Shown: piece after piece, positions 1-64,000 of the stretch
How the letters are laid out: each line of letters starts with the position of its first letter
How positions within the stretch are numbered: position 1 is the first letter of the stretch
Assembly: GCA_030065235.1 (NCBI GenBank)
Contig: JASJDC010000002.1
Coordinates: forward strand, 396,001-460,000
Direction of reading: 5' to 3'
DNA: 64,000 bases
DNA from: Alphaproteobacteria bacterium
Lineage (GTDB): Bacteria > Pseudomonadota > Alphaproteobacteria > UBA8366 > Aestuariispiraceae
The notes under the pieces: generated by a model
Seen by the model: only the letters and a program-made list of their open reading frames with translations
The model's database searches: none
What the model was told of the DNA's origin: nothing
Made by a program: the position numbers and the translations under genes

Positions 1-2
1 GG

Positions 3-911
3 TTATTTGTCGCCCCAGCGGTTATGGACCCAGAGCCACTGCTCCGGCTTGTCGCGCGCCCACTCCTCGAACAGGGCGTTGACCTGGAGCATGACCGCCC
101 GGATGTCGGCCTTCTTGTCGCCTGTGTCGGGCACGGTCAGCGGCTCAAAGACCGTTAGGCGAAACCGGACTCCGGGCAGCCGCTCAATCCGCACCGGGAT
201 CAGCGGGCACTTGAACTTCATCGCCAGTTCGGCCGGCGCCGTCGCCGTCTTCGCGTCGCGGCCGAAATACGGGATCGCCATACCTTCGTTGAGGCGTTGG
301 TCGAGCATCATGCCGACCGGGTCGCCGGCCTTCAGCGCCGCGACGATCCGGCGCGCGCCGGCGCGGCCTTTCGGGATCAGTTCCTTGCAGAAGCTGCCGC
401 GCACTTTCTCGAACAGAGTGTTCACCATCGGAATCGAGGCGTGCCGATAGACATTCACAAGCGGCGTTCCGCGCTGCGCCGGGGCGACGCTCGCCATTTC
501 CCAATTTCCGAAATGACCGGAGAAGATGATGAACGGGCCGCCCGCTTGGACGGCGTCGGAAAAATACCATTCATTGACGACTTCGACGCGGGAGTCCGGA
601 CCGATGGTCTGGATACGGTCGACCTGCGCCCATTCGCCGGCGCCGCGGCCCAGATTGTCCCAGATCCCCCGCATCGTCTCGTCGATCTGGGCTTGCGTCA
701 TGTCCGGGAAGGCGCGCGCGAGATTGCGGCGCGCGACCCGGTCGCCCTTCAGGAAGGGCCCGATGCTGAGCAACAAGCGGCTCCCAAACGCCGAGGCCCA
801 GGTCAAGGGCAGCGCGCGGCAGAACCAGAACAGCACATAGATGAGCGCGCCTTGCAGCGGATAGAGGAATATCCGCCGCATCCGCCGGGAAAATTGCGAT
901 CGGTCAGCCAT
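3..911 (-). CDS. lpxL: Lipid A late acyltransferase (LpxL/HtrB family)
   Basis: Transfers a secondary acyl chain to the lipid A precursor at the inner membrane. The 302-residue protein has a hydrophobic N-terminal segment (about residues 18-38) and the family active-site signature H-x4-E in HFGNWE (H133, E138). It is the last gene of a minus-strand operon: its ATG lies inside the end of lpxK (8-base overlap), so the two are probably translationally coupled. The company of lpxK, waaA and an MsbA-like exporter supports lipid A maturation over general phospholipid acylation. Which acyl chain and which position it modifies cannot be read from the sequence. The gene is complete; its stop codon lies only two bases inside the window edge. 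Confidence 0.88.
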   Translation of the reverse strand: MADRSQFSRRMRRIFLYPLQGALIYVLFWFCRALPLTWASAFGSRLLLSIGPFLKGDRVARRNLARAFPDMTQAQIDETMRGIWDNLGRGAGEWAQVDRIQTIGPDSRVEVVNEWYFSDAVQAGGPFIIFSGHFGNWEMASVAPAQRGTPLVNVYRHASIPMVNTLFEKVRGSFCKELIPKGRAGARRIVAALKAGDPVGMMLDQRLNEGMAIPYFGRDAKTATAPAELAMKFKCPLIPVRIERLPGVRFRLTVFEPLTVPDTGDKKADIRAVMLQVNALFEEWARDKPEQWLWVHNRWGDK

Positions 912-1908
912 TCAGAACCAGTTCTTCCAAGATGCGCCAGGCGGTCCAGGGCGGCGACAGCGTCAAGCGATAGCCGGCGGCTAAAACGTCTATGCGCGAT
1001 CGCTGCGCCTCGGACAGTCTGATATAGTCTTTTTCGGTCGTCACAAGCGCAGAGTCGGCCTGGGCGGCGAGATCCGCCACGCCGTCCAGGTCGGCGTCGC
1101 TATAGGGATGATGATCGGGAAAGGCGCGCGTTTCGCGGAGCGCCAGGCCGGCGTTTGTCAGACCGTCGAAAAATTTCTCTGGCCGGGCCAGTCCGGCGAA
1201 GGCGACGATTGGACGGTCTCGGTCCAATCCGGGAGGCGGCAGCGTCTCGGCCTCGGCCCGGATCAGACGGCTGGTCCCGTCCAAGGCCGAAAGGACCGCC
1301 GGCGCCGCTTCGCCGATCAAGATCACCGCGTCCGCGCGCCGCAGCGCCTCGGCGACCGGCCCCCGCAAGGGACCGGCGGGGACCGTCAAACCGTTTCCGA
1401 ACCCGAACCCGCCATCGATCACCAGGATCGCGGCGGAGGGCGCGACCGTCGGATTCTGAAACCCGTCATCCATCAGAACCAGATCGGCGCCGCCCGTGAT
1501 CGCCGCTTGGATCCCGGCGCGCCGATCCTTGGCGATATAGACGGGGACATCAGACGCGGCGCAGGCCATCATCAGCGCCTCGTCGCCGACATCCCGCGCC
1601 GTATCCCGCGCGGGATCGATCCGGTGGGGCCCGACCAAGGCCCCGCCATAGCCTTTCGAAGCGATAGCGACAGCGAGCCCCAACTCCCGCGCCGCCGCCG
1701 ATAAGAGCAAGGTCAGCGGCGTCTTACCGCCGCCGCCGAGGGTGACATTCCCAATACACAGAACGGGCTTTTCAAAACGGACGGCCGTTGAGAAACGCGA
1801 CCGCAGCCCAGCGCCAAGTTGATACAGACAGGCGACGGGGCGAAGCAGCGTCAGCCAGGGTCCCGTCGCGCCCGCCGCCCAGAATTCCGGCTGTGTCCGC
1901 TTAACCAT
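904..1908 (-). CDS. lpxK: Tetraacyldisaccharide 4'-kinase LpxK
   Basis: Phosphorylates the 4' position of the lipid A disaccharide on the cytoplasmic face of the inner membrane, using ATP. The 334-residue length is usual for the family. An N-terminal hydrophobic stretch is followed by the modified P-loop GNVTLGGGGKTP (about residues 53-64), which is diagnostic for LpxK. A conserved acidic segment (LVLMDDGFQNP) follows. The start codon overlaps the waaA stop by 8 bases and the end overlaps the acyltransferase start, so waaA, lpxK and the acyltransferase form a tight coupled set. No missing residues were noticed. Confidence 0.95.
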   Translation of the reverse strand: MVKRTQPEFWAAGATGPWLTLLRPVACLYQLGAGLRSRFSTAVRFEKPVLCIGNVTLGGGGKTPLTLLLSAAARELGLAVAIASKGYGGALVGPHRIDPARDTARDVGDEALMMACAASDVPVYIAKDRRAGIQAAITGGADLVLMDDGFQNPTVAPSAAILVIDGGFGFGNGLTVPAGPLRGPVAEALRRADAVILIGEAAPAVLSALDGTSRLIRAEAETLPPPGLDRDRPIVAFAGLARPEKFFDGLTNAGLALRETRAFPDHHPYSDADLDGVADLAAQADSALVTTEKDYIRLSEAQRSRIDVLAAGYRLTLSPPWTAWRILEELVLNG

Positions 1909-3187
1909 CGCCGGCCGCTTTCGGCAGAACCGGATCTAGCGCCGTCATGATCCGCTGCAACAGCGCTTCCGCCTCGGCCGCCGCCACGCCAAGCCCAGTG
2001 GGCGTTACATCGTCCTCGAACGCAGCGGTCACAGCTTGGGCGATTTCCGCCGAGTCCCGAACGACGCGCGCCTGGCCATGGGCTTCCAGCGCGGCTGAGA
2101 CAGACTGAAAGTTCGCGCGATCGGGACCATAGACGACGCGGCAATCGAGTTGCACCGCTTCGACCGGATTATGGCCGCCGCGGTCGGCCATACCGCCGCC
2201 GAGATAGGCCATTCTGGCGATGCTGTAATAGGCGCCCAGCTCGCCCATGGTGTCGCTAATCAGCACATCGATCGGGAGCCCGGCGTCCCGCAAGCCGTCT
2301 TGGGATTTCAGGCAGGTCCGCCAGCCCGCCGCCTCGGACAGGCGCGCCAAGGCCGCACCGCGCGCCGGGTGCCGCGGCGCCACGATTAAAAGCGTCTCGG
2401 GCCGGTCGGCGTGCAAGCGTCGGAACGCGTCAAAGACCAGTTCGTCATCTTCCGGATGCGTGCTGGCCGCAAGGAACACCGGGCGCTCGGCGATCATCGC
2501 CCGCAACGCTCCAACCAGCGCCGGATCGGCTTCGAGCGGCGGCGCGGCCATTTTCAGGTTGCCCATGAATTGGGCGTTCGCGGCGCCCAGTGCGGTCATT
2601 GTAGTTCGAGTCGCTTCATCCTGGCAGAGGATCACGGCAAAGCATGACAAGAGCCGTCGCGCCCCAGCGGACGCGAATCGCCGCCATCGCGCGCCTGAGC
2701 GCTTTGAGAGACGGGCGTTGACCAGCGCCATCAGAACCTGCCGCGCCTTGCTCTCCAGAATCAGGTTAGGCCAGAGCTCGGACTCGATGAACAGCGCGGC
2801 GTCCGGACGCCAATGGGCGAGAAAGCGGGCGCACCAGCGCGGATGGTCGAGCGGCGCCATCTGGTGAATGACGCGCAACCCGTCGACGCCGCCTTCGAAC
2901 CGGGACGCGGCGAGTTTCGCCGAGGTCATGGTGCCAGTTGTCAACAGCACGGTCGCGTTCGGGTCCCGTCGGGCGAGCTGCGCGATTAGGGGCATGCTGC
3001 TGTTCATCTCGCCGACGCTGGCGGCGTGTATCCAGATCACCGAGCCCTTCGGTCGGTCGACCGACGCGACGCCGCGACGCTCAGTCAGGCGGGCCGGGTC
3101 CTCTTTGCCCGCCGCAAGCCGACGCTTCAGAAGCGAGCGCAGCAGCGGCGCGGCGGCGCTCGACACCAGTCGGTAGAGTGTCAGCAT
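1901..3187 (-). CDS. waaA: 3-deoxy-D-manno-octulosonic acid (Kdo) transferase WaaA
   Basis: Adds Kdo from CMP-Kdo to the lipid A precursor at the inner membrane. The predicted protein is 428 residues. The frame stays open upstream to 3400, but the ATG at 3187 is preferred: it gives the usual N-terminus (MLTLYRLVSSAAAPLL, a membrane anchor) and starts just after the ABC transporter gene ends at 3210. The catalytic glutamate is in HAASVGEMN (E60). The C-terminal GT-B half carries GGHNPVEAVQLDCRVVYGP, typical of WaaA. Whether it adds one or two Kdo residues cannot be told. It sits between the MsbA-like exporter and lpxK. Confidence 0.93.
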   Translation of the reverse strand: MLTLYRLVSSAAAPLLRSLLKRRLAAGKEDPARLTERRGVASVDRPKGSVIWIHAASVGEMNSSMPLIAQLARRDPNATVLLTTGTMTSAKLAASRFEGGVDGLRVIHQMAPLDHPRWCARFLAHWRPDAALFIESELWPNLILESKARQVLMALVNARLSKRSGARWRRFASAGARRLLSCFAVILCQDEATRTTMTALGAANAQFMGNLKMAAPPLEADPALVGALRAMIAERPVFLAASTHPEDDELVFDAFRRLHADRPETLLIVAPRHPARGAALARLSEAAGWRTCLKSQDGLRDAGLPIDVLISDTMGELGAYYSIARMAYLGGGMADRGGHNPVEAVQLDCRVVYGPDRANFQSVSAALEAHGQARVVRDSAEIAQAVTAAFEDDVTPTGLGVAAAEAEALLQRIMTALDPVLPKAAGDG

Positions 3188-3209
3188 GGGCTCCGGCGCC
3201 GAGGGCGGC

Positions 3210-5147
3210 TCAAAGGGCCGAGGCGCGACCCGGCGCGGCCGCCTCCGGCTGATCCCCTGGCTCATCTCCTGGCGCAACTGGTTCATCGCGGAACTGTTTG
3301 CGCGACAGGCGGGCGTAGAGGCCCCCTTTCGAGACCAGGGCCGCGTGCGTTCCCTGCTCGACGACTTTCCCTTTGTCGAGCACATAGATCCGGTCGGCAT
3401 GCATGACGGTCGACAGGCGGTGGGCGATGACCAGCGTCGTGCGCCCTTTGGTCAGTTTGGCCAGCGCGAGCTGCACCAGATGCTCCGACTCAGCGTCCAG
3501 CGCCGAGGTCGCCTCGTCGAGCAGTAGGATCGGCGCGTCCTTCAGCATGGCGCGGGCGATCGCGATCCGCTGGCGCTGGCCGCCCGAGAGGTTCACCCCA
3601 TGTTCGCCGACCGGCGTGTCATAGCCTTGCGGCAAGTCGAGGATGAAGTCGTGCGCCGCCGCCGCTTTCGCCGCCGCTTCGATCTCGGCGTCGCTCGCCT
3701 CGAGCCTTCCATAGGCGATATTGGCGCGGACCGTGTCGTTGAAGAGCAGCGTGTCCTGAGCCACCAGCGCGATATTCTCCCGCAAGGACTCCAAGGTGAC
3801 GGCGCGGATATCATGATCGTCGATCCGAATAGCGCCGTCCTGCACGTCGAAGAACCGGGGGATCAGGTTGAGGATGGTCGATTTGCCGCCGCCGCTCGGG
3901 CCGACCAGCGCGACGGTCTCGCCTTGTTTGGCCTGGATCGCGACACCATCGATCACGAGACCGCTTTCGCCGCCGCCATACCCGAACCGAACGCCGTCGA
4001 GCGCAATATCGCCCTTCACCCGACCGAGGCTTTTCGCGTCCGGCGCGTCGATGATGCTAGGCTGGTAGTCGATGACGTCGAAAACCCGGCGCGCCGCCGC
4101 CAGCCCTTCCTGTAGGGTCGAGAACAGATTGGCGAGCCCGCGGACCGGCTGATAGGCGATCAAGACGGCGGTGAAAAAGGCCATGAAGGCGCCGACGGTC
4201 GTGTCGCCGGACATGATCTGCAGCCCGCCCCAGAACAGAACCGCGCCCAGCGTCAACCCGCCCATCGTGTCGATGATCGGATAGCTCATCGCGCGGGTGC
4301 GCGACGCCCGATAGGCGACGTTGAAAATGCCGACAAAGCTTTTATCCGCCCGCTTTTCCTCATAGCCGTATCGATTATAGGTCTTGACCTGACGCGCGCC
4401 GGTCATGGCGTCGTCCAAGACCGAGGTCATTTCGCCGGTCTGGACCTGGTTCGAGGTCGAGAATTTGCGCATGCGGCGGCCGATCTTCAGGATCGGATAG
4501 ACGCTGAGCGGGAAAAAGATCACCGCCGCCAGAGACATCTCCCAGTTCTGGTAAACCATGATCCCGGCCAGGACCGTGACTTTCAAGATGTCGCGCCCGA
4601 TACCCGTGAAGGCTTTGATCACCATGTCCCGCAATAGATACATGTCGGTGATGAAGCGGGAGAGCTGCTTGCTGACCCCTTCGGACTGAAGATCCTCCAG
4701 GTCCGCGCGCAGGATCGAAGAGAAGAGCTGGCGCTGCATGTCGAGGGCGACGCCGAAGCCGATCTTATGCATCAGCGCGCTCTGCCCGAAATTGGCCAAA
4801 CCGCCGATCGACGCGGTGGCGACGATCCCCAGCGGGGCCGCCCAGAGCCAAAAATCGTCCCCTTCGATCAGCATCTTGTCGAAGGCGGGCTGGACCAGCC
4901 AAACCTGAGCGCCCGTCGCCAGGGCGGCGACGATCATCAACAGGACCGCCGCGGCCAATCCAAGCAGACGGCCCGCCAAATAGTCGCGCCAGACGCGGCG
5001 GCTCAGACCGCCGGTCGTGATGTCTCTGTCCCCGCCCTGGGCGGCGAACACGCTGATTGTCGAAGAGCTGTCTTCGCGCACGGGCGAAACCTGCCTGGAA
5101 TTCGGACTAGTGGCGAGGTCTCTAGCACGCCCCTGCGGCGCGGTCAC
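3210..5147 (-). CDS. msbA: ABC exporter, MsbA-like (fused permease and ATPase)
   Basis: A half-transporter of 645 residues with a six-helix membrane domain (about residues 50-350) and a C-terminal ATPase. Walker A is GPSGGGKST (about 415-423), the signature is LSGGQRQR, Walker B is ILLLDEATSALD and the switch histidine is in IAHRLST. All key ATPase residues are intact. Position upstream of waaA and lpxK suggests it flips lipid A-core, as MsbA does, but multidrug exporters share this architecture, so substrate is inferred from context. The N-terminus (about 45 polar residues) is longer than in MsbA and the C-terminus has a short disordered tail rich in Pro, Asp and Ala. Confidence 0.85.
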   Translation of the reverse strand: MTAPQGRARDLATSPNSRQVSPVREDSSSTISVFAAQGGDRDITTGGLSRRVWRDYLAGRLLGLAAAVLLMIVAALATGAQVWLVQPAFDKMLIEGDDFWLWAAPLGIVATASIGGLANFGQSALMHKIGFGVALDMQRQLFSSILRADLEDLQSEGVSKQLSRFITDMYLLRDMVIKAFTGIGRDILKVTVLAGIMVYQNWEMSLAAVIFFPLSVYPILKIGRRMRKFSTSNQVQTGEMTSVLDDAMTGARQVKTYNRYGYEEKRADKSFVGIFNVAYRASRTRAMSYPIIDTMGGLTLGAVLFWGGLQIMSGDTTVGAFMAFFTAVLIAYQPVRGLANLFSTLQEGLAAARRVFDVIDYQPSIIDAPDAKSLGRVKGDIALDGVRFGYGGGESGLVIDGVAIQAKQGETVALVGPSGGGKSTILNLIPRFFDVQDGAIRIDDHDIRAVTLESLRENIALVAQDTLLFNDTVRANIAYGRLEASDAEIEAAAKAAAAHDFILDLPQGYDTPVGEHGVNLSGGQRQRIAIARAMLKDAPILLLDEATSALDAESEHLVQLALAKLTKGRTTLVIAHRLSTVMHADRIYVLDKGKVVEQGTHAALVSKGGLYARLSRKQFRDEPVAPGDEPGDQPEAAAPGRASAL

Positions 5148-5186
5148 GGCCTCAGCCTTAGCAAATCCGATAAGCAGGGCCGGCGC

Positions 5187-6215
5187 CTACGCCGCCTGTT
5201 TCTCCAGCCGCGCGCCGGTCAGACCCTCGAGGAACTGGTCGACGGACCGGTCCCAGGAATATGTCAGCGCATGGGCGCGGCAGGCCGAACGGGACAGCGT
5301 CAAGGCGGCGCGCGCGGCGCGGCCCAGATCAGCGTCCAGCCGACCGACATCGGCGTTTCCGATCACGTCCAGCGGCCCGGTCACCGGATAGGCGGCGACC
5401 GGAACGCCGCAGGCCAGCGCCTCGACCAGAACCAGCCCGAACGTGTCGGTCTTGCTCGGAAAGACGAAGACATCGGCCGCCTGATAGTGCCGCGCCAGGT
5501 CAGCGCCGATCTTCGCCCCGACGAACCGCGCATTGGGATATTTCTTGGCCAGTTCCGCCCGCTGCGGCCCGTCGCCGACGATTAGTTTCGAGCCGGGCAG
5601 ATCGAGATCGAGAAAGGCGCGGATGTTCTTCTCGACGGCCACCCGGCCGACACAGGTGAAAATCGGTCGCGGCAGGTTCAGGAAGTCACGATCCTTGGCC
5701 GACCTCGCCGGGTGAAACAACGCTGTATCGACCCCGCGTCCCCAGAGATGCAGATTATCGAAGCCATGGCCGCGCAAGGTTTCGCGCATGCTTGGGGTCG
5801 GGACCATGACCCGCTGCGCCGGCGCGTGAAATCGACGGATCCAACGATAGGTCCAGGCCGCCGGAATTCGCGTGCGGGCCTCGAGATAATCCGGGAACCT
5901 TGTATGAAACGACGTGGTGAAGGGCGCGCCTTGCCTGCGGCGCCAGCGGCGTGCGGCGAGCCCGAGCGGCCCTTCGGTCGCGATATGGACCGCATCCGGC
6001 TTGAAGGCCGCCATCATCGAACCCAGCTTGTACCAGGCGTCGACCGCCAGGCGGATTTCCGGATAGCTCGGACAGGGGATTGTGCGGAACCGGTCCGGAC
6101 CGATCACCGCAACCGTATGCCCGCGCGCCATCAATTCCTCACACATACGCTGATAGGTGCGGACCACGCCGTTGATCTGCGGAACCCACGCATCCGAGAC
6201 GATCAGTATCCGCAT
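5187..6215 (-). CDS. agt: GT4-family glycosyltransferase, Agt-like glycolipid synthase
   Basis: A GT-B glycosyltransferase of 342 residues. The ATG at 6215 is preferred over in-frame upstream codons because GAGGA lies 8 bases before it and the protein then begins with the canonical MRILIVSDAWVPQING. The donor-sugar region is SKTDTFGLVLVEALACGVP (GT4 E-x7-E motif). Its 5' end faces the metallophosphoesterase gene in the same direction, with 49 bases between. In marine and rhizobial alphaproteobacteria this pair is Agt plus PlcP: PlcP releases diacylglycerol from phospholipid and Agt glycosylates it with glucose, galactose or glucuronic acid. Glycosyl donor is unknown here. Alternative: an unrelated mannosyltransferase of the same family. 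Confidence 0.72.
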   Translation of the reverse strand: MRILIVSDAWVPQINGVVRTYQRMCEELMARGHTVAVIGPDRFRTIPCPSYPEIRLAVDAWYKLGSMMAAFKPDAVHIATEGPLGLAARRWRRRQGAPFTTSFHTRFPDYLEARTRIPAAWTYRWIRRFHAPAQRVMVPTPSMRETLRGHGFDNLHLWGRGVDTALFHPARSAKDRDFLNLPRPIFTCVGRVAVEKNIRAFLDLDLPGSKLIVGDGPQRAELAKKYPNARFVGAKIGADLARHYQAADVFVFPSKTDTFGLVLVEALACGVPVAAYPVTGPLDVIGNADVGRLDADLGRAARAALTLSRSACRAHALTYSWDRSVDQFLEGLTGARLEKQAA

Positions 6216-6264
6216 CGGCGAGGTCCTCATCCGGGTCGGGCTGTCTTCCTGCCGCGACGGCGGA

Positions 6265-7095
6265 TCATACGGGCGCCGGCGCGCCCCGCGCCGGTCTCTC
6301 CGCGCTAGACCCGGCGGGCGGGGCCTCTTTCGAGGCGACCTCCGCCGCTGAGGCCCAATGGATGATCTGGAGCTGACCGTCCCAATCTTCGGCCAGGGCC
6401 GTGCAGCTTTCGACCCAATCCCCGTCATTGCAGTAGAGGATCCCGTCGATTTCGCGAATTTCCGGATGGTGGATATGGCCGCAGATCACGCCATCGGCCT
6501 TGCGATTGCGCGCTTCCTGCGCCACCGCCCGCTCGAAGCAGGAGATGAACTCGACCGCGTTCTTGACCTTGTGTTTGATGAAGGCGGAGAGCGACCAGTA
6601 GGGCAGTCCGACCCGGCGCCGCACGATGTTGAACTTGTCGTTCAGCCAGAGCAGGAAATTGTAGGCCCAGTCCCCCAGCAGCGCGAGCCACTTGGCGTAG
6701 CGCACAACGCCGTCGAACCGATCGCCATGCAGAACCAGAAATCGTCTGCCATCCGCGGTCTCGTGGATGACCTCGTCCTGGACCACCACATCGCCCAAGG
6801 CTAGGCCGAGATAGTCGCGCAGGACCTCGTCATGGTTGCCAGGCACATAGATCACCGAACAGCCGGCGCGCGACTTGCGCAGCACTTCCTGCAGGACTTC
6901 GGTCTGGGTCGCGTTCCAATACCAGCTGCGTTTCAGCCGCCAACCGTCGATAATGTCGCCGACCAGATAAAGCCGCTCGCAGGTGCTGTGTTTCAGGAAA
7001 TCGAGCAGATAGTCGGCCTTGCAGCCTCGCGTGCCCAGATGCGTGTCGGAGATCCAGACGGTCCGGTAGTGTGACACTCCGCGTAACCCATGCAT
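6265..7095 (-). CDS. plcP: Calcineurin-type metallophosphoesterase, PlcP-like phospholipase C
   Basis: A 276-residue cytoplasmic metallophosphoesterase. All metal-binding motifs are present: D17 and H19 in SDTHLG, D47 and D50 in GDIIDGW, N87-H88-D89 in GNHDE, then HGDRFD and GHIHHPE. Automatic pipelines usually name such proteins UDP-2,3-diacylglucosamine diphosphatase, but this subgroup (TRGCKADYLLDFL after the first motif) resembles rhizobial PlcP, which hydrolyses phospholipids to diacylglycerol under phosphate limitation. The downstream Agt-like gene and the divergent lipid kinase support that reading. The final 25 residues are a low-complexity Ala/Pro tail. LpxH activity cannot be excluded, as no other LpxH or LpxI gene lies in this window. 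Confidence 0.75.
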   Translation of the reverse strand: MHGLRGVSHYRTVWISDTHLGTRGCKADYLLDFLKHSTCERLYLVGDIIDGWRLKRSWYWNATQTEVLQEVLRKSRAGCSVIYVPGNHDEVLRDYLGLALGDVVVQDEVIHETADGRRFLVLHGDRFDGVVRYAKWLALLGDWAYNFLLWLNDKFNIVRRRVGLPYWSLSAFIKHKVKNAVEFISCFERAVAQEARNRKADGVICGHIHHPEIREIDGILYCNDGDWVESCTALAEDWDGQLQIIHWASAAEVASKEAPPAGSSAERPARGAPAPV

Positions 7096-7243
7096 GGCGA
7101 CATCGCTCCGATAGTGCGCCGATCGACCGGCGCGTTGGCGCCGGCGATTGGATCGCCGCCCCGACTAAGGTGATTTCATTGCAAAAATAAGTAAATTTGG
7201 AATGGTCACACGATGTTCCTTTAAGTTTAACAATCCCGTAATC

Positions 7244-7262
7244 CTGTTAACACTACTGACAT
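7244..7262 (+). promoter_or_regulatory. Weak PHO-box-like direct repeat (candidate only)
   Basis: In the 216-base divergent region between the PlcP-like and lipid-kinase genes there is CTGTTAA, five bases, then CTGACAT. Against the PhoB half-site CTGTCAT the halves match 5 of 7 and 6 of 7, but the spacer is 5 instead of the usual 4. The surrounding region is markedly AT-rich for this chromosome, as expected of a regulated divergent promoter. This is a suggestion only. Confidence 0.22.
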
Positions 7263-7311
7263 CTTCCGAGCCGGCCTTGTATTCTTTCGCGATACTTTCC
7301 GAGAACCGCGC

Positions 7312-8229
7312 ATGACACATAGCGCTCAGGATACGCGCGCCGCCCCAGAGCCGGCCGAACAGTCGATCCTGGTGATCCACAACCCGGTCGCCGGCTGGTG
7401 GCAGCGCAACCGGCTGCGGCGGTTCCTAAAGGCGCTGCGTCAGACCGGGCGCAATGTCTATGTTCGGCGCACGACACGGCCAGGCCATGCGACCCAGTTG
7501 GCGGCCGAGCTTGACGCAGCGACAGTCGCCACCGTCGTCGCGGCCGGCGGCGACGGCACGATCCGCGAGGTCGCCGCCGGTCTGGCCGGGAGCGGGGTCA
7601 AACTGGCGATCTTGCCCTTGGGCACCGCCAACATCATGGCGCTGGAGCTGGGCGTCGGCCTGAACCCGAAGCGGGCCGCAGCCTTGGTGGTCGCCGGCGA
7701 GACGCGTCAGATCACGTCCGGTCTGGTGAACGATCGGCGGTTCCTGCTGATGGCCAGCGCCGGTCTGGACTCGCGCGTGGTCGCGCGGCTCTCACGGCCG
7801 CTCAAGAGCCTGCTCGGCAAGGTCGCTTATATCGTCGCCGCGTTTCAGGAATTTTTCTCTACAGAACCGCGACCGCTGATCAAGGCCTTCGTCGATGATG
7901 CGCCGCTGACGGCCGAAATGATCATTGTGACGCGGGCGCGGCGCTATGGCGGGCCGTTCACGATCGCGCCCAAAGCCGATCTGACCGGTGATACGCTGTT
8001 TGTCGTCGCGCCTCAGGGTCGGGGCCGTCGGGCGCTGCTGCGATACGCGCTGGCCTTGGCGACCAACCGCTTGCACCGCCTGCCCGACGTTATCGTGCAG
8101 GAGGCGCGCGAGGTCCGGCTAACGGCGCCGGAAGGCCATCCCATGCAGGTCGACGGCGACTTATTGGGCGAGATCCCGGCGACCATCCGCTGCGACCGCG
8201 CGCCGCTCTCAGTGATATGGCCTCCCTAA
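7312..8229 (+). CDS. Diacylglycerol kinase-type lipid kinase (YegS/DagK family)
   Basis: A soluble lipid kinase of 305 residues that would phosphorylate diacylglycerol, or a related lipid, from ATP. The catalytic domain starts with ILVIHNPVAG and has the nucleotide-binding motif GGDGT (residues 79-83), followed by LPLGTANIMALELG, typical of the DAGK catalytic family. The C-terminal half is the beta-sandwich domain of this family (MQVDGDLLGEIPATI). It is divergent from the PlcP-like phosphoesterase. Diacylglycerol is the product of PlcP and the acceptor of Agt, so a kinase that returns diacylglycerol to phosphatidic acid fits as the reverse arm. Sphingosine-kinase-like substrates remain possible. 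Confidence 0.8.
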   Translation: MTHSAQDTRAAPEPAEQSILVIHNPVAGWWQRNRLRRFLKALRQTGRNVYVRRTTRPGHATQLAAELDAATVATVVAAGGDGTIREVAAGLAGSGVKLAILPLGTANIMALELGVGLNPKRAAALVVAGETRQITSGLVNDRRFLLMASAGLDSRVVARLSRPLKSLLGKVAYIVAAFQEFFSTEPRPLIKAFVDDAPLTAEMIIVTRARRYGGPFTIAPKADLTGDTLFVVAPQGRGRRALLRYALALATNRLHRLPDVIVQEAREVRLTAPEGHPMQVDGDLLGEIPATIRCDRAPLSVIWPP

Positions 8230-8438
8230 GCCGTTTTGGTCGGCGATGAGCGCCCCGATCGGCGCAGACGGGTTTAAGCGTGAAATCTTGTGTATTTTCC
8301 TGTATATAACGGTCTACCACTGTGTCAGGTGTGATGGCTGACGCAGGTATTGGTTGGCCGAACGCGATAGAAATCGTTATTTCGGTCGAGGTCCCGGTCT
8401 CGCCGACGGGGGCCCGCCAAGACGAAGAGAAGAATCCA

Positions 8439-8972
8439 ATGACGTCGGAGACCGTAAAGTCGGGTAGCACGAATCAGAGAAACCGCAGCGGCGCTGTGTT
8501 TCGAGCGCTGGCGCTGTCGGCGCTGCTGGCCGGTTCAGCTTGCCAAACCACCGGCCCGCCCGATCGCGACGACAAGATCGCGCTTGGGACCATCGCCGGG
8601 GCCGTTTTGGGCGGCTTCGCCGGTTATCAATTGTTCGGCAGCGGCAACGGCCAATTGATCAGCCTGGCGCTGGGCGCGGCGGCCGGCTCTTTCGGCGGCT
8701 ACTATCTGGCGGACCATCTGACCCGACAGGACAAACGCGCCATGGCCGAGACCGAATATAAGGGCCTGACCGATACGCCGAGCGGCGAAAGCGTCAGTTG
8801 GGACAATCCCGACAGCGGCAATAGCGGCGAAATCCGGCTGCTGCGGACCTTCCTGTCGGAAACCGGTCAGATCTGCCGAGATTATGTCTCGGTGGTGACA
8901 GTGGAGGGCGAGACAAGCGAGACTCCGCTCACGGCCTGCCAGAACGCCGCCGGCGTATGGGTCCGGGCCTGA
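8439..8972 (+). CDS. Glycine-zipper outer-membrane lipoprotein, 17-kDa surface antigen type
   Basis: A 177-residue envelope protein. The frame is open from 8322, but the ATG at 8439 follows GAAGAGAAG at good spacing and gives a credible signal sequence (hydrophobic residues 19-34) ending in AGSAC, with Cys35 the likely lipidated residue; the position -3 residue is Gly, so the lipobox is not canonical. A glycine-zipper segment follows (about residues 50-85: GTIAGAVLGGFAGYQLFG and a second Gly-rich run), as in rickettsial 17-kDa antigen and SlyB-like proteins. The C-terminal 80 residues contain two cysteines in a beta-rich domain. Role: envelope integrity by family resemblance; no direct evidence. 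Confidence 0.72.
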   Translation: MTSETVKSGSTNQRNRSGAVFRALALSALLAGSACQTTGPPDRDDKIALGTIAGAVLGGFAGYQLFGSGNGQLISLALGAAAGSFGGYYLADHLTRQDKRAMAETEYKGLTDTPSGESVSWDNPDSGNSGEIRLLRTFLSETGQICRDYVSVVTVEGETSETPLTACQNAAGVWVRA

Positions 8973-9085
8973 ACCGCCCCTCGTTGGACCGATCCCCGCG
9001 CGAGCGGTAAGGTTCGCGGAGCGAAAAGGCGCGGGCCTCCCGCGGACGCGAAGCCAAACGCCCCAAGGCGACAAGAGTTTTCACC

Positions 9086-9265
9086 ATGATGTCGTCTCGG
9101 ATCTGCCCGGAATGCCGCAAGGTCGTCTCCAACTTGCCGGAGGTCTGCGAGAATTGCGGCAGTACGCTCTATGTGAAGTCGGAAAAGCGCCGCATGACCG
9201 ACCGTCTGCTGGCCTTGATTCTGGCGCTCGCGCTGGTGATCGTCGCGCTCGCAGTCAGGGACTAG
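9086..9265 (+). CDS. Small zinc-ribbon protein with one C-terminal membrane helix
   Basis: A 59-codon gene starting with two consecutive ATG codons (9086 and 9089). The N-terminal half has two CxxC pairs, CPEC (C7, C10) and CENC (C21, C24), spaced as in a minimal zinc ribbon. After a basic stretch (KSEKRRMTDR) comes a strongly hydrophobic helix of about 18 residues, LLALILALALVIVALAV, and the end at RD. Zinc ribbon plus single tail helix is a recurrent bacterial design, but I do not recognise a characterised homologue. The ribosome binding site is weak. The TAG stop overlaps the stop codon of the opposite-strand chaC-like gene. Codon use matches the neighbours. Confidence 0.6.
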   Translation: MMSSRICPECRKVVSNLPEVCENCGSTLYVKSEKRRMTDRLLALILALALVIVALAVRD

Positions 9266-9975
9266 CGCGCGCGATTAGACGGCGCTAGGGCGCAAGGAGG
9301 CTCGGCCTCGGCGCGGCGGCGGACTTTGTCCCCGATCCGCGCCAAATCCGGATCGGAGAGGCCCATCCGCTCCAGTTGCGCCAGCGTGTTCTCAAGGTAG
9401 TCGCGATTAGGGCCGCGCCGACCTTCGGCTCGGGCGATCATCGCCGCTCGGTCGTCCTCCGGCGCATGACCAAGATATTGCGGATGATGCGCGTTAACGA
9501 CAAAAGCGCAGCAGGTGACTCGACGACCATCATCCAGATGCGCCTCAATCGACGTCGGATCGTAGACCCCGGTCACCATTTCGCGCGCCCACAGATATTC
9601 GACCACCGCCGCCAGGCCGCTGACGCCGCAGACCCGATAGGCGACGCCATGGCATCTGTCCTCGACATTGCCGGTCCGATCGAGGCCCAGCACCAGACCC
9701 GGCGTCTCCGGCGTCCCGCGATACCGGTGCGAGGCGACGCAGAAAGACCGGCTATAGCCCGGCAGCGCCGCAGCCGCCCGTTCAAGATAATCGAACCCGG
9801 GATCCCACATCAGCGAGCCGTAACCGAAAAACCAGACATCTTCCTTCGGCGGCAAACTGTCCAGGAAGGCCCGCTTGCGCGCCTCGCTTTCTTCTTCCGA
9901 CAAGGCTGGATGGCCGTGTGCGTCCAGGCCCTTTTCGCGCTCCTGCCTGGCGTCGTTGACGAAATCGAAACTCAC
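9262..9975 (-). CDS. chaC: ChaC-type gamma-glutamylcyclotransferase
   Basis: Cleaves the gamma-glutamyl bond of glutathione (ChaC branch), giving 5-oxoproline and Cys-Gly in the cytoplasm. The best start is the GTG at 9975, which has AAGGA six bases upstream; the frame continues upstream to 10107 but those 44 residues look like non-coding sequence. The protein is then 237 residues, with the substrate-binding signature YGSLMWDPGF (about residues 52-61), a Gly-rich middle and the segment AREMVTGVY, which should hold the catalytic glutamate. It stands alone on its strand and ends tail-to-tail with the small zinc-ribbon gene, sharing the bases CTAG. Confidence 0.82.
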   Translation of the reverse strand: MSFDFVNDARQEREKGLDAHGHPALSEEESEARKRAFLDSLPPKEDVWFFGYGSLMWDPGFDYLERAAAALPGYSRSFCVASHRYRGTPETPGLVLGLDRTGNVEDRCHGVAYRVCGVSGLAAVVEYLWAREMVTGVYDPTSIEAHLDDGRRVTCCAFVVNAHHPQYLGHAPEDDRAAMIARAEGRRGPNRDYLENTLAQLERMGLSDPDLARIGDKVRRRAEAEPPCALAPSNRAR

Positions 9976-10122
9976 GGCGGTCCTTCTAGCCTGCGGGTTT
10001 GGCGCGTCTGGCGTCGAGCGAATCGCGTGGCGCCGCAATGCTAACGCCCGCCGTCCGCTTGGCAAATCGAAACGACGGTCCACGCATCGAAATCGCAGCG
10101 GTTTCATCCGACGCCGAACCGA

Positions 10123-10134
10123 CCCTATATAGGG
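10123..10134. promoter_or_regulatory. Perfect 12-bp palindrome with TATATA core in divergent promoter region
   Basis: CCCTATATAGGG is an exact palindrome, 43 bases before the DUF2125 start and in the 202-base gap between the divergent chaC-like and DUF2125 genes. Its TATATA core could serve as a -10 element for the plus-strand gene, with only a poor -35 candidate upstream. It could equally be a repressor site. No experimental analogue is known to me. Confidence 0.25.
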
Positions 10135-10177
10135 GTGACGGTTTCTCCGCGCTACGATCCGCTTTTACAGGGCCGGG

Positions 10178-11338
10178 ATGAATTTGAAACGCGCCGCCCT
10201 TTTTCTGATCCTCGCCGCTGGCCTAACTCTTTGCGCGACGTTCCTCTATTGGCGCGCCGCCGTCGCCGAGATGGACCGCACGATCGAGGGCTGGCTGCAG
10301 GCTTGGCGGGCGCAGGGCTATAGGATCGAGACCGGCCCGCGCGCGCCATCGGGATTTCCCTTCCAAGCGCGGATCGCGGCGGAGGCGCCCAGCATCGAAG
10401 ACCCGGAAGGCGCCTGGCGCTGGACCGCGCGCGGAGTCGATATTGAAACTGACCTGTGGGACTTGACCCGGTATCGGCTACGGCTGGGTAATCGCCATGA
10501 CCTCGCAGCCCCGATCAATGGGCGGATCGTCGATATGCGGATCACCCCGGAGACCGCCGACCTGGAAACCGATTTCGACCTGAACGGCCAATTGCGCAAG
10601 GCCCGGCTGCGCCTGACGAGCGCCACCGTGTCGGCCCCTAAGATCGGCGCAACGGGCCGGCTGGAACGGGCGGTGATCACACTTGTTCTGCCGAAGGAGC
10701 CCGCTGCCCGGCATGATCAGGAATCGGCGGCGATCGAGTTGATCGCCCAGGGCGTGACCCTACCGCCGGACATGGCCGGCCCGCTCGGACCGTCGCTCGC
10801 GCATGTGTCGACGCGCCTGCGGGTGATGGGGGCCGCGCCGCGCGCCGACCTGCGCGGCGCCCTGGCGGCCTGGCGCGACGGCGGCGGCGTGATCGAGGCG
10901 CCTTGGCTGAGGCTGAATTGGGGACCGCTTGGGCTGAACGCGACCGGGACCGCCACGATCGACCAGGAGTTTCGGCCTCTCGCGGCCTTCGATGTCAAAG
11001 CGCGCGGCTACAAGGAATCGATCGACGCCTTCGCCGACGCCGGCTTGATCGATCGTCAGGTTGGTCGCTGGGCCGGCCTTGGACTACAGATTTTCGCCGG
11101 GCTCGGCGGCGGCGAGGTGTCAATCCCGGTCAGCGCCCAAGACGGCGCGGTCTTTCTCGGCCCGCTGAGGATCGGCGACGCGCCGCCCTTGCTGCCGGCG
11201 CAAGGCGGCGATCGGGTCAGCCCGGCCCCGGCTCCGTCCGCCGTGACGGTCCAGCCGCGCCCGGCGCCGAATGCGCCGCCTGCTGCGCCGCTCAACGTCC
11301 CGGCGCCGGAGGCGCCCCCGACCCTCGATTGGCGATGA
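10178..11338 (+). CDS. DUF2125 domain protein, membrane anchored
   Basis: A 386-residue protein of a family common in alphaproteobacteria and of unknown function. An N-terminal membrane helix (about residues 6-27, ALFLILAAGLTLCATFLYW) would anchor a large periplasmic domain. The DUF2125 pattern is visible in the opening ARIETG-like segment, SGFPFQARI (about residues 59-67) and the repeated beta-rich stretches that follow. The last 60 residues are a Pro/Ala-rich linker-like tail (PAPAPSAV, NAPPAAPLNVPAPEAPP). It is convergent with hisC, 35 bases apart. No catalytic motif is visible. Family members resemble AsmA-like long beta-rich envelope proteins, which is only a loose analogy. Confidence 0.75.
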   Translation: MNLKRAALFLILAAGLTLCATFLYWRAAVAEMDRTIEGWLQAWRAQGYRIETGPRAPSGFPFQARIAAEAPSIEDPEGAWRWTARGVDIETDLWDLTRYRLRLGNRHDLAAPINGRIVDMRITPETADLETDFDLNGQLRKARLRLTSATVSAPKIGATGRLERAVITLVLPKEPAARHDQESAAIELIAQGVTLPPDMAGPLGPSLAHVSTRLRVMGAAPRADLRGALAAWRDGGGVIEAPWLRLNWGPLGLNATGTATIDQEFRPLAAFDVKARGYKESIDAFADAGLIDRQVGRWAGLGLQIFAGLGGGEVSIPVSAQDGAVFLGPLRIGDAPPLLPAQGGDRVSPAPAPSAVTVQPRPAPNAPPAAPLNVPAPEAPPTLDWR

Positions 11339-11373
11339 GGCTATTGGCGCCGGATCGCGGCCAAGACAGTGCG

Positions 11374-12474
11374 CTATGCGTGTCCGAGAAACTCGGACAG
11401 GGCGGCCACGGCCTTGCGGCATTCATGCTCCAGCCCGACCGTCAGACGCAGATAGTCCGGCAAGTGATACCCGCCCATCGGCCGGGCGATGATCCCTTTC
11501 GATTCCAGGAAGGCGGAGGCGGCCGAGGCGGTCTCCGCGTCCTTGAAGCGCGCGATCACGAAATTCCCAACCGATGGCGCGACCTCGAGCCCAAGCTCGG
11601 TCAAGGCGGCGCTCAGCCAAGGCAGCCACGCGTCATTGTGCAGCCGGCTGGTCTCGACATGCGCGCCGTCCTGCATGGCCGCGACGCCAGCGGCCAAGGC
11701 GGGCGCTGCGACATTGAACGGTCCGCGCAGCCGGTTCAACGCGTCGATCACCGGCGGCTTGCCATAGCCCCAGCCGAGACGCAGCGCCGCCAGACCGTGA
11801 ATCTTCGAAAAGGTCCGCAGCATCAGCACATTGTCGAATTCTTCGACGAAGGCCGCGCCGCTTTCATAATCGTTGCGCCCGACAAATTCGGCGTAGGCCG
11901 CGTCCAGCACGCAGACCACGTGCGGCGGCAGTCCTTCAATCAGGCGGCGCACGTCATCCTGGGCCAGATAGGACCCGGTCGGGTTGTTCGGGTTGGCGAT
12001 GAAGATCAGCTTGGTCTGCGGCCCGACCGACGCCAGAACCGCGTCCACATCGGTGCGCAAGTCGGTTTCTTCGACGGCCACAGGGGTCGCGCCGGTCGCG
12101 ATCGCGTTGATCCGATACATGGCGAAGCCGTGCTTCGAATAGATCACCTCATCCCCGACGCCGGCATAGGCGCGGGTCACCAGGGTGATCAGCTCGTCCG
12201 ACCCGGCCCCGATGATGATCCGATCCGCGTCCAAGCTATGCCGCTCTGCGATCGCCCGCCGCAGGGCGGACGCGCCGCCGTCAGGATAGCGGTGCAGCGT
12301 CGCGCCGGCGGCGCGATAGGCGGCCAAGGCCTGTTCGCTGGGCCCCAGCGGGTTTTCATTCGCCGACAGAATGATCGGCTCGTCGAAGCCTTCCAGCTTA
12401 TGCTCGCCCGCGACATAGAGCGGCGCGTCCATGACGCCTGCGACCGGGGTCGGCTTTTTCGAGAATCCGTGCAT
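11374..12474 (-). CDS. hisC: Histidinol-phosphate / aromatic aminotransferase (HisC family)
   Basis: A fold-type I PLP aminotransferase of 366 residues. SANENPLGPS (38-47) is the usual HisC N-terminal motif, NPNNPTG (161-167) binds the cofactor ring region, and K224 in RTFSKIHGLAALRLGW is the Schiff-base lysine. It catalyses the histidinol-phosphate step in histidine synthesis and often also transaminates phenylpyruvate and hydroxyphenylpyruvate. The gene follows the chorismate mutase gene on the same strand with 30 bases between, so a role in phenylalanine and tyrosine synthesis is at least as likely as one in histidine synthesis. No other his genes are nearby. Confidence 0.9.
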   Translation of the reverse strand: MHGFSKKPTPVAGVMDAPLYVAGEHKLEGFDEPIILSANENPLGPSEQALAAYRAAGATLHRYPDGGASALRRAIAERHSLDADRIIIGAGSDELITLVTRAYAGVGDEVIYSKHGFAMYRINAIATGATPVAVEETDLRTDVDAVLASVGPQTKLIFIANPNNPTGSYLAQDDVRRLIEGLPPHVVCVLDAAYAEFVGRNDYESGAAFVEEFDNVLMLRTFSKIHGLAALRLGWGYGKPPVIDALNRLRGPFNVAAPALAAGVAAMQDGAHVETSRLHNDAWLPWLSAALTELGLEVAPSVGNFVIARFKDAETASAASAFLESKGIIARPMGGYHLPDYLRLTVGLEHECRKAVAALSEFLGHA

Positions 12475-12504
12475 CAGAGCGATCCTTGATCCAAAACTCC
12501 GCCG

Positions 12505-13356
12505 TCAGACGGTGCGCGCTTTCAAGCCCGGGTCATCGACCAGAGGGCGCGCATAGCAGCCGATAACCTTCGCCGAGGCGGCGACGCGGGCGCCCAGGCA
12601 TTTCGCCAGCCGCGCATCGTCTTCCGCGACGAATTCTTCGACCCGCGCCAGATGCAGCCATTCACCGGCTTCCTCAACCGCCGCGATCAGCGCCGCGCGC
12701 AACCCGGCCGCCTGCAACCCCGCGACCAGCGCGCCGCGGCTGACCGGCTCGTCGGTGCGCAGAACGATCAAGGAGATATCGTCACCGGTATCCTGAAGCT
12801 CCAACGACGCCACGCCAACCGCGCGCATCGCCGCGCCGCGCACATTGCCGACGCCGCCGAAGGGCAGGCTTTGCACGATCACCGGCGCGCCGGCGACAGC
12901 CAGCGCGGTCCACCAGGGCTCGGCTTCGTCTTCCTCGGGCGGCGGCAGCACGGCGAGATCGGCGTCGCCGCTCATGACCTGCATCAGCGCTTCGCGGCGG
13001 CCGCCATACGCGGCCATCGGCGTCTGCGAGCCGTATTGATCGCGCGCCAGGTCCCAGATCGCCGTATACTCCTCGTCACAGAAAACAGCGATCCGATAGC
13101 GCGCCTGCAACAGCGTGAAGGCGGCGATCATTTCGTGCCAGATCCGCGCCAGGGATGAGAAAGGAAAAGCGGACTCGTGACGCTTGGCCAGCCGGCGCAT
13201 CATCTGCGCCTCGCGCGCCGGCCGGATCGGCAGGCCCGGCCCTTTGCGGGCCGCGACTTCGGCCACGATATCGGCCCGGCGCATGATTAAATCGTGGATC
13301 CGGTCGTCGATATCGTCCAACGCACGCCGGATTTCCTCTAGAGACTGTTGCGACAT
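12505..13356 (-). CDS. Chorismate mutase with degenerate prephenate-dehydratase-like C-terminus
   Basis: The first 85 residues form an AroQ-type chorismate mutase: the charged helix pattern RRALDDIDDRIHDLIMRRADI, a lysine near residue 38 and RPARE. They convert chorismate to prephenate. The remaining 200 residues are unusual. YGGRREALMQVMSGDADLAV resembles the prephenate dehydratase segment around its ADYGVVPIEN motif, and a later ISLIVLRTDEPVSRGALVAG looks ACT-like, as in the P-protein (PheA) layout. The dehydratase TRF signature is not visible. The ATG at 13356 (preceded by AGAGGGG) is preferred over one 21 codons upstream. The gene leads an operon with hisC and is divergent from metAA. Confidence 0.78.
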   Translation of the reverse strand: MSQQSLEEIRRALDDIDDRIHDLIMRRADIVAEVAARKGPGLPIRPAREAQMMRRLAKRHESAFPFSSLARIWHEMIAAFTLLQARYRIAVFCDEEYTAIWDLARDQYGSQTPMAAYGGRREALMQVMSGDADLAVLPPPEEDEAEPWWTALAVAGAPVIVQSLPFGGVGNVRGAAMRAVGVASLELQDTGDDISLIVLRTDEPVSRGALVAGLQAAGLRAALIAAVEEAGEWLHLARVEEFVAEDDARLAKCLGARVAASAKVIGCYARPLVDDPGLKARTV

Positions 13357-13639
13357 CCCCTCTGATCTCACGCTGTGAAGACCTGCCCCGCCCAAATCGG
13401 CGCTGTTACCTACAGTCATCCTTTCCGGTTGGCAAACAATGCTGTGATCGAGGGGCCCGCCCTTCGAAAGCGCCTTGCATTCGGACCGCAGGAGCCGATA
13501 TCAAACCCTATGCGGCGGCGTGTAACGGATGAGACGGTCGCGCCGTGCCGGATGAAAATATGGGAGAGCGCGCCGATTCAGGGCGCAAATCGAGTCGCCT
13601 GTCTATGCAGGGTGAAGATGCAGGTTAGGAAAACGATCC

Positions 13640-14566
13640 ATGCCGATAAGGATTCCGAACGAGCTGCCGGCGAAACGGTATTTGCAGGATGAAGGCGTCG
13701 AGGTGATGAGCGAGTCCGACGCCGTGCGTCAGGACATCCGCCCTCTCCGCATCGCCATCCTGAACTTGATGCCGAAAAAAGAGGAAACCGAGACGCAGCT
13801 CTCGCGTTTGCTGGGCGCGACGCCGTTGCAGGTCGAACTGACGCTTCTGACCACCGGCTCCTACGTGCCGACCCATACTTCCAAGAAACATATGGCGGCT
13901 TTCTACCGCACCTGGGACGACATCAAGAACGAGAAGTTCGACGGCTTGATCATTACCGGCGCGCCCATCGAGCAGATGCCGTTCGAGGATGTGATCTACT
14001 GGGAAGAATTGCGCGGCATCTTCGACTGGACCCAGACTCATGTGCACAGCACGTTGAATATCTGCTGGGGCGCGCAGGCGTCGCTGAAACACTTCCGCGA
14101 CGTGCCGAAGCATGAGGTCGGTTTCAAGCGCTTCGGCGTGTTCGAGCATCAAGTGGTGCAGCCAGGCGCCAGCCTGTTGCGCGGCTTCAGCGACGGGTTC
14201 CGAATTCCCGTCTCGCGCCACACAGAGACGCGACGCGCGGACCTGCCGACGGATCCAAGCCTAAAAGTTCTGGTCGAATCGCCGGAGGCCGGCTTGTGCC
14301 TGTTGCAGGATGAAAAATACCGTCAGATCCACATCTTCAACCATTTCGAATATGACGACCTGACCCTGGCGGCCGAATATCAGCGCGACGTGGCGCAGGG
14401 CCTACCGATCGAACCGCCGAAGAATTATTTCCCCGGCGACGATCCGGCGAAGAAGCCGGAAAACCGCTGGCGGGCGCATGCGCATCTCTTATTCGGCAAT
14501 TGGATCAACGAGATTTATCAATCGGTGCCGTTCGAGCGGGAGAAGATCGGCCAGGAGGCCGCCTAG
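13640..14566 (+). CDS. metAA: Homoserine O-acetyltransferase, MetA family
   Basis: Activates homoserine for methionine synthesis. The 308-residue protein is a typical MetA: catalytic cysteine C142 in NICWGAQASL, and H235 and E237 in HIFNHFEYD. The residue that decides acyl-CoA choice in this family is glutamate (E111 in GAPIEQMPFEDV), as in the Bacillus enzyme that uses acetyl-CoA, rather than glycine as in the succinyl-CoA enzyme of E. coli. So I infer acetyl-CoA specificity. It is divergent from chorismate mutase; the 283-base gap between them was searched by eye for a SAM-II riboswitch without success. It is followed after four bases by a DUF2946 gene. Confidence 0.92.
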   Translation: MPIRIPNELPAKRYLQDEGVEVMSESDAVRQDIRPLRIAILNLMPKKEETETQLSRLLGATPLQVELTLLTTGSYVPTHTSKKHMAAFYRTWDDIKNEKFDGLIITGAPIEQMPFEDVIYWEELRGIFDWTQTHVHSTLNICWGAQASLKHFRDVPKHEVGFKRFGVFEHQVVQPGASLLRGFSDGFRIPVSRHTETRRADLPTDPSLKVLVESPEAGLCLLQDEKYRQIHIFNHFEYDDLTLAAEYQRDVAQGLPIEPPKNYFPGDDPAKKPENRWRAHAHLLFGNWINEIYQSVPFEREKIGQEAA

Positions 14567-14570
14567 CCCG

Positions 14571-15005
14571 ATGGGCCCGTTCCCGCTGTTCACCCGGCTC
14601 CCCTTTTTCCCAAAGCGTCGGGCGCGGCGCGGCGCAGTCGCCCGTCTCGCGCTGTTCGGTCTGTTTTTTCACGCATTCATTCCCGCCGCGCTGGCGGTCG
14701 CAAGCGATGTCGGCGACGAGAACCGCCTCGTCGAGATTTGCGCCTTTTACGGCGTGCAACCGATCGGCTCGGAAGACCTGATCCTCCCTGACAGCGCGGT
14801 CGATTTCAGCGATGTGGAGACCCGCCCCGGCTGCGTCTTCTGCATGGCGCATGAGGATTCGCCGCTGGCCCGGCCAAGTTCGGAACTGGTCGTTCGATTG
14901 GACCCGCCGGTGGTGTCAGGCGCGGCGCTTTGCATCGAGACTGCGCCGCATCCTGAAAATCACCATCAACGCCCGGAATCCCGCGCCCCGCCTCCCTCCG
15001 TGTAA
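14571..15005 (+). CDS. DUF2946 protein, probable exported copper-associated protein
   Basis: A 144-residue protein starting at the ATG four bases after the metAA stop. A basic N-terminus and a hydrophobic segment (about residues 27-47, RLALFGLFFHAFIPAALAVA) form a signal peptide or anchor. The mature part has CVFCMAHED, a CxxC followed by histidine, which is the DUF2946 hallmark, and a His-rich end (HPENHHQ). This family tends to sit next to copper proteins. The next gene downstream is a PCuAC copper chaperone, which supports a role in periplasmic copper handling. Mechanism is unknown. Confidence 0.65.
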   Translation: MGPFPLFTRLPFFPKRRARRGAVARLALFGLFFHAFIPAALAVASDVGDENRLVEICAFYGVQPIGSEDLILPDSAVDFSDVETRPGCVFCMAHEDSPLARPSSELVVRLDPPVVSGAALCIETAPHPENHHQRPESRAPPPSV

Positions 15006-15051
15006 TCGAACCACGCCTTTTTCTCATTTCGATTGCATCACGGAGCTGACA

Positions 15052-15651
15052 ATGACCCCGCAAACACTGCGCGCCGCCGCTTTCGGCTTGGCGCTCTTGG
15101 CGCCTGTCCTGGGCCTGACGCTTTCACCCAAGCCGGCCGACGCGTCGGGCATGAACCATGACGGCGTCGCCATCGCCGAGCCTTGGGCGCGGGCCAGCGC
15201 GACCTCGACCGCGCGCGCCGGCGCCGCCTATATGACCCTGGAGAATCACGGGGCTGAGGCGGATACGCTGATCGGCGCGGAAACCAGCGCGGCGGCGCGG
15301 GCTGAAATCCACACCCACCGTAATGAGAATGGGGTGATGCGGATGGGCCTGGCGGGGGATGTCACGATCCCGCCCGGCGGCAGCGTTTCTTTCGAGCCGG
15401 GCGGCCTTCATGTTATGCTGATTGGCCTGAACGCGCCCTTGAAACAGGGTGAGATGGTCGAATTCACCCTGCTATTCGAAAAGGCCGGCGCGGTGGCGGT
15501 CTCGGCGCCCATCGAGGCGGCGGGCGCCAAAGGCCGAGCCGGCGGCCATCATGGCCATGCCGGTCATGGCGCTCACGGGGAAGGGCATGGCCATGGAGGC
15601 GGTCATGGGGCCGGCGATGGGCATGGGCGCAAGCACGGAACCACCAACTAG
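15052..15651 (+). CDS. PCuAC periplasmic copper chaperone with His-rich tail
   Basis: Binds Cu(I) in the periplasm and helps load the CuA site of cytochrome c oxidase. The 199-residue protein has a signal peptide (residues 1-31, cleavage near ADA-SG) and the complete PCuAC motif: H87, ten residues, M98, twenty-one residues, H120-x-M122. The last 35 residues are an extension with ten histidines between positions 166 and 195, mostly in Gly-His repeats, likely a second copper-binding tail. Start at 15052 gives the signal peptide; the frame upstream is the shadow of the DUF2946 gene. It follows that gene by 46 bases and probably shares its transcript. Confidence 0.88.
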   Translation: MTPQTLRAAAFGLALLAPVLGLTLSPKPADASGMNHDGVAIAEPWARASATSTARAGAAYMTLENHGAEADTLIGAETSAAARAEIHTHRNENGVMRMGLAGDVTIPPGGSVSFEPGGLHVMLIGLNAPLKQGEMVEFTLLFEKAGAVAVSAPIEAAGAKGRAGGHHGHAGHGAHGEGHGHGGGHGAGDGHGRKHGTTN

Positions 15652-15722
15652 CTCACGCCCTCTTGACCCCTGTAGCGCCGCGTGCAGGGTCTCGTCCGAC
15701 CCTTTAGTCACTGGGCGAGACC

Positions 15723-16478
15723 ATGCCGCGCTGGAAACTGACCCTGGAATATGACGGCGGCCCCTTTGTCGGTTGGCAACGACAGGAAACCGGGCCCTCG
15801 ATACAGGCGGCGCTGGAGGATGCGGTCGCTGCGCTGACCGGCCGACCCGGGTCGGTCTATGGCGCCGGGCGCACCGATTCCGGCGTGCACGCGCTGCATC
15901 AGGTCGCCCATACCGATATCGAGCGGGACTTCAGCGCCCAGCAAATCCGCGACGCGCTGAACTATCACCTGAAGCCGAACCCGATTGCGGTGCTGGCGGC
16001 CGAACCGGTCGCGCCGGATTTCCACGCGCGGTTTTCGGCGACCGGGCGCGCCTATCTCTATCGCATTCTCAACCGGCGAGCCCGGCCGACTCTGGATCTG
16101 GGTCGGGTCTGGCACAACCACCACCGGCTCGACGGGGACGCCATGCACGAGGCGGCGCAGTTGCTTGTCGGCCGGCATGACTTCACCAGTTTCCGGTCAA
16201 TCCAATGTCAGTCCGACAGCGCGCTCAAGACGCTGGACCGGCTGGATGTGCGACGCGCCGGGGACGAAATCCATATCGATGTCGCCGCGCGCTCCTTCCT
16301 GCACAATCAGGTCCGCATCCTCGTCGGCACGCTGGAACTGGTCGGGCGCGGCAAGTGGCGCAAGCGGGATGTCGAGGCGGCGCTTCAGGCCTGCGACCGC
16401 GCCGCCGCCGGGCCGACCGCGCCGCCGGAGGGGCTGTATCTGGCCGCCGTGACCTATGATCCGCAAGAAAACGGTTAG
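15723..16478 (+). CDS. truA: tRNA pseudouridine(38-40) synthase TruA
   Basis: Isomerises uridines 38-40 in the anticodon arm of many tRNAs. The protein has 251 residues, the family's normal size. The catalytic aspartate is D52 in [17 protein letters not shown]. The substrate-binding motif [14 protein letters not shown] and the early NDSGGPFVGW-like segment ([11 protein letters not shown]) are also present. It is convergent with the next gene and the two overlap by four bases at 16475-16478. Truth of the call is high; nothing odd was seen. Confidence 0.97.
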
Positions 16479-17101
16479 CCGCCGGCGATCACCGCATTCT
16501 TGAAGCTGATCAGGCCCTCGCCGATCATCGCTTCGCCCAAGACCAGAAGAATGACAAGGCCGAGACCCGCCGCGCCTCTGCCGGCGGCCCCCTTGCCCGG
16601 TGCGGCGACGATCCAGACGATATAGGCGTGATAGGCGATCAGCCAAAAGAACAGGATGACCGAGAGCAGCCCCACCAGCGGCGTGGCGCGCCCCTCCGGG
16701 CCGCCGCCGAAGACGGCCATCAGCCCGATCAGCCCCAGCAGCAGCACGACATTCGGCACGCTCGACCAGTTGTAGGCCGCAATATACCGGCAGTAGCGCG
16801 CATCGAAATCGAACCAGCGCGCGATCGGCGCTACGATCAGCGGCCAGACGGTCCAGCCGATCGTATAGAAGATCGTCTCCAGGGCGAAGATGCGCGCCAA
16901 CGGAACGCCCGCTCGGGACTCGTTCGGCAGCGAGGCGATCAGGATCGCCACGCCCGGCGCGACAAAGGCCGCCGCCCAGTAGCTGCGGATACAGTCCCGC
17001 GGATCGTCGGTGAAACAGTCACGGCCCTGCGCGTTGAAGCGCAACAGCAGGAAAGCGCCCCGGATCGCCGGCGCCAGTTCGGACAGGCCGGGCGGCGTCA
17101 T
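16475..17101 (-). CDS. Multi-pass membrane protein of unknown function
   Basis: A 208-residue inner-membrane protein with about five or six hydrophobic segments (around residues 42-58, 73-92, 118-134, 142-165, 177-200). I recognise no catalytic motif. The start is 4 bases from the dapE stop on the same strand, so it is the last gene of a dapD-dapE transcript. A Yip1-like fold is possible from helix spacing but not demonstrable. Two cysteines near the N-terminus (C29, C37) flank an acidic stretch ([12 protein letters not shown]). Confidence 0.7.
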
Positions 17102-17105
17102 CGCC

Positions 17106-18287
17106 CTAGTCCGACGGCGCTTCAGGCAGGAAGAACCGCGTCAGTACGCCCTCATAGATCCGGCTCAGAGCCTCGACATCCTCGGTCGCCACCTGCTCGT
17201 CGACCTGATGCATGGTCTTGCCGACCAGGCCGAAATCGACGACGGGGCAATAATCCTTGATGAAGCGGGAATCCGACGTGCCGCCGGTGGTGCTGAGTTC
17301 CGGCGCGCGGCCGACCACATCCTCGCAGGCCGCCATCAGGATTTCCGACAACTCGCCCGGCGGGGTCAGGAAGGACTCGCCGGAGACCGCAACCTTCATC
17401 CGGTAGCGATCGGCGCCGCCGGCCGCCTTGTCCAGCGTCTCCCGCAGCATCTCGATCAAGGCGGCCGAGTCATGCAGATCGTTGAAACGAATGTTGAAGA
17501 CCGCCTGCGCCTCCCCGGGAATGACATTCGTCGCGCTGTTGCCGATATCGATGGTTGAGACCGCCAGGGTCGAGGCCTGAAAATGGTCGCTGCCTTGGTC
17601 CAGCTCCAACTCGGTCAGCGCTTTCAACATATCGACCAGCCGATGCGCGGCGTTGTCCGCCAGATGCGGATAGCCGGTATGGCCCTGACGGCCGAGCGCA
17701 GTGAGGGTGACATTCAGGCTGCCGCGGCGGCCGATCTTCACCATCTCGCCCAGGCTTTGCGGATTGGTCGGCTCGCCTGTGATGCAGGCGTCGAATGTCT
17801 CGCCATCTTCGGCCAGCGCCTCCAGCATCTTGCGCGTGCCATTCACCGCCGGCCCTTCCTCGTCGCCGGTAATCAGCAGACAGATCGAACCGGTCTCCGG
17901 CCCATGCCGGTCGATGAAGCGCTGGGCGGCGGCGACAAAAGAGGCGATCGCGCCCTTCATGTCCGACGCGCCGCGCCCGAACAGGACGCCATCCCGGACC
18001 GAGCCAGAGAACGGGTCCTCGGACCAGGCGTCGGCGTCGCCGACCGGCACGACATCGACATGACCGGCGAACATGAAGACCGGACCCCGCGTGCCGATCC
18101 GTGCATAGAGATTATCGACCGGCGCCGTGCCGTCCTCGCTAAACGGCATGCGCCGGCAGGCGAAGCCGATCTCTTCGAGGCGCGCCTGCAGCAGGTCCAA
18201 GACGCCCGCCTCAAGCGGCGTGACGCTGGGTCTGCGGATCAGCGCCGAGGCGAAATCCACCGGGTCGATGGTCAAACGATCCGCCAA
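17106..18287 (-). CDS. dapE: Succinyl-diaminopimelate desuccinylase DapE
   Basis: Hydrolyses N-succinyl-L,L-diaminopimelate to L,L-diaminopimelate and succinate for lysine and peptidoglycan synthesis. The 393-residue M20-family protein has metal ligands in FAGHVDVVP (H76, D78), D109 in ASDMKGAIA, and TGDEEGPA with the catalytic glutamate. The C-terminal [10 protein letters not shown] is diagnostic for DapE. It lies 26 bases downstream of dapD on the same strand, the usual pairing in alphaproteobacteria. Confidence 0.95.
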
Positions 18288-18313
18288 GGCGGCCTCCCTT
18301 TCGGCGCCGAAAC

Positions 18314-19159
18314 TTAGTCGCGCAGCAAATCGTTGATCGAGGTCTTGGAGCGGGTGCGCTCATCCACGCGCTTGATGATCACCGCGCAGTAGAGGCTTGG
18401 CCCCGGCGATCCGTCCGGCAGCGGTTTGCCCGGCAGGCTGCCCGACACGACGACGGAATAGGCGGGGACGCGGCCCATGAAGGTCTCGCCCGTATGACGA
18501 TCGATGATCTTGGTGCTGGCCCCGATGAAGACGCCCATCGAGATCACCGAGCCTTCCTCAACGACGACGCCTTCGACGACTTCGGACCGGGCGCCGATGA
18601 AGCAATTGTCCTCGATCACGACCGGGCCGGCCTGCAGCGGCTCCAGCACGCCGCCGATCCCGGCGCCGCCGGAGAGATGCACATTCTTGCCGATCTGCGC
18701 GCAAGAGCCGACGGTCGCCCAGGTGTCGACCATCGTGCCGCTGTCGACATAGGCCCCGAGATTCACGAAGCTGGGCATCAGGACGACACTGGGCGCGATA
18801 TAGGCGGAGCGGCGGACGATGCAGTTCGGCACAGCGCGGAAGCCCGCCTCGCGGAACCGGTTCTCGCCCCAGCCTTCGAACTTGCTGGGCACCTTGTCCC
18901 ACCAGGATGTGTTCTCGCCTGGCCCGCCTTCGATCAGGCCCATATCGTTCAGGCGGAAGGACAACAGCACCGCCTTTTTCAGCCATTGATTGACCGTCCA
19001 ACCCTCGACGCCTTTTTCGGCGACCCGCGCCTCGCCGGCATCCAGAAGATTCAACGCCTCTTCGACCGCTTCCCGCACTTCGCCGGTGGTGGCGGGGGAA
19101 ATCTCGTCCCGCGCCTCGAACGCGGATTCGATGGTCGATTGCAGATCGGCGGTCGTCAT
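18314..19159 (-). CDS. dapD: Tetrahydrodipicolinate N-succinyltransferase DapD
   Basis: Succinylates tetrahydrodipicolinate with succinyl-CoA, the committed step of the succinylase branch of lysine synthesis. The 281-residue protein is full length, with an N-terminal helical part and a left-handed beta-helix built of hexapeptide repeats (for example [20 protein letters not shown]). The family's C-terminal [11 protein letters not shown] is present. It leads a dapD-dapE operon. Together they show that this organism uses the succinylated pathway to diaminopimelate. Confidence 0.96.
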
Positions 19160-19274
19160 CAGTGTCTCCTCAATGGGCGGCGCAGCGAGGGATCCGCCGC
19201 GCGCGGCGCTTATCTGCCCGAAGCGGCGGATGGATTCAACCGACGCTGCGCGCCTGTCGCGCTGTGCTGTTTGC

Positions 19275-20000
19275 TTAGGCCTGTGTCAGAGCGTCCAGCC
19301 AGGCGGCCAGATCGTTGGTGCGATGATGGATATGGTCATCGTCACCCTCTTGCGGATGCGCCCAGACCGCTTCGGTCATCACCCAGACGGTGGCCATACC
19401 GAGCGCCGCGGGGTGGCGCAGATTCTTCGCCATATCTTCGACCATCACGGCGCCAACCGGGTCGATTTCATGCTCGACCAGCAGCTTGTCATAGGGATCG
19501 GGATTCGGTTTCGGCACATAATCCGACGCGACAATGTCGTAGATCGCGTCGAAGCGATCGGCGATCGCCAAGCGCTCTAGCACGGCCTCGGCGTGTTTGA
19601 CCGTCCCGTTGGTGAAGATCAGCTTTCGGCCCGGCAGTCGGTCCAAAGCCGTCTCCAGGCGCAGGTCATGCGCGACCGGCGCATAGTCGATATCATGGAC
19701 GAAATCGAGAAAGTCGCCCGGATCGATCCCATGGTTCATCATCAGGCCGTTCAGCGTGGTGCCATGATCGCGGAAATACTGCTTCTGAAGCGTGCGCGCT
19801 TCGTCGCGCGGCAGGTCCAGCAATTCCGATACGAAAGCGCCCATCCGCACATCGATCTGAGCGAACAGATTGCAGGAAGATGGATAGAGCGTGTTGTCGA
19901 GATCGAATATCCAGGTATGCGCCGCGCGCAGGTCGTCAGGGTCGGCGGTCTCCCTACCGGGTGGCGAGTCGTTCGTTGCGCGGGCGCTTTCCTCATTCAT
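19275..20000 (-). CDS. HAD-superfamily pyrimidine 5'-nucleotidase
   Basis: A 241-residue haloacid dehalogenase-type phosphatase. The nucleophile motif is [10 protein letters not shown] (D33, D35, T37), motif II is FTNGT, and motif III/IV includes [11 protein letters not shown] and VEDMAKN. The pattern [10 protein letters not shown] is typical for the SDT1/Phm8-like pyrimidine nucleotidase group that dephosphorylates UMP and CMP. The first 28 residues are polar and probably disordered. It sits 115 bases upstream of dapD and is divergent from the diguanylate cyclase gene. Substrate is inferred from family only. Confidence 0.82.
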
Positions 20001-20068
20001 GGTCGTCTATACGGGCGATACCCATAGGCGGATTGCGGTTCGACCGCCGACATGGTTCTGATAACGTT

Positions 20069-21751
20069 ATGACCCGACCTGAGCCTTCCAAGAGCGAGGC
20101 GGCGCCGATCCGGCCGGACTCGCGCGCGGCCTATGCGCGGCTCTGCGCCCTCTATCCCGGCCCGTGTTTCCGTTGGCGCGGCGGTGAGACAGTAACTGCC
20201 GCAAATGAGGCGGCCGAACCGCTGACGATCGAACAAGACGGGATGGCGGCCTTGGCCGCTTTGTGCGAGGAGGCGTCCGCAGAAGGCGCGGGAAAGACCG
20301 CGACCATTGCGATTGCGACCCTCTCGGCGCGGTTTGAGGCCACGGCGCTGCCCTTGAGCGTGGGCGACGTTTTGGTCCTCTGCCGCGACCGAACCTTGGA
20401 CTCGCAGATCAATCAAGCGATGTCCCAGTCGCGCGGACTCTACAAGGATTTGGCCGACCTGGCCGGGGATTTCGTTTGGGAGACCGACGCGGACGGCCGT
20501 TTCTCCTTTATTTCGGCGCAGGGCGCGCTGGGACGTCCCGCCGTGGATTGGATCGGTCAGCGCCCCGAGACTTTCTACGCGCAACCGGCCTTGGCGCCGC
20601 GCCGCTCGCCCTTTTCGCCGCGTCAGGCGCTGCGCGATGTCGAGATTTGGATGACCGGACGCGACGGTGCGGAGCGCTGTCTGCTGATCTCAGGCCTGCC
20701 TGTACTGAGTCCCGACGGCGCCTATCTCGGCGCCCGGGGACTGGCGGTCGATGTCACCGAGGAGCGGCGATCGCAGGCGGCGTTGGCCGCAGCTCTCAGC
20801 CGAGAGGATCTGGCGCGGCACATCGTCAATCTGGTGCGCGGTCAGGATACGCCGGAAGCGATGCTGGAGACGGCGGCGCGCACGATCTGCCGCGCCGCCT
20901 CCGCCGCCGGCTGCGATATTTTCACGGCCGAGACCGGCGGCTGGCGGATCGCCGCCCGGTTCGGCGCCGGCCCTGACACAGCGGAGGCTCAGGACGCCGT
21001 CGCCGATTTGGCGTCGAAAGACGGCGACGGGTCGCGTGATGTCAGCCCGGCGGTCGGGGTGGTCACGCTCTATCGCGATCACGGCAATGGCGCGATCCTG
21101 CTTTGGCCGGACAAGACCGCCGGCGCGGCGTGGCGCGACGAAGCCGCCGCCTTGCTCGCCGTCGTCGAGGGACCCCTGGGCCTGGCCCTGCGTCAGATCG
21201 CCGATCAACAGGCCCTGGTCGCGATGGCCCGCACCGACGAGCTGACGCGCCTGCTCAACCGTCGCGCCTTCATGGCCGAACTCGCGACCGCGCTCGACCG
21301 CGCCAAACGCCACAAGGCGCCGGGCGCGCTGCTCTATATCGATCTTGATAATTTCAAACCGATCAACGACACGCATGGGCATGAGGCGGGGGATCGGGCG
21401 CTGATGGCGATCGCCGAGGTCCTGCGCGGCCACAGCCGGCGCTACGATCTGGCGGCGCGGCTGGGCGGCGATGAATTTGCGCTATGGCTAGACGAGACCG
21501 ACGGCGATACGGCGGAAAGCCGGGCCTGGGAGCTGCGCGACGCCGTGCGGGCGCTGGATGTGGAGAGCGGCGCGCCGGACAAGCCCTTCGGCCTCTCCAT
21601 CGGCGTCGCGGTGCATGGGATGCATGATCGGGAAGGCTTTGAGCTGAAGGACTTGCTGAACCAGGCGGACGCCGCGATGTACCGCGCCAAAAAGGCCGGC
21701 AAGAACAGCGTCTATGTCGCCCGCGATCCGAGTGTGGAGGCGGCGCCATGA
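20069..21751 (+). CDS. Diguanylate cyclase with PAS sensor domain
   Basis: Makes cyclic di-GMP from GTP. The 560-residue protein has no membrane segment, so it is cytoplasmic. Domains in order: a poorly conserved N-terminal region, a PAS domain (about 125-240; LAGDFVWETDADGRFSFIS), a GAF-like stretch (about 255-385), and a GGDEF domain (about 395-550). The active site GGDEF is intact at residues 466-470. The inhibitory I-site RxxD is present as RRYD (457-460), so product inhibition is expected. The ATG at 20069 is preferred over longer open frame because the upstream part overlaps the divergent gene. Its stop overlaps the next start (ATGA), so the DUF2336 protein is made together with it. Confidence 0.92.
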   Translation: MTRPEPSKSEAAPIRPDSRAAYARLCALYPGPCFRWRGGETVTAANEAAEPLTIEQDGMAALAALCEEASAEGAGKTATIAIATLSARFEATALPLSVGDVLVLCRDRTLDSQINQAMSQSRGLYKDLADLAGDFVWETDADGRFSFISAQGALGRPAVDWIGQRPETFYAQPALAPRRSPFSPRQALRDVEIWMTGRDGAERCLLISGLPVLSPDGAYLGARGLAVDVTEERRSQAALAAALSREDLARHIVNLVRGQDTPEAMLETAARTICRAASAAGCDIFTAETGGWRIAARFGAGPDTAEAQDAVADLASKDGDGSRDVSPAVGVVTLYRDHGNGAILLWPDKTAGAAWRDEAAALLAVVEGPLGLALRQIADQQALVAMARTDELTRLLNRRAFMAELATALDRAKRHKAPGALLYIDLDNFKPINDTHGHEAGDRALMAIAEVLRGHSRRYDLAARLGGDEFALWLDETDGDTAESRAWELRDAVRALDVESGAPDKPFGLSIGVAVHGMHDREGFELKDLLNQADAAMYRAKKAGKNSVYVARDPSVEAAP

Positions 21752-23025
21752 GTGAGCCGCGCCTGCCCAAGGCCATCAGCTACGAAGAGTCGAAGGCGTT
21801 GGCGCAGGACGCCGATCCCGGCGTGCGGCGAGCCTTGGCGCATCATCCTGACACCAAACCCGAAGTCTTGTATTTCCTGGCCGAGGACGCCGACGCCGGC
21901 GTTCGGCGGGCCATCGCCGAGAATGACCGGACGCCGCGGCAGGCGGACCTGCTGCTGACCGGCGACAGCGAGGTCGCCATCCGCGAGGCCTTGGCGGAAA
22001 AGGTCAAACGGCTAACGCCCGCTCTATCCGCTGGGGACAAGGACGCGGTCTATGACGCGACCGTCCGCGTTCTCGAGACCCTGGCGCGCGATCAGGTGGT
22101 CAAGATTCGCACCCTGGTGGCCGAAGCTCTGAAGGATATCGTCGACGCGCCGGCGCACGTCATCCGCGCGCTGGCGCAGGACAGCGAGATTGCGGTCAGC
22201 GGTCCGGTGCTGCAATTCTCACCGGTCCTGACCGATGCGGATCTGCTGTCGATCATCCGGTCGGGCGCGGTTCAAGACGCCCTGGCCGCCATCTCGCGCC
22301 GGTCGGTTTTGCGCGAAGGCGTCGCCGACGCGGTGGTGGAGTTCGGCGACGAGCGCACCATTGCGATCCTGCTGGCCAACGGCTCGGCGCAGATCCGCGA
22401 GGAGACGCTGGACGCCCTGGTCGAGCGCGCCGCGCCCAACCCGTCCTGGCATGCGCCCCTGGTCAGCCGGCCGATCCTGCCCGCTAACGCCGCACGGCTG
22501 TTGGCGGGCTTCGTCGCCCGGGCGCTGCTCGACCGGCTGCGCGCCCGTACCGATCTGCCCGCCGATGTGGTTGAGGCGGTGGCGGAAGCCGTGTCCGAAC
22601 GGCTTCAAACCGACGAAGATGCGGGCGCGGACGATCTCGACGACTCCGATTGGGCTGACGATCAGGTTTCCGAGGCGGATATCGACGCGCTGCATGACCA
22701 GGGGAGGCTGACGCCTGAGACGATCCTGGACGCCGCTGAAGAAGGCCGGAAACGATTCGCTGAAATGGCGCTGGCCAAGTGCGCCGGCGTCGGCCGCAAA
22801 ACGGCGACCCGGGCCGTCGCGCAGAAGAGCGCCAAGGGGCTTTTGGCGCTCTCCTGGAAGGCGGGCCTGACCCCGTCCCAGGCGGTCGCCATTCAGGTCA
22901 GGCTGGGCGGTCTGCCGCCCGGGGACGCCCTTGGCGGCGGCGATGGCGACGCAGGAATCGGAAGCGGAGGCTGGCCGCTCTCGGACGAGGATATGGAATG
23001 GCAGTTGGAGTTCTTCGGCGAGTGA
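21748..23025 (+). CDS. DUF2336 protein, HEAT-like repeat, coupled to the diguanylate cyclase
   Basis: A 425-residue cytoplasmic protein of the DUF2336 family, found mainly in alphaproteobacteria. The first 250 residues are short helical repeats with recurring patterns such as DADPGVRRALAHHPDT, DADAGVRRAIAEND and DSEVAIREALAEKV, in steps of about 23-24 residues, as in HEAT or leucine-rich-variant solenoids. An acidic linker (DEDAGADDLDDSDWADD, about 290-306) separates these from a C-terminal domain (SEADIDALHDQGRLT onward). It starts inside the cyclase stop codon (ATGA). Solenoid form suggests a protein-binding partner in c-di-GMP signalling. That is inference. Confidence 0.85.
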   Translation: MSEPRLPKAISYEESKALAQDADPGVRRALAHHPDTKPEVLYFLAEDADAGVRRAIAENDRTPRQADLLLTGDSEVAIREALAEKVKRLTPALSAGDKDAVYDATVRVLETLARDQVVKIRTLVAEALKDIVDAPAHVIRALAQDSEIAVSGPVLQFSPVLTDADLLSIIRSGAVQDALAAISRRSVLREGVADAVVEFGDERTIAILLANGSAQIREETLDALVERAAPNPSWHAPLVSRPILPANAARLLAGFVARALLDRLRARTDLPADVVEAVAEAVSERLQTDEDAGADDLDDSDWADDQVSEADIDALHDQGRLTPETILDAAEEGRKRFAEMALAKCAGVGRKTATRAVAQKSAKGLLALSWKAGLTPSQAVAIQVRLGGLPPGDALGGGDGDAGIGSGGWPLSDEDMEWQLEFFGE

Positions 23026-23040
23026 CGTGGCTTAAGAGCG

Positions 23041-23964
23041 TCAGCGTCGGATGATCGTGCCCGACCCGTGGACGGTGAACATTTCCAACAGGATCGCATG
23101 CGGCACCCTGCCGTCCAGCACGACCGCCGCCTCGACGCCGTTCCGCACCGCGTCCATGCAAGTCTCAATCTTGGGAATCATGCCGCCGGTCAAGGTCCCG
23201 TCGGTCATCAACGCTTGCGCTTCCTCGACCGTCATGTCCGAGATGATCTGACCTTCCTTATCCATCACGCCAGCGACATCGGTGAGCATTAACAGCCGCC
23301 GCGCGTTCATCGCCCCGGCGATGGCGCCCGCAAAAGTATCCGCGTTGATGTTGAAGGTCTCACCGCCCATACCCAGTCCAATCGGCGCGATCACCGGAAT
23401 GATATCGGTCGCCAACATATTGGTGAGAATGGTCGGGTCCACGGCGACCGGCTCGCCGACAAAGCCCAAATCCAAGACCCGTTCGATCTGAGAATCGGGG
23501 TCGCGCCGCGTCCGGGTCAGTTTGCGGGCGCGCATCAGGCCGCCATCTTTGCCGGAGATGCCGACGCCGCGCCCGCCTGCTTCGACCAAAGCGCCGCTGA
23601 CGCTCTTGTTGATCTGGCCGCTAAGCACCATCTCGACGACCCCGACCGCCGCTTCGTCGGTCACGCGCAAACCGTCGACGAACTCGCTCTGGATCGCCAT
23701 CTTCTCCAGCATGGCGCCGATCTGCGGGCCGCCGCCATGCACAATGATCGGGTGCACGCCGCATTGCTTCAGCAGCACCACGTCGCGGGCGAAATGCTGG
23801 GCGAGATCGGAATCGCCCATCGCGTGGCCGCCATATTTGATCACCAGCGTCTCGCCCGCATAGCGGCGCATATAGGGCAAGGCCTCGGTCAGGATCCCGG
23901 CCTGGGCCAACCACTCGGCCCGTCGTCTGGATTTTTGCTCTTGCTGCGCTGACTCGTTTTTCAT
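23041..23964 (-). CDS. argB: Acetylglutamate kinase ArgB
   Basis: Phosphorylates N-acetylglutamate in arginine synthesis. The 307-residue protein has the amino-acid-kinase motifs [11 protein letters not shown] near residue 43, the Gly-rich [11 protein letters not shown], and [22 protein letters not shown]. Length and the presence of an N-terminal helix suggest the arginine-sensitive hexameric type, although this is an inference. It is followed downstream on the same strand by engB 42 bases upstream of its start. It converges with the DUF2336 gene, 15 bases away. Confidence 0.96.
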
Positions 23965-24006
23965 CGACCGAACCCTACCCTGACGCCACTCGGCGAGAGG
24001 CTTACC

Positions 24007-24669
24007 TTACGGCGCGGGCCGCGCCAAGCCGACCAGCGCCGCGCGCAACTCGACAATGCCGCGCGATTTCTGAGACGAGGTGACCAGAACCTCCGGGCGC
24101 GCCGCCGCGCGTTTCTTCAGCGCCTCTTCGGTCTCGGCCCGGACACGCTCCAGTTCCGCCGATTTCAGCTTATCGCTCTTGGTCAGCACGACCTGATAGG
24201 AAACCGCCGCGCTGTCCAGCCCGTCCATGACCGCCCGGTCGCCGGCGCCGACGCCGCGCCGCGCATCGATCAACAAGCAAAGCCGGCGCAATTCGACCCG
24301 GCCGCGCAGGTAATCCTGGATCAAGCGGTTCCAGCCATCGACCAGGGTCTTCGGCGCTTTCGCATAGCCATAACCCGGCATATCGACCAGACGCAGCGCG
24401 CCGTCCGCGATATTGAACAAATTGAGCGCCTGGGTCCGGCCCGGCGTGTTGCTGGTGCGCGCCATGTCGCGGCGGCCGATCAGGGCGTTCAGCAGGCTGG
24501 ATTTGCCGACATTGGAGCGGCCGGCGAAAGCGACCTCGACCACGCCGTCATCGGGCAGATCGTCGATCCGGACCACGCTCTTCTCGAAGAGGCAGGGTTT
24601 GGCGAAAAGCTTTCTCGCCTCGGCGATCGCTTCATCCGCGTCGGGCTCGGAGGTGAACTCGCCGGGCAT
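24007..24669 (-). CDS. engB: Ribosome-biogenesis GTPase EngB (YihA/YsxC)
   Basis: A GTPase that helps assemble the large ribosomal subunit. The 220-residue protein has the full GTP-binding set: P-loop GRSNVGKSS (50-58), switch NTPGRTQ, DMPGYGYA and TKSDK. The usual EngB N-terminus (FAKPCLFEKSVVRIDDLPD) is present. The gene lies between yidC and argB on the same strand (29 and 42 bases from them), an order seen in many alphaproteobacteria. Confidence 0.95.
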   Translation of the reverse strand: MPGEFTSEPDADEAIAEARKLFAKPCLFEKSVVRIDDLPDDGVVEVAFAGRSNVGKSSLLNALIGRRDMARTSNTPGRTQALNLFNIADGALRLVDMPGYGYAKAPKTLVDGWNRLIQDYLRGRVELRRLCLLIDARRGVGAGDRAVMDGLDSAAVSYQVVLTKSDKLKSAELERVRAETEEALKKRAAARPEVLVTSSQKSRGIVELRAALVGLARPAP

Positions 24670-24698
24670 GTCGGTTCCTCACAGGGGGCCGGGCCAGG

Positions 24699-26480
24699 TC
24701 AGGATTTGGCCGCGTCGCTCGCCTTTCCGCCGCCGATCGCCACCCCCATGCGCCGCATGATGACATATTGCTGCAGGATCGACAGGGAGTTGTTCCAGGC
24801 CCAATAGATCACCAGCCCGGCCGGGAAGGTGCCGAGCAGGAAGGTGAAGAAGAAAGGCATCAGCAAGAAGATCTTGGCCTGGACCGGATCGGCCGGCGCC
24901 GGGTTCAGCTTCTGCTGCAGATACATGGTCAGACCCATGATCACCGGCCAGATTCCGATATTCAGGATGGCCAAGATTGCCGGGACTTCCCACGGAAACA
25001 GGCCGAAGCCGGTCAGCAATCCCAATGGATCGGGCGCTGAAAGATCGCGGATCCAACCGAAGAACGGCGCATGCCGCATCTCGATGGTCACGAACAGAAC
25101 TTTATAGAGCGCGAAGAAGACAGGGATCTGAACCAGGATCGGCAAACAGCCCGAGAGCGGGTTCACCTTCTCCTTCTTATACAGTTCCATCATCTCCGTG
25201 TTCAGCTTCTGGCGGTCGTCGCCGTATCGCTCCTTCAGCTCGACCATTTTCGGCTGCAGCAGCTTCATCTTGCTCATGGATTTGTAGGATTTGTTGGCCA
25301 ACGGGAAGAAGGCCAGCTTGATCCCCACTGTCAGCGCCAAAATCGCCAGACCGAAATTCCCCAACACCCCGTTCAGCCAGTTGATCGCGTAAAAGATCGG
25401 CTTGGTCAGCCAATAGAACCAGCCGAAATCGACCGCCAGATCGAAATTCGCAATGCCATAATCCGCAGAATACTGATCCAGAAGCGTCGTAATCTTAGCG
25501 CCGGCGAACAACCGGCTCGTCATCTCGAAGCTTTCCCGCGGCGCCAGGGAAACCGCATCGGTCAGGAAATCCGCCTGGTATTTCTCGATCCCACCGGGCG
25601 CTTGCGCGTTGAAACTTGTCCGAACGCTTTTCTCTTGGTCCGGGACTAGGGCGACGAGCCAATATTTGTCGGTGATGCCCAACCAGCCGCCTGTCGTGTT
25701 CTGCTGCTCGCGGCCCGACTCCAAGAGGTCGTCATAGTCGATCTCTTTCAGCGTCTCATCGAAGACGCCGAGCAGCCCCTCGTGCAAAATATAGAAACCT
25801 AGTGTTTCCGGCGTACCGGTCCGGGAGATCAGGCCGTAGGGCGAAATCGCGACCGTCTCGTCGCCGCCATTGGCCACCCGCTGCGTGATCGTGAAAAGAT
25901 AATCCTCGTCGAGCGCGATTTCCTGCTCGAACACCATCCCGACGTCGTTTGTCCAGCGCAGCGTCACCGGGTTCTCCGGCGTCAATTCGGCGCGATCCGC
26001 CGTCCAGACGCTGCCGCCGTCTGGGGTCTGAACGCCTTGGCCGAGCCAGCCGAACTCCGCGTAGTAGGGTCGCTCGCCGCCATGCGGGGTCAGCAGGACG
26101 ATATTGTCGCTGTCTTCCTCAATGGTCTCGCGATAATTCCTCAGCACCAAATCGTCGATCCGCGCCCCCCGCAACGAGATCGAGCCACGCAACAAATCCG
26201 ACTCAATCGTCACCCGCGGCGTTTCGCTTAGCGCTGCGGCGCGCGATTGCGGAAAATCGGCGGCCGATTGGAGTTCAGTGGGGATCTCCGAGCCGAGTTG
26301 CGGCGCGACGCCGGCCGACTGTCTGCTCGGGCTCGCCTCGGAATCCAGCGCCTGTTGGGCCTGCAGCGCGTCTTGCCGGGCTTCCTGGCGCGGCGCCTCA
26401 TACAGGAACTGCCAGGCCATCAGAACCACAACCGAGAGCAGGATCGCCAGGATCAGGTTCTTCTTGTCGCTGTCGCCCAT
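24699..26480 (-). CDS. yidC: Membrane protein insertase YidC
   Basis: Inserts and folds inner-membrane proteins, alone or with SecYEG. The protein is about 593 residues if translated from the ATG at 26480; the frame is open to 26750 but that region overlaps rnpA. An adjacent GTG one codon upstream is an alternative with better spacing to GGAGG. Features: N-terminal helix (LILAILLSVVVLMAWQFLY), a large periplasmic P1 domain (about 60-360) and a C-terminal insertase core with five helices beginning near FYWLTKPIFYAINWLNG. It follows rnpA by 92 bases; no yidD gene fits between them. Confidence 0.96.
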   Translation of the reverse strand: MGDSDKKNLILAILLSVVVLMAWQFLYEAPRQEARQDALQAQQALDSEASPSRQSAGVAPQLGSEIPTELQSAADFPQSRAAALSETPRVTIESDLLRGSISLRGARIDDLVLRNYRETIEEDSDNIVLLTPHGGERPYYAEFGWLGQGVQTPDGGSVWTADRAELTPENPVTLRWTNDVGMVFEQEIALDEDYLFTITQRVANGGDETVAISPYGLISRTGTPETLGFYILHEGLLGVFDETLKEIDYDDLLESGREQQNTTGGWLGITDKYWLVALVPDQEKSVRTSFNAQAPGGIEKYQADFLTDAVSLAPRESFEMTSRLFAGAKITTLLDQYSADYGIANFDLAVDFGWFYWLTKPIFYAINWLNGVLGNFGLAILALTVGIKLAFFPLANKSYKSMSKMKLLQPKMVELKERYGDDRQKLNTEMMELYKKEKVNPLSGCLPILVQIPVFFALYKVLFVTIEMRHAPFFGWIRDLSAPDPLGLLTGFGLFPWEVPAILAILNIGIWPVIMGLTMYLQQKLNPAPADPVQAKIFLLMPFFFTFLLGTFPAGLVIYWAWNNSLSILQQYVIMRRMGVAIGGGKASDAAKS

Positions 26481-26572
26481 CACTTTCGGGGGTCCTCCAG
26501 ACGCGTCATCGGTCGTCGGTTGTGGGGTTTTCGTCTTTGGTCGCGGATGTCGGGAAAACGCGTCGCCGCCGA

Positions 26573-26989
26573 TTATGGACCGGCGACCGGTTGTGACGCA
26601 CCGGCGGCGCGATGGCCAGCCTTTTCGCACCAAACTTTCAGGCGTTTCATCGCACGGATCAAATCCTGGCGCAGATCCGGATAGGCGCGGTCGGGCGTCG
26701 CGGCGCGGGCGATCAGCACATAGTCGACGCCGGGCGCGCCGTGCTTGCACAGAAGCTCGTCGGACAGCGCGCGCAGCCGGCGCTTAGCCCTGTTGCGAAT
26801 GACCGCCCCGCCGACCTTTTTGCTTGCTGTAAACCCGACGCGCTTCGTTGGTCCTGCATCGCCCACCGACACTTCACCGGGGTCGCGCCGGCGAATCTGC
26901 AGCACCAGACCGGGTTGCGGCGCGCTTGCGCCGCTGCGCGAGGCGGCCACGAAATCACGCCGTTTCTTCAGTCGGATCGCTTCGGTCAT
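26573..26989 (-). CDS. rnpA: Ribonuclease P protein component RnpA
   Basis: Protein subunit of RNase P, which trims the 5' leader of tRNAs. The protein has 138 residues. The RNA-binding motif is complete in VGFTASKKVGGAVIRNRAKRRLRA. The C-terminal 25 residues are an extension, longer than in E. coli. It is downstream of rpmH, with a gap of 95 bases, and upstream of yidC. The normal neighbour yidD, often overlapping rnpA, is missing here. Confidence 0.95.
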   Translation of the reverse strand: MTEAIRLKKRRDFVAASRSGASAPQPGLVLQIRRRDPGEVSVGDAGPTKRVGFTASKKVGGAVIRNRAKRRLRALSDELLCKHGAPGVDYVLIARAATPDRAYPDLRQDLIRAMKRLKVWCEKAGHRAAGASQPVAGP

Positions 26990-27084
26990 GCCGTGCGGTC
27001 GTTCGCCCTTCTCACGCCGCGTGAGCCGCTCCGCAGCCGAAACATACGGTTCAGAAGCACGACTGCGGCTGTGAGGGTCGCTTG

Positions 27085-27219
27085 TCAGGCGGAGAGGCGG
27101 GCGCGGCCCTTACGGCGGCGAGACGCCAAGACGTTCTGGCCGCCTTTGGTGGCCATACGCGACCGGAACCCGTGGCGGCGCTTGCGAACAAGCCGGCTCG
27201 GCTGGAATGTACGTTTCAC
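27085..27219 (-). CDS. rpmH: 50S ribosomal protein L34
   Basis: A 44-residue ribosomal protein, too short to be found by simple length cut-offs. The start is GTG at 27219 with GGAGA eight bases before it. The sequence [18 protein letters not shown], followed by [18 protein letters not shown], is the L34 family pattern almost unchanged. It begins the rpmH-rnpA-yidC operon. Codon usage and basic composition fit a ribosomal protein. Confidence 0.97.
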
Positions 27220-27559
27220 GGCTTTTCTCCTACCGTCGGCTCGATATATGTCGTGGACTAGCGCACGACCGATATAGCCATATAGATGCGGCGCCGATCA
27301 CCGGCACTCCGGTCACGGACGCTTGCTGTTTAAACTTGATCCAGCGCGGACGCTTCGCTTCACGACTGCGCCCCTTAGGACCGCGGCTGTATAGTGAAAG
27401 CCCAAGACCAAGTCAATGAATGCCAAGCCCGACACCTGGTCCGTCCGGACCCGGCTCACGGGAGCTTGACTTGCCCAATCCGCCGACCCGCCTACTTATG
27501 CCGACAGAAAACGCAGCCCCGCCGGCGGGCGTAGGATACCCAAACTCAGATGAGCAGAA
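27220..27559. other. Intergenic region between rpmH and the TVP38-type gene
   Basis: This 340-base stretch separates two divergent transcription units. On the minus strand it carries the rpmH promoter and leader. I looked for DnaA boxes (TTATCCACA-type), since rpmH neighbours the origin in many bacteria, and found none. The plus-strand side before 27560 shows no convincing -10/-35 pair. No additional coding region or stable RNA could be supported. Confidence 0.5.
27388..27416 (-). promoter_or_regulatory. Near-consensus sigma-70 promoter for the rpmH operon
   Basis: On the minus strand TTGACT (27416-27411) and TATACA (27393-27388) are separated by exactly 17 bases. That is one mismatch to TTGACA and one to TATAAT, with optimal spacing. 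Predicted transcription starts near 27381, giving an rpmH leader of about 160 bases. No other candidate in this GC-rich window comes as close to consensus, as expected for a ribosomal-protein promoter. Confidence 0.75.
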
Positions 27560-28351
27560 ATGAACACGGCCCCTGATCGCACTGCGGACAACGAGCGTTC
27601 CATGAGCGAGACTTCCATTACCGCCGCAACGGCGCCGGCGTCTAAAAAGTCTTTCTCATTGGGGCGCCTCGTCCCGCTGGTGGTCATTGTCGGCGCGGCG
27701 CTGACGGCGATCTTCGTTTTCGATGTCGGGCAATATCTGACCCTCGACTCAGTCCGGGAGAACCGGCAATGGCTGCTGGACCAGGTCGCCGCCAACCCGG
27801 TTCTGGCGCCGTTCCTCTTCATCGCCGCCTATATCGGCGTGGTCGCCCTCTCTTTGCCGGGCGCGACCTGGATGACCCTGATCGGCGGGTTCCTGTTCGG
27901 GGTCGCCTTCGGCACGGCCTATGTCGTGCTCGGCGCGACGATCGGCGCGACCCTGATCTTTCTCGCGGCGCGCACCGCGCTTGGCGACTGGCTGTTGGCG
28001 CGCGCCGGCGGTTGGGTCGACAGGCTGCGCGACGGCTTCCAGGAGAACGCGCTGAGCTATATGCTGGTCCTGCGCCTGGTGCCGCTGTTCCCGTTCTTCG
28101 TCGTCAATCTGGCGCCCGCTTTTCTCGGCGTGCGGTTAAGCACATTCGTGCTCGCCACCTTCTTCGGAATCATCCCCGGCACGGCAGTCTATGTCACGTT
28201 CGGCGCCGGCCTGGGCGCGATCTTCGACAGTGGGAAAGAGCCTTCGCTGGCCGGGGTGCTGTCGCCGGAATTGATCGCCGGGCTGGTCGGCATAGCGTTG
28301 CTGGCCCTCGTGCCGGTGGTCTACAAACGCCTGTCGCGCCGAAAGGCGTGA
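27560..28351 (+). CDS. TVP38/TMEM64 (DedA-related) membrane protein
   Basis: A 263-residue inner-membrane protein of the VTT/SNARE-associated family, related to DedA flippases for undecaprenyl phosphate and phospholipids. A polar N-terminus of about 33 residues precedes the first helix (LVPLVVIVGAALTAIFVF). The family core includes SLPGATWMTLIGGFLFG, a long Gly-rich re-entrant segment, and FPFFVVNLAPAFLGV. Role in lipid handling is a family inference. A downstream sensor kinase begins 71 bases after its end, possibly in the same transcript. Confidence 0.85.
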   Translation: MNTAPDRTADNERSMSETSITAATAPASKKSFSLGRLVPLVVIVGAALTAIFVFDVGQYLTLDSVRENRQWLLDQVAANPVLAPFLFIAAYIGVVALSLPGATWMTLIGGFLFGVAFGTAYVVLGATIGATLIFLAARTALGDWLLARAGGWVDRLRDGFQENALSYMLVLRLVPLFPFFVVNLAPAFLGVRLSTFVLATFFGIIPGTAVYVTFGAGLGAIFDSGKEPSLAGVLSPELIAGLVGIALLALVPVVYKRLSRRKA

Positions 28352-28422
28352 CGCGTCCGGGGTGACGCGGCCGCGGCGACCGCCGCTGCGACGCCGAGCG
28401 TGGAGTTCAAGGCGGTCCTAAG

Positions 28423-29775
28423 ATGCACAGCCTTTCAGCACGCCTTCTCGTCCTGACCGTCCTGTTCGTGATGTTGGCGGAGGTTCTGATCTTCGTGCCG
28501 TCCTTCGCGCGGTTTCGTCATGACTATCTCACAGACCGGACCGCCAGCGCATATCTGGCGATTCTAGCGCTCGACGCGACGCCGGACGGGGTCGTCTCCG
28601 ACGCGTTGAAGCGCCAACTTCTCGAAAACGCCGGCGCCTTGGCGATTTCGGCCCGGCGCGGCGATATGCGCCTGACGCTGGCCGCCGACGCCCTGCCGAC
28701 CGTCGGCGCCTCGTTCGATCTGCGCGACGCCTCGCCCTTGGCCCTGATCGCCGACGCGTTCAGCCTGTTGACGGCGGACCGGGACCGGGTGGTGCGCGTT
28801 GTCGAAGCGATGGAGGGGCCGATCAACGCCGAGATCGAGGTGGTGATTGAGGAACGGCCGCTGTTCAATGCGTTGGTCGATTTCGGCGGGCGGATCTTCA
28901 TCCTCTCGCTGGTGATTTCGGTGATCACCGCCGGGCTGGTCTTCCTGGCCCTGCAATGGCTGCTGGTCCGCCCGATGCAGCGGATCACCGAAAGCATGGT
29001 CTCGTTTCGCGCCAACCCGGAGGATGCAGGCGGCGTCATCGCGCCCAGCCTGCGCGGCGATGAAATCGGCGTGGCCGAGCGCGAGTTGGCGCGGATGCAG
29101 AACGGTTTGCGCCAAGCGCTGCAGCAGAAAGAGCATCTGGCGGCGCTCGGGACCGCCGTGGCCAAGATCAATCACGATCTGAAAGGGATTCTGTCCCGGG
29201 CCATCCTGGTCGTCGACAATCTGGCGGCGTCGGAAGATCCCGAGGTCAAGAGAATCGCCCCGACTCTGATCTCCTCGATCGATCGCGCGATCGCCATGTG
29301 CGGCCAGACCTTGAACTATGTCGGGGCGGATCAGCCGACCGTGACCTGGGCGCGTTTCAGCCTAAGCGACCTGATCGGCGAGCTTCGCCAAGAGACGCCC
29401 GACTCGGTCGCGCTTCAATCCGATATCCCCGATGGCCTGACAATTCAGGCGGACCGCGATCAGATTTACAGAACGCTCTCCAACCTGATCCAGAACGCGG
29501 TGGAGGCGGGAGCGGACCGGATCGACCTGGTTTCCCGGCATACGCAAGACGCGCTGATGTTAGAAGTCGCCGACAACGGCCCCGGCCTGCCGCCGCGCGC
29601 GCTCAAAAACCTGTTCAAACCGTTCAAAGGGTCGGCCAAGGCGGGCGGCACCGGCTTGGGACTGGCCATCGCGCGCGAGATGATGCGCGGGCATGGCGGC
29701 GATCTGTCCTTGAAGCAAACGGGCGCTGACGGCAGCCGGTTTTGCATCACGCTGCCGGACCGCGCCGATGTGTGA
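28423..29775 (+). CDS. Membrane sensor histidine kinase (orphan)
   Basis: A 450-residue two-component sensor kinase. Helices at about residues 8-28 and 157-181 bracket a periplasmic domain of roughly 125 residues with no recognised ligand fold. A HAMP linker follows (about 182-235). The phosphoacceptor is H251 in KINHDLKGIL, an unusual H-box for HisKA. The ATPase boxes are intact: N box NLIQNAVEAG, G1 VADNGPGLP, G2 GTGLGLAI. No response regulator lies next to it, so its partner is elsewhere. A phosphatase role is possible because the HD pair resembles that of bifunctional kinases. Confidence 0.85.
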   Translation: MHSLSARLLVLTVLFVMLAEVLIFVPSFARFRHDYLTDRTASAYLAILALDATPDGVVSDALKRQLLENAGALAISARRGDMRLTLAADALPTVGASFDLRDASPLALIADAFSLLTADRDRVVRVVEAMEGPINAEIEVVIEERPLFNALVDFGGRIFILSLVISVITAGLVFLALQWLLVRPMQRITESMVSFRANPEDAGGVIAPSLRGDEIGVAERELARMQNGLRQALQQKEHLAALGTAVAKINHDLKGILSRAILVVDNLAASEDPEVKRIAPTLISSIDRAIAMCGQTLNYVGADQPTVTWARFSLSDLIGELRQETPDSVALQSDIPDGLTIQADRDQIYRTLSNLIQNAVEAGADRIDLVSRHTQDALMLEVADNGPGLPPRALKNLFKPFKGSAKAGGTGLGLAIAREMMRGHGGDLSLKQTGADGSRFCITLPDRADV

Positions 29776-29823
29776 GCCGATCGCTGGACCGATCTTTGCG
29801 CCGCTCTCCGAGTTGGCGGTTCG

Positions 29824-30285
29824 CTAGTCCTGCATCGATTTGCGGGCGAACACGCCGTCGATCGAGCATCCGATCCGCTCGAAACACGCTGTCAGCCGGT
29901 CCGATTCGCGATCGCCAAGCCGGGCGCCCTCCAGATTGATTTGCAGGCCGCGGCAATTCCGCCGTCGCGCCAAAGCGTCGATCTCCTCGACCAGCCGCGG
30001 CAATGTTCCGTAGCGCCCCATCACGTCCATGGCGATCACATTGGGCACGATCAGGAACAGCCCGTCGATCACGTCCCGAACGATCGCGAAGGTGAACAAG
30101 CCGATGACATGGGATTGCGCGTTTTGAATGGCCAGCAGGCCCTCGTCGGCGTCCTCTCGCAAGTCCGCGGCCAATTGGCGCAGCAACGCGTTGAGGTCCG
30201 CCTGGGGACGGTGCGATTGGATTAGGGGCGCCAGGCAGGACGCACGGTCCGCGCTCAATTCACAAACGGTCAGTTCAGCGCTCAT
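29824..30285 (-). CDS. GNAT-fold-like protein of unknown function
   Basis: A 153-residue cytoplasmic protein. Secondary-structure pattern (an N-terminal strand, two helices, then beta strands DEGLLAIQN, HVIGLFTF, GLFLIVPNV, and a helix IDALARRRN, followed by a strand GLQINL) is like acetyltransferases of the GNAT fold. The acetyl-CoA binding Q/RxxGxG/A loop is not evident, so catalysis is uncertain. It shares a divergent promoter region with the fnr-type gene, including a candidate FNR box at 30346-30359. Oxygen-responsive expression is plausible. It converges with the histidine kinase gene. Confidence 0.6.
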   Translation of the reverse strand: MSAELTVCELSADRASCLAPLIQSHRPQADLNALLRQLAADLREDADEGLLAIQNAQSHVIGLFTFAIVRDVIDGLFLIVPNVIAMDVMGRYGTLPRLVEEIDALARRRNCRGLQINLEGARLGDRESDRLTACFERIGCSIDGVFARKSMQD

Positions 30286-30345
30286 CGCCGGTTCGCTCGC
30301 TTATCTCGGATGGTGAAGTGTTGCGCCTGAACGGGCCGGGCCGCT

Positions 30346-30359
30346 TTGACTTGTATCAA
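30346..30359. promoter_or_regulatory. FNR-type binding site (TTGAC-TTGT-ATCAA)
   Basis: The 14-base motif TTGACTTGTATCAA matches the FNR/FixK consensus TTGAT-N4-ATCAA at nine of ten fixed positions. It is 118 bases before the Fnr-type start at 30478 and 60 bases before the start of the divergent GNAT-like gene at 30285. Location suggests autoregulation of fnr, or control of the GNAT-like gene, or both. The regulator encoded next to it has the residues expected to read this motif. Confidence 0.72.
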
Positions 30360-30477
30360 GCGTGACGGAAGAACCCCCAGCACGACTACGGCCTTTTGAG
30401 TTTTCTTGCGCCCAAGATCAAAAGTTTCTAAGCTTAGGTCACGTTCGGAAACGAATTTGCATCTCTGGGGGCGAGCG

Positions 30478-31221
30478 ATGGACACGGCGGTTCCGATTTC
30501 GACGGGTGATAAGCTTTGCGCGCCGGAATGCCTGCCGGAATCCTGCCGAAATTGCAGCGTCCGTCATTTGGCGATTTGCGCGGCGCTCAATACGACGGAA
30601 ATGGTCGAATTGAGCGGCATCGCCTCGTTTCAGGAGCTGCAGAACCACGATCCGATCACCAGCGAGGGCGAGGTGGCGGATTCGGTCTTCAATGTCACCG
30701 CCGGCGCTGTCGAACTGTATAAACTTCTGCCCGACGGCCGCCGTCAGGTCACCGGGTTCCTGTTTCCGGGCGACTTCCTGGGCATCGCCATGAACGAGCG
30801 CTATTCCTATTCCTCCGAGGCGGTCGGCAACACACGCCTATGCCGATTCCCGCGCAAAAAGCTGGAAGCCATGCTGGACCGGATGCCGCAATTGGAGCGC
30901 CGGCTGCTAAGCATGGCGTCAAACGAACTGATCCAGGCGCAGGATCAGATGCTGTTGCTGGGCCGCAAAACGGCGAAGGAGAAGCTGTGCTCCTTCCTCC
31001 TGAATCTGTCCAAACGCGCAGCGTCGCGCGGCGAGGATCCAAGCGTCGTGCATGTCCCGATGAGCCGATCCGATATCGGCGACTATCTGGGACTGACGAC
31101 CGAAACGGTCAGCCGAAACTTCACGCAACTGAAGACAAAAGGCGTCATCCGCCTTTTGGAAGGCGGCATGGTGCATCTGCCGGACCTGGAACGCGTCCGG
31201 GAGCTGGCCGAAGAGGCCTGA
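30478..31221 (+). CDS. fnr: Oxygen-sensing Crp/Fnr-family regulator (FnrN/FnrL type)
   Basis: A 247-residue regulator expected to hold an oxygen-labile [4Fe-4S] cluster. The start is the ATG at 30478, 24 codons into the open frame. Cysteines C23, C26 and C34 form the C-x2-C-x7-C pattern of FnrN, and C122 in TRLCRFPRKK completes the four ligands; C14 and C18 are additional. The cNMP-fold domain spans about 45-150. The recognition helix is TTETVSRNF with E209, S212 and R213, the residues that read TTGAT half-sites. A fitting FNR box lies upstream. It probably controls the shift to microaerobic or anaerobic respiration. Confidence 0.93.
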   Translation: MDTAVPISTGDKLCAPECLPESCRNCSVRHLAICAALNTTEMVELSGIASFQELQNHDPITSEGEVADSVFNVTAGAVELYKLLPDGRRQVTGFLFPGDFLGIAMNERYSYSSEAVGNTRLCRFPRKKLEAMLDRMPQLERRLLSMASNELIQAQDQMLLLGRKTAKEKLCSFLLNLSKRAASRGEDPSVVHVPMSRSDIGDYLGLTTETVSRNFTQLKTKGVIRLLEGGMVHLPDLERVRELAEEA

Positions 31222-31275
31222 CGCCTCGCCCCACTCTCTTTTGACAAGGCGTGGTACAGGATTGGCGCGCGCATT

Positions 31276-32310
31276 ATGACCGATCTTGTCGCGGCGGGTC
31301 CCAATAACCTGATCACCGATGTGGCCGGCCTTTCGGTCGGCAATGCGGAAGACGCCTTGGTGCGGACCGGCGTCACGGTGCTGCTTTCTACCGGAACGGG
31401 CGAACACGCGGGCTTTCGCGCGGCGGTCGAGCAACGCGGCGGCGCGCCCGGCACGCGGGAGACCGACGCCCTGAAGCCCGGCGCCCTGGTCAAGGCGATC
31501 GACGCCATCGTGCTCAGCGGCGGCTCCGCCTTCGGACTGGACGCGGCGGGCGGGGTTCAGTCCTGGCTCGCGGCGCGCAGCCTCGGCTATCGCATCCATC
31601 AGGCGGTCGTCCCCATCGTGCCGGCGGCAATCCTGTTCGACTTGGCGAATGGCGGCGTGAAGGATTGGGGCGAGACGCCGCCCTATCGCGCCTTGGGGCA
31701 AGCCGCCTGCGACGCTGCGTCGGATCGTTTCGCACTCGGCAACGCCGGGGCCGGTTATGGCGCGACCGCCGGGCTTCATAAGGGTGGGTTGGGCAGCGCC
31801 TCGGCCGTCGATCCGGTCTCGGGCTTCACCGTCGCCGGGCTGATGGCGGTCAACAGTTTCGGCTCTCCGGTGACGCCGGACGGGAAAACCCTCTGGGCGG
31901 CGCCTTATGAGCTTGCGGGCGAGTTCGGCGATCTGCCGACGCCGTCCGGCAAGACCGGCGGCGCGATGGTGACCAAATCCAAGGCCGATCCGCGCGGCAA
32001 CACGACGATCGGCGTCGCCGCGACCGACGCGCCGCTCAGCGACGATCAACTGGCGCGCTTCGCGGTCATGGCGGCGGACGGTCTGCCGCGCGCCATTCAA
32101 CCGGTTCATACCGCCTTTGACGGCGATCTGATCTTCGCGGTCTGTACGGGTGAGACGGCGGGCGGCGACGGGGCGGTCGATCCGATGGCGCTGACCCGGC
32201 TGGGAAGTCTGGCGGCGGACGCCGTGGCGCGCTCGATCGGTCGCGCGATGACCGAGGCGCAGGACCTAGGGACGGCGACGGCCTTCCCCAATCCGGCTGA
32301 TCGGTTATGA
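31276..32310 (+). CDS. P1-family (S58, DmpA/NylC-like) N-terminal nucleophile hydrolase
   Basis: A 344-residue self-cleaving hydrolase of the DmpA group, whose members are aminopeptidases, beta-peptidases and amide hydrolases such as nylon-oligomer hydrolase. The opening NNLITDVAGLSVGNAE, LSGGSAFGLDAAGGV (80-94) and the cleavage site N242-T243 in RGNTTIGVAATDA are all present; T243 becomes the catalytic nucleophile. No signal peptide is seen, so it is probably cytoplasmic. It starts 54 bases after the fnr-type gene and precedes a peptide-type ABC importer. Cleavage of an imported peptide or amide is an attractive inference. Confidence 0.87.
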   Translation: MTDLVAAGPNNLITDVAGLSVGNAEDALVRTGVTVLLSTGTGEHAGFRAAVEQRGGAPGTRETDALKPGALVKAIDAIVLSGGSAFGLDAAGGVQSWLAARSLGYRIHQAVVPIVPAAILFDLANGGVKDWGETPPYRALGQAACDAASDRFALGNAGAGYGATAGLHKGGLGSASAVDPVSGFTVAGLMAVNSFGSPVTPDGKTLWAAPYELAGEFGDLPTPSGKTGGAMVTKSKADPRGNTTIGVAATDAPLSDDQLARFAVMAADGLPRAIQPVHTAFDGDLIFAVCTGETAGGDGAVDPMALTRLGSLAADAVARSIGRAMTEAQDLGTATAFPNPADRL

Positions 32311-32341
32311 TATTCGCCACAGTCAGGAAGAGGGCGGAACC

Positions 32342-33835
32342 ATGACCCGAGTTCATTCCAAATATCGGCTCGGCGCGCTAGCGGCTGCGGTTTGGATCGG
32401 CGGAGCAGTAACGGCGTTCGCCAGCGGCGACACATTGCGCATCGGCGTAACCCTGGAGCCGCCGCATCTCGATCCGACCGCCGGCGCGGCGGCGGCCATC
32501 GATGAGGTAACCTACGCCAATCTCTTCGAGGGCCTGACCCGCATCAACGAGGCCGGCGAGGTGGTCCCGGGCCTGGCGGAAAGCTGGACCGTCTCCGATG
32601 ACGGGCTGACCTATACATTCGCGCTGCGCACCGGCGTGACTTTCCATGACGGGGCCAGCTTCGAAGCGTCGGATGTGGTCTTCTCGCTCGACCGGGCGCG
32701 AGCGGAGGAGTCGACGAACGCCCAAAAGGGCCTGTTCAGCGCCATCGACACGGTGGCGGCGCCTGACCCGGCGACCGTGGTGGTCACACTGAGCCGGCCC
32801 GAAGGCGGCTTCCTCTGGAACATGGGCTGGGGCGACGCGGTGATCGTTGATCCGGCGAGCGCGGACGGCAACATGAACACGCCGATCGGCACCGGCCCCT
32901 ATCGCTTCGTGGATTGGGTCAAAGGCTCGAAGATCGAGTTGGCGCGCTATGAAGGCTATTGGGGCGACGCGCCGGCGATCCCGAATGTCAGCTTCAGCAT
33001 AATCCCCGACTCGGCGGCGCAGGTCGCGGCTCTGCTGGCCGGAGATCTCGACGCCTTTCCGAACATGGGCGCGCCGGAGACCCTGAGCCAGTTCGAGGCC
33101 GATCCGCGCTATGAAGTGGCGGTCGGCACAACAGAGGGCGAGACCTTGCTGGTGATGAACCAGCGCCGGCCGCTGTTCCAGGATGTCCGGGTCCGCAAGG
33201 CGATCAGCCACGCCATCGACAAGCAGGCGATCGTCGACGGCGCCATGTTCGGTTTCGGCACGCCGATCGGCTCGCATTTCGCGCCGCATAACGAGGCCTA
33301 TGTGGATCTCACCGGCGTCACGCCCTACGACCCGGAGAGGGCGAAGAGGCTGCTGGCGGAAGCGGGCCACGCGGACGGTCTTGAATTGGTGATGAAACTG
33401 CCGCCGCCGAGCTACGCCCGGCGCGGCGGGGAGATCATCGCAGCCCAATTACGCGCAGTGGGGATTGAGGTCGAGTTGGTCAATGTCGAATGGGCGCAAT
33501 GGCTTTCGGACGTCTTCCGCGGCGAGCATGATTTCGACTTCACCATCGTCTCGCATACCGAGCCGCTGGATATCGGCATCTACGCCAGACCGGAATATTA
33601 TTTCGGCTACAGCTCGTCGACTTTTAGCGGGATCATGGAGCAGGTCGCTGCGACCGCCGACCCGGCGGGCCGGAAGGCGCTCTATGCTGACGCGCAACGG
33701 GTGTTGGCGGATGACGCGGCGAATGTTTTCCTGTTTCAATTGGCGAAGACCGGCGTCGTCTCCGCGAACCTGAAAGGCATGTGGCGCAGCGCCCCGATCC
33801 AAGCCAATGACGTCACCGGCGCCTATTTCGAATAG
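32342..33835 (+). CDS. Periplasmic solute-binding protein of an oligopeptide-type ABC importer
   Basis: A 497-residue family-5 solute-binding protein. A signal peptide covers about residues 1-28 (cleavage near AFASG). The mature start DTLRIGVTLEPPHLDPT and GLTYTFALRTGVTFHDG are typical for DppA/OppA-like proteins. Ligand may be dipeptides, opines, nickel chelates or glutathione; nothing here distinguishes. It is preceded by GGAAGAGGGCGG and begins 31 bases after the P1 hydrolase. Two permease genes follow after 77 bases. Confidence 0.9.
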   Translation: MTRVHSKYRLGALAAAVWIGGAVTAFASGDTLRIGVTLEPPHLDPTAGAAAAIDEVTYANLFEGLTRINEAGEVVPGLAESWTVSDDGLTYTFALRTGVTFHDGASFEASDVVFSLDRARAEESTNAQKGLFSAIDTVAAPDPATVVVTLSRPEGGFLWNMGWGDAVIVDPASADGNMNTPIGTGPYRFVDWVKGSKIELARYEGYWGDAPAIPNVSFSIIPDSAAQVAALLAGDLDAFPNMGAPETLSQFEADPRYEVAVGTTEGETLLVMNQRRPLFQDVRVRKAISHAIDKQAIVDGAMFGFGTPIGSHFAPHNEAYVDLTGVTPYDPERAKRLLAEAGHADGLELVMKLPPPSYARRGGEIIAAQLRAVGIEVELVNVEWAQWLSDVFRGEHDFDFTIVSHTEPLDIGIYARPEYYFGYSSSTFSGIMEQVAATADPAGRKALYADAQRVLADDAANVFLFQLAKTGVVSANLKGMWRSAPIQANDVTGAYFE

Positions 33836-33912
33836 GCGTTTGGGCTCGGGCCACCCTATTAGGCAAATTAGGTGATGCAGCTTTCGGGTGATAGAGCCGA
33901 CCCGCACCTGTC

Positions 33913-34863
33913 ATGCTGAGCTATCTGGCGCGCCGGGTGATCAATCTCGGCGGCGCGCTCCTGGCTGCGTCGATCCTGGTGTTCCTGATTCTCGGCGTAC
34001 TGCCGGGCGACCCGGCCGAGGTGATGCTGGGCGTGGGCGCAACGCCGGAGGCCCTGGCGGCGCTGCGGGCGGAGCTTGGCCTGACCGCCAATCCGGTACT
34101 GCGCTATGTGGATTGGATTGGCGGCCTTCTGGTCGGCGATATGGGAACCAGCCTGGCCTATCGGGCGCCCGTGGCCGAGCTGATCGCCGAGCGTCTGGTC
34201 GTGACGGTTCCGCTGGCAGTCGCCGCCTTCGCCATCGCCGTGCTGCTGGCCGTGCCGCTCGGCTTGTTCGCGGCGACGCGGCGCGGCGGCCCGGGTGATG
34301 TGGCCGTGATCGGGGCGTCGCAAGTCGGGCTCGCCATTCCCAATTTCTGGTTTGCAATTCTGCTGATCCTGGTTTTCGCCATTCATCTGCGTTGGTTCGC
34401 GGCCGGCGGTTTCACACCCTGGGACGAGAATTGGGCTCTTGCGTTGAAATCCCTGATCCTTCCAGCCCTGGCCTTGGCGCTGTCGGAAGCGGCCATCCTG
34501 ACACGGGTCACACGGGCGGCGGCGTTGGATGTGCTGGGGCAGGACTTCATCCGCACCGCGCGGGCCAAGGGCGTCTCACGGCTGGGCGTGCTGCTCGGCC
34601 ATGTGCTGCGCAACGCCCTGCTGCCGGTCGCCACGATCATGGGATTGCAGTTCGCCTTCCTGGTCGCCGGCGCCGTCGTGGTCGAGAATGTGTTCTATCT
34701 GCCAGGCCTGGGGCGGCTGCTGGTCCAAGCCATCGACCAGCGCGATCTGGCGGTGGTTCAGAACATCATCCTCTGCCTCGCCGGATTCGTGGTGCTGGTG
34801 AATTTCGCGGTGGACGCGGTCTATGCGGTGATCGACCCGCGCCCGAAGGAGTCGCGACGATGA
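33913..34863 (+). CDS. ABC importer permease, DppB/OppB type
   Basis: A 316-residue inner-membrane permease with an N-terminal helix (INLGGALLAASILVFLILGVL), the family segment LPGDPAEVMLG and five further helices. The coupling-helix motif (RVTRAAALDVLGQDFIRTARAKG) contacts the ATPase and is complete. It forms a heterodimer with the next permease, whose start codon overlaps its stop (ATGA). The binding protein is encoded just upstream. Confidence 0.92.
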   Translation: MLSYLARRVINLGGALLAASILVFLILGVLPGDPAEVMLGVGATPEALAALRAELGLTANPVLRYVDWIGGLLVGDMGTSLAYRAPVAELIAERLVVTVPLAVAAFAIAVLLAVPLGLFAATRRGGPGDVAVIGASQVGLAIPNFWFAILLILVFAIHLRWFAAGGFTPWDENWALALKSLILPALALALSEAAILTRVTRAAALDVLGQDFIRTARAKGVSRLGVLLGHVLRNALLPVATIMGLQFAFLVAGAVVVENVFYLPGLGRLLVQAIDQRDLAVVQNIILCLAGFVVLVNFAVDAVYAVIDPRPKESRR

Positions 34864-35702
34864 GACCGCGCCGCTTGAATCTGGCGCGACGGCCGAATTT
34901 CGCCATCGGCGCCGTTCTGACCGGGCTCGTCATCTTGGCGGGCGCGGCGGCGGTTTTCTTCACGCCCTATCCGGTTGACGGCGTCGCCATCGGCAGCCGG
35001 CTGCAGGCGCCCTCGGCCGCGCATTGGCTGGGCACGGACATGCTGGGCCGGGACATGCTGTCGATGTTGATGAAGGGCGCCCAGAACGCCCTGATCATCG
35101 GCTTTGTGACAGTTGGGATCGGGCTGGTCTTCGGCGCGCCGCTGGGTTTTCTGGCGGCGATGCGGCCGGGCCTGTGGTCGGATGTCTCTTTGCGGGCCGT
35201 CGATCTGGTCTTCGCCTTCCCCGCCATCCTGACAGCGATCCTGATCGCGGCGGTCTATGGGCCGGGCGTGATCAATGCGGTCCTCGCGATCGCGATCTTC
35301 AACATCGCCGTTTTCGCCCGGGTCGCGCGCGGCGCGGCGCTTCAGGTCTTGGGTCAGTCCTATATCCGCGCCGCCGAGGCGATCGGCCGGCCGCCGCTCG
35401 ATATCGCGCTGCGCCACGTGCTGCCGAACGCCGCGGCGGTCCTGCTGGTCCAGGCGACGATCCAATTCGCGATCGCCATCCTGGCGGAGGCGGGTTTGAG
35501 CTATCTCGGCCTCGGCGTGCAACCGCCGGACCCGAGCTGGGGCAAGATGCTGAAAGACGCGCAGACCCTAATCTTCACCCACCCCTATCAGGCGGTGGCC
35601 CCGGGCGCCGCGATCATGCTGTTCGTGCTGGGGCTGAATCTGTTGGGCGACGGGCTGCGCGATGCGCTCGACCCGCGCATTCACGCGATCCGGCTGTTGT
35701 AA
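34860..35702 (+). CDS. ABC importer permease, DppC/OppC type
   Basis: A 280-residue permease. The ATG at 34860 overlaps the preceding stop (ATGA) and gives a normal DppC N-terminus. HWLGTDMLGRDMLS is diagnostic for this half and VARGAALQVLGQSYIRAAEAIG is the coupling helix. Three genes (binding protein and both permeases) make one transport unit, but the two ATPase genes expected after it are absent. The next gene, 16 bases away, is gpt on the opposite strand. The ATPases must be encoded elsewhere or shared with another importer. Confidence 0.92.
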   Translation: MRPRRLNLARRPNFAIGAVLTGLVILAGAAAVFFTPYPVDGVAIGSRLQAPSAAHWLGTDMLGRDMLSMLMKGAQNALIIGFVTVGIGLVFGAPLGFLAAMRPGLWSDVSLRAVDLVFAFPAILTAILIAAVYGPGVINAVLAIAIFNIAVFARVARGAALQVLGQSYIRAAEAIGRPPLDIALRHVLPNAAAVLLVQATIQFAIAILAEAGLSYLGLGVQPPDPSWGKMLKDAQTLIFTHPYQAVAPGAAIMLFVLGLNLLGDGLRDALDPRIHAIRLL

Positions 35703-35718
35703 GCGTAAAGGGCGCGCG

Positions 35719-36201
35719 TCAGCCTTGGCGCCGACGCTCCTTAATCGGCGCGGCGTAGGCCAGCTCCACGTCCCAGGGAAACAGGATCCAGGTGTCCTGA
35801 GACACCTCGGTCACGAACGTGTCCACCAGCGGCCGGCCCGCGGGTTTGGCGTAGACAGTGGCGAAATGCGCTTTCGGCAGCATCTCGCGCACGATCTTGG
35901 CGGTCTTGCCGGTATCGACCAAGTCGTCGACGATCAGCCAGCCTTCGCCGTCGCCCTCGACGTCTTTCAGGATATTCGCTTCGCCTTGGGACTTGTGGTC
36001 GTAGCTGGCGATGCAGACCGTATCGACCAGCCGCACCTCGAGCTCGCGGGAGACGATCGCCGCCGGCACCAAGCCGCCGCGGGTGATGGCGACGATGCCT
36101 TTGAACGGTCCGATCGTATTCAGCCGCCAGGCCAGAGCCCGCGCCGTCCGATGCAATTCGTCCCAGGAAACCGGGAATTCCATCCCATGCGGTTCCGCCA
36201 T
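35719..36201 (-). CDS. gpt: Xanthine-guanine phosphoribosyltransferase
   Basis: A purine-salvage enzyme that joins guanine or xanthine to PRPP. The start at 36201 is preferred over 36231 because GGAGG lies six bases upstream. The 160-residue protein has the PRPP-binding motif [10 protein letters not shown] (91-100) and the family N-terminus [18 protein letters not shown]-terminal [23 protein letters not shown] is typical for bacterial XGPRT. It is convergent with the ABC permease gene. Confidence 0.93.
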
Positions 36202-36295
36202 GCCACGCCTCCATGCCTTTTTGCGCGCCACGCGCCGTTCGGAGGGGAGACATAAAACGCGACAGGCCCCAGGCCAAGCCCGAAAGCGGCGGCGA

Positions 36296-36820
36296 TCAGA
36301 CCTCGGGCCGCGTGTCGCGCGTCAAGACGCAGCCCGCGATGCGCCAGGCGCCGTCCGCCTGTTTCTCCATCTCATAGATCGCGATCACACGGTCGCCGGA
36401 CCGACCAGTGACGGCGACCGCCTGCATCGGCCGCCCGCCGATTTCCCGCATGTCGAGAAATTCGATGGCGCGCGGCTTGATCAAGACGCCATAGCCTTGA
36501 CGCACCATGGACATAAAGGTCGTCGGGTCGCCGAAACGGGCCTGTATGGTCGGGGCGGCCTGGCTGAAGGCGCCGCTGGCGTCGTCCCGGCGCATCGCAT
36601 CGAGCTGAGTCTGAATGACAGCGACGATCGCTTCTTGTTCGGCCAGATTCGCCTGAGCCTTTACGAGCGCCAGCTGGGTCATCGATTGGGGCGCCGATAG
36701 CCGATCGATCGGCAGGCCCGGCCCGGCCGCGACAGCCGGTTGGACGAGCGCGAGTGCGGCTGCCAGCGCCGCGCCGCCAAAAAGCGTAAAGGTAAAATTC
36801 GTCGATTGTCCTGCCGCCAT
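36296..36820 (-). CDS. DUF4864 exported protein
   Basis: A 174-residue protein with a signal peptide (residues 1-31, cleavage after AVAAG). The rest is a small beta-rich domain with two conserved features of DUF4864: a helical start ([20 protein letters not shown]) and [16 protein letters not shown] perfect ribosome binding site, AGGAGG, lies nine bases before the ATG. It is 110 bases downstream of the lipoprotein gene on the same strand. Function is unknown. Confidence 0.75.
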
Positions 36821-36877
36821 GATCCGCGCCTCCTATCCCGTGGGTCACAGGAGTCTACGCAAGCAAGCGTTTGCGAG

Positions 36878-36893
36878 ATCGCCGCGCGGCGAT
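36878..36893. repeat. Perfect 16-bp palindrome between two envelope-protein genes
   Basis: ATCGCCGCGCGGCGAT is exactly self-complementary and could form a six-pair stem with a four-base loop. It lies in the 110-base gap between the lipoprotein and DUF4864 genes. There is no T-run after it on the minus strand, so a Rho-independent terminator is unlikely; a protein-binding site or transcript-stabilising hairpin is possible. A second, smaller inverted repeat (CGCAA...TTGCG) lies just beside it. Confidence 0.35.
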
Positions 36894-36930
36894 TTGTCCG
36901 GATTAACTGGCGGCGGGAGTCAGCCTGGCT

Positions 36931-38103
36931 CTAACGGACGAAGACCTGGACTTCGTTATTGTCGACCTGATCGGTCGCCGACAACAATTGCACCCGGCTC
37001 GAGGGCACGCCCATATCGGTCAGCGAGCGCAGCACATCTTCGGCGTTGCGCTTGGCCGCGGCGCTGTTCAGCGCCACTTGCGCCGCGTTGCCGGCGTTCG
37101 GGCTGACCGCCAGGATCGAGAAGGTCGCTGTCGGTTTCCGTGACAGCGCTTGGCTGACCGCGTTGAACAGCGCCTGCTGGTACTGAACGTTCGGACGGTC
37201 GAAGCGTATGATCACCAACGGCCGGTCGCCGGGGGCCGGGGTCGCGGCCCGGGCAGCGGCCCGCGCGATATTCTCGGTCTGGGTGAAGGCCTGGGTCGCC
37301 AGGCTCGAACCGTAGAGCTCGCCGTTTTTGATCGCCAGCGACAGGGTCGTCATATTCTGACGCTCATTATTCACATAGGCGTTCTGGCGGCTGATATCCT
37401 GGCTCAATTCGTTCAGGGTCCGGTCGACCAGGACCACCGACTGATGCACATTATCCTCCAGCGCGCGCAGGCGGACATGGTCGTCCTCAACCGCGCCGCT
37501 GAGCCCATAGGTCGCCTGCACGGCGTTTAGCAGATACTGACCGAAGGCCGCCTGCTCCGCCGCGTCGTTGGACAATGTGGTCACTTGCGGCGTGACCTCG
37601 GCGATGTTCTCGAGCGCGGTTTGCGCCTGATTCCATTGCGCGACCAGAACCGGGTTGCCCGGCGTCGTGCCCTGTTGCAGGCGCGAGGTCACGGCGGCGA
37701 CAAGCGAATGATACCGCGCGGCCGCGTCTTGGCTCTGCACCATGATTTGGTTGGCGCGGGTCTGGATATCCGTCACGCCGGCCTGAAGTCTGGATAGATC
37801 GCTTTGCATCTCGTCGACCTTGCGCCCGACGAAAGTCTGGCCGACGGCCGGCGTGTCCGTCGCCACAGAGGCGACCGCCTGGCGCGGCGCCGGGGCGCTC
37901 GCCGCCGGGGCGGCAGGGGCGGACTGGGTCTGGCGCGTCTGAACGGCCGGGGCCGGCGCTGGACTGGAGCTGGATTGCGCGACGGCGCGATCTTCCGGGG
38001 CGACCGGATCGGGCGCTTCAACGCTCGGCCACAGCGCCTCGCAGGCCGAGAGCGCCGCTATGGCCACGCCGCCTAGCGCGATCCGCGCGCCGCGCTTGAT
38101 CAT
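36931..38103 (-). CDS. Envelope lipoprotein with OmpA-like C-terminal domain
   Basis: A 390-residue protein starting at the ATG at 38103 (preceded by GGGGGA), although in-frame ATGs exist upstream at 38124 and 38142. The signal sequence ends in a good lipobox, LSAC, with the lipidated cysteine at residue 19. Next comes a long Pro/Ala/Ser linker (about 30-85), then a mostly helical region with coiled-coil character (about 95-280), and a C-terminal part that resembles an OmpA-like domain (PLVIIRFDRPNVQYQQALFNAV; NSAAAKRNAEDVLRSLTDMGVP). The architecture suggests an outer-membrane anchor to peptidoglycan. Exact role is unknown. Confidence 0.72.
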   Translation of the reverse strand: MIKRGARIALGGVAIAALSACEALWPSVEAPDPVAPEDRAVAQSSSSPAPAPAVQTRQTQSAPAAPAASAPAPRQAVASVATDTPAVGQTFVGRKVDEMQSDLSRLQAGVTDIQTRANQIMVQSQDAAARYHSLVAAVTSRLQQGTTPGNPVLVAQWNQAQTALENIAEVTPQVTTLSNDAAEQAAFGQYLLNAVQATYGLSGAVEDDHVRLRALEDNVHQSVVLVDRTLNELSQDISRQNAYVNNERQNMTTLSLAIKNGELYGSSLATQAFTQTENIARAAARAATPAPGDRPLVIIRFDRPNVQYQQALFNAVSQALSRKPTATFSILAVSPNAGNAAQVALNSAAAKRNAEDVLRSLTDMGVPSSRVQLLSATDQVDNNEVQVFVR

Positions 38104-38637
38104 CGTTCCCCCGTTTCGGCTCATCGGCCGCGCGTTCTTCATGACCGCCCATTCCTCATTACAATCCCCGGAGACCCCAATTTGCATACTGCATCCGGGA
38201 CCCTTACGCGGATTCGCACGTCAACCCAAATCATCCGAGCCCACAGTCCAGGCGCAACCCTATGCGCCCAAGGCAGTCACGGATATGCGCCGTAAGATCA
38301 AGAAGCCCACGCCTCTCAATCCCAACTCGCGACGACCATCGTCCATATCAAAGGGCGCGCCGCCCCTCAAATTCTTCTTTGTCCTAGGTCGGGATACCCC
38401 ATATCACGGGAGAACTTCAATGTCTAAACGCGCAATATATTGGAATACTTATGGGTTTTGGCGTTCCGCCTAGCTTGAGCGCCGGTCTGGAGCTTGCCGC
38501 GCCGCGACCCGCGCAGCCCGATTCAGGGGACGCGGCGGCGCGTGTTTTCGGCGGGCCAATTCGCCGGAATTTCTGGATTGCACGCTTGTCAGGCCGCATC
38601 GCATCTAGTACGACCCAGCGTCCCTCCTACAGGGTCG
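38104..38637. other. 534-base gap with no supported gene
   Basis: Between the lipoprotein gene and tRNA-Arg. The part around 38380-38460 is AT-rich compared with its surroundings. A 17-codon frame at 38420-38473 (MSKRAIYWNTYGFWRSA) has GGGAGAA upstream, but length and lack of context make it unsupported. No terminator, convincing tRNA promoter or known RNA family was recognised. The stretch just upstream of the tRNA (38590-38637) must contain its promoter, but no good -35/-10 pair stands out. Confidence 0.45.
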
Positions 38638-38714
38638 GCGCCCGTAGCTCAGTTGGATAGAGTGCTTGACTACGAATCAAGAGGTCGGGAGTTCGAATCT
38701 TCCCGGGCGCGCCA
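38638..38714 (+). tRNA. tRNA-Arg, anticodon ACG
   Basis: A complete 77-base cloverleaf with encoded CCA. Acceptor stem GCGCCCG pairs with CGGGCGC, discriminator G, then CCA at 38712-38714. D-arm AGCTCAGTTGGATAGAGT, anticodon stem CTTGA/TCAAG with loop CTACGAA (ACG), and T-arm with GTTCGAATC are all present. ACG is the expected inosine-modified arginine tRNA reading CGN codons. It is followed immediately by tandem repeats starting with its own 3' end. Confidence 0.97.
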
Positions 38715-38906
38715 ATCTCCCTTCGGTCGAATAGCTTGCCCGGATTTTAGGGTTCGGACTTCGTCCGCTCAGGTGCGCCAATCTCCCTTCGGTGGCATCG
38801 CTTCCGCGGTTTGTAGGGTTCGGACTTCGTCCGTTGGGGTGCGCCATTATCCCCTCATTCGAATAGCTTCCCTGGCCTATAGGGTCCGGACGTCGTCCGT
38901 TGGACG
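38709..38906 (+). repeat. Three 66-bp tandem repeats starting at the tRNA 3' terminus
   Basis: Units at 38709-38774, 38775-38840 and 38841-38906 each begin with GCGCCA, which for the first unit is the last six bases of tRNA-Arg. Units 1 and 2 then share ATCTCCCTTCGGT; all three end with a block around AGGGTTCGGAC-TTC-GTCCG. The block forms a hairpin CGGAC/GTCCG with a three-base loop (GTC in unit 3, where the stem is retained). The unit end looks like a decayed copy of the tRNA T-arm and acceptor 3' strand. Spacing is exactly 66 bases. A partial fourth start (GGGCCCTTCTCC) may follow at about 38906. Confidence 0.85.
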
Positions 38907-39040
38907 GGCCCTTCTCCTATAGTTTAAAAGTTCGTGGGCAGTCTCATGCGAGCGGTTTTGTTCCGCCATCGCAGTCCACCGCTTTCATGAATGAAACCGG
39001 TATGAAATTCTAGGTGACGACCATCGAAACGGGGAATGCG
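38907..39040. other. Gap between the repeat array and the exported-protein gene
   Basis: Together with the repeats this leaves about 326 bases without a protein gene. Here the sequence turns AT-richer (CTATAGTTTAAAAG) and then leads into the next gene. CTATAG and surrounding bases could be part of a promoter for the exported protein, but there is no matching -35. Nothing else was seen. Confidence 0.4.
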
Positions 39041-40330
39041 ATGACCGCCGCTTTCCGTATCAGTTTGATTGCGTTTGCCGCTTTGTTCTTCGGGGCGACG
39101 GCGTCTTCCGCACAAGATTGCGTGTTTGGCCATAGAGGGGATGCGCTGCGGCTGTCGGAGGCGCTGAACAGCCGGGATCATGTTCGGATTTCCGAGAGGG
39201 TGCGGGCGATCAACCCGCGTATGCGCGCGCCAATACCGGAAAAGCGAGAACCGTTAATCGAACCGGCGGAGGACGCCTTCAGCCTGGAGATAACGCCGTC
39301 GATGCGGCAGCGCGCCGTGCGCCTTTATCTTGACGCCGTGCGGAACGACAGTTGGTGGCTGCAAGACCCGACGCCAACGCCACCCGAAATCCCGCGGCCG
39401 CTGCGCCGTCCGGCTGAAATGATCCGCGGTCTTATCGCCGTGGCCCTGAGCTATCCGGATGCAAGGGCGGAAGCGCTGGACCTTGCCGCGGCCGCCGCCG
39501 ATTATCTCGTGGGCGCAAGCCGCGAGGCGGGCGTTCGCTATGCGCCTTTCCCATACTGGCGTAATAAACCCGGTCGGCTTGGCGAGTTGTCCGAACGGAT
39601 GGCGCGCGCGTTGGAAGCCTGCGGCGAGCTCGAGGCCAATATCCGGAACGGCTGGTTCACCGTCGCCGCTGTCCCGGAAGAATATTTTTTCGACACGGGA
39701 CTCGCCGGTGAAGCGTTGGCCAAACTCGCACGCTACGCACCGCAAGACCGCTACACCGCCTGGTTGAGCGCCGCTTCAGACTGGCTCGCGCAAAACCCGC
39801 TCTCGCCAAATTTCAACTACAACGCCTTTCCGGCGCAACTCCACGCCGCAACCTTCGTGCTGACCGGCGATGGGGCCGAACGAGAGCGGGCGATGGACCG
39901 ACTGACTTACGGCGTCATACCGGGCATGATCGCGCAAGGCGAAGACACCGGCCATTGGATCGACCCGCATAACGAGCGGCTCGCCTATCGCGCCATTATG
40001 GTGCGGTCGATGATCGAAACCAGGTTGGCGATTGAACGGGCGGGGCCTGGACCGCAGAGGGACGCGGCCCGCGACCTCGCATCCGCCATCGAGAGCGCGC
40101 TTGGCGCCATGGAAGGCGAAATGAGTGGCGCAGTCCCCATGGCGATCCTGCCGCGCATGATCGAAATCTACACCGGTATCGACGCGCTGGCCGAGAACGG
40201 AATTCTCATTCCCTTCAGCATGGAGGTTCGCGCCTCTTTCTTCGCCCTGGCCAAACAATATCTGGTTCAAAAGGGCCCTAGCGCGGGCGCGGGGACAGGG
40301 GTTTTCCTCGCCCTGTTGAACAAACGCTAG
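39041..40330 (+). CDS. Exported protein of unknown function, possibly (alpha/alpha)-barrel
   Basis: A 429-residue protein I do not recognise. The ATG at 39041 follows GGGGA at good distance and gives a clear signal peptide (residues 1-25, cleavage at ASSAQ). Residues 60-420 are mostly amphipathic helices with Trp/Tyr-rich loops such as DSWWLQDPTPTPPEIPRPLRR and FPYWRNKPGRLGELSERM, and helix pairs like TGLAGEALAKLARYAPQDRY and DRYTAWLSAASDWLAQN. This rhythm is typical of helical toroids in glycan-active enzymes and epimerases, but no catalytic motif was identified. It starts about 130 bases beyond the tRNA repeat array and converges with a solute-binding protein gene. Confidence 0.6.
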   Translation: MTAAFRISLIAFAALFFGATASSAQDCVFGHRGDALRLSEALNSRDHVRISERVRAINPRMRAPIPEKREPLIEPAEDAFSLEITPSMRQRAVRLYLDAVRNDSWWLQDPTPTPPEIPRPLRRPAEMIRGLIAVALSYPDARAEALDLAAAAADYLVGASREAGVRYAPFPYWRNKPGRLGELSERMARALEACGELEANIRNGWFTVAAVPEEYFFDTGLAGEALAKLARYAPQDRYTAWLSAASDWLAQNPLSPNFNYNAFPAQLHAATFVLTGDGAERERAMDRLTYGVIPGMIAQGEDTGHWIDPHNERLAYRAIMVRSMIETRLAIERAGPGPQRDAARDLASAIESALGAMEGEMSGAVPMAILPRMIEIYTGIDALAENGILIPFSMEVRASFFALAKQYLVQKGPSAGAGTGVFLALLNKR

Positions 40331-40362
40331 GGGCGAACCGTCGTGACCCCGCCGCAGCGCGC

Positions 40363-40399
40363 CGAAAGAAATCGGGCCGCGCAGGGAGCGCGACCCGAT
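40363..40399 (-). terminator. Rho-independent terminator of the Tat-exported solute-binding protein gene
   Basis: On the minus strand a 12-pair stem (ATCGGG-T-CGCGC paired with GCGCG-G-CCCGAT, one T-G wobble) with a five-base loop is followed by TTCTTTC. It lies 32 bases after the stop of the gene at 40432. Strength is good; the T-run is interrupted. It may also limit transcripts from the convergent exported-protein gene. Confidence 0.75.
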
Positions 40400-40431
40400 C
40401 GAGAAAAAAGCGAGAAACCAAGCGTCCGCGC

Positions 40432-42003
40432 TTAGGCGAACCACCAACGCTCGCCGTATTTGTGGCCGTCCATATCCCAGTTCGCCGCCAGCGGACCGTG
40501 CTGCAGCTTGTCGGAACTGGCGAAGACGTAATTCGCATACATCGGCACGACCGTGCCGCCATCGTCGCGCAGCAGCGATTGGGCTTCGAAATATAATTCC
40601 GCCCGCTTGGCCTGGTCGAGTTCGGCGCGGCCGGCCGTGATCAATTCGACGAAGCGGTCGTTCTCCCAGTTGGTGTCGTTCCACGCGGCCCCCGGCACAT
40701 AAGCCAGGGACAACATCGCATCGACCGTCGGACGACCGCCCCAATAACAGGCGCAGAAAGGTTTCTTGGTCCAGACATTCGACCAGTAGCCGTCATTCGG
40801 CTCGCGCACGACCTCGATCTCGATGCCTGCGGCCTTGGCGCTTTCCTGATACAGGACCGCCGCATCGACCGCGCCGGCGAACGCCGCATCCGCCGCCGAG
40901 AGCGCGACCTTCAACGTCCCGACGCCGGATTTCTGCACATGGAATTTGGCCTGATCCGGATCATATGCGCGCTGCGGCAGATCGTTCGCCGCGAAAGGCA
41001 CGGAACGGCCGATCGGATGGTCGTTGCCGATCGAGCCGTAGCCGAGCAGGATCTTGTCGACCAGTTCCTGACGGTTGACCGCCAGCTTCAACGCCATCCG
41101 GACATCGGGATTGTCGAACGGCGCCATGTTGGTCAGCATCGGGAACGTGTAGTGCTGCGCGCCGGCGACGGAATCGATGTTGATCGCCTGGTTCCGCTTC
41201 AGCAGAGCGGCGGTTTTCAAATCGACCCGATCCATCAGATCGATCTGGCCCGTGACCAGGGCGTTGGTCCGGGCCGATGCGTCCGCGATTGTCAACCGCT
41301 CGATACTGTCGAAATGCGCCCGATCCGATTTCCAATAGTTGGGATTGCGCTCGAAATCGGCGCGAACGCCGAAATCGACGCGCGACAGCGTGTAGGGTCC
41401 GCAACCGATGCCCGAGAAGACATCGGCTTTTCCGTCCTTCACCGGCACGATCGGGACATGGTAATCCGCGATATTAAAGGGGAAATCCGCGTTCCCCGCC
41501 TCAAGCTCGACCACAATACGATCCGAGCCGTCCGCCTTGATATCGGTAATCGGCGCCAGAAGCGCCGCGACAGCGGATGTCGTATCCTCCCCGCGATGAT
41601 GATTGACGGACGCGATAACGTCCTCGGCGGTTACGCTTTTGCCGTTGTGGAATTCGACGCCCGAGCGCAGCTTGAAAGTCCAGACGGACGCGTCGTCGGA
41701 CGCTTCCCAACTCTCCGCGATCTCGCCGACCAGGTCCCCGTCCGCGTTGATCTCGGCCAGATGGTTGTGGATCGTGTAACCGAGACCGATCGTGAAGTCG
41801 TTTTCGAACGTGCCCGGATCCAGACTGTCCGTTGTCGATCCGTGACCGATGCCGACACGGAGATGGCCCCCTTTCTTCGGCGTCGCCGCCTGGGCCTGAG
41901 AGCCAAGCGCCGGCAGCCCGGCAAGCGCCGCGCCCCCGGCCGCAGCGCCGCCAAGGAAGCCGCGGCGCGACCAGCCGGAAGAGAGTGGTGGTGTTGACGA
42001 CAT
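40432..42003 (-). CDS. Tat-exported periplasmic solute-binding protein, oligopeptide type
   Basis: A 523-residue family-5 solute-binding protein. It starts with a twin-arginine signal (SRRGFLGGAAAGG, R13-R14) ending near SQAQA. Conserved parts include TDSLDPGTFENDF, WTFKLRSGVEFHNG and IGNDHPIGRSVPFA. No permease or ATPase is next to it; it is alone with its own terminator. It might serve the permease pair at 33.9-35.7 kb or an importer elsewhere. Export in folded form by Tat sets it apart from the Sec-exported binding protein at 32342. Confidence 0.88.
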   Translation of the reverse strand: MSSTPPLSSGWSRRGFLGGAAAGGAALAGLPALGSQAQAATPKKGGHLRVGIGHGSTTDSLDPGTFENDFTIGLGYTIHNHLAEINADGDLVGEIAESWEASDDASVWTFKLRSGVEFHNGKSVTAEDVIASVNHHRGEDTTSAVAALLAPITDIKADGSDRIVVELEAGNADFPFNIADYHVPIVPVKDGKADVFSGIGCGPYTLSRVDFGVRADFERNPNYWKSDRAHFDSIERLTIADASARTNALVTGQIDLMDRVDLKTAALLKRNQAINIDSVAGAQHYTFPMLTNMAPFDNPDVRMALKLAVNRQELVDKILLGYGSIGNDHPIGRSVPFAANDLPQRAYDPDQAKFHVQKSGVGTLKVALSAADAAFAGAVDAAVLYQESAKAAGIEIEVVREPNDGYWSNVWTKKPFCACYWGGRPTVDAMLSLAYVPGAAWNDTNWENDRFVELITAGRAELDQAKRAELYFEAQSLLRDDGGTVVPMYANYVFASSDKLQHGPLAANWDMDGHKYGERWWFA

Positions 42004-42267
42004 ATCCTGTCTCCCAATCAGTGATTTCTTCTTCTACCTCGCGGCGAAAACCCCTGTCCGCCAAGCGGCGCGCAACGAAGGCGCCAAGCAAATCGGGCGG
42101 CGTGCAACTCGGGCGGCGCCCAGCACGGCCCCCGACTCCCATGCGCGCCGCCGATGACACGCGGCGTCCGACGGGTTGGAGATTAGCCGCGCAAAGGCTA
42201 GCATCTGGATCACGCTAAGCCCATAGGCGAATCGGCGATCGCCGATTGGAGGCAGACGGGGGCGCTC

Positions 42268-43659
42268 TTGGCTTACGATTTTATCGCCGATATCGGCGTC
42301 GATGGCGGCGTCCTGAAGCTGAAAGGCGAGACGACGCGGGCGTTTGGCGTGGCGCCCGAGCATTTTCTGCATTCGGAATTCATCAACCATGTCGCCGAGG
42401 CGGAACGGTTGTTCGTGTCCGATCTTTTGTTCGACGTGCAGCAGGGCCAAGACCGTGTGCAGGAAACGGTCACCTTGCTCAACGGGACCGGCCAGGAAAC
42501 CCGCTTTACCTTGGAGATCGGGCCGGTCTTCAGAAACGGAACCTACGCCTTCACGCGAATCGGGGCGAAGAAACTTGACCCGTTTGACGGCGGCGCCGGC
42601 GCGGGGTCGGCCTACAGTCAAGGACTGTCCGCGCTCGAAGACACGCTGTTCACTATGATCGACAAGGGCGAGACGGGACGCCTGTCGCTCTTTTCCGTCG
42701 GCGCCGATGCGACCGACGCAGCGGGTCAAGGCGCCGCACTTCACGCTTTGCTGACCGAAGAGTGGGAGGAGCCGGGACAGGTCGCGCGCTTGAATGACCG
42801 GACGACGGCGCTGATCCATGACGCGACCGTCGACCCCGGCGAACTGGCGGCGGACCTGTCAACGCGCATGGGCCCCGGCGCGGCGGTCCAGTCCTTCAGC
42901 ATAGACCTGGGTCAAGAAGACGCTGATGGGGCTGCGCCGCATGCGACGATCCAGGGCGTCTTGGCGGCGGCCGCGATCAGCGGCATGGCGTTGGGCGAGG
43001 GACTGTATACGCCGGCCGAAGCGGCCGAACGCGCGACAGAGACGGTCACCGCCGCACCGGCGCGATCGCCGACGCCGATAGCCATCGCCGGCCGGATCGA
43101 TGATCCGGACGTCGAAATCGGAATCGCCGTCGCGCCGGAACTCACCCATGACTGGACCCGACGCGCCGGTGCGGGCGACAGGCTGACCGCCTCGGTCGTC
43201 AACGCCCGTCTCCGCGCGATTTCAAACGCCAAACCGGCGGAGGTCGCCGTTGTCGTTCCAATCGACGCCGGGTCGTTGCTGATGATCGGCGGCGCCGACT
43301 GGGACCGCTACGATCTGATGGCCATGCCCCTGAACCTGAGGGCCCTGGACTCGGCGCGCCGCTTGCGGATCGCCGAGTTGCTGAGCAAGCAATATGTCAT
43401 GGCCGACGTCGCCGATCTCGCCGCTTGTCCGGAGGTCTTCGCGGCGCTGGCGAGAGCCGACGCCTTGAGCTTTCTGCGCGCCGACACGCGACTCCTGACC
43501 GGCGCCGACGACAATCAACGCGCCGCTTTCCTGTCCGTGATCCAGACCTGCGCCGAGCGTGGGATTTATCTCTGGCTCAGCGGCGCCGACGCCGCGACCG
43601 CACGCGACCTTCTGGGCTCGCTCGACACGGTTTTCCTATCGACGCGCCGGATCGGCTGA
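42268..43659 (+). CDS. PAS-like protein with degenerate EAL-like C-terminus
   Basis: A 463-residue cytoplasmic protein I cannot assign to a known function. It appears to start at the TTG at 42268, with GGGGG five bases before and GGAGG further upstream; no ATG fits. The N-terminal 105 residues have a PAS-like pattern (GVAPEHFLHSEFINHVAEAERLF and following strands). The C-terminal 170 residues (LDSARRLRIAELLSKQYVMAD; SVIQTCAERGIYLWLSG) follow the helix-strand rhythm of EAL phosphodiesterases but lack the ExLxR signature and metal ligands, so it would be catalytically inactive. It faces away from the solute-binding gene and precedes a chemoreceptor gene. Confidence 0.5.
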   Translation: MAYDFIADIGVDGGVLKLKGETTRAFGVAPEHFLHSEFINHVAEAERLFVSDLLFDVQQGQDRVQETVTLLNGTGQETRFTLEIGPVFRNGTYAFTRIGAKKLDPFDGGAGAGSAYSQGLSALEDTLFTMIDKGETGRLSLFSVGADATDAAGQGAALHALLTEEWEEPGQVARLNDRTTALIHDATVDPGELAADLSTRMGPGAAVQSFSIDLGQEDADGAAPHATIQGVLAAAAISGMALGEGLYTPAEAAERATETVTAAPARSPTPIAIAGRIDDPDVEIGIAVAPELTHDWTRRAGAGDRLTASVVNARLRAISNAKPAEVAVVVPIDAGSLLMIGGADWDRYDLMAMPLNLRALDSARRLRIAELLSKQYVMADVADLAACPEVFAALARADALSFLRADTRLLTGADDNQRAAFLSVIQTCAERGIYLWLSGADAATARDLLGSLDTVFLSTRRIG

Positions 43660-43827
43660 ACCTCGCGGCGAACGCCCGCTTCGTGAGAATATACGCATGT
43701 CCAGAAAAGCTGATCGCGCGCCACTGGCGTCTTGCAGCCAACCGGAAAAATGGGGATTGTCGCGCGCTTTCTCGCCAGACCCTCGCGAGACCACCGACCC
43801 GTCCCTCACCCTTGGAAAGGGTACGCC

Positions 43828-46065
43828 GTGTCCGATACCGCCCAAACCGGTTCCGCGCCTCGCCAGGTGAAGAAATCGCGCCTGTCGCTGTCCAATCGTC
43901 TCCAGTTGATGATCCAGATCCCCGCCTTGACGATCGGGATCATTGTCGGGGCGTTCAGCATCTACAACGCCCAGACCCAATCGCAGGAAACGACCGAGGA
44001 GCGCTTCACAGCTATTGGGGAATTGCGCCAGGACCATTTCAATCAGTATCTCGAGAGCATTCGGTCCGATTTGCGGGCGGTATCGTCCCTGCCGATGATC
44101 GACGACTTCATGGCCAGATTGATCGACGGCTGGGCCGCCCTCGGCGACGGACCGACCGAGACGCTGCAGCGGCTATATATCCAGGACAATCCGAACCCGA
44201 TCGGCCAGAAAGAAGAATTGGACGCGGCCGATGACGGCTCGGCCTATTCGGATGCGCATGCGGCCTTTCATCCCTGGTTTCGAGGATTCCTGCGCGACCG
44301 AGGCTACTACGACATCTTCCTGTTCGATCCGGACGGCAACCTGATCTACACCGTGTTCAAGGAGGCGGATTACGCCACAAATCTTGTGGACGGAACCTAC
44401 GCCGACACCGATCTCGGCGCCGCCTTTCGCGCCGCACGGGACAATCCGAAGGTCGACTATCAGGCCTTCTTCGATTTCAAACCCTATGCGCCCAGCAATG
44501 GCGCGCCGGCCAGTTTCATCAGCACGCCGATCGTCCGCGACGGCGCCCTGATCGGCGTGTTGGCGTTTCAGATGCCGATCGACCGGTTCAACAGCCTCTT
44601 CGAGTCGGGCGCCGGTCTGGGCGAGACGGGCGAGTCTCTGCTGGTTGGAGAGGACAGGCTGGTGCGCAACGCAAGCCGCCTAGCCGACGCGGACAGCATC
44701 CTCAATCGCCGCGTCGACCATCCCGGCGTCGATCGGGCCCTGGCCGGTGAGACCGGTTTCATTGAGACGGCGATCGAAGGCGTTCCGCATGTCGTGCGCT
44801 TTGGCAGCGTCGATTTTCTGGGTACGCGCTGGGCCATTCTGGCTCAGGAAACCAAGGCGGAAGTGGACGCGCCGGTCCAGAAGCTGATCTGGGACATCGT
44901 CATCTGGCAGATCGTGCTGAACGGGTTGATCGCGGTCGCCGGCTATTTCGGCGGGCGGCAGATCAGCCAGCCGGTCGCGGATTTGACCGGTGTCATGCAG
45001 GTGCTCGCCGACGGCGACAACAGCGTCGAGATCCCGCATTCCCGGCGCGGCGACGATCTGGGCGACGTCGCCCGAGCGGTCTCGGTCTTCAAGGACAACG
45101 CCATCGAGAATGAGCGCCTGACCTTGGAGCGGGAGAAGGCCGAGACGGAAGCGGCGGAAGCCAAGGCCCAATCCTTGCGCGACATGGCGGCGAAAGTGGA
45201 GGCGGAAGTCGGCCAGACTGTCAACACCATCTCGTCTCTCACCACAAGCATGTCCGAGAATGTCGGCTCAATGGCGGAAGCCAGCAGCGCGGTGATGAAG
45301 AATGCGCAGACCGTGGCCTCGGCGGCGGAGGAATCGCTTGCCAACGCCGAGGCCGTTGCGGCGGCGGCGAACCAGTTGAGCACTTCGATCAATGAGATCT
45401 CCGAACGCGTGTCCAACGCGACCCAGATCGCCGGCGAAGCGAGCGACTCGGCCGAGCGGACCAAGGCGATCGTCGGCTCTCTCGCCAAGGCCGCAGACGA
45501 TGTCGGGGCGGTGATCCAATTGATTATCGATGTCGCAGAGCAGACCAACCTGCTCGCCTTGAACGCGACCATTGAGGCGGCGCGGGCGGGCGACGCGGGC
45601 AAAGGGTTCGCGGTGGTCGCAGGCGAGGTCAAGAATCTCGCCAATCAGACCCAACAGTCGGCGTCTCAGATCACCGCCCAAGTCGGCGAAATGCAAGCGA
45701 TCACCAAGAACGCCGTCGAGGCGATCAACGATATCGGCGCTTCGATCGACGATGTGAACAGCGTCAGCAACAGCATCGCCGCAGCGGTCGAGCAGCAAAG
45801 CGCCTCGACCAACGAAATCGCCGAGAATGTGAACCAGTCCGCCGCCGGCGCGCGCGAGGTCTCGCAGCGGATCGCCGATGTCTCGACCGAAGCCGCCCGC
45901 GTGGACTCGTTGGCGACCGACGTATCCGGGGGCGTCGGCACGCTGAACGGCCGGGTGGCCACTCTGCGCACGACTCTGATCGAGGTGATCCGCACCTCGG
46001 CGCCCGAGGTCGACCGCCGGACGCGAGACGAACCGGTCGAAAACGACCGCCGCGGGAAACGCTGA
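43828..46065 (+). CDS. Methyl-accepting chemotaxis protein
   Basis: A 745-residue chemoreceptor. The GTG at 43828 is chosen because AAAGG lies seven bases upstream; the frame opens 32 codons earlier with unlikely residues. Helix 1 is at about 33-52 and helix 2 at about 358-377, enclosing a periplasmic Cache-like domain of some 300 residues ([20 protein letters not shown]). HAMP follows (about 380-435). The signalling tip, [19 protein letters not shown], begins at residue 571 and is intact. The C-terminus (ENDRRGKR) lacks the CheR-binding pentapeptide. Ligand unknown. No che operon is in the window. Confidence 0.9.
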
Positions 46066-46070
46066 TCGCG

Positions 46071-46088
46071 GCGGCCTTGGGCGGCCGC
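46071..46088. terminator. Short GC hairpin between convergent genes
   Basis: GCGGCC and GGCCGC form a six-pair stem around a six-base loop in the 26-base gap between the convergent chemoreceptor and unknown-protein genes. It has no T-run on either strand. It may act as a weak bidirectional stop. Confidence 0.3.
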
Positions 46089-46091
46089 GCG

Positions 46092-47333
46092 CTAACCGAG
46101 GATCGCGAAGAGCGAGATCGTCGAGATGTCGAAATTCAGGTCGAGCGATCGGACTTCGACCTGAATGTTCGATCCTGAGACCCCGTTTTGCGTCGGCAGG
46201 AACGGGAATCTTAGGACAATCGAATTGGCCGAAGACTCGTAAAGGTTCGTGACGGCGCGGTTGATCGAGCCGTCCGACCGGTTCTCCAACCCGCGTATCC
46301 TCAGATTGCCGGCGTTGATCGCATCCAGCGCGGTGGTGAAGCCGAGCGAATTGACGCCGGACACAGCGACGACGACCTGCGTCTGCACAGTCCGGTCCTC
46401 GGCGCCGAAGAAGAAATCTCGGATCCGTTCGTCGCCGTCCCGGCGGAATTGCGCCGCGCCGGCGAATGTCAGGGTTGCGGTCTGAAAGACGCCGCGCGCG
46501 TCGAACGCGCCGTCGGCCCCGTCGTCCCGCAACTCGATCAGCGAGATATTATCGAGCCCGATCCCAACCGTCGGCGGTGTATAGATGACATTGGCGAGAT
46601 CGCTCGCCGCGATCACACTGTTATCGGCCAGGGCCGTCCCGCCGAGCGAGAGCGCCCCGCTCGGCGCCGCGCCGAACGCGCCGGTCAGGCTGACCGCGAA
46701 GTTGGTCGCTGCGCCGGTGGACGCCCGCTGCTGGATATCCGCCAGCGTGATCGCGCCGCCCGACGGCACGCCGATCCGGTTGAAAAAGACGCTGTTTTGG
46801 CTCGGGTCCAACGGCACGCCGGAAAAGGCCGCGCCAAAGGCGGTGTTCTCCGAGGGCCGCTGCAGGATCGACGGGAAAGAGAAGGCGGGTCCGGGAATCT
46901 CGGCGAGCGGTTCGTCCTCGACCGCTTCCGCCTGCGCGCGCGCCATCGCCTGGATCAGCGACGCCTCAATCGCCTCACGCGCGAAATTGTTGAAGGGCGG
47001 CGGCCGAAAGAACAGGCCTTCTTGAAGCGGATCAAACGGCGGCGGTTCAAAAAAAGCGTTCAGGTCCAACCCTGTCTGCTGCTGCGCCAGGGCGATGATA
47101 TTGCCGGCCCCGATGAAAGTCGGCTGAGACAGCAGCCCAGGGGCCTCCGGCGACACGCCGACGACGGTGTCGCCCGGGCCCTGCAGCCCGGGAAAAGGCT
47201 GCGGGTCGCCGACGGCGCGCAGCGCGGCGGCTAGGCTGGCCAAGCTGTCGAACTGCGTCACCAGCACCGACGAGGCCAGGCTTTCTTGCGTGAAAACCGT
47301 CGTCGATAAGGCGGACGCGGTAATCTCGGTCAT
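46092..47333 (-). CDS. Unrecognised 413-residue protein with features of type I-secreted proteins
   Basis: No known domain was recognised over the whole length. There is no signal peptide or membrane helix. Composition is poor in Lys and Cys and rich in Ala, Gly, Phe, Pro, Ser and Thr, with Pro/Phe stretches such as EPPPFDPLQEGLFFRPPPFNNF (about 94-115). The segment SDLANVIYTPPTVG matches a motif that recurs in bacterial Ig-like and VCBS repeats of secreted adhesins. The C-terminus ends with alternating hydrophobic residues (SLDLNFDISTISLFAILG), similar to type I secretion signals. No secretion genes are nearby. It is upstream-neighboured by an acyl-CoA dehydrogenase-type gene on the same strand, with 100 bases between. 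Confidence 0.5.
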   Translation of the reverse strand: MTEITASALSTTVFTQESLASSVLVTQFDSLASLAAALRAVGDPQPFPGLQGPGDTVVGVSPEAPGLLSQPTFIGAGNIIALAQQQTGLDLNAFFEPPPFDPLQEGLFFRPPPFNNFAREAIEASLIQAMARAQAEAVEDEPLAEIPGPAFSFPSILQRPSENTAFGAAFSGVPLDPSQNSVFFNRIGVPSGGAITLADIQQRASTGAATNFAVSLTGAFGAAPSGALSLGGTALADNSVIAASDLANVIYTPPTVGIGLDNISLIELRDDGADGAFDARGVFQTATLTFAGAAQFRRDGDERIRDFFFGAEDRTVQTQVVVAVSGVNSLGFTTALDAINAGNLRIRGLENRSDGSINRAVTNLYESSANSIVLRFPFLPTQNGVSGSNIQVEVRSLDLNFDISTISLFAILG

Positions 47334-47433
47334 GACGTCTCGCTCTCTCCGCTAAGCAATCTAGCGTCGATCGCGTCAAAAAGCGAGGCGCCCGGCGTGT
47401 CGGTCCGTTTTGGCCGACCCGGTTTGGGCGGGG

Positions 47434-48531
47434 TCAGCCGCGCAGCGATCCGACCTTTGCGAGGCTCTCGGGCAAGGCGTGGCCATAGGGTTCGGTCGCC
47501 AGCGCGACGATCCGCGTCACTTCCTCCCGTCCCAAGGAATCCATCAAGGCGCAGGGCTCTTTGCCGAAACGCAGGGCCAGAGCGGCGCCCAAATCGATAT
47601 CCGCGGCGCTCGCCACGCCTTCGTCCAATTCCTGAAGAATGGGGAAGAAGGTTCCGGCCATCAGCCTATCCGCGATAACCTGATCGGCGCCTGCGTCACC
47701 TTCCGCATCCTCGCCGATCTCGAAGCTGTAATCCGTATCCCCGCGTTCCGCCAAAGTCTCGGCCAAGCTGTAGAAGGCGCCATGCGGGCCCAGGTTGCGC
47801 TGAGCATGGAACATGATTTTCGGCTTCACCAGGTTGATGACGACGAACGGCCCGGCCGCGACGCCCAAAGCGTCGCGCGCGACGCGGTCGATCTGCGCCG
47901 TCGTGGCCACGCCCTCGTCCAGCAGGCGCACCGCTTCGTTGGCGTAAGGCACGAAGAACCGGTTGATGGCGAATCCGAACGCGTCCTTGCAGGCGATCGG
48001 CGTCTTCTTGGTGTCCCGACAGAACTGCATCGCCTTGTCATAGAGCGCCGCGTCGGTCTTGGCGCCTTTCACCACCTCGACGATCGGATTGATCGCCGCT
48101 GGGTTGAAATAGTGCAGACCCAGAAAACGGGTCGGATCGTCGACCGCCTCGGCCAGGTCCGACACCCGCAGAGCGGACGTGTTCGTCGCCACCACCGTTT
48201 CCGGCTTAAGATGCGGGTTCAGCCGTCCGAACAGCTCTTCCTTGACCGATTGCTCTTCGAAAATCGCCTCGATGATCAGATCGCAGCCGCCAAGAGACGC
48301 GAGATCGGTGTCCGTCGAAATCCGGCCCAGCATCGCCGCCGCATCGTCGGCGGAGAGTTTTCCTTTCTCCACCGCGCGATCGTAGAACTTCTTGGCCGCG
48401 CCGACGCCGCGCGCCAGAGCCTCGTCCGAGGCGTCGACCATGCACACCGACACCCCCTGTTGGGCCAGACTTGTCGCAATGCCCGAGCCCATGGTGCCCG
48501 CGCCGATGATGCCAACCATGCTGAACGTCAT
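47434..48531 (-). CDS. 3-hydroxyacyl-CoA dehydrogenase (hydroxybutyryl type)
   Basis: Oxidises L-3-hydroxyacyl-CoA with NAD+ in beta-oxidation or butyrate metabolism. The 365-residue protein starts at 48531 with GGAAGG upstream. The NAD motif is GAGTMGSG (10-17 with MTFSMVGII before). [14 protein letters not shown] and [11 protein letters not shown] are the conserved catalytic region with the histidine. [26 protein letters not shown] starts the C-terminal dimer domain, duplicated here in the second half (GREEVTRIV). The protein is about 80 residues longer than the shortest family members and lacks a crotonase domain. Confidence 0.9.
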
Positions 48532-48769
48532 AATCCGCCTTCCCTTTCGATGATGCGCGTCACGCCGGCGCAATCGGGTGGAGCGTCGGCTGTTTTTCGC
48601 GGCGCAACATAGGGAAGCTGTTTCGCCCTGTCGAGATCGCGCAGTACCGCCGGCCGAGCCGGATCATCGAGCGATAGAAAGCCCACGACGAATGCGGCAT
48701 AAACGAGATTGGCGCAGGGACTTGAACCGATCCGCCCGCGCCGTCGACCGACCGGGACGCCGCCAGTTC

Positions 48770-50329
48770 ATGACCGATTCAGACCGCCTTGCTGACGAGG
48801 ACGCGGAACTCAGGCCGCGGGCGTCGCGCCGCGCCGTCGAAAAAGCCTTGGCGCTGCAGATTAACGGCGACCTGGAGGCGGCGGTCAGCGCCTGGCGCGC
48901 GATCCTGATCGTCAATCCGGACCATATCCCGGCGCTGAACAATCTGGGCGTGGCGCTGCGCCGGCTCGGCCGGGTCGCCGAATCGGAGGCGATGTTGCGG
49001 ATCGCCATCGAGCGCGCCCCGGAGGAAGCGTCGCTGCATCTCAGCCTCGGCCGCACGCTCTTGGATTGGGGCGATCGGGCCTTGGCCAAAGCGGAGATGC
49101 AACGCGCCGGCGCACTGGACCCCGATCTAACGGCGGCGCATCTGGCCCTGGGGGAGATCAATCTCGACGACGGCGCGCTGGAAGAGGCGGCGCGGGCCTT
49201 CCGGGCCGTTCTGGCGCAGAGCCCCGGCCAGGCGCGCGCGGCGGAAGGGCTGGGGCGCTGTCTCGTCGGCATGGGAGACGCGCCGGGCGCGGCGACGGTC
49301 TACGCCCAGGCGAAAATAGCGGTGCGCAATGCAGGTCGGCCGACAGGCGAGGAGGCTGCGACCCTGTCGAGCCGACTCAGCCGCCTGCATCTTCTTGCGG
49401 GCGACCACGCGGCGGGATTCCGGGATTTCGCAGGCGACCGGCCGCCGCCGGATCCTGACGTGCTGGAAGCCCCGGTCTGGGAAGGCGCCGATCTTGCCGG
49501 GCGGCGGCTCGCGGTCTGGCTGGATTGCGGTTACAGCGAGTGCTTCGCCTTGGCGCCGATGCTTCAGAGTATTCGCGGCGGCCCGCTGACCCTCGTGGCC
49601 CCGCCGGACCTTCTGGAGATCCTCTCCGCCACCCATTGCTTCGACCGAGTGTCGGACAGGATCGACATGGCGGGCGCCGACCGGCCCGATTGCCAGGCGC
49701 CCATCAGCCTGATCCCGCGCTTGATCGGCGCCGATCCGGAGCATCCGCCGCTCTCTGAGCATCTGGCCGCGCCGTTCTTTCGCGCCGACCCGTCACGGTT
49801 GGCCCTGTGGCGCGAGCGGGTTCCAAAAGACGCCTTCCCAATCGGCGTGGTCTGGGATGGCGGCCCCGATCCGACCGGAGTCGATCGCGCCATCCCGCTT
49901 CAGGCCTTCGCCCCGCTCGCCGAGATCCCTGGCGTCACGCTGGTCGGGTTGCAGAAGGGCGATGCGCGGCGCGCGATTGAGAGTTGCAGTTTCGAGATCG
50001 CGGATTGGGGCCGGGACCTGGACGCCGAGACCGGCGCCTTCGTCGACACCGCCGCGGCCTTGTCGCTCCTGCCGCTGACCATCGCGGTGGACAGCGCGAC
50101 CGCCCATCTGGCTTGCGGCTTGGACCGGCCGACCTGGGTTGCGCTCGCCGGCTGCCCGACCTGGCCGTGGGGTCTGGATGACGATCGGCATGGCGCCTTC
50201 GGCTCGCCCTGGCGGCCGAGGGCGCGTCTTTATCGCCGCGCCGGCGCCGAACCGTGGCGCAACCTGTTCACGCCGATCGCGCGCGATGTTACGGCGATGC
50301 TGGACCATCTGTCCGGCGCTTTGATTTGA
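48770..50329 (+). CDS. TPR protein fused to a GT9/heptosyltransferase-like domain
   Basis: A 519-residue protein. The ATG at 48770 is the likely start. Residues 20-200 contain about five TPR units, including VNPDHIPALNNLGVALRRLGR, ALDPDLTAAHLALGEINLDDG and SPGQARAAEGLGRCLVGMGD. The second half has the Rossmann-like layout of GT9-family transferases: a strand-turn DGGPDP region (IGVVWDGGPDP), LVGLQKGDARRAIE, and a final VDSATAHLACGLDRPTWVAL, which is the GT9 donor-site motif. No signal peptide. Such fusions may glycosylate proteins bound by the TPRs, but no acceptor is known. Confidence 0.78.
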   Translation: MTDSDRLADEDAELRPRASRRAVEKALALQINGDLEAAVSAWRAILIVNPDHIPALNNLGVALRRLGRVAESEAMLRIAIERAPEEASLHLSLGRTLLDWGDRALAKAEMQRAGALDPDLTAAHLALGEINLDDGALEEAARAFRAVLAQSPGQARAAEGLGRCLVGMGDAPGAATVYAQAKIAVRNAGRPTGEEAATLSSRLSRLHLLAGDHAAGFRDFAGDRPPPDPDVLEAPVWEGADLAGRRLAVWLDCGYSECFALAPMLQSIRGGPLTLVAPPDLLEILSATHCFDRVSDRIDMAGADRPDCQAPISLIPRLIGADPEHPPLSEHLAAPFFRADPSRLALWRERVPKDAFPIGVVWDGGPDPTGVDRAIPLQAFAPLAEIPGVTLVGLQKGDARRAIESCSFEIADWGRDLDAETGAFVDTAAALSLLPLTIAVDSATAHLACGLDRPTWVALAGCPTWPWGLDDDRHGAFGSPWRPRARLYRRAGAEPWRNLFTPIARDVTAMLDHLSGALI

Positions 50330-50442
50330 AGCCCGACGGGTCGCGCGCGGTCGGGCGGAGCAATTTTCTTGAATTGTGCCGAACAGCCCGTACATCTGCG
50401 GCGGCGGCTATTTGGCGGCGCGTAACCGGCGATTGAGAAAGC

Positions 50443-51423
50443 ATGATCGAGCTTGAGAATCTGACCAAGGATTTCGGTCCGCATCGCGCGGTCGATTCGT
50501 TGAATTTCTCCGTCGCGAAAGGCGAGGTGCTGGGCTTTCTCGGCCCGAACGGCGCGGGGAAATCGACCACCATGCGCATGCTGACCGGCTTCATAGCGCC
50601 GAGCTTCGGGACGGCGCGGATTTGCGGTTTTGACATTCAGGCGGCCCCGGTCGCCGCGAAGAGCCATATCGGCTATCTGCCCGAAGGCGCGCCAGCCTGG
50701 CCGGACATGTCGGCGGAGGCTTTCCTGAAATTCGCCGCCGCTGCGCGCGGCCTCTCCAAGGCGGAGATCAAGCCGCAACTGGCGCGCGCCGTCGAGGCGA
50801 CCAATCTCGGCAAAGTGCTGCGCCAGCCGATCGGGTCGCTGTCAAAAGGTTTCAAGCGGCGTGTCGGCCTGGCGCAGGCGCTGCTGCACGACCCGGACGT
50901 GCTGATCATGGACGAGCCGACCGACGGGCTGGACCCGAACCAGAAGCACGAAGTCCGGGACCTGATCCGCGCCATGGCCGGCGACAAGGCGATCGTCATC
51001 TCCACCCACATCCTGGAGGAGGTGGAAGCGGTCTGCAGCCGCGCGGTCGTGATCGCCGCGGGCAAGATCGTCGCCGATGAAACGCCGCAGGAGCTGGAGG
51101 CGCGCTCGCACCGCCATAACGGCGTCTGGGTGACGCTCTCGGCCGACGCCGATCAGGCGAAGTCGGTGCTGGCGGCCCTGCCCGATGTCGCCGGCGTTGA
51201 GGCGGAGCCGGGCGGGTCTCGCCTGTTCTGCCGTTCGACCGACAAACGCTCGATCGCCGGCGCGGTCGCCGCCGCCTTGCGTGAGCACGGCCTGTCCTTC
51301 GAGGAAATGCATGTCGAGCGCGGCCGGTTGGATGACGTGTTCCGCGCCATCACCCGCCACGACGCGGACGAGACGCCGGGCCAGAGCGCCATGGCGCGGG
51401 AAACCGAGGGAGCGCTGCGATGA
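50443..51423 (+). CDS. ABC transporter ATPase, GldA type
   Basis: A 326-residue ATPase with all motifs: Walker A GPNGAGKST, signature LSKGFKRRVGLAQ and Walker B VLIMDEPTDGLDPNQ. The C-terminal extension of about 110 residues (VTLSADADQAKSVLAALPDV; GAVAAALREHGLSFEEMHVERG) is seen in the ABC-2 type ATPases of the gliding/NosF-like group. Its stop overlaps the next start (ATGA). With the permease and GldG-like protein it forms a three-gene system. Confidence 0.9.
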   Translation: MIELENLTKDFGPHRAVDSLNFSVAKGEVLGFLGPNGAGKSTTMRMLTGFIAPSFGTARICGFDIQAAPVAAKSHIGYLPEGAPAWPDMSAEAFLKFAAAARGLSKAEIKPQLARAVEATNLGKVLRQPIGSLSKGFKRRVGLAQALLHDPDVLIMDEPTDGLDPNQKHEVRDLIRAMAGDKAIVISTHILEEVEAVCSRAVVIAAGKIVADETPQELEARSHRHNGVWVTLSADADQAKSVLAALPDVAGVEAEPGGSRLFCRSTDKRSIAGAVAAALREHGLSFEEMHVERGRLDDVFRAITRHDADETPGQSAMARETEGALR

Positions 51424-52193
51424 GCGCGCATGCGACCCCGCATCGGCTGGGCCTGTCCTTCGGGGCGGTCGGGACGATCTTCAAGCGCGAGATGGCGACC
51501 TATTTCGCGACGCCGCTGGCCTATGTCTTCATCGTGGTTTTCCTGGTGCTGGCCGGGTCCTTCACCTTCTATCTCGGGAACTTTTTCGACCGCGGCCAAG
51601 CGGACCTGATTTCCTTCTTCCAGTTCCACCCCTGGCTCTATGTCGTGCTGATCCCGGCGATTTCGATGCGGCTCTGGGCCGAGGAGATCAACAGCGGCAC
51701 GATCGAACTGCTGATGACCTTGCCGATCACAACCGCCGATGCGGTGCTGGGCAAATACCTGGCCGCCTGGGCCTTCACCGGCGTCAGTTTGGCGCTGACC
51801 TTCCCGCTTTGGATCACGATCAACTATCTGGGATCGCCCGATAACGGCGCCGTCCTCGCCGGTTATATCGGCAGCTTCTTCATGGCCGGCGGTTATCTGG
51901 CGCTCGGCTCCTTTATCTCGGCGCTGACCCGCAATCAGGTCATCGCCTTCGTGATCGCGACCGCCGTCTGCTTCATTCTGACTGCGGCCGGATCGCCCTT
52001 GGTGACCGCCGCCTTCTCCTCCTGGGCCGGCGACGGCGTCGTCGCTTTCGTGCGTTCGATGAGTTTCATGAACAATTTCCAGGACATCATGCGCGGAGTC
52101 CTGGATCTGCGGGACGTCGTCTATTTCGCGAGCCTGATCCTCTTCTTCCTGTTTTGTACTGTCGCGGCGGTAAACCGCTTCAAAGGAGCCTAG
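51420..52193 (+). CDS. ABC-2 type permease, GldF-like
   Basis: A 257-residue membrane protein with six helices. The N-terminal segment FGAVGTIFKREMATYFATPLAYVFIVVFL, then AISMRLWAEEINSGTIELLMTLPIT, is the typical GldF/ABC-2 pattern. Starts within the preceding stop codon and ends two bases before the next GTG. Transported substrate unknown. Confidence 0.88.
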   Translation: MSAHATPHRLGLSFGAVGTIFKREMATYFATPLAYVFIVVFLVLAGSFTFYLGNFFDRGQADLISFFQFHPWLYVVLIPAISMRLWAEEINSGTIELLMTLPITTADAVLGKYLAAWAFTGVSLALTFPLWITINYLGSPDNGAVLAGYIGSFFMAGGYLALGSFISALTRNQVIAFVIATAVCFILTAAGSPLVTAAFSSWAGDGVVAFVRSMSFMNNFQDIMRGVLDLRDVVYFASLILFFLFCTVAAVNRFKGA

Positions 52194-52195
52194 AC

Positions 52196-54217
52196 GTGAG
52201 CACGGGACCGCTCTCTTCAGGCCGCGGCTGGCTGTTGGGCGTGCTCGCCGCCGCCATCGGATTCGTCGCCGTCAATCTCGGCGTTAGCCAGATCAGCGGC
52301 GTTCGCCTGGACCTGACCGAAGATCGGTTGTTCACCTTGTCGGACGGAGCGAAGCGCGTGCTGGCGACGATGCCCCAGCCCGTCAGCGTTACGCTCTACT
52401 ATTCCCAAGAATTGGGCGATGTGGTTCCGGCCTACGCGGCGCATGCGACCCGGGTCCAAGACCTGCTGCGCGAATTCGAAAGCGCGGCGGGCGGCAAACT
52501 GACCGTCAATATTCTCGACCCAGAGCCGTTTTCGGAGATCGAGGATCAGGCCGTCGAATTGGGCATGCAGGGCGTCCCCTTGGACGATACCGGCGACGAG
52601 GTCTATTTTGGCCTGTTCGTCTCGGTCGATGGGGTGGAGACCGGCGGCGCCATCCCCTTCCTACAGATCGAGCGCGACACGTTCCTGGAATATGACCTGA
52701 CCAAGTTGATCTGGCGGGTCAGCAATCCGGAGCAGCCGATCGTCGGTGTGATCTCCGGCAAGAACCTGTTCGGCGACCCAATGGCGGCGTTGCGCGGCGC
52801 CGCGCCGGAACCCTATTACGCGATCGTCCAGGCGCAGGATTTTTTCGATCTGCGCCTCGTCAATTCGGCGGAAGCGCTGTTGGACGCCGACCCGGACATG
52901 CTGCTGATCGTCCACCCGCCCGAATTGGACGACCCGTTTCTCTATGCCATCGACCAGTTCCTGATGGAACGCGGCCGCGCCCTGGTCTTTCTCGACCCGT
53001 TTAACGAAAGCGCGGCGGGCGCCCAGCCAATGGCGCCCGGCATGCCGCCGACCGGCGCCGTCAGTTCCAATCTCGCTCGGCTCTTGGAGGGTTGGGGCGT
53101 CTCGGTCACGCCGGAGCAAATCGTCGGCGACCGCCAGTTGGGCCGCGTGGTCAATGCGGGCGCCGCCGGGCAGGTGGTCGCCGCGCCCTATGCCGCCTGG
53201 ATTCAGCCGAGAACAGACCAAATGAACCAGGAAGATGCGGTGATGGCGACGCTGCAGGAGATGCTGCTGGCCACACCCGGCGCGATCGTCGCAGCGCCGG
53301 ACGCTGCAGTCTCGGTCACGCCCTTGATCACGACGACCGAAGACAGCGCGCTCTTCGCGCTCGACCAAGTGCGGACGCCCGAGCCGCTGGCGCTTCTGGA
53401 CGGGTTTGAGCCCTCCGGCGAGATCTACACCCTGGCGACTCGCATTACCGGTCGTGTGCAATCAGCTTTTCCCGATGGCGCGCCGCCGGCCCCGGAGGAA
53501 AATCTAGACGATCCAGAGGGCGACGCCGCGCCCGACGGCGAGGAAAATGAGGAAGAGCCCGTCTTCACGACGCCGCCGGAGACCGTTGCGCCGTCTGCCT
53601 CAGCGGCGGAAGACGCAGGCCCTGATTTCCCGCCGCACATTCCTGAATCCGTGCAGCCGTTAAACCTGATCCTGGTCGCCGACGCCGATATGGTCGAGGA
53701 CCGGTTCTGGGTCAGCATCCAGACTTTTTTCGGCCAGCGGATCGCCCAGCCGTTCCTCGACAATGGCGCGTTCCTGGTGAACGGGCTGGAGAATCTGAAC
53801 GGCTCAAACGATCTCTTGTCCCTGCGGGCGCGGCGCACCGGCGCCCGGCCGTTCGAGCGGATCGACGATATCCGACGCCAAGCCGAAGCGGAATATCGCA
53901 GCGAAGAGCAAGCGTTGCAGCGCCGGCTTCAGGAATTGGAGCAACAGATGGCGGCGTTGCGCGAAGGCGAGGCGACGAACGGCGGGGATCCGGCGGGCGC
54001 GGCCGAAGACCCGGAAGCAGCGCTCGATCGCTTTACCGATGAGCTTGTCGAAACCAGGCGCGCCCTGCGCACGGTCAGCGGCGACATGCGCAAGGATATC
54101 GAGGACCTTCAGTCAACGCTGCGCTTCCTGAATATCGCCGCCGGTCCGATTGTCGTGATCCTGGTCGCGATCCTCATCGGCGTCTATCGCCGTCGGACCA
54201 TGCGGCCCGCCCGCTGA
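52196..54217 (+). CDS. GldG-type ABC auxiliary protein
   Basis: A 673-residue protein starting at the GTG at 52196 (AAAGGAG eight bases before). The N-terminal helix (WLLGVLAAAIGFVAVNLGV) is followed by LDLTEDRLFTLSDGAKRVLATM, the hallmark of the GldG / ABC_transp_aux family, and a large periplasmic domain (to about 430). An acidic, Pro-rich linker (residues 430-490) follows, then a coiled coil (about 565-620) and a C-terminal helix. GldG proteins assist GldA-GldF. The gliding-motility function known from Bacteroidetes is not expected here. Confidence 0.88.
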   Translation: MSTGPLSSGRGWLLGVLAAAIGFVAVNLGVSQISGVRLDLTEDRLFTLSDGAKRVLATMPQPVSVTLYYSQELGDVVPAYAAHATRVQDLLREFESAAGGKLTVNILDPEPFSEIEDQAVELGMQGVPLDDTGDEVYFGLFVSVDGVETGGAIPFLQIERDTFLEYDLTKLIWRVSNPEQPIVGVISGKNLFGDPMAALRGAAPEPYYAIVQAQDFFDLRLVNSAEALLDADPDMLLIVHPPELDDPFLYAIDQFLMERGRALVFLDPFNESAAGAQPMAPGMPPTGAVSSNLARLLEGWGVSVTPEQIVGDRQLGRVVNAGAAGQVVAAPYAAWIQPRTDQMNQEDAVMATLQEMLLATPGAIVAAPDAAVSVTPLITTTEDSALFALDQVRTPEPLALLDGFEPSGEIYTLATRITGRVQSAFPDGAPPAPEENLDDPEGDAAPDGEENEEEPVFTTPPETVAPSASAAEDAGPDFPPHIPESVQPLNLILVADADMVEDRFWVSIQTFFGQRIAQPFLDNGAFLVNGLENLNGSNDLLSLRARRTGARPFERIDDIRRQAEAEYRSEEQALQRRLQELEQQMAALREGEATNGGDPAGAAEDPEAALDRFTDELVETRRALRTVSGDMRKDIEDLQSTLRFLNIAAGPIVVILVAILIGVYRRRTMRPAR

Positions 54218-54234
54218 GCGCCCGTTAGCGGGGC

Positions 54235-55578
54235 TTACCGGTCGGCGAAGCGGCGCTCCATATCGCGTCGGACTTGGACCACTTGCGCATCCCGGTCGTA
54301 GTCCACATCGTCCCAGCGTAAGCCTTGCCCCTTCGGGATCGCGCGTTTGAGCCGCACGCCGTGAGCAAGGCCGATCGGCAACGCGCCGGCGGCCAACGAG
54401 GCGCCCGCCGGGCATAACTGGCCCCAGACGCAATAGCCGCCCTCGCCGTCCAGCATCTCGCCGGCGGCCAGATCTTTTTTCGCCACCGCGACCGCATCGC
54501 CGCGCCAATCGCGCGCCTGACCGGTCGGCTCGCCCCGAAGGACAGCGCTGGCGACGCTGACGCCCAGCTCCAGCCCAATCAGATGATAGGGTTTGTACAT
54601 CGCAGCAATGCGCCCAGTCTCGTCGGTCTTCAGACCGTATTCCCGGAAGCAGGCGCGCGCATAGTCGGTCGGCCCGTCGAACGTGACATAGACGCCCCAG
54701 CGCAGGTCGCGAAAAACGGCGCGCCCATCGGTCTCATGCGCCGCAATCACTTCGACCATGCCCGCTTTCTCCAGCCGACCGCCCTGCGCGGCGGGCCGCA
54801 GGACATGGGCGAGATCGTCGACGCCACAGGGCGGGAAGGATAAGCCATCCTTCGGCGCGTCCAGACCGCACGCGTTCGCCACCGCCGCCATCTCGATCGC
54901 CGACTTCGTGCCGTCCATGAAGCTTGAGAACATTCGGCTGTTCATGCCGGCCTGGGCCGCCTCGGCGGCGGAGATCCCATAATGGTCCCAAACCGTGTCC
55001 GGATTGATCGCGTGATAGCCGGGCAAGTATTTGGTGCCCTTGCCGGCGCAGACGACGCGCAGCCCGGCCGCGCGCGCCCAGTCGACCAGTTCGGCGATCA
55101 AGGCCGGTTGGTCGCCATAGGCCATGCTGCAGACGACGCCCGCCGCCCGCGCCTTCTCAGCCAGCAACGGTCCGGCCAGGACATCGGCCTCGACATTCAC
55201 CATCACAATATGTTTGCCATGATCGATCGCCAGCAGCGCATGGCGGACGCCGGCGGCCGGATCGCCGGTGGCGTCGATCACGACATCGAGCCTCGGCTCC
55301 GCGATCAAGGCGGCCGCGTCGTCCGTGATCCGCGTCGCGCCGCGCGAAACGGCGTCGTCGAAAGTCGCGGCGTCATGGGCCTCCGACCGCCAGCCGACCC
55401 GGGCGCAGGCGGCCCGCGCGGCCGCGACCGAGAGATCGGCGATCCCAAGTATATGCATGCCCGGCGTGGACGGAACCTGGGCGAGAAACATCGATCCGAA
55501 CTTGCCGGCCCCGATCAGGCCGACGCGGATCGGATCGTCCGCCGCCGCCCGTCCCTGCAGCATCGCCGACAGGCTCAT
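54235..55578 (-). CDS. Homoserine-dehydrogenase-like oxidoreductase with SAF domain (COG4091 type)
   Basis: A 447-residue NAD(P)-dependent oxidoreductase. The nucleotide-binding site is GLIGAGKFGSM (about 19-29). The middle (VVIDATGDPAAGVRHALLAI; EADVLAGPLLAEKARAAG) resembles homoserine dehydrogenase. The C-terminal 100 residues (KKDLAAGEMLDGEGGYCVWG; LKRAIPKGQGLRWDDV) form a SAF domain. This family is predicted as homoserine dehydrogenase-like but its substrates are uncertain. The upstream CoA-ester lyase gene overlaps it by four bases, so both are one transcript and perhaps one pathway. Confidence 0.78.
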   Translation of the reverse strand: MSLSAMLQGRAAADDPIRVGLIGAGKFGSMFLAQVPSTPGMHILGIADLSVAAARAACARVGWRSEAHDAATFDDAVSRGATRITDDAAALIAEPRLDVVIDATGDPAAGVRHALLAIDHGKHIVMVNVEADVLAGPLLAEKARAAGVVCSMAYGDQPALIAELVDWARAAGLRVVCAGKGTKYLPGYHAINPDTVWDHYGISAAEAAQAGMNSRMFSSFMDGTKSAIEMAAVANACGLDAPKDGLSFPPCGVDDLAHVLRPAAQGGRLEKAGMVEVIAAHETDGRAVFRDLRWGVYVTFDGPTDYARACFREYGLKTDETGRIAAMYKPYHLIGLELGVSVASAVLRGEPTGQARDWRGDAVAVAKKDLAAGEMLDGEGGYCVWGQLCPAGASLAAGALPIGLAHGVRLKRAIPKGQGLRWDDVDYDRDAQVVQVRRDMERRFADR

Positions 55579-56450
55579 TGCGTCCCTCCGCTTTGGCCCG
55601 CCACCGCATCGGCGATCGCCAGGGTCCGGCGCATGGCGCGCAGGACCGGCTTCTCGATCAGCTTATTGTCGACCACCACCAGGCCTGTGTCCGCCGCCTC
55701 GAACGCCTCGACGATCCGCCGCGCCCGGGCGATCTCTTCGGCGCTGGGGGTGAAGGCGGCTTCGATCGCGGGCAGTTGCTTCGGATGAATCGCCCCTTTC
55801 CCGGTCATGCCGATCCCGGCGCAGAGCGCCGCTTCGCGCGCCAATCCATCCATATCGTTGAGATCGAGAAAAGGCACATCGATCAGGTCGATCCCCGCTG
55901 AGGCGGCGGCGTGCACACAGCGCGACCTGGCGTAGAGCAACCCTTCCCAACTGGTGGGCGCGCGCAGCTCGGCCGCCATATCGACGCCGCCGAACAGCAG
56001 CGCATCGACCCGATCGCTGGTCTGGGCGATCTCATGGCAGGCGCGCAGACCCTCATTGGTCTCGATGATCACCTGCAGCCGCAGCGCCGAGCCCTCGCCT
56101 GTCAGCAGCTCGTCCAGCGCCGCCACCTCATCCGGGCTCTTCACTTTCGGCAGCATCAGACCGGTCGGCGGGTGGGCGCAGTCCAGCAGCGCCAGGATGT
56201 CGGCCAGCCCGTCCCGGGTCCTCAGCGCATTGACCCGCACAAGTACCTCGGAGCGGCCAAAGTCGGCCGGCGCATTGAACAAGTCGGCCGTGTTCTGACG
56301 TGCAGCGGCCTTGTCCGGCGGCGCGATCGCGTCCTCCAGATCGATACAGACGATGTCAGCGCCCGATTTCACCGCCTTCGGGAACATCGCGAGATTGGTT
56401 CCGGGCGCGAAGAGAAAGCTGCGGCGCGGCCGGATGATCGGACCGTCCAT
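55575..56450 (-). CDS. HpcH/HpaI (CitE-like) CoA-ester lyase
   Basis: A 291-residue TIM-barrel enzyme of the CitE/malyl-CoA lyase group, which cleaves or forms C-C bonds in CoA-linked hydroxyacids. RRSFLFAPGTN, DIVCIDLEDAIAP (metal-binding acid pair), LMLPKVKSPDEV and IIETNEGL are the family motifs in the right order; GGVDMAAEL and KGAIHPKQLPAIEAAF follow. It overlaps the SAF dehydrogenase and is divergent from the cupin gene. Substrate could be citramalyl-CoA or malyl-CoA; it differs from the Mcl1-type lyase at 62260. Confidence 0.87.
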   Translation of the reverse strand: MDGPIIRPRRSFLFAPGTNLAMFPKAVKSGADIVCIDLEDAIAPPDKAAARQNTADLFNAPADFGRSEVLVRVNALRTRDGLADILALLDCAHPPTGLMLPKVKSPDEVAALDELLTGEGSALRLQVIIETNEGLRACHEIAQTSDRVDALLFGGVDMAAELRAPTSWEGLLYARSRCVHAAASAGIDLIDVPFLDLNDMDGLAREAALCAGIGMTGKGAIHPKQLPAIEAAFTPSAEEIARARRIVEAFEAADTGLVVVDNKLIEKPVLRAMRRTLAIADAVAGQSGGTQ

Positions 56451-56601
56451 GGCGTTTCCTCTGTGTTTTCTTGGTCACCAGATTGGGGCCGGATCCGGCC
56501 ATGGCGGCGCGCCGAAAGCAACCGGCTTTTCAGCCAAGGCGGCTTCACGCTAGGGTCGCGCGCCCAGACCGCAAGGCTCAACTGCACGCTAGGAGATTCA
56601 A

Positions 56602-57093
56602 ATGCCCGACACCGCGCCGATAAAGGTTCATCCCAAGGATGTGCCCGCCCGCTTCGGTTCAAAGGTCTATCCCAAGGAATTCCGGTCGGTTTGCGAGGGG
56701 CGCGGCAAACACGCGCTGGGCGATATTTTCGGCCTAACCCAGTTTGGCGTGAACCTGACGCATTTGGCCCCCGGCGCCGCCTCGGCGCACCGGCATTGGC
56801 ATGAAAATGAAGACGAGTTCGTCTTTGTTGTGCTGGGCGAATTGACCCTGGTCACGGACGCCGGCGAGACGATCCTGAAGGCCGGCGAATGCGCCGGCTT
56901 CCCCGCCGGCGCCGAAAACGGCCATATGCTGATCAACAGATCCGGGGGACCTGCGAGCTATATCGAAATCGGCGCCCGGGCCGAGCGCGACGCGGTCCAC
57001 TATCCCGACATCGACTTGAAGGGAAATCAGGTGGGCGGCGTCTTCAGCTTCACGCGCAAGGACGGCGCGCCCTATCCAAGCGACGCCGATTAG
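56602..57093 (+). CDS. Cupin-domain protein
   Basis: A 163-residue double-stranded beta-helix protein. The cupin core is SAHRHWHENEDEFVFVVLGE (61-80), with H65, H67 and E72 as likely metal ligands, and GAENGHMLIN with H108 as the second-motif ligand. The remaining C-terminal 45 residues (AERDAVHYPDIDLKGNQV) match a subgroup of single-cupin proteins of unknown role. It is divergent from the CoA-lyase gene across 151 bases and may belong to the same catabolic locus. Confidence 0.82.
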   Translation: MPDTAPIKVHPKDVPARFGSKVYPKEFRSVCEGRGKHALGDIFGLTQFGVNLTHLAPGAASAHRHWHENEDEFVFVVLGELTLVTDAGETILKAGECAGFPAGAENGHMLINRSGGPASYIEIGARAERDAVHYPDIDLKGNQVGGVFSFTRKDGAPYPSDAD

Positions 57094-57147
57094 GCGCGCG
57101 CGGCCGTCGGCCCTTCCCAAGGCGCGGCCGGATGGATAAAAGAAGCC

Positions 57148-57369
57148 ATGACGGCTCAAACGCTCCGCAACGGCGCCGCTGGAAACGCTCGCTCCGAGGA
57201 GCGACCGGCCGACCGGCTGGCCCTGTTCTCCGCTTTAGGCGCGGCCTTCTGCGCGGGTCTGGCGGCGGTGGTTGTATTGGCGCCGGACGCCATGTCGCTT
57301 CTGACCGCCGGCACGGCCGTCATGTATGACGCCATGATCTGGATGGCTGAGATTTGCCGCTTCGACTGA
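57148..57369 (+). CDS. Small membrane protein of unknown function
   Basis: A 73-residue frame beginning with ATG after AAAGAAG at 57138. It has a polar N-terminus of 22 residues and a hydrophobic segment (about 26-46, LFSALGAAFCAGLAAVVVLAP), then a second weaker hydrophobic stretch ending MIWMAEICRFD. No family was recognised. It follows the cupin gene by 54 bases and is followed by a good terminator at 57447. Codon use matches neighbours, so it is probably real. Confidence 0.5.
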   Translation: MTAQTLRNGAAGNARSEERPADRLALFSALGAAFCAGLAAVVVLAPDAMSLLTAGTAVMYDAMIWMAEICRFD

Positions 57370-57446
57370 TCTCCTGCGATGCGATCCGGCTCTGAGCAGC
57401 GCCGCTATTCGGCGTCATCGGGATCGCCGCACGCGCGATCAAGTCC

Positions 57447-57473
57447 TTGCGCCGCAGGCGCAAAATTGTTTTG
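57447..57473 (+). terminator. Rho-independent terminator before the TRAP operon
   Basis: TTGCGCC and GGCGCAA form a seven-pair stem with a three-base loop (GCA), followed by AATTGTTTTG. It lies 78 bases after the small membrane protein gene and 45 bases before dctP, isolating the two units. Confidence 0.7.
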
Positions 57474-57517
57474 TATGAAACTATCTGACCAAGAACCAAT
57501 GAAACAGGGAGACAATC

Positions 57518-58576
57518 ATGAAGTTTAACCTTGGCGGAACCCTCCTCGGTGCGGCGGCGGCGGCGGCCTTGTCGATCGGCATGTCCGGCCTCGCGGTCAC
57601 CAGTGCGGCGGCGCAGGACGTCACGCTGCGCATGCAGCATTTCATCTCGAACAAAGGGGCTATTCCGCGCTATTTCATTCTGCCATGGGCGGAGAAAATC
57701 CAGGCCGAGTCCAACGGCCGGATCAAGGTCGAGATCTATCCCTCGATGCAGTTGGGCGGTAAGCCGCCGGCGCTGTATGACCAGATGCGCGACGGCGTGA
57801 TCGACGGCGCCTGGACGATCCCCGGCTACACGCCTGGCCGCTTCCCCGGCGCAGAGGTGTTCGAACTGCCCTTCGTCAGTTCGACCAATGCGGAAGCCAG
57901 TTCCCGCGCGCTCTGGGAATTTTACGAGAAATATCTGACCGAGAGCTTCAGCGACGTTCATGTCGTCGCCATGCATGTTCATGGACCCGGCGCGATCCAC
58001 CTGCGCGACAAGCAAGTCACCAAGCTTGAGGATATGCAGGGCCTGAAACTGCGCACCCCGAACCGCGTGGCCGGCCAACTTCTGGCCGCGCTTGGCGCGA
58101 CGCCGGTCGGTATTCCGGTCCCTGCCTTCCCAGAGTCCCTGTCCAAGGGCGTGGTCGATGGCGGCGTCATTCCGTTCGAAATCGTTCCGCCGCTGAAAGT
58201 ACAGGAACTGGCGACCTCGCACACGATTTTCGGCGGCGACCGCGCCTTCTACAACACTGTCTTCATCTGGGGCATGAACAAGGCGAAATACGAGAGCATG
58301 CCGGACGATCTGAAGGCGATCATCGACAATAATTCCGGTTTCGAGGCGGCGGCGTGGGCTGGTCGCGCGATGGATACCGGCGATGTTCCCGGTCTGACGC
58401 TGGTCGAAGAAACGGACAATACGATCAACCGGCTGTCCGACGCAGAGACGGAGCGCTTCCGCGAAGCGGCGGAGCCGATCATCGCCCAGTGGATCGATGA
58501 GATGTCGGGGAAAGGTCTGCCCGCGGCGCAAATGGTCGAGGACGCGCGCGCCATGGTCGCGAAATACGCGAACTGA
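57518..58576 (+). CDS. dctP: TRAP transporter solute-binding protein DctP
   Basis: Periplasmic ligand-binding component, 352 residues. Signal peptide 1-33 (cleavage near SAAAQ). The arginine that clamps a carboxylate is likely in LRTPNRVAGQLLAALGATPVG. ASSRALWEFYEKYLTESF and GAIHLRDKQVTKLEDMQGLKLRT are typical DctP segments. Family knowledge: ligands are organic acids such as C4-dicarboxylates, keto acids or sialate; exact ligand is unknown. GGGAGA precedes the ATG by seven bases. The two membrane components follow. Confidence 0.93.
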   Translation: MKFNLGGTLLGAAAAAALSIGMSGLAVTSAAAQDVTLRMQHFISNKGAIPRYFILPWAEKIQAESNGRIKVEIYPSMQLGGKPPALYDQMRDGVIDGAWTIPGYTPGRFPGAEVFELPFVSSTNAEASSRALWEFYEKYLTESFSDVHVVAMHVHGPGAIHLRDKQVTKLEDMQGLKLRTPNRVAGQLLAALGATPVGIPVPAFPESLSKGVVDGGVIPFEIVPPLKVQELATSHTIFGGDRAFYNTVFIWGMNKAKYESMPDDLKAIIDNNSGFEAAAWAGRAMDTGDVPGLTLVEETDNTINRLSDAETERFREAAEPIIAQWIDEMSGKGLPAAQMVEDARAMVAKYAN

Positions 58577-58593
58577 GCCCAATCCGCACCGTG

Positions 58594-58634
58594 AGAGAAC
58601 GCCCCGCGCCGAACGGCCGGGGCGTTCCGCTCTC
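58594..58634 (+). promoter_or_regulatory. Strong intercistronic hairpin between dctP and dctQ
   Basis: GAACGCCCCG and CGGGGCGTTC form a perfect ten-pair stem (58597-58606 with 58618-58627) with a small inner GCCG/CGGC stem in the loop. Outer GAGAG and CTCTC may extend it. No T-run follows, so it is not a full terminator. In the 108-base gap after the binding-protein gene it is placed to protect dctP mRNA from 3' decay and reduce expression of the permease genes. Confidence 0.8.
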
Positions 58635-58684
58635 GGCCCCGACCCGACCCCGATCCAGCCCCGATTCAGAGCGGAGTCTCTGGC

Positions 58685-59194
58685 ATGCTGCAGAAAACCG
58701 AAACGGTCATCACCGCGCTTGCAAAGGGGCTCGCCATATTCGGCGGCGTCTTGCTGACAGCCGTCGCGATACTGACCGTCGTCTCCATTACGGGACGCGC
58801 GTTGATCGATATCGGTCTGGCGCCGGTGACCGGCGACTTCGAACTGGTCGAGGCCGGCTGCGCGGTCGCCGTTTTCTGCTTTATGCCTTGGTGCCAGCTT
58901 AAACGAGGGCACGTCACGGTCGACATTTTCGTCGATAAGGCGCCGCCCCGCTTCTTCACCTTCCTCAGCCTGATCGGCAACATCGCGCTCAGCGCCATCG
59001 CCCTGGTCATCGCCTGGCGTTTGGCGCTTGGTCTCGGTGAGAAATTCTCCTACGGCGAGACGACCTTCATTCTGGGCATGCCGGTCTGGTACGGCTTCGC
59101 GCTTGGCATGGTCGGCGCCGCGGTTTTCGCGATCACCGCCCTCTTCACGGTCTGGCGCAGCCTGGACGAACTGGCGCGAGGCGTCCGGGCATGA
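58685..59194 (+). CDS. dctQ: TRAP transporter small permease DctQ
   Basis: A 169-residue protein with four membrane helices: ALAKGLAIFGGVLLTAVAILTVV, FELVEAGCAVAVFCFMPWCQL, FFTFLSLIGNIALSAIALVIAW and PVWYGFALGMVGAAVFAITALF. CxVAVFCFMPWCQLKRGHVTVDIF is the family core. It overlaps dctM by four bases (ATGA). Confidence 0.9.
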   Translation: MLQKTETVITALAKGLAIFGGVLLTAVAILTVVSITGRALIDIGLAPVTGDFELVEAGCAVAVFCFMPWCQLKRGHVTVDIFVDKAPPRFFTFLSLIGNIALSAIALVIAWRLALGLGEKFSYGETTFILGMPVWYGFALGMVGAAVFAITALFTVWRSLDELARGVRA

Positions 59195-60513
59195 GCGGTC
59201 TGGAACTGGCGCTGATCGCCTTCGCCCTGATGCTGGCGATGATCTTCCTGCGCCTGCCGATCGCCGCGGCGATGGGACTGACCGGATTTCTCGGCACCTG
59301 GTACGTGCTGGGCAATCCGAACGCCGTCTTGAACCAGATGAAGACGCTGAGCTACGACACATTCTCCAGCTACTCGCTGACCATTGTGCCGCTGTTTCTG
59401 CTGATGGGTCAGTTCGCCACACGGTCGGGCATGTCGGAAGCGCTGTTCCGCGCCGCCGCCGATTGGCTGGGCCACCGCAAGGGCGGCGTCGCCGTGGCGG
59501 CGGTCGGGGCCTGCGCCGGGTTCGGCGCGGTCTGCGGCTCGTCGCTGGCCACCGCCTCGACCATGGGCCAGGTCGCGCTGCCGGAGATGCGGCGCTACGG
59601 CTATTCCGGGTCCCTGGCGACCGGGGTTCTGGCGGCGGGCGGCACATTGGGCATCCTGATCCCGCCCAGCATCATCCTGGTGATCTACGCCATCCTGACC
59701 GAACAGAATGTCGTCAAGATGTTCGCCGCGGCGATGATCCCCGGCATCATCGCCATGCTGGGCTATATGGCGGTGGTGATGATTTATGCGCGGCTACGGC
59801 CCGACGCGGCGGTGACCGCGCCGCGCGTGCCCTACGCCCAGCGCTTTCGCTCTCTGGCGCGGACCTGGCCGGTTCTGGGAATATTCGGGCTGGTGATCGG
59901 CGGCATCTACGCCGGCTGGTTCACCCCGACGGAAGGCGCCGCCGTCGGGGCCGTTGCCACCGGAGCCTATGGCGTCTGGACCGGCGGGCTGAATGCGCGC
60001 AGCTTTCTGACTTGCGTGCTGGAGACGGCGAAGACGACGGGGACGATCTTCCTGATCATCCTCGGCGCCCAGGTCTTCAACACTTTCCTCGCTTTCACCC
60101 AGACGCCGCAAGCCATGGCGGATTGGGTGACGGCGGCCGAGTTGGCGCCCTTCGTGGTTCTGGCGATCATGCTGATCGTCTATCTGGTCTTCGGCTGCGT
60201 GATGGACAGCCTGAGCATGATCCTGCTGACCATCCCGATCTTCTTCCCGATCATCGAAGCGCTGGATTTCGGTCTGTCGCCGGAGGAAACCGCAATCTGG
60301 TTCGGCGTCCTGGCCCTGATCGTCGTCGAGGTCGGGCTGATCACCCCGCCTGTCGGGATGAATCTATTCATCATCTCGTCAATGGCGCGGGACGTGAGGA
60401 TGTCGGAGACCTATCGCGGCGTCGCGCCCTTTGTGGCCAGCGATCTGATCCGGGTCGTGATCCTGGTCGCTTTCCCGGCGATCTCGCTTTATTTGGTGCG
60501 GCTGCTGTTCTGA
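59191..60513 (+). CDS. dctM: TRAP transporter large permease DctM
   Basis: The sodium-coupled channel subunit, 440 residues and about 12 helices. Family motifs: GMSEALFRAAADWLGHRKGGVA, CGSSLATASTMGQVALPEMRRYGY and GVLAAGGTLGILIPPSI, then FTPTEGAAVGA. Starts inside the dctQ stop. Complete and unbroken. Confidence 0.95.
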   Translation: MSGLELALIAFALMLAMIFLRLPIAAAMGLTGFLGTWYVLGNPNAVLNQMKTLSYDTFSSYSLTIVPLFLLMGQFATRSGMSEALFRAAADWLGHRKGGVAVAAVGACAGFGAVCGSSLATASTMGQVALPEMRRYGYSGSLATGVLAAGGTLGILIPPSIILVIYAILTEQNVVKMFAAAMIPGIIAMLGYMAVVMIYARLRPDAAVTAPRVPYAQRFRSLARTWPVLGIFGLVIGGIYAGWFTPTEGAAVGAVATGAYGVWTGGLNARSFLTCVLETAKTTGTIFLIILGAQVFNTFLAFTQTPQAMADWVTAAELAPFVVLAIMLIVYLVFGCVMDSLSMILLTIPIFFPIIEALDFGLSPEETAIWFGVLALIVVEVGLITPPVGMNLFIISSMARDVRMSETYRGVAPFVASDLIRVVILVAFPAISLYLVRLLF

Positions 60514-60540
60514 GGGAGACGCGCGCCCGTTAGCGGATGA

Positions 60541-61152
60541 TCAGAGCATTTGGCGAACAACGGCGACGATCTGCTCCGGCGTCGCCTCTGGCTTGAACAC
60601 CGCCGCCAGACCCCAATCGCGATCCATCAGATAATAGTAGGACGAGTGATCGACGAGATAGTCGTCGCCGCGCCCGCGATTATTCACGCGATAGAGCACG
60701 CGGAAGGATTTCGCGACGCTCTCCACCGCCTTCGGCGCGCCGGTCAGGCCGGTCATCTCGGGATGGAAGGCGGCGGCGTATTCCCGCACCGCCTCAGGTG
60801 TGTCGCGCATGGGATCGACGGTGACGAAAATCGGGGACAGCTGCGCCGCCTCCGACGGCGCCAAGCCATCCATCACCTCGGCCAGAGTCTGGACGCTCGT
60901 CGCACAGACGTCCGGGCAGTAGGTATAGCCGAAATAAATCAGCGCCAAGTTGCCGGAGAACCGGTCTTCGGTCACCGGCGCGCCATCGCCGTCGATCAGG
61001 TCGATGGGACCGCCCAGTTCAACCTTCAACTCCACCATGCCCGGACCGCTCAGGGTGCGCGCCGCCGCCATTTCACTGACCAGGATCCAGCCGACAAGGG
61101 CGAACACCGCCAAGACCGGCGCCGTCCAGAAAAAGATCAGCCTGCGCGACAT
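60541..61152 (-). CDS. SCO1/SenC-type copper metallochaperone
   Basis: A thioredoxin-fold, membrane-anchored periplasmic protein that helps deliver copper to CuA of cytochrome oxidase or acts as a redox sensor. 203 residues from ATG 61152. An N-terminal anchor helix (LIFFWTAPVLAVFALVGWIL) is followed by the metal site C79-x3-C83 (GYTYCPDVC) and H169 (DYLVDHSSYYYLMD). It is 31 bases downstream of accA on the same strand; the gap contains a GAGACCA/TGGTCTC inverted repeat. A PCuAC partner is encoded at 15052. Confidence 0.9.
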   Translation of the reverse strand: MSRRLIFFWTAPVLAVFALVGWILVSEMAAARTLSGPGMVELKVELGGPIDLIDGDGAPVTEDRFSGNLALIYFGYTYCPDVCATSVQTLAEVMDGLAPSEAAQLSPIFVTVDPMRDTPEAVREYAAAFHPEMTGLTGAPKAVESVAKSFRVLYRVNNRGRGDDYLVDHSSYYYLMDRDWGLAAVFKPEATPEQIVAVVRQML

Positions 61153-61153
61153 C

Positions 61154-61181
61154 GAGACCACCCTTGGGACACGTTGGTCTC
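61154..61181. promoter_or_regulatory. 7-bp inverted repeat overlapping the SCO ribosome binding region
   Basis: GAGACCA (61154-61160) and TGGTCTC (61175-61181) are exact complements with 14 bases between, which themselves contain CCCTTGGG. The repeat lies between accA and the SCO gene, just before the SCO start codon at 61152. It could be a hairpin that hides the ribosome binding site or an operator. Confidence 0.4.
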
Positions 61182-61183
61182 AA

Positions 61184-62140
61184 TCACGTAAGCGCGTCCC
61201 GACCCATCGACAAGAACTTCTCACGACGCCGTGACTTCAGCGCCGCCGGTTCCAGCGCCGTCAATTCGTCGAGCGCCGTGTCGATGGCGTCGCCGACCGA
61301 GGCGATCGCCGCCTCCGGATTGCGATGCGCGCCGCCGACCGGCTCTGTCACGATCCGATCGATCACGCCCAGCTTCTGCAGATCCTGCGCCGTCAGCCGC
61401 AGAGCCTCCGCCGCGGTCTGCGCCTGTTCGGCGCTGCGCCAGAGGATCGAGGCGCAGCCTTCGGGCGAAATCACCGAATAGACCGAATGCTCCAGCATTA
61501 GGATCGCATCGCCCGCCGCCAGCGCGATGGCGCCGCCGGAACCGCCCTCGCCGATGACGGTCGAGACCAGCGGGGTCGGCGATTGCAGACAGCCCTCGAT
61601 CGAACGCGCGATAGCCTCGGACTGGCCCCGTTCTTCGGCGCCGACGCCGGGATAGGCGCCGGGCGTGTCGACGAGCGTGATGACCGGCAGGTTGAACCGG
61701 GCCGCCAGGCTCATAAGGCGCTGCGCCTTACGATAGCCCTCCGGCCGGGCCATCCCGAAATTATGTTTGATCCGCGCCTGGGTGTCGCCGCCCTTCTCGT
61801 GGCCCAACACGACGCAGGCCTGGCCGCGAAAACGGCCCAACCCGCCGAGCACCGCATGATCGTCGGCGAAGTTTCGGTCGCCGGCCAGCGGCTGATAGTC
61901 GGTGATCAAACGGTCGACATAGTCGCTGAAATGCGGCCGGTCGGCGTGGCGCGCGACCTGAACTTTCTGCCAGGGCGTCAGTTTGGCGTAAGTCTGGGTG
62001 ACCAGCCGGTCGACCTTGCCCTGAAGCTTCGACACTTCATCGGCGATATTGACCTCGCCGGTATCGGCCAGATGCCGCAGTTCCTCGATCTTGCCCTCAA
62101 GATCAGCGATCGGTTGCTCGAAATCCAGGAAGTTCCGCAT
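61184..62140 (-). CDS. accA: Acetyl-CoA carboxylase carboxyltransferase subunit alpha
   Basis: Transfers the carboxyl group from biotin to acetyl-CoA, making malonyl-CoA for fatty acids. 318 residues from the ATG at 62140 (the nine-codon upstream extension looks non-coding). [19 protein letters not shown] is the usual N-terminus, and [23 protein letters not shown] and [15 protein letters not shown] are catalytic-domain motifs. [17 protein letters not shown] completes the set. Upstream on this strand is the Mcl1-type gene, and SCO lies downstream. Confidence 0.97.
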
Positions 62141-62259
62141 CGGTCGGTGTCGCCGCGCGTCGCGCAAAATGCAACGCTGACAGCCCTTTATCCAGTGTCG
62201 CCGCTACCTATGACGCCGCTGCGGCAAAAGCAAGTCCGGCCCCAAAATGGCGGCGGCGC

Positions 62260-63237
62260 TCAAGCGCCGGTAGCGCGATCAGCCCGGCGCACCAAGCTTT
62301 CGGCCTGCCGGATCGAGGCGATATCGATCAATTTGCCGTCGAGTGAGGCGGCGCCCCGCCCTTCCTTCTGCGCTTGCTCCATCGTCTGCAGAATGCGGCG
62401 CGCCGCCGCGATGTCTTCCTCCGACGGACTGAACAAGGCGTTGGCCTCGTCGATCTGGCTGGGATGGATCGCCCATTTGCCCTCGCAGCCGAGCGCCGCC
62501 GCCCGATTGGCCTGCGCCCGGAACCCGTCCGGGTCTGAGAAATCGCCGAAAGGACCATCGATCGGACGCAGCCCGTTCGCTCGCGCCGCGACCGCCAGCC
62601 GCGCGATCGCGTAGTGCCACATGTCGCCCCAATGATAGGCGCGCGTCTCGCCGTCCCTTGGATCGGTCAGAACGCCATAGTCGGGATGCGGGCCGCCGAT
62701 CCCCACCGTCCGCGCTTGGATCGAGGCGGCGTAGTCGGCGACGCCGAAATGCAGGCTTTCGTTGCGCGGACTGGCGGCGGCGATGGCGTCGATATTGGCC
62801 ATACCCAGCGCCGATTCGATGATCAGTTCGAAACCGACGCGCTTCTTGCGGCCCATGGCCGTCTCGACCTGTGTCGTCAGCATATCGAGCGCGTAGACGT
62901 CGGACGCGGCGCCGACCTTGGGGATCATCATCAGGTCCAGCCGCTCGCCGCCCTGCTCGAGTATGTCGATGACGTCGCGATACATGTAGGGCGTGTCCAA
63001 GCCGTTGATCCGCACTGACAGCGTCTTGTCGCCCCAGTCGATGTCGCGCAGGGCCGAGATGATGTTGCGGCGCGCCGGTTCCTTCTCAACCGGCGCGACC
63101 GCGTCCTCGAGATCGAGAAACACGACATCCGCCTGAGACCGCGCCGCCTTCTCGAACAGCTCGGGCCGCCCGCCCGGCACCGCCAATTCGCTGCGATTAA
63201 GGCGCGCCGGCGCCGGGTCAACCGTCGTGAAACTCAT
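62260..63237 (-). CDS. mcl1: L-malyl-CoA/beta-methylmalyl-CoA lyase, Mcl1 type
   Basis: A TIM-barrel CoA lyase of 325 residues. ADVVFLDLEDAVAPVEKEPARRN, VRINGLDTPYMYRDVID and DLMMIPKVGAASDVYALD closely follow the Rhodobacter Mcl1 pattern from memory, as does VDGPFGDFSDPDGFRAQA (here IDGPFGDFSDPDGFRAQA). Family reaction: cleavage of L-malyl-CoA to glyoxylate plus acetyl-CoA, or of beta-methylmalyl-CoA to glyoxylate plus propionyl-CoA, in the ethylmalonyl-CoA pathway or 3-hydroxypropionate cycle. No other genes of those routes are seen here. Its own promoter or an upstream xerD gene may drive it. Confidence 0.86.
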   Translation of the reverse strand: MSFTTVDPAPARLNRSELAVPGGRPELFEKAARSQADVVFLDLEDAVAPVEKEPARRNIISALRDIDWGDKTLSVRINGLDTPYMYRDVIDILEQGGERLDLMMIPKVGAASDVYALDMLTTQVETAMGRKKRVGFELIIESALGMANIDAIAAASPRNESLHFGVADYAASIQARTVGIGGPHPDYGVLTDPRDGETRAYHWGDMWHYAIARLAVAARANGLRPIDGPFGDFSDPDGFRAQANRAAALGCEGKWAIHPSQIDEANALFSPSEEDIAAARRILQTMEQAQKEGRGAASLDGKLIDIASIRQAESLVRRADRATGA

Positions 63238-63304
63238 GCGCGATCCTCCGCGAAAGACCCGAGGTCAGCTAGCCTCCTGCCCGCATGCGCCAACCGGTTC
63301 AATA

Positions 63305-64000
63305 TCATTCCACGGCCCGAGCCAAAGGATGCGCATCGGCGACCAAGGCCTTCAACCGCGCATCCAGCACATGGGTGTAGATCTGCGTGGTTGAAATATC
63401 CGCATGCCCGAGCAGCTGCTGGACGGTTCTCAGATCGGCGCCATTCGCGAGCAAATGGCTGGCGAAAGCGTGCCGCAGCACATGCGGGCTGACCCGCTTC
63501 GGATCCAGACCCGCGGCGATGGCCAGATCCTTCAGGGCCTGGCCGAAACGCTGGCGCGTCAAATGCCCCTCTTTGCCGCGGGATGGGAAGAGATAGGGCG
63601 ATTCAATAACCGACTCCCTCGCCGGGTCCCAGGCCAGGAAAGCCTCACGATGGTCGTGATAGGCGGCAAGCGCCGCGCGCGCCGGCAAGCCGATTGGGAC
63701 CAACCGTTCCTTATCGCCCTTGCCGCGCAGGATCAGCACCGGCGCATCGCGCCGACCCGCCGTCGCCGGCAAAGTCACCAGTTCGCTGACCCGCATGCCG
63801 GTCGCATAGAGCAGTTCCAAAAGGCAGGTCAGACGTGCGCCCTCTTTGCCCGGCGTTTCATGGGCGGCCGCCAACAGCGCCTCGACCTCCGTTTCGCTCA
63901 AATATTTCGGCAGGGCCGCGCGCGCGCGGGGCGCATCGACGGTGACCGTCGGATCGTCCGCGCGAATCCCGTCGGCATAGAGAAAACGGTGGAATTGTTT
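63305..64000 (-). CDS. xerD: Tyrosine recombinase XerD (5' end outside the window)
   Basis: The 3' part (232 codons) of a site-specific recombinase that resolves chromosome dimers at dif with XerC. The reading frame remains open to the window edge, where KQFHRFLYADGIRADDPT is typical of the XerD N-terminal core-binding domain, so the start lies beyond 64000. Catalytic residues are complete: R in TGMRVSELV, K in GKGDKERLVPIG, H-x-x-R in HVLRHAFASHLL, H in LGHADISTTQIYTHV, and its final Y. C-terminal truncation not seen. Confidence 0.92.
   Translation of the reverse strand, partial: KQFHRFLYADGIRADDPTVTVDAPRARAALPKYLSETEVEALLAAAHETPGKEGARLTCLLELLYATGMRVSELVTLPATAGRRDAPVLILRGKGDKERLVPIGLPARAALAAYHDHREAFLAWDPARESVIESPYLFPSRGKEGHLTRQRFGQALKDLAIAAGLDPKRVSPHVLRHAFASHLLANGADLRTVQQLLGHADISTTQIYTHVLDARLKALVADAHPLARAVE

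Follow-up and report, generated by a model that had tools for sequence, protein, structure and literature searches.

The window analyzed here, a 64,000-nucleotide stretch of alphaproteobacterial DNA, carries on its forward strand a tRNA-Arg(ACG) gene with an encoded CCA end (38638..38714; called by ARAGORN and matched by Rfam RF00005 at 66.6 bits), directly followed by three tandem units of 66 bp. Counted from the base after CCA through the next GCGCCA, units 1 and 2 occupy 38715..38780 and 38781..38846 (+), while the diverged unit 3 (38847..38906, +) terminates in GGACGGGCCC instead of GCGCCA and has lost its tRNA 3' end copy. GCGCCA starts at 38709, 38775 and 38841, and the first of these is the tRNA's own 3' end, which closes at 38714. 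TRF reports the array as 38705-38903 with period 66, 3.0 copies, 0% indels and a score of 244; the runner-up among the 18 TRF rows of the window scores 57. The array is the window's strongest periodicity, with a lag-66 match of 106/132 compared with 73/132 at the best other place (lags 30-200). Over 66 bases, units 1 and 2 share 56 identities, and unit 3 shares 48 with either of them. Each unit holds a CGGAC/GTCCG hairpin, with loop TTC in units 1 (38755..38767, +) and 2 (38821..38833, +) and loop GTC in unit 3 (38887..38899, +). The positions, the period and the hairpins agree with the first-pass annotation, which had described the array from the letters alone. R1, a sequence-only profile model that we built from 17 units including these three, matches unit 1 at 38716-38780 (E 4.8e-16), unit 2 (E 1.8e-15) and unit 3 at 38847-38907 (E 5.9e-12).

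Rfam, applied to 38600-39020 at E up to 10, returned the tRNA alone, plus a minus-strand Plastid-ycf2 match lying over the tRNA. We rejected tandem tRNA genes as a description of the units, as both ARAGORN and Rfam score only the one tRNA. A protein-coding repeat was likewise discarded: a 142-aa ORF (38494-38922) spans the tRNA and the units, reading through because 66 is a multiple of three, but the units of relatives measure 63, 66, 67, 68, 69 and 70 bp, a spread that keeps no frame. A simple scan of 38450-39100 gave neither promoter-like nor terminator-like sites around the array. A sequence search of the own genome (G000) found no second array; the six matches besides the array itself include a best one of 22 bases (E 0.008) and another of 67 bases at 72% (E 0.37). 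One place in this genome (L032, G000:C2:377261-377282, minus strand) carries a lone GGGCGCGCCAATCTCCCTTCGGTC, which equals the tRNA-Arg end joined to the start of unit 1, and ARAGORN called no tRNA there. Nearby proteins of the window comprise transporter parts, a phosphoribosyltransferase, DUF4864, a chemotaxis receptor and three without a Pfam match. The gene adjoining the tRNA also lacks a Pfam match and was found beside 20 of the 34 tRNA loci tested, the own locus included. Units are present at three of those 20 loci (L001, L007 and L008), and at L003 of G057 they occur where nothing matches the adjoining gene.

Full units directly behind tRNAs were found in 13 Alphaproteobacteria genomes at 14 loci, with one to three units per locus. 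Seven loci belong to tRNA-Arg(ACG) (G000, G007, G011, G057, G425, G447 and G801), three to tRNA-Arg(CCG) (G002, G007 and G426), three to tRNA-Arg(TCT) (G174, G424 and G735) and one to tRNA-Leu(CAA) (G423). The tRNA and array together, searched as a query in 59 genomes, yielded three units behind tRNA-Arg(CCG) in G002 and, behind tRNA-Arg(ACG), two units in G057 and one each in G007 and G011. A pattern scan of genome contigs gave 78 stretches, in eight of which the match sits just behind an ARAGORN-called tRNA. L122 and L050 are among these eight. The others come from Marivibrio halodurans (L072 and L092, the ACG and CCG units of G007), a Robiginitomaculum MAG (L105, G425) with three units behind Arg ACG, the third cut short, a Rhodospirillales MAG (L112, G426) with two units behind Arg CCG, a Sphingomonadales MAG (L117, G423) with two units behind Leu CAA, the second cut short, and an Erythrobacter MAG (L123, G424) with a match behind Arg TCT. 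Sixteen stretches, L105 included, were inspected individually; L073 (G427) has a unit behind a tRNA fragment, and those other than L105 and L073 are apparent chance matches or, in Panacagrimonas, a different repeat. The latter, in Panacagrimonas perspica (L052, L066 and L084), is a palindromic repeat with AGCCCGGACGAAGTCCGGG at three places and is dissimilar to the unit. Of the eight, L050 (CP051228.1) is titled Mesoflavibacter yet bears the unit sequence of G011, a genome from the window's own family, and its label is probably wrong.

The R1 model gave 24 matches at E up to 0.01 in the ten carrier genomes whose units it was built from, and 19 of these lie directly behind tRNAs. The other five are one behind the tRNA fragment of G427, one 1.5 kb downstream of a unit-bearing tRNA in G007, and three weak ones elsewhere. 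Across the class, 3 of 385 sampled genomes were positive under strict filters, adding G174 with two units behind tRNA-Arg(TCT). The order of G423 gave 3 positives among 246 genomes, with G447 behind tRNA-Arg(ACG) and a remnant without a tRNA in G525 as new cases. In the genus of G424 (100 genomes; 30 loci and 4 regions inspected, the rest judged by alignment end alone) we found a full unit in G735 and diverged ones in G730 and G725, and the family of G425 (119 genomes) added G801 to G425 and G427. The exact core GTTCGGACTTCGTCC is present in 6 of the 385 class genomes, and the four other than G000 and G057 hold no clear unit. Decayed or truncated units also occur among relatives, and in G010 and G439 just the first bases of a unit remain. 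A palindromic repeat at L210 (G426:C68:11966-12025) with GTTCGGACTTCGTCCGAAC and GGCGCCATTCC..GGAATGGCG is partly related to the unit. The first-pass annotation had made its reading depend on period and stem recurring in close relatives. Within the own family this recurrence is limited, as only 4 of 14 genomes have units, but homologues in other families and orders are present, so the array is not a mere accident.

Units begin right after a CCA, and most of them finish by repeating the tRNA-Arg 3' end, exactly or nearly so; the tRNA itself therefore stays unchanged whether a unit is added or removed. The sole clean empty site lies at tRNA-Arg(ACG) within one genus: the G002 flank abuts CCA, while the same flank in G007 follows a 69-bp unit ending in GGGGCGCGCCA, and the two flanks align from the first post-CCA base. 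Given this exact site and the tRNA-end copies that bound the unit, comparison of these genomes indicates that units are gained or lost as exact cassettes. The site can be read equally as a gain or as a loss by recombination between short direct repeats. The ACG and CCG loci of G007 carry units that are identical except at one of 69 bases, yet the sequences beyond these units diverge at once. Exact neighboring copies make up two of the three units in both G425 and G002. The nearest relative of each unit is a unit of the same genome in G002, G057 and G007, and this also applies to units 1 and 2 of the array; the rule fails for some units of G174 and G426.

The claim that every unit restarts with the tRNA 3' end fared unevenly. 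Within the own genome alone it is weak: the last 12 bases of the tRNA match at best 9/12 within 300 bases downstream, a value also reached by trailers of other tRNAs among the 31 compared, and the end of unit 3 is lost. Relatives put the copy on firmer ground, with the exact end GGGGCGCGCCA in 10 of the 22 units compared, and 7 of 14 host tRNAs ending in CGGGCGCGCCA. Likeness to a tRNA extends beyond the end, in that the bodies of all eight units tested align to the tRNA-Arg(ACG) of G057 above nearly all shuffles (p 0.005-0.015). However, two units also aligned to a tRNA-Phe-like control at p 0.015 and 0.030. In a mostly-Arg control set covering seven tRNA classes, Arg-ACG came out on top for 9 of 13 units; against the 31 own-genome tRNAs, the own ACG ranks 2 to 30 of 32 and the G057 ACG 1 to 24, with the best mean. 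We therefore did not adopt the idea that the whole unit is a decayed tRNA-Arg, which exceeds shuffles yet is non-specific, and leave it as suggestive.

We tallied the hairpin on 21 and then on 24 distinct rows. The smaller set was without G801, the truncated third unit of G425 and the G525 remnant, which the larger one added; still outside it are the second, diverged CCG unit of G007 (other spacing), L210 and identical copies. In the 24 rows, 85.0% of cells are paired, and three of the five pairs show both-sided changes (1/500 shuffles as high). Five cells carry such changes compared with a shuffled mean of 0.6 (0/500 as high), and the covariation score is 0.172 versus 0.096 in shuffles (0/500 as high); further pair types number 5 versus 4.1, which 152/500 shuffles reach. 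The 21-row count gave the same three pairs and five cells, and slid controls gave at most one pair. Only two genomes contribute compensatory changes, G174 through two units of a single array and G725, so the events are few. In 13 of 24 rows the outermost pair is open. All four inner pairs hold in 21 rows, the exceptions being G735 and the last, cut-short units of G423 and G425. Because many rows were found through a hairpin-containing pattern, pairs tend to look invariant. When RNAalifold was run on 17 units, none of the 7 pairs it gave had both-sided changes; since the hairpin was picked from the sequences afterwards, the 21- and 24-row tests concern a chosen helix. Altogether the covariance check that the first-pass annotation proposed for the stem turns up compensatory changes, in the two genomes named, and shows the hairpin to be under some constraint. 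A second, closing stem failed the pairing test, and the 222 bases behind the own tRNA fold no better than shuffles (z 0.36).

In the family of G425, 3' parts of tRNA-Arg(ACG), about 46-60 nt long, occur apart from the intact gene at L342, L345, L346, L348, L353 and L351 (G844, G870, G425, G427, G805 and G818), most starting in or near the anticodon loop and lying 7 to 14 kb off or on other contigs. We read these as traces of integrative elements, which would make tRNA-Arg(ACG) a recurrent integration site in this family; as another origin for copies of the tRNA end, such integrations are the strongest candidate. In G427 the displaced fragment precedes a unit, and thus the unit was either present when the element arrived or moved along with it. 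Other inserts exist at these genes as well. At about 1580-1810 of L004 (G003:C2:367192-370277), tRNA-Arg(ACG) is followed by two different repeats of ~100 bp and then by a worn tRNA 3' end, CTTCAAATCTTCCCGGGTGCGCATT. At L293 (G714), a different 136-bp insert behind tRNA-Arg(TCT) likewise ends in GGGCGCGCCA, and the sequence past it is similar to what directly follows the tRNA in L280. Pfam scans of nine window proteins and of six ORFs at the G007 locus detected no integrase, and no mobility enzyme or carrier was found among nearby proteins and ORFs, viral contigs, phages and plasmids. Viral origin was discarded after 53 viral contigs with the exact 15-base core displayed nothing unit-like around the match, and the two-unit stretch of G057, the one query used, had no match in plasmids and phages at E 0.001.

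Among known systems, the E. coli tyrT/rtT repeats reiterate a tRNA 3' end with a repeat of about 178 bp. The array shares this design in that its tandem units also restart at the tRNA 3' end, a likeness that is weak in the own genome and firmer through relatives. It differs in unit length (66 bp) and in the tRNAs concerned, and the RtT family model has no match in 38600-39020 at E up to 10. The comparison holds for design only, as family membership fails on the model, and the proposal of an independent case of the rtT design stands in this form. Integrative elements in tRNA genes carry attL/attR sites with a segment of identity to the tRNA 3' part. The units are similar in that they duplicate the tRNA 3' end without disrupting the tRNA and have an exact empty site (one clean site, with loss an equal reading). 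In contrast, they come without a detected integrase and without room for cargo, at 63-70 bp rather than kilobases, and their copied end is about 11 nt as opposed to 46-60 nt at the neighboring integrations. REP elements are palindromic and high-copy, whereas the array's units number 1-3 per locus and are bound to tRNA ends. To our knowledge, leuZ-3'ETS is not known as a repeat. Of these systems, rtT is described as an RNA that tRNA processing releases from the transcript of a tRNA operon (PMC4986893), leuZ-3'ETS as an RNase E-cut tRNA trailer that acts as a sponge, from work in Salmonella (PMC5222698), and Br-REP1/2 of Bradyrhizobium as repetitive non-coding elements of an alphaproteobacterium (PMC5082802). 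The array, a putative trailer, would share with leuZ-3'ETS the feature of a trailer RNA of a tRNA transcript that persists (PMC5222698), and its units are, like those described for Br-REP (PMC5082802), repetitive, non-coding and alphaproteobacterial. The literature consulted, mostly titles and abstract openings, holds no account of the repeat.

Several explanations have to be weighed against this evidence. The units might function as trailer RNA, freed from the tRNA precursor as stable small RNAs that serve as a sponge, an RNase decoy or a modulator of the stringent response, as has been reported of rtT and leuZ-3'ETS. This is unlikely, though the likeliest of the rivals: the array sits directly behind the tRNA with no terminator-like site in the scanned interval, hairpin covariation points to selection on structure, and the RNase E-cut sponge described in PMC5222698 offers a precedent. 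Against it stand the sparse positives (3/385 in the class, 4/14 in the family), the decayed or truncated units in relatives, the shuffle-like folding behind the own tRNA and an Rfam result on the array strand that is the tRNA alone. Somewhat more doubtful is the scar of an integrative element, where the 3' part of tRNA-Arg served as the attachment site, a copy was displaced downstream, and deletion of the element left a short scar with a decaying tRNA end that was then duplicated in tandem. The recurrent integrations in six genomes of the G425 family, the G427 fragment followed by a unit, the G714 insert with its similar end and the alignment of unit bodies to tRNA-Arg(ACG) are all consistent with it; but a single sequence family with a covarying hairpin, spread across orders and several tRNAs, is not what unrelated scars would leave, and the tRNA likeness is non-specific.

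An accidental local tandem duplication of the tRNA end and trailer, with no further meaning, is highly improbable. The diverged unit 3 with its lost end does resemble decay, copy number varies and most relatives have no units, but homologous units occur in further genera, families and orders and follow other tRNAs as well, which together with the exact empty site and the compensatory changes argues against it; judging from these homologues the reading is largely refuted. Slippage at the tRNA end, proposed in the first-pass annotation as the origin, is insufficient alone because distant genomes carry one and the same unit family behind different tRNAs, and its insertion or deletion is exact relative to the empty site; alongside recombination, it is kept as a possible route of multiplication. 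Least credible is a model in which RNase P cuts every unit as an acceptor-plus-T-arm minihelix, the GGGGCG that precedes CCA being paired to a C-rich strand inside the unit. Single units, that of G002 and that of Erythrobacter, do form strong stems, and 0/300 shuffled 5' strands pair as well there. However, the own partner is no better than those of other units (p 0.61 for 20 units, 0.36 for 18 units), within-unit covariation is absent, and for the three units of the array, 40, 38 and 170 of 300 shuffles do equally well. The pairing test rules out the minihelix or RNase P substrate as the main reading.

We favor, at about an even chance, that the array represents three copies of a non-coding structured cassette that resides at arginine-tRNA 3' ends in scattered Alphaproteobacteria, where it would be transcribed as a trailer, trimmed off and, as the comparisons suggest, able to move. 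Loci with the adjoining gene of the own tRNA exist both with and without units, which we count for this cassette. Gain of a unit would be a rare event in which it is copied to the 3' end of another tRNA-Arg, and the ACG and CCG loci of Marivibrio halodurans may be such a case. They would then multiply or vanish through recombination or slippage between the direct repeats of tRNA ends, be transcribed as the tRNA's trailer and be trimmed away. Selection, either for RNA processing or for the copying step, would maintain the hairpin, which perhaps derives from or imitates a T-arm before the CCA. Because both the tRNA end and the start of the trailer are restored, the host is probably unaffected by such a cassette. 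A bolder version, which we regard as possible but rather improbable, holds that the units are mobile cassettes, about 68 bp long and without genes of their own, which home to arginine-tRNA 3' ends across Alphaproteobacteria, keep the tRNA working through the copy of its end, depend on the hairpin for copying and are moved by some host or foreign enzyme.

Overall, the first-pass interpretation is partly supported. The array adds a second example of the design known from E. coli rtT, without kinship by the family model and accompanied by cross-order homologues, an exact empty site and covariation. With it, the question of whether repeats at tRNA ends are RNA genes or tiny insertions becomes testable in a named strain, such as Marivibrio halodurans.
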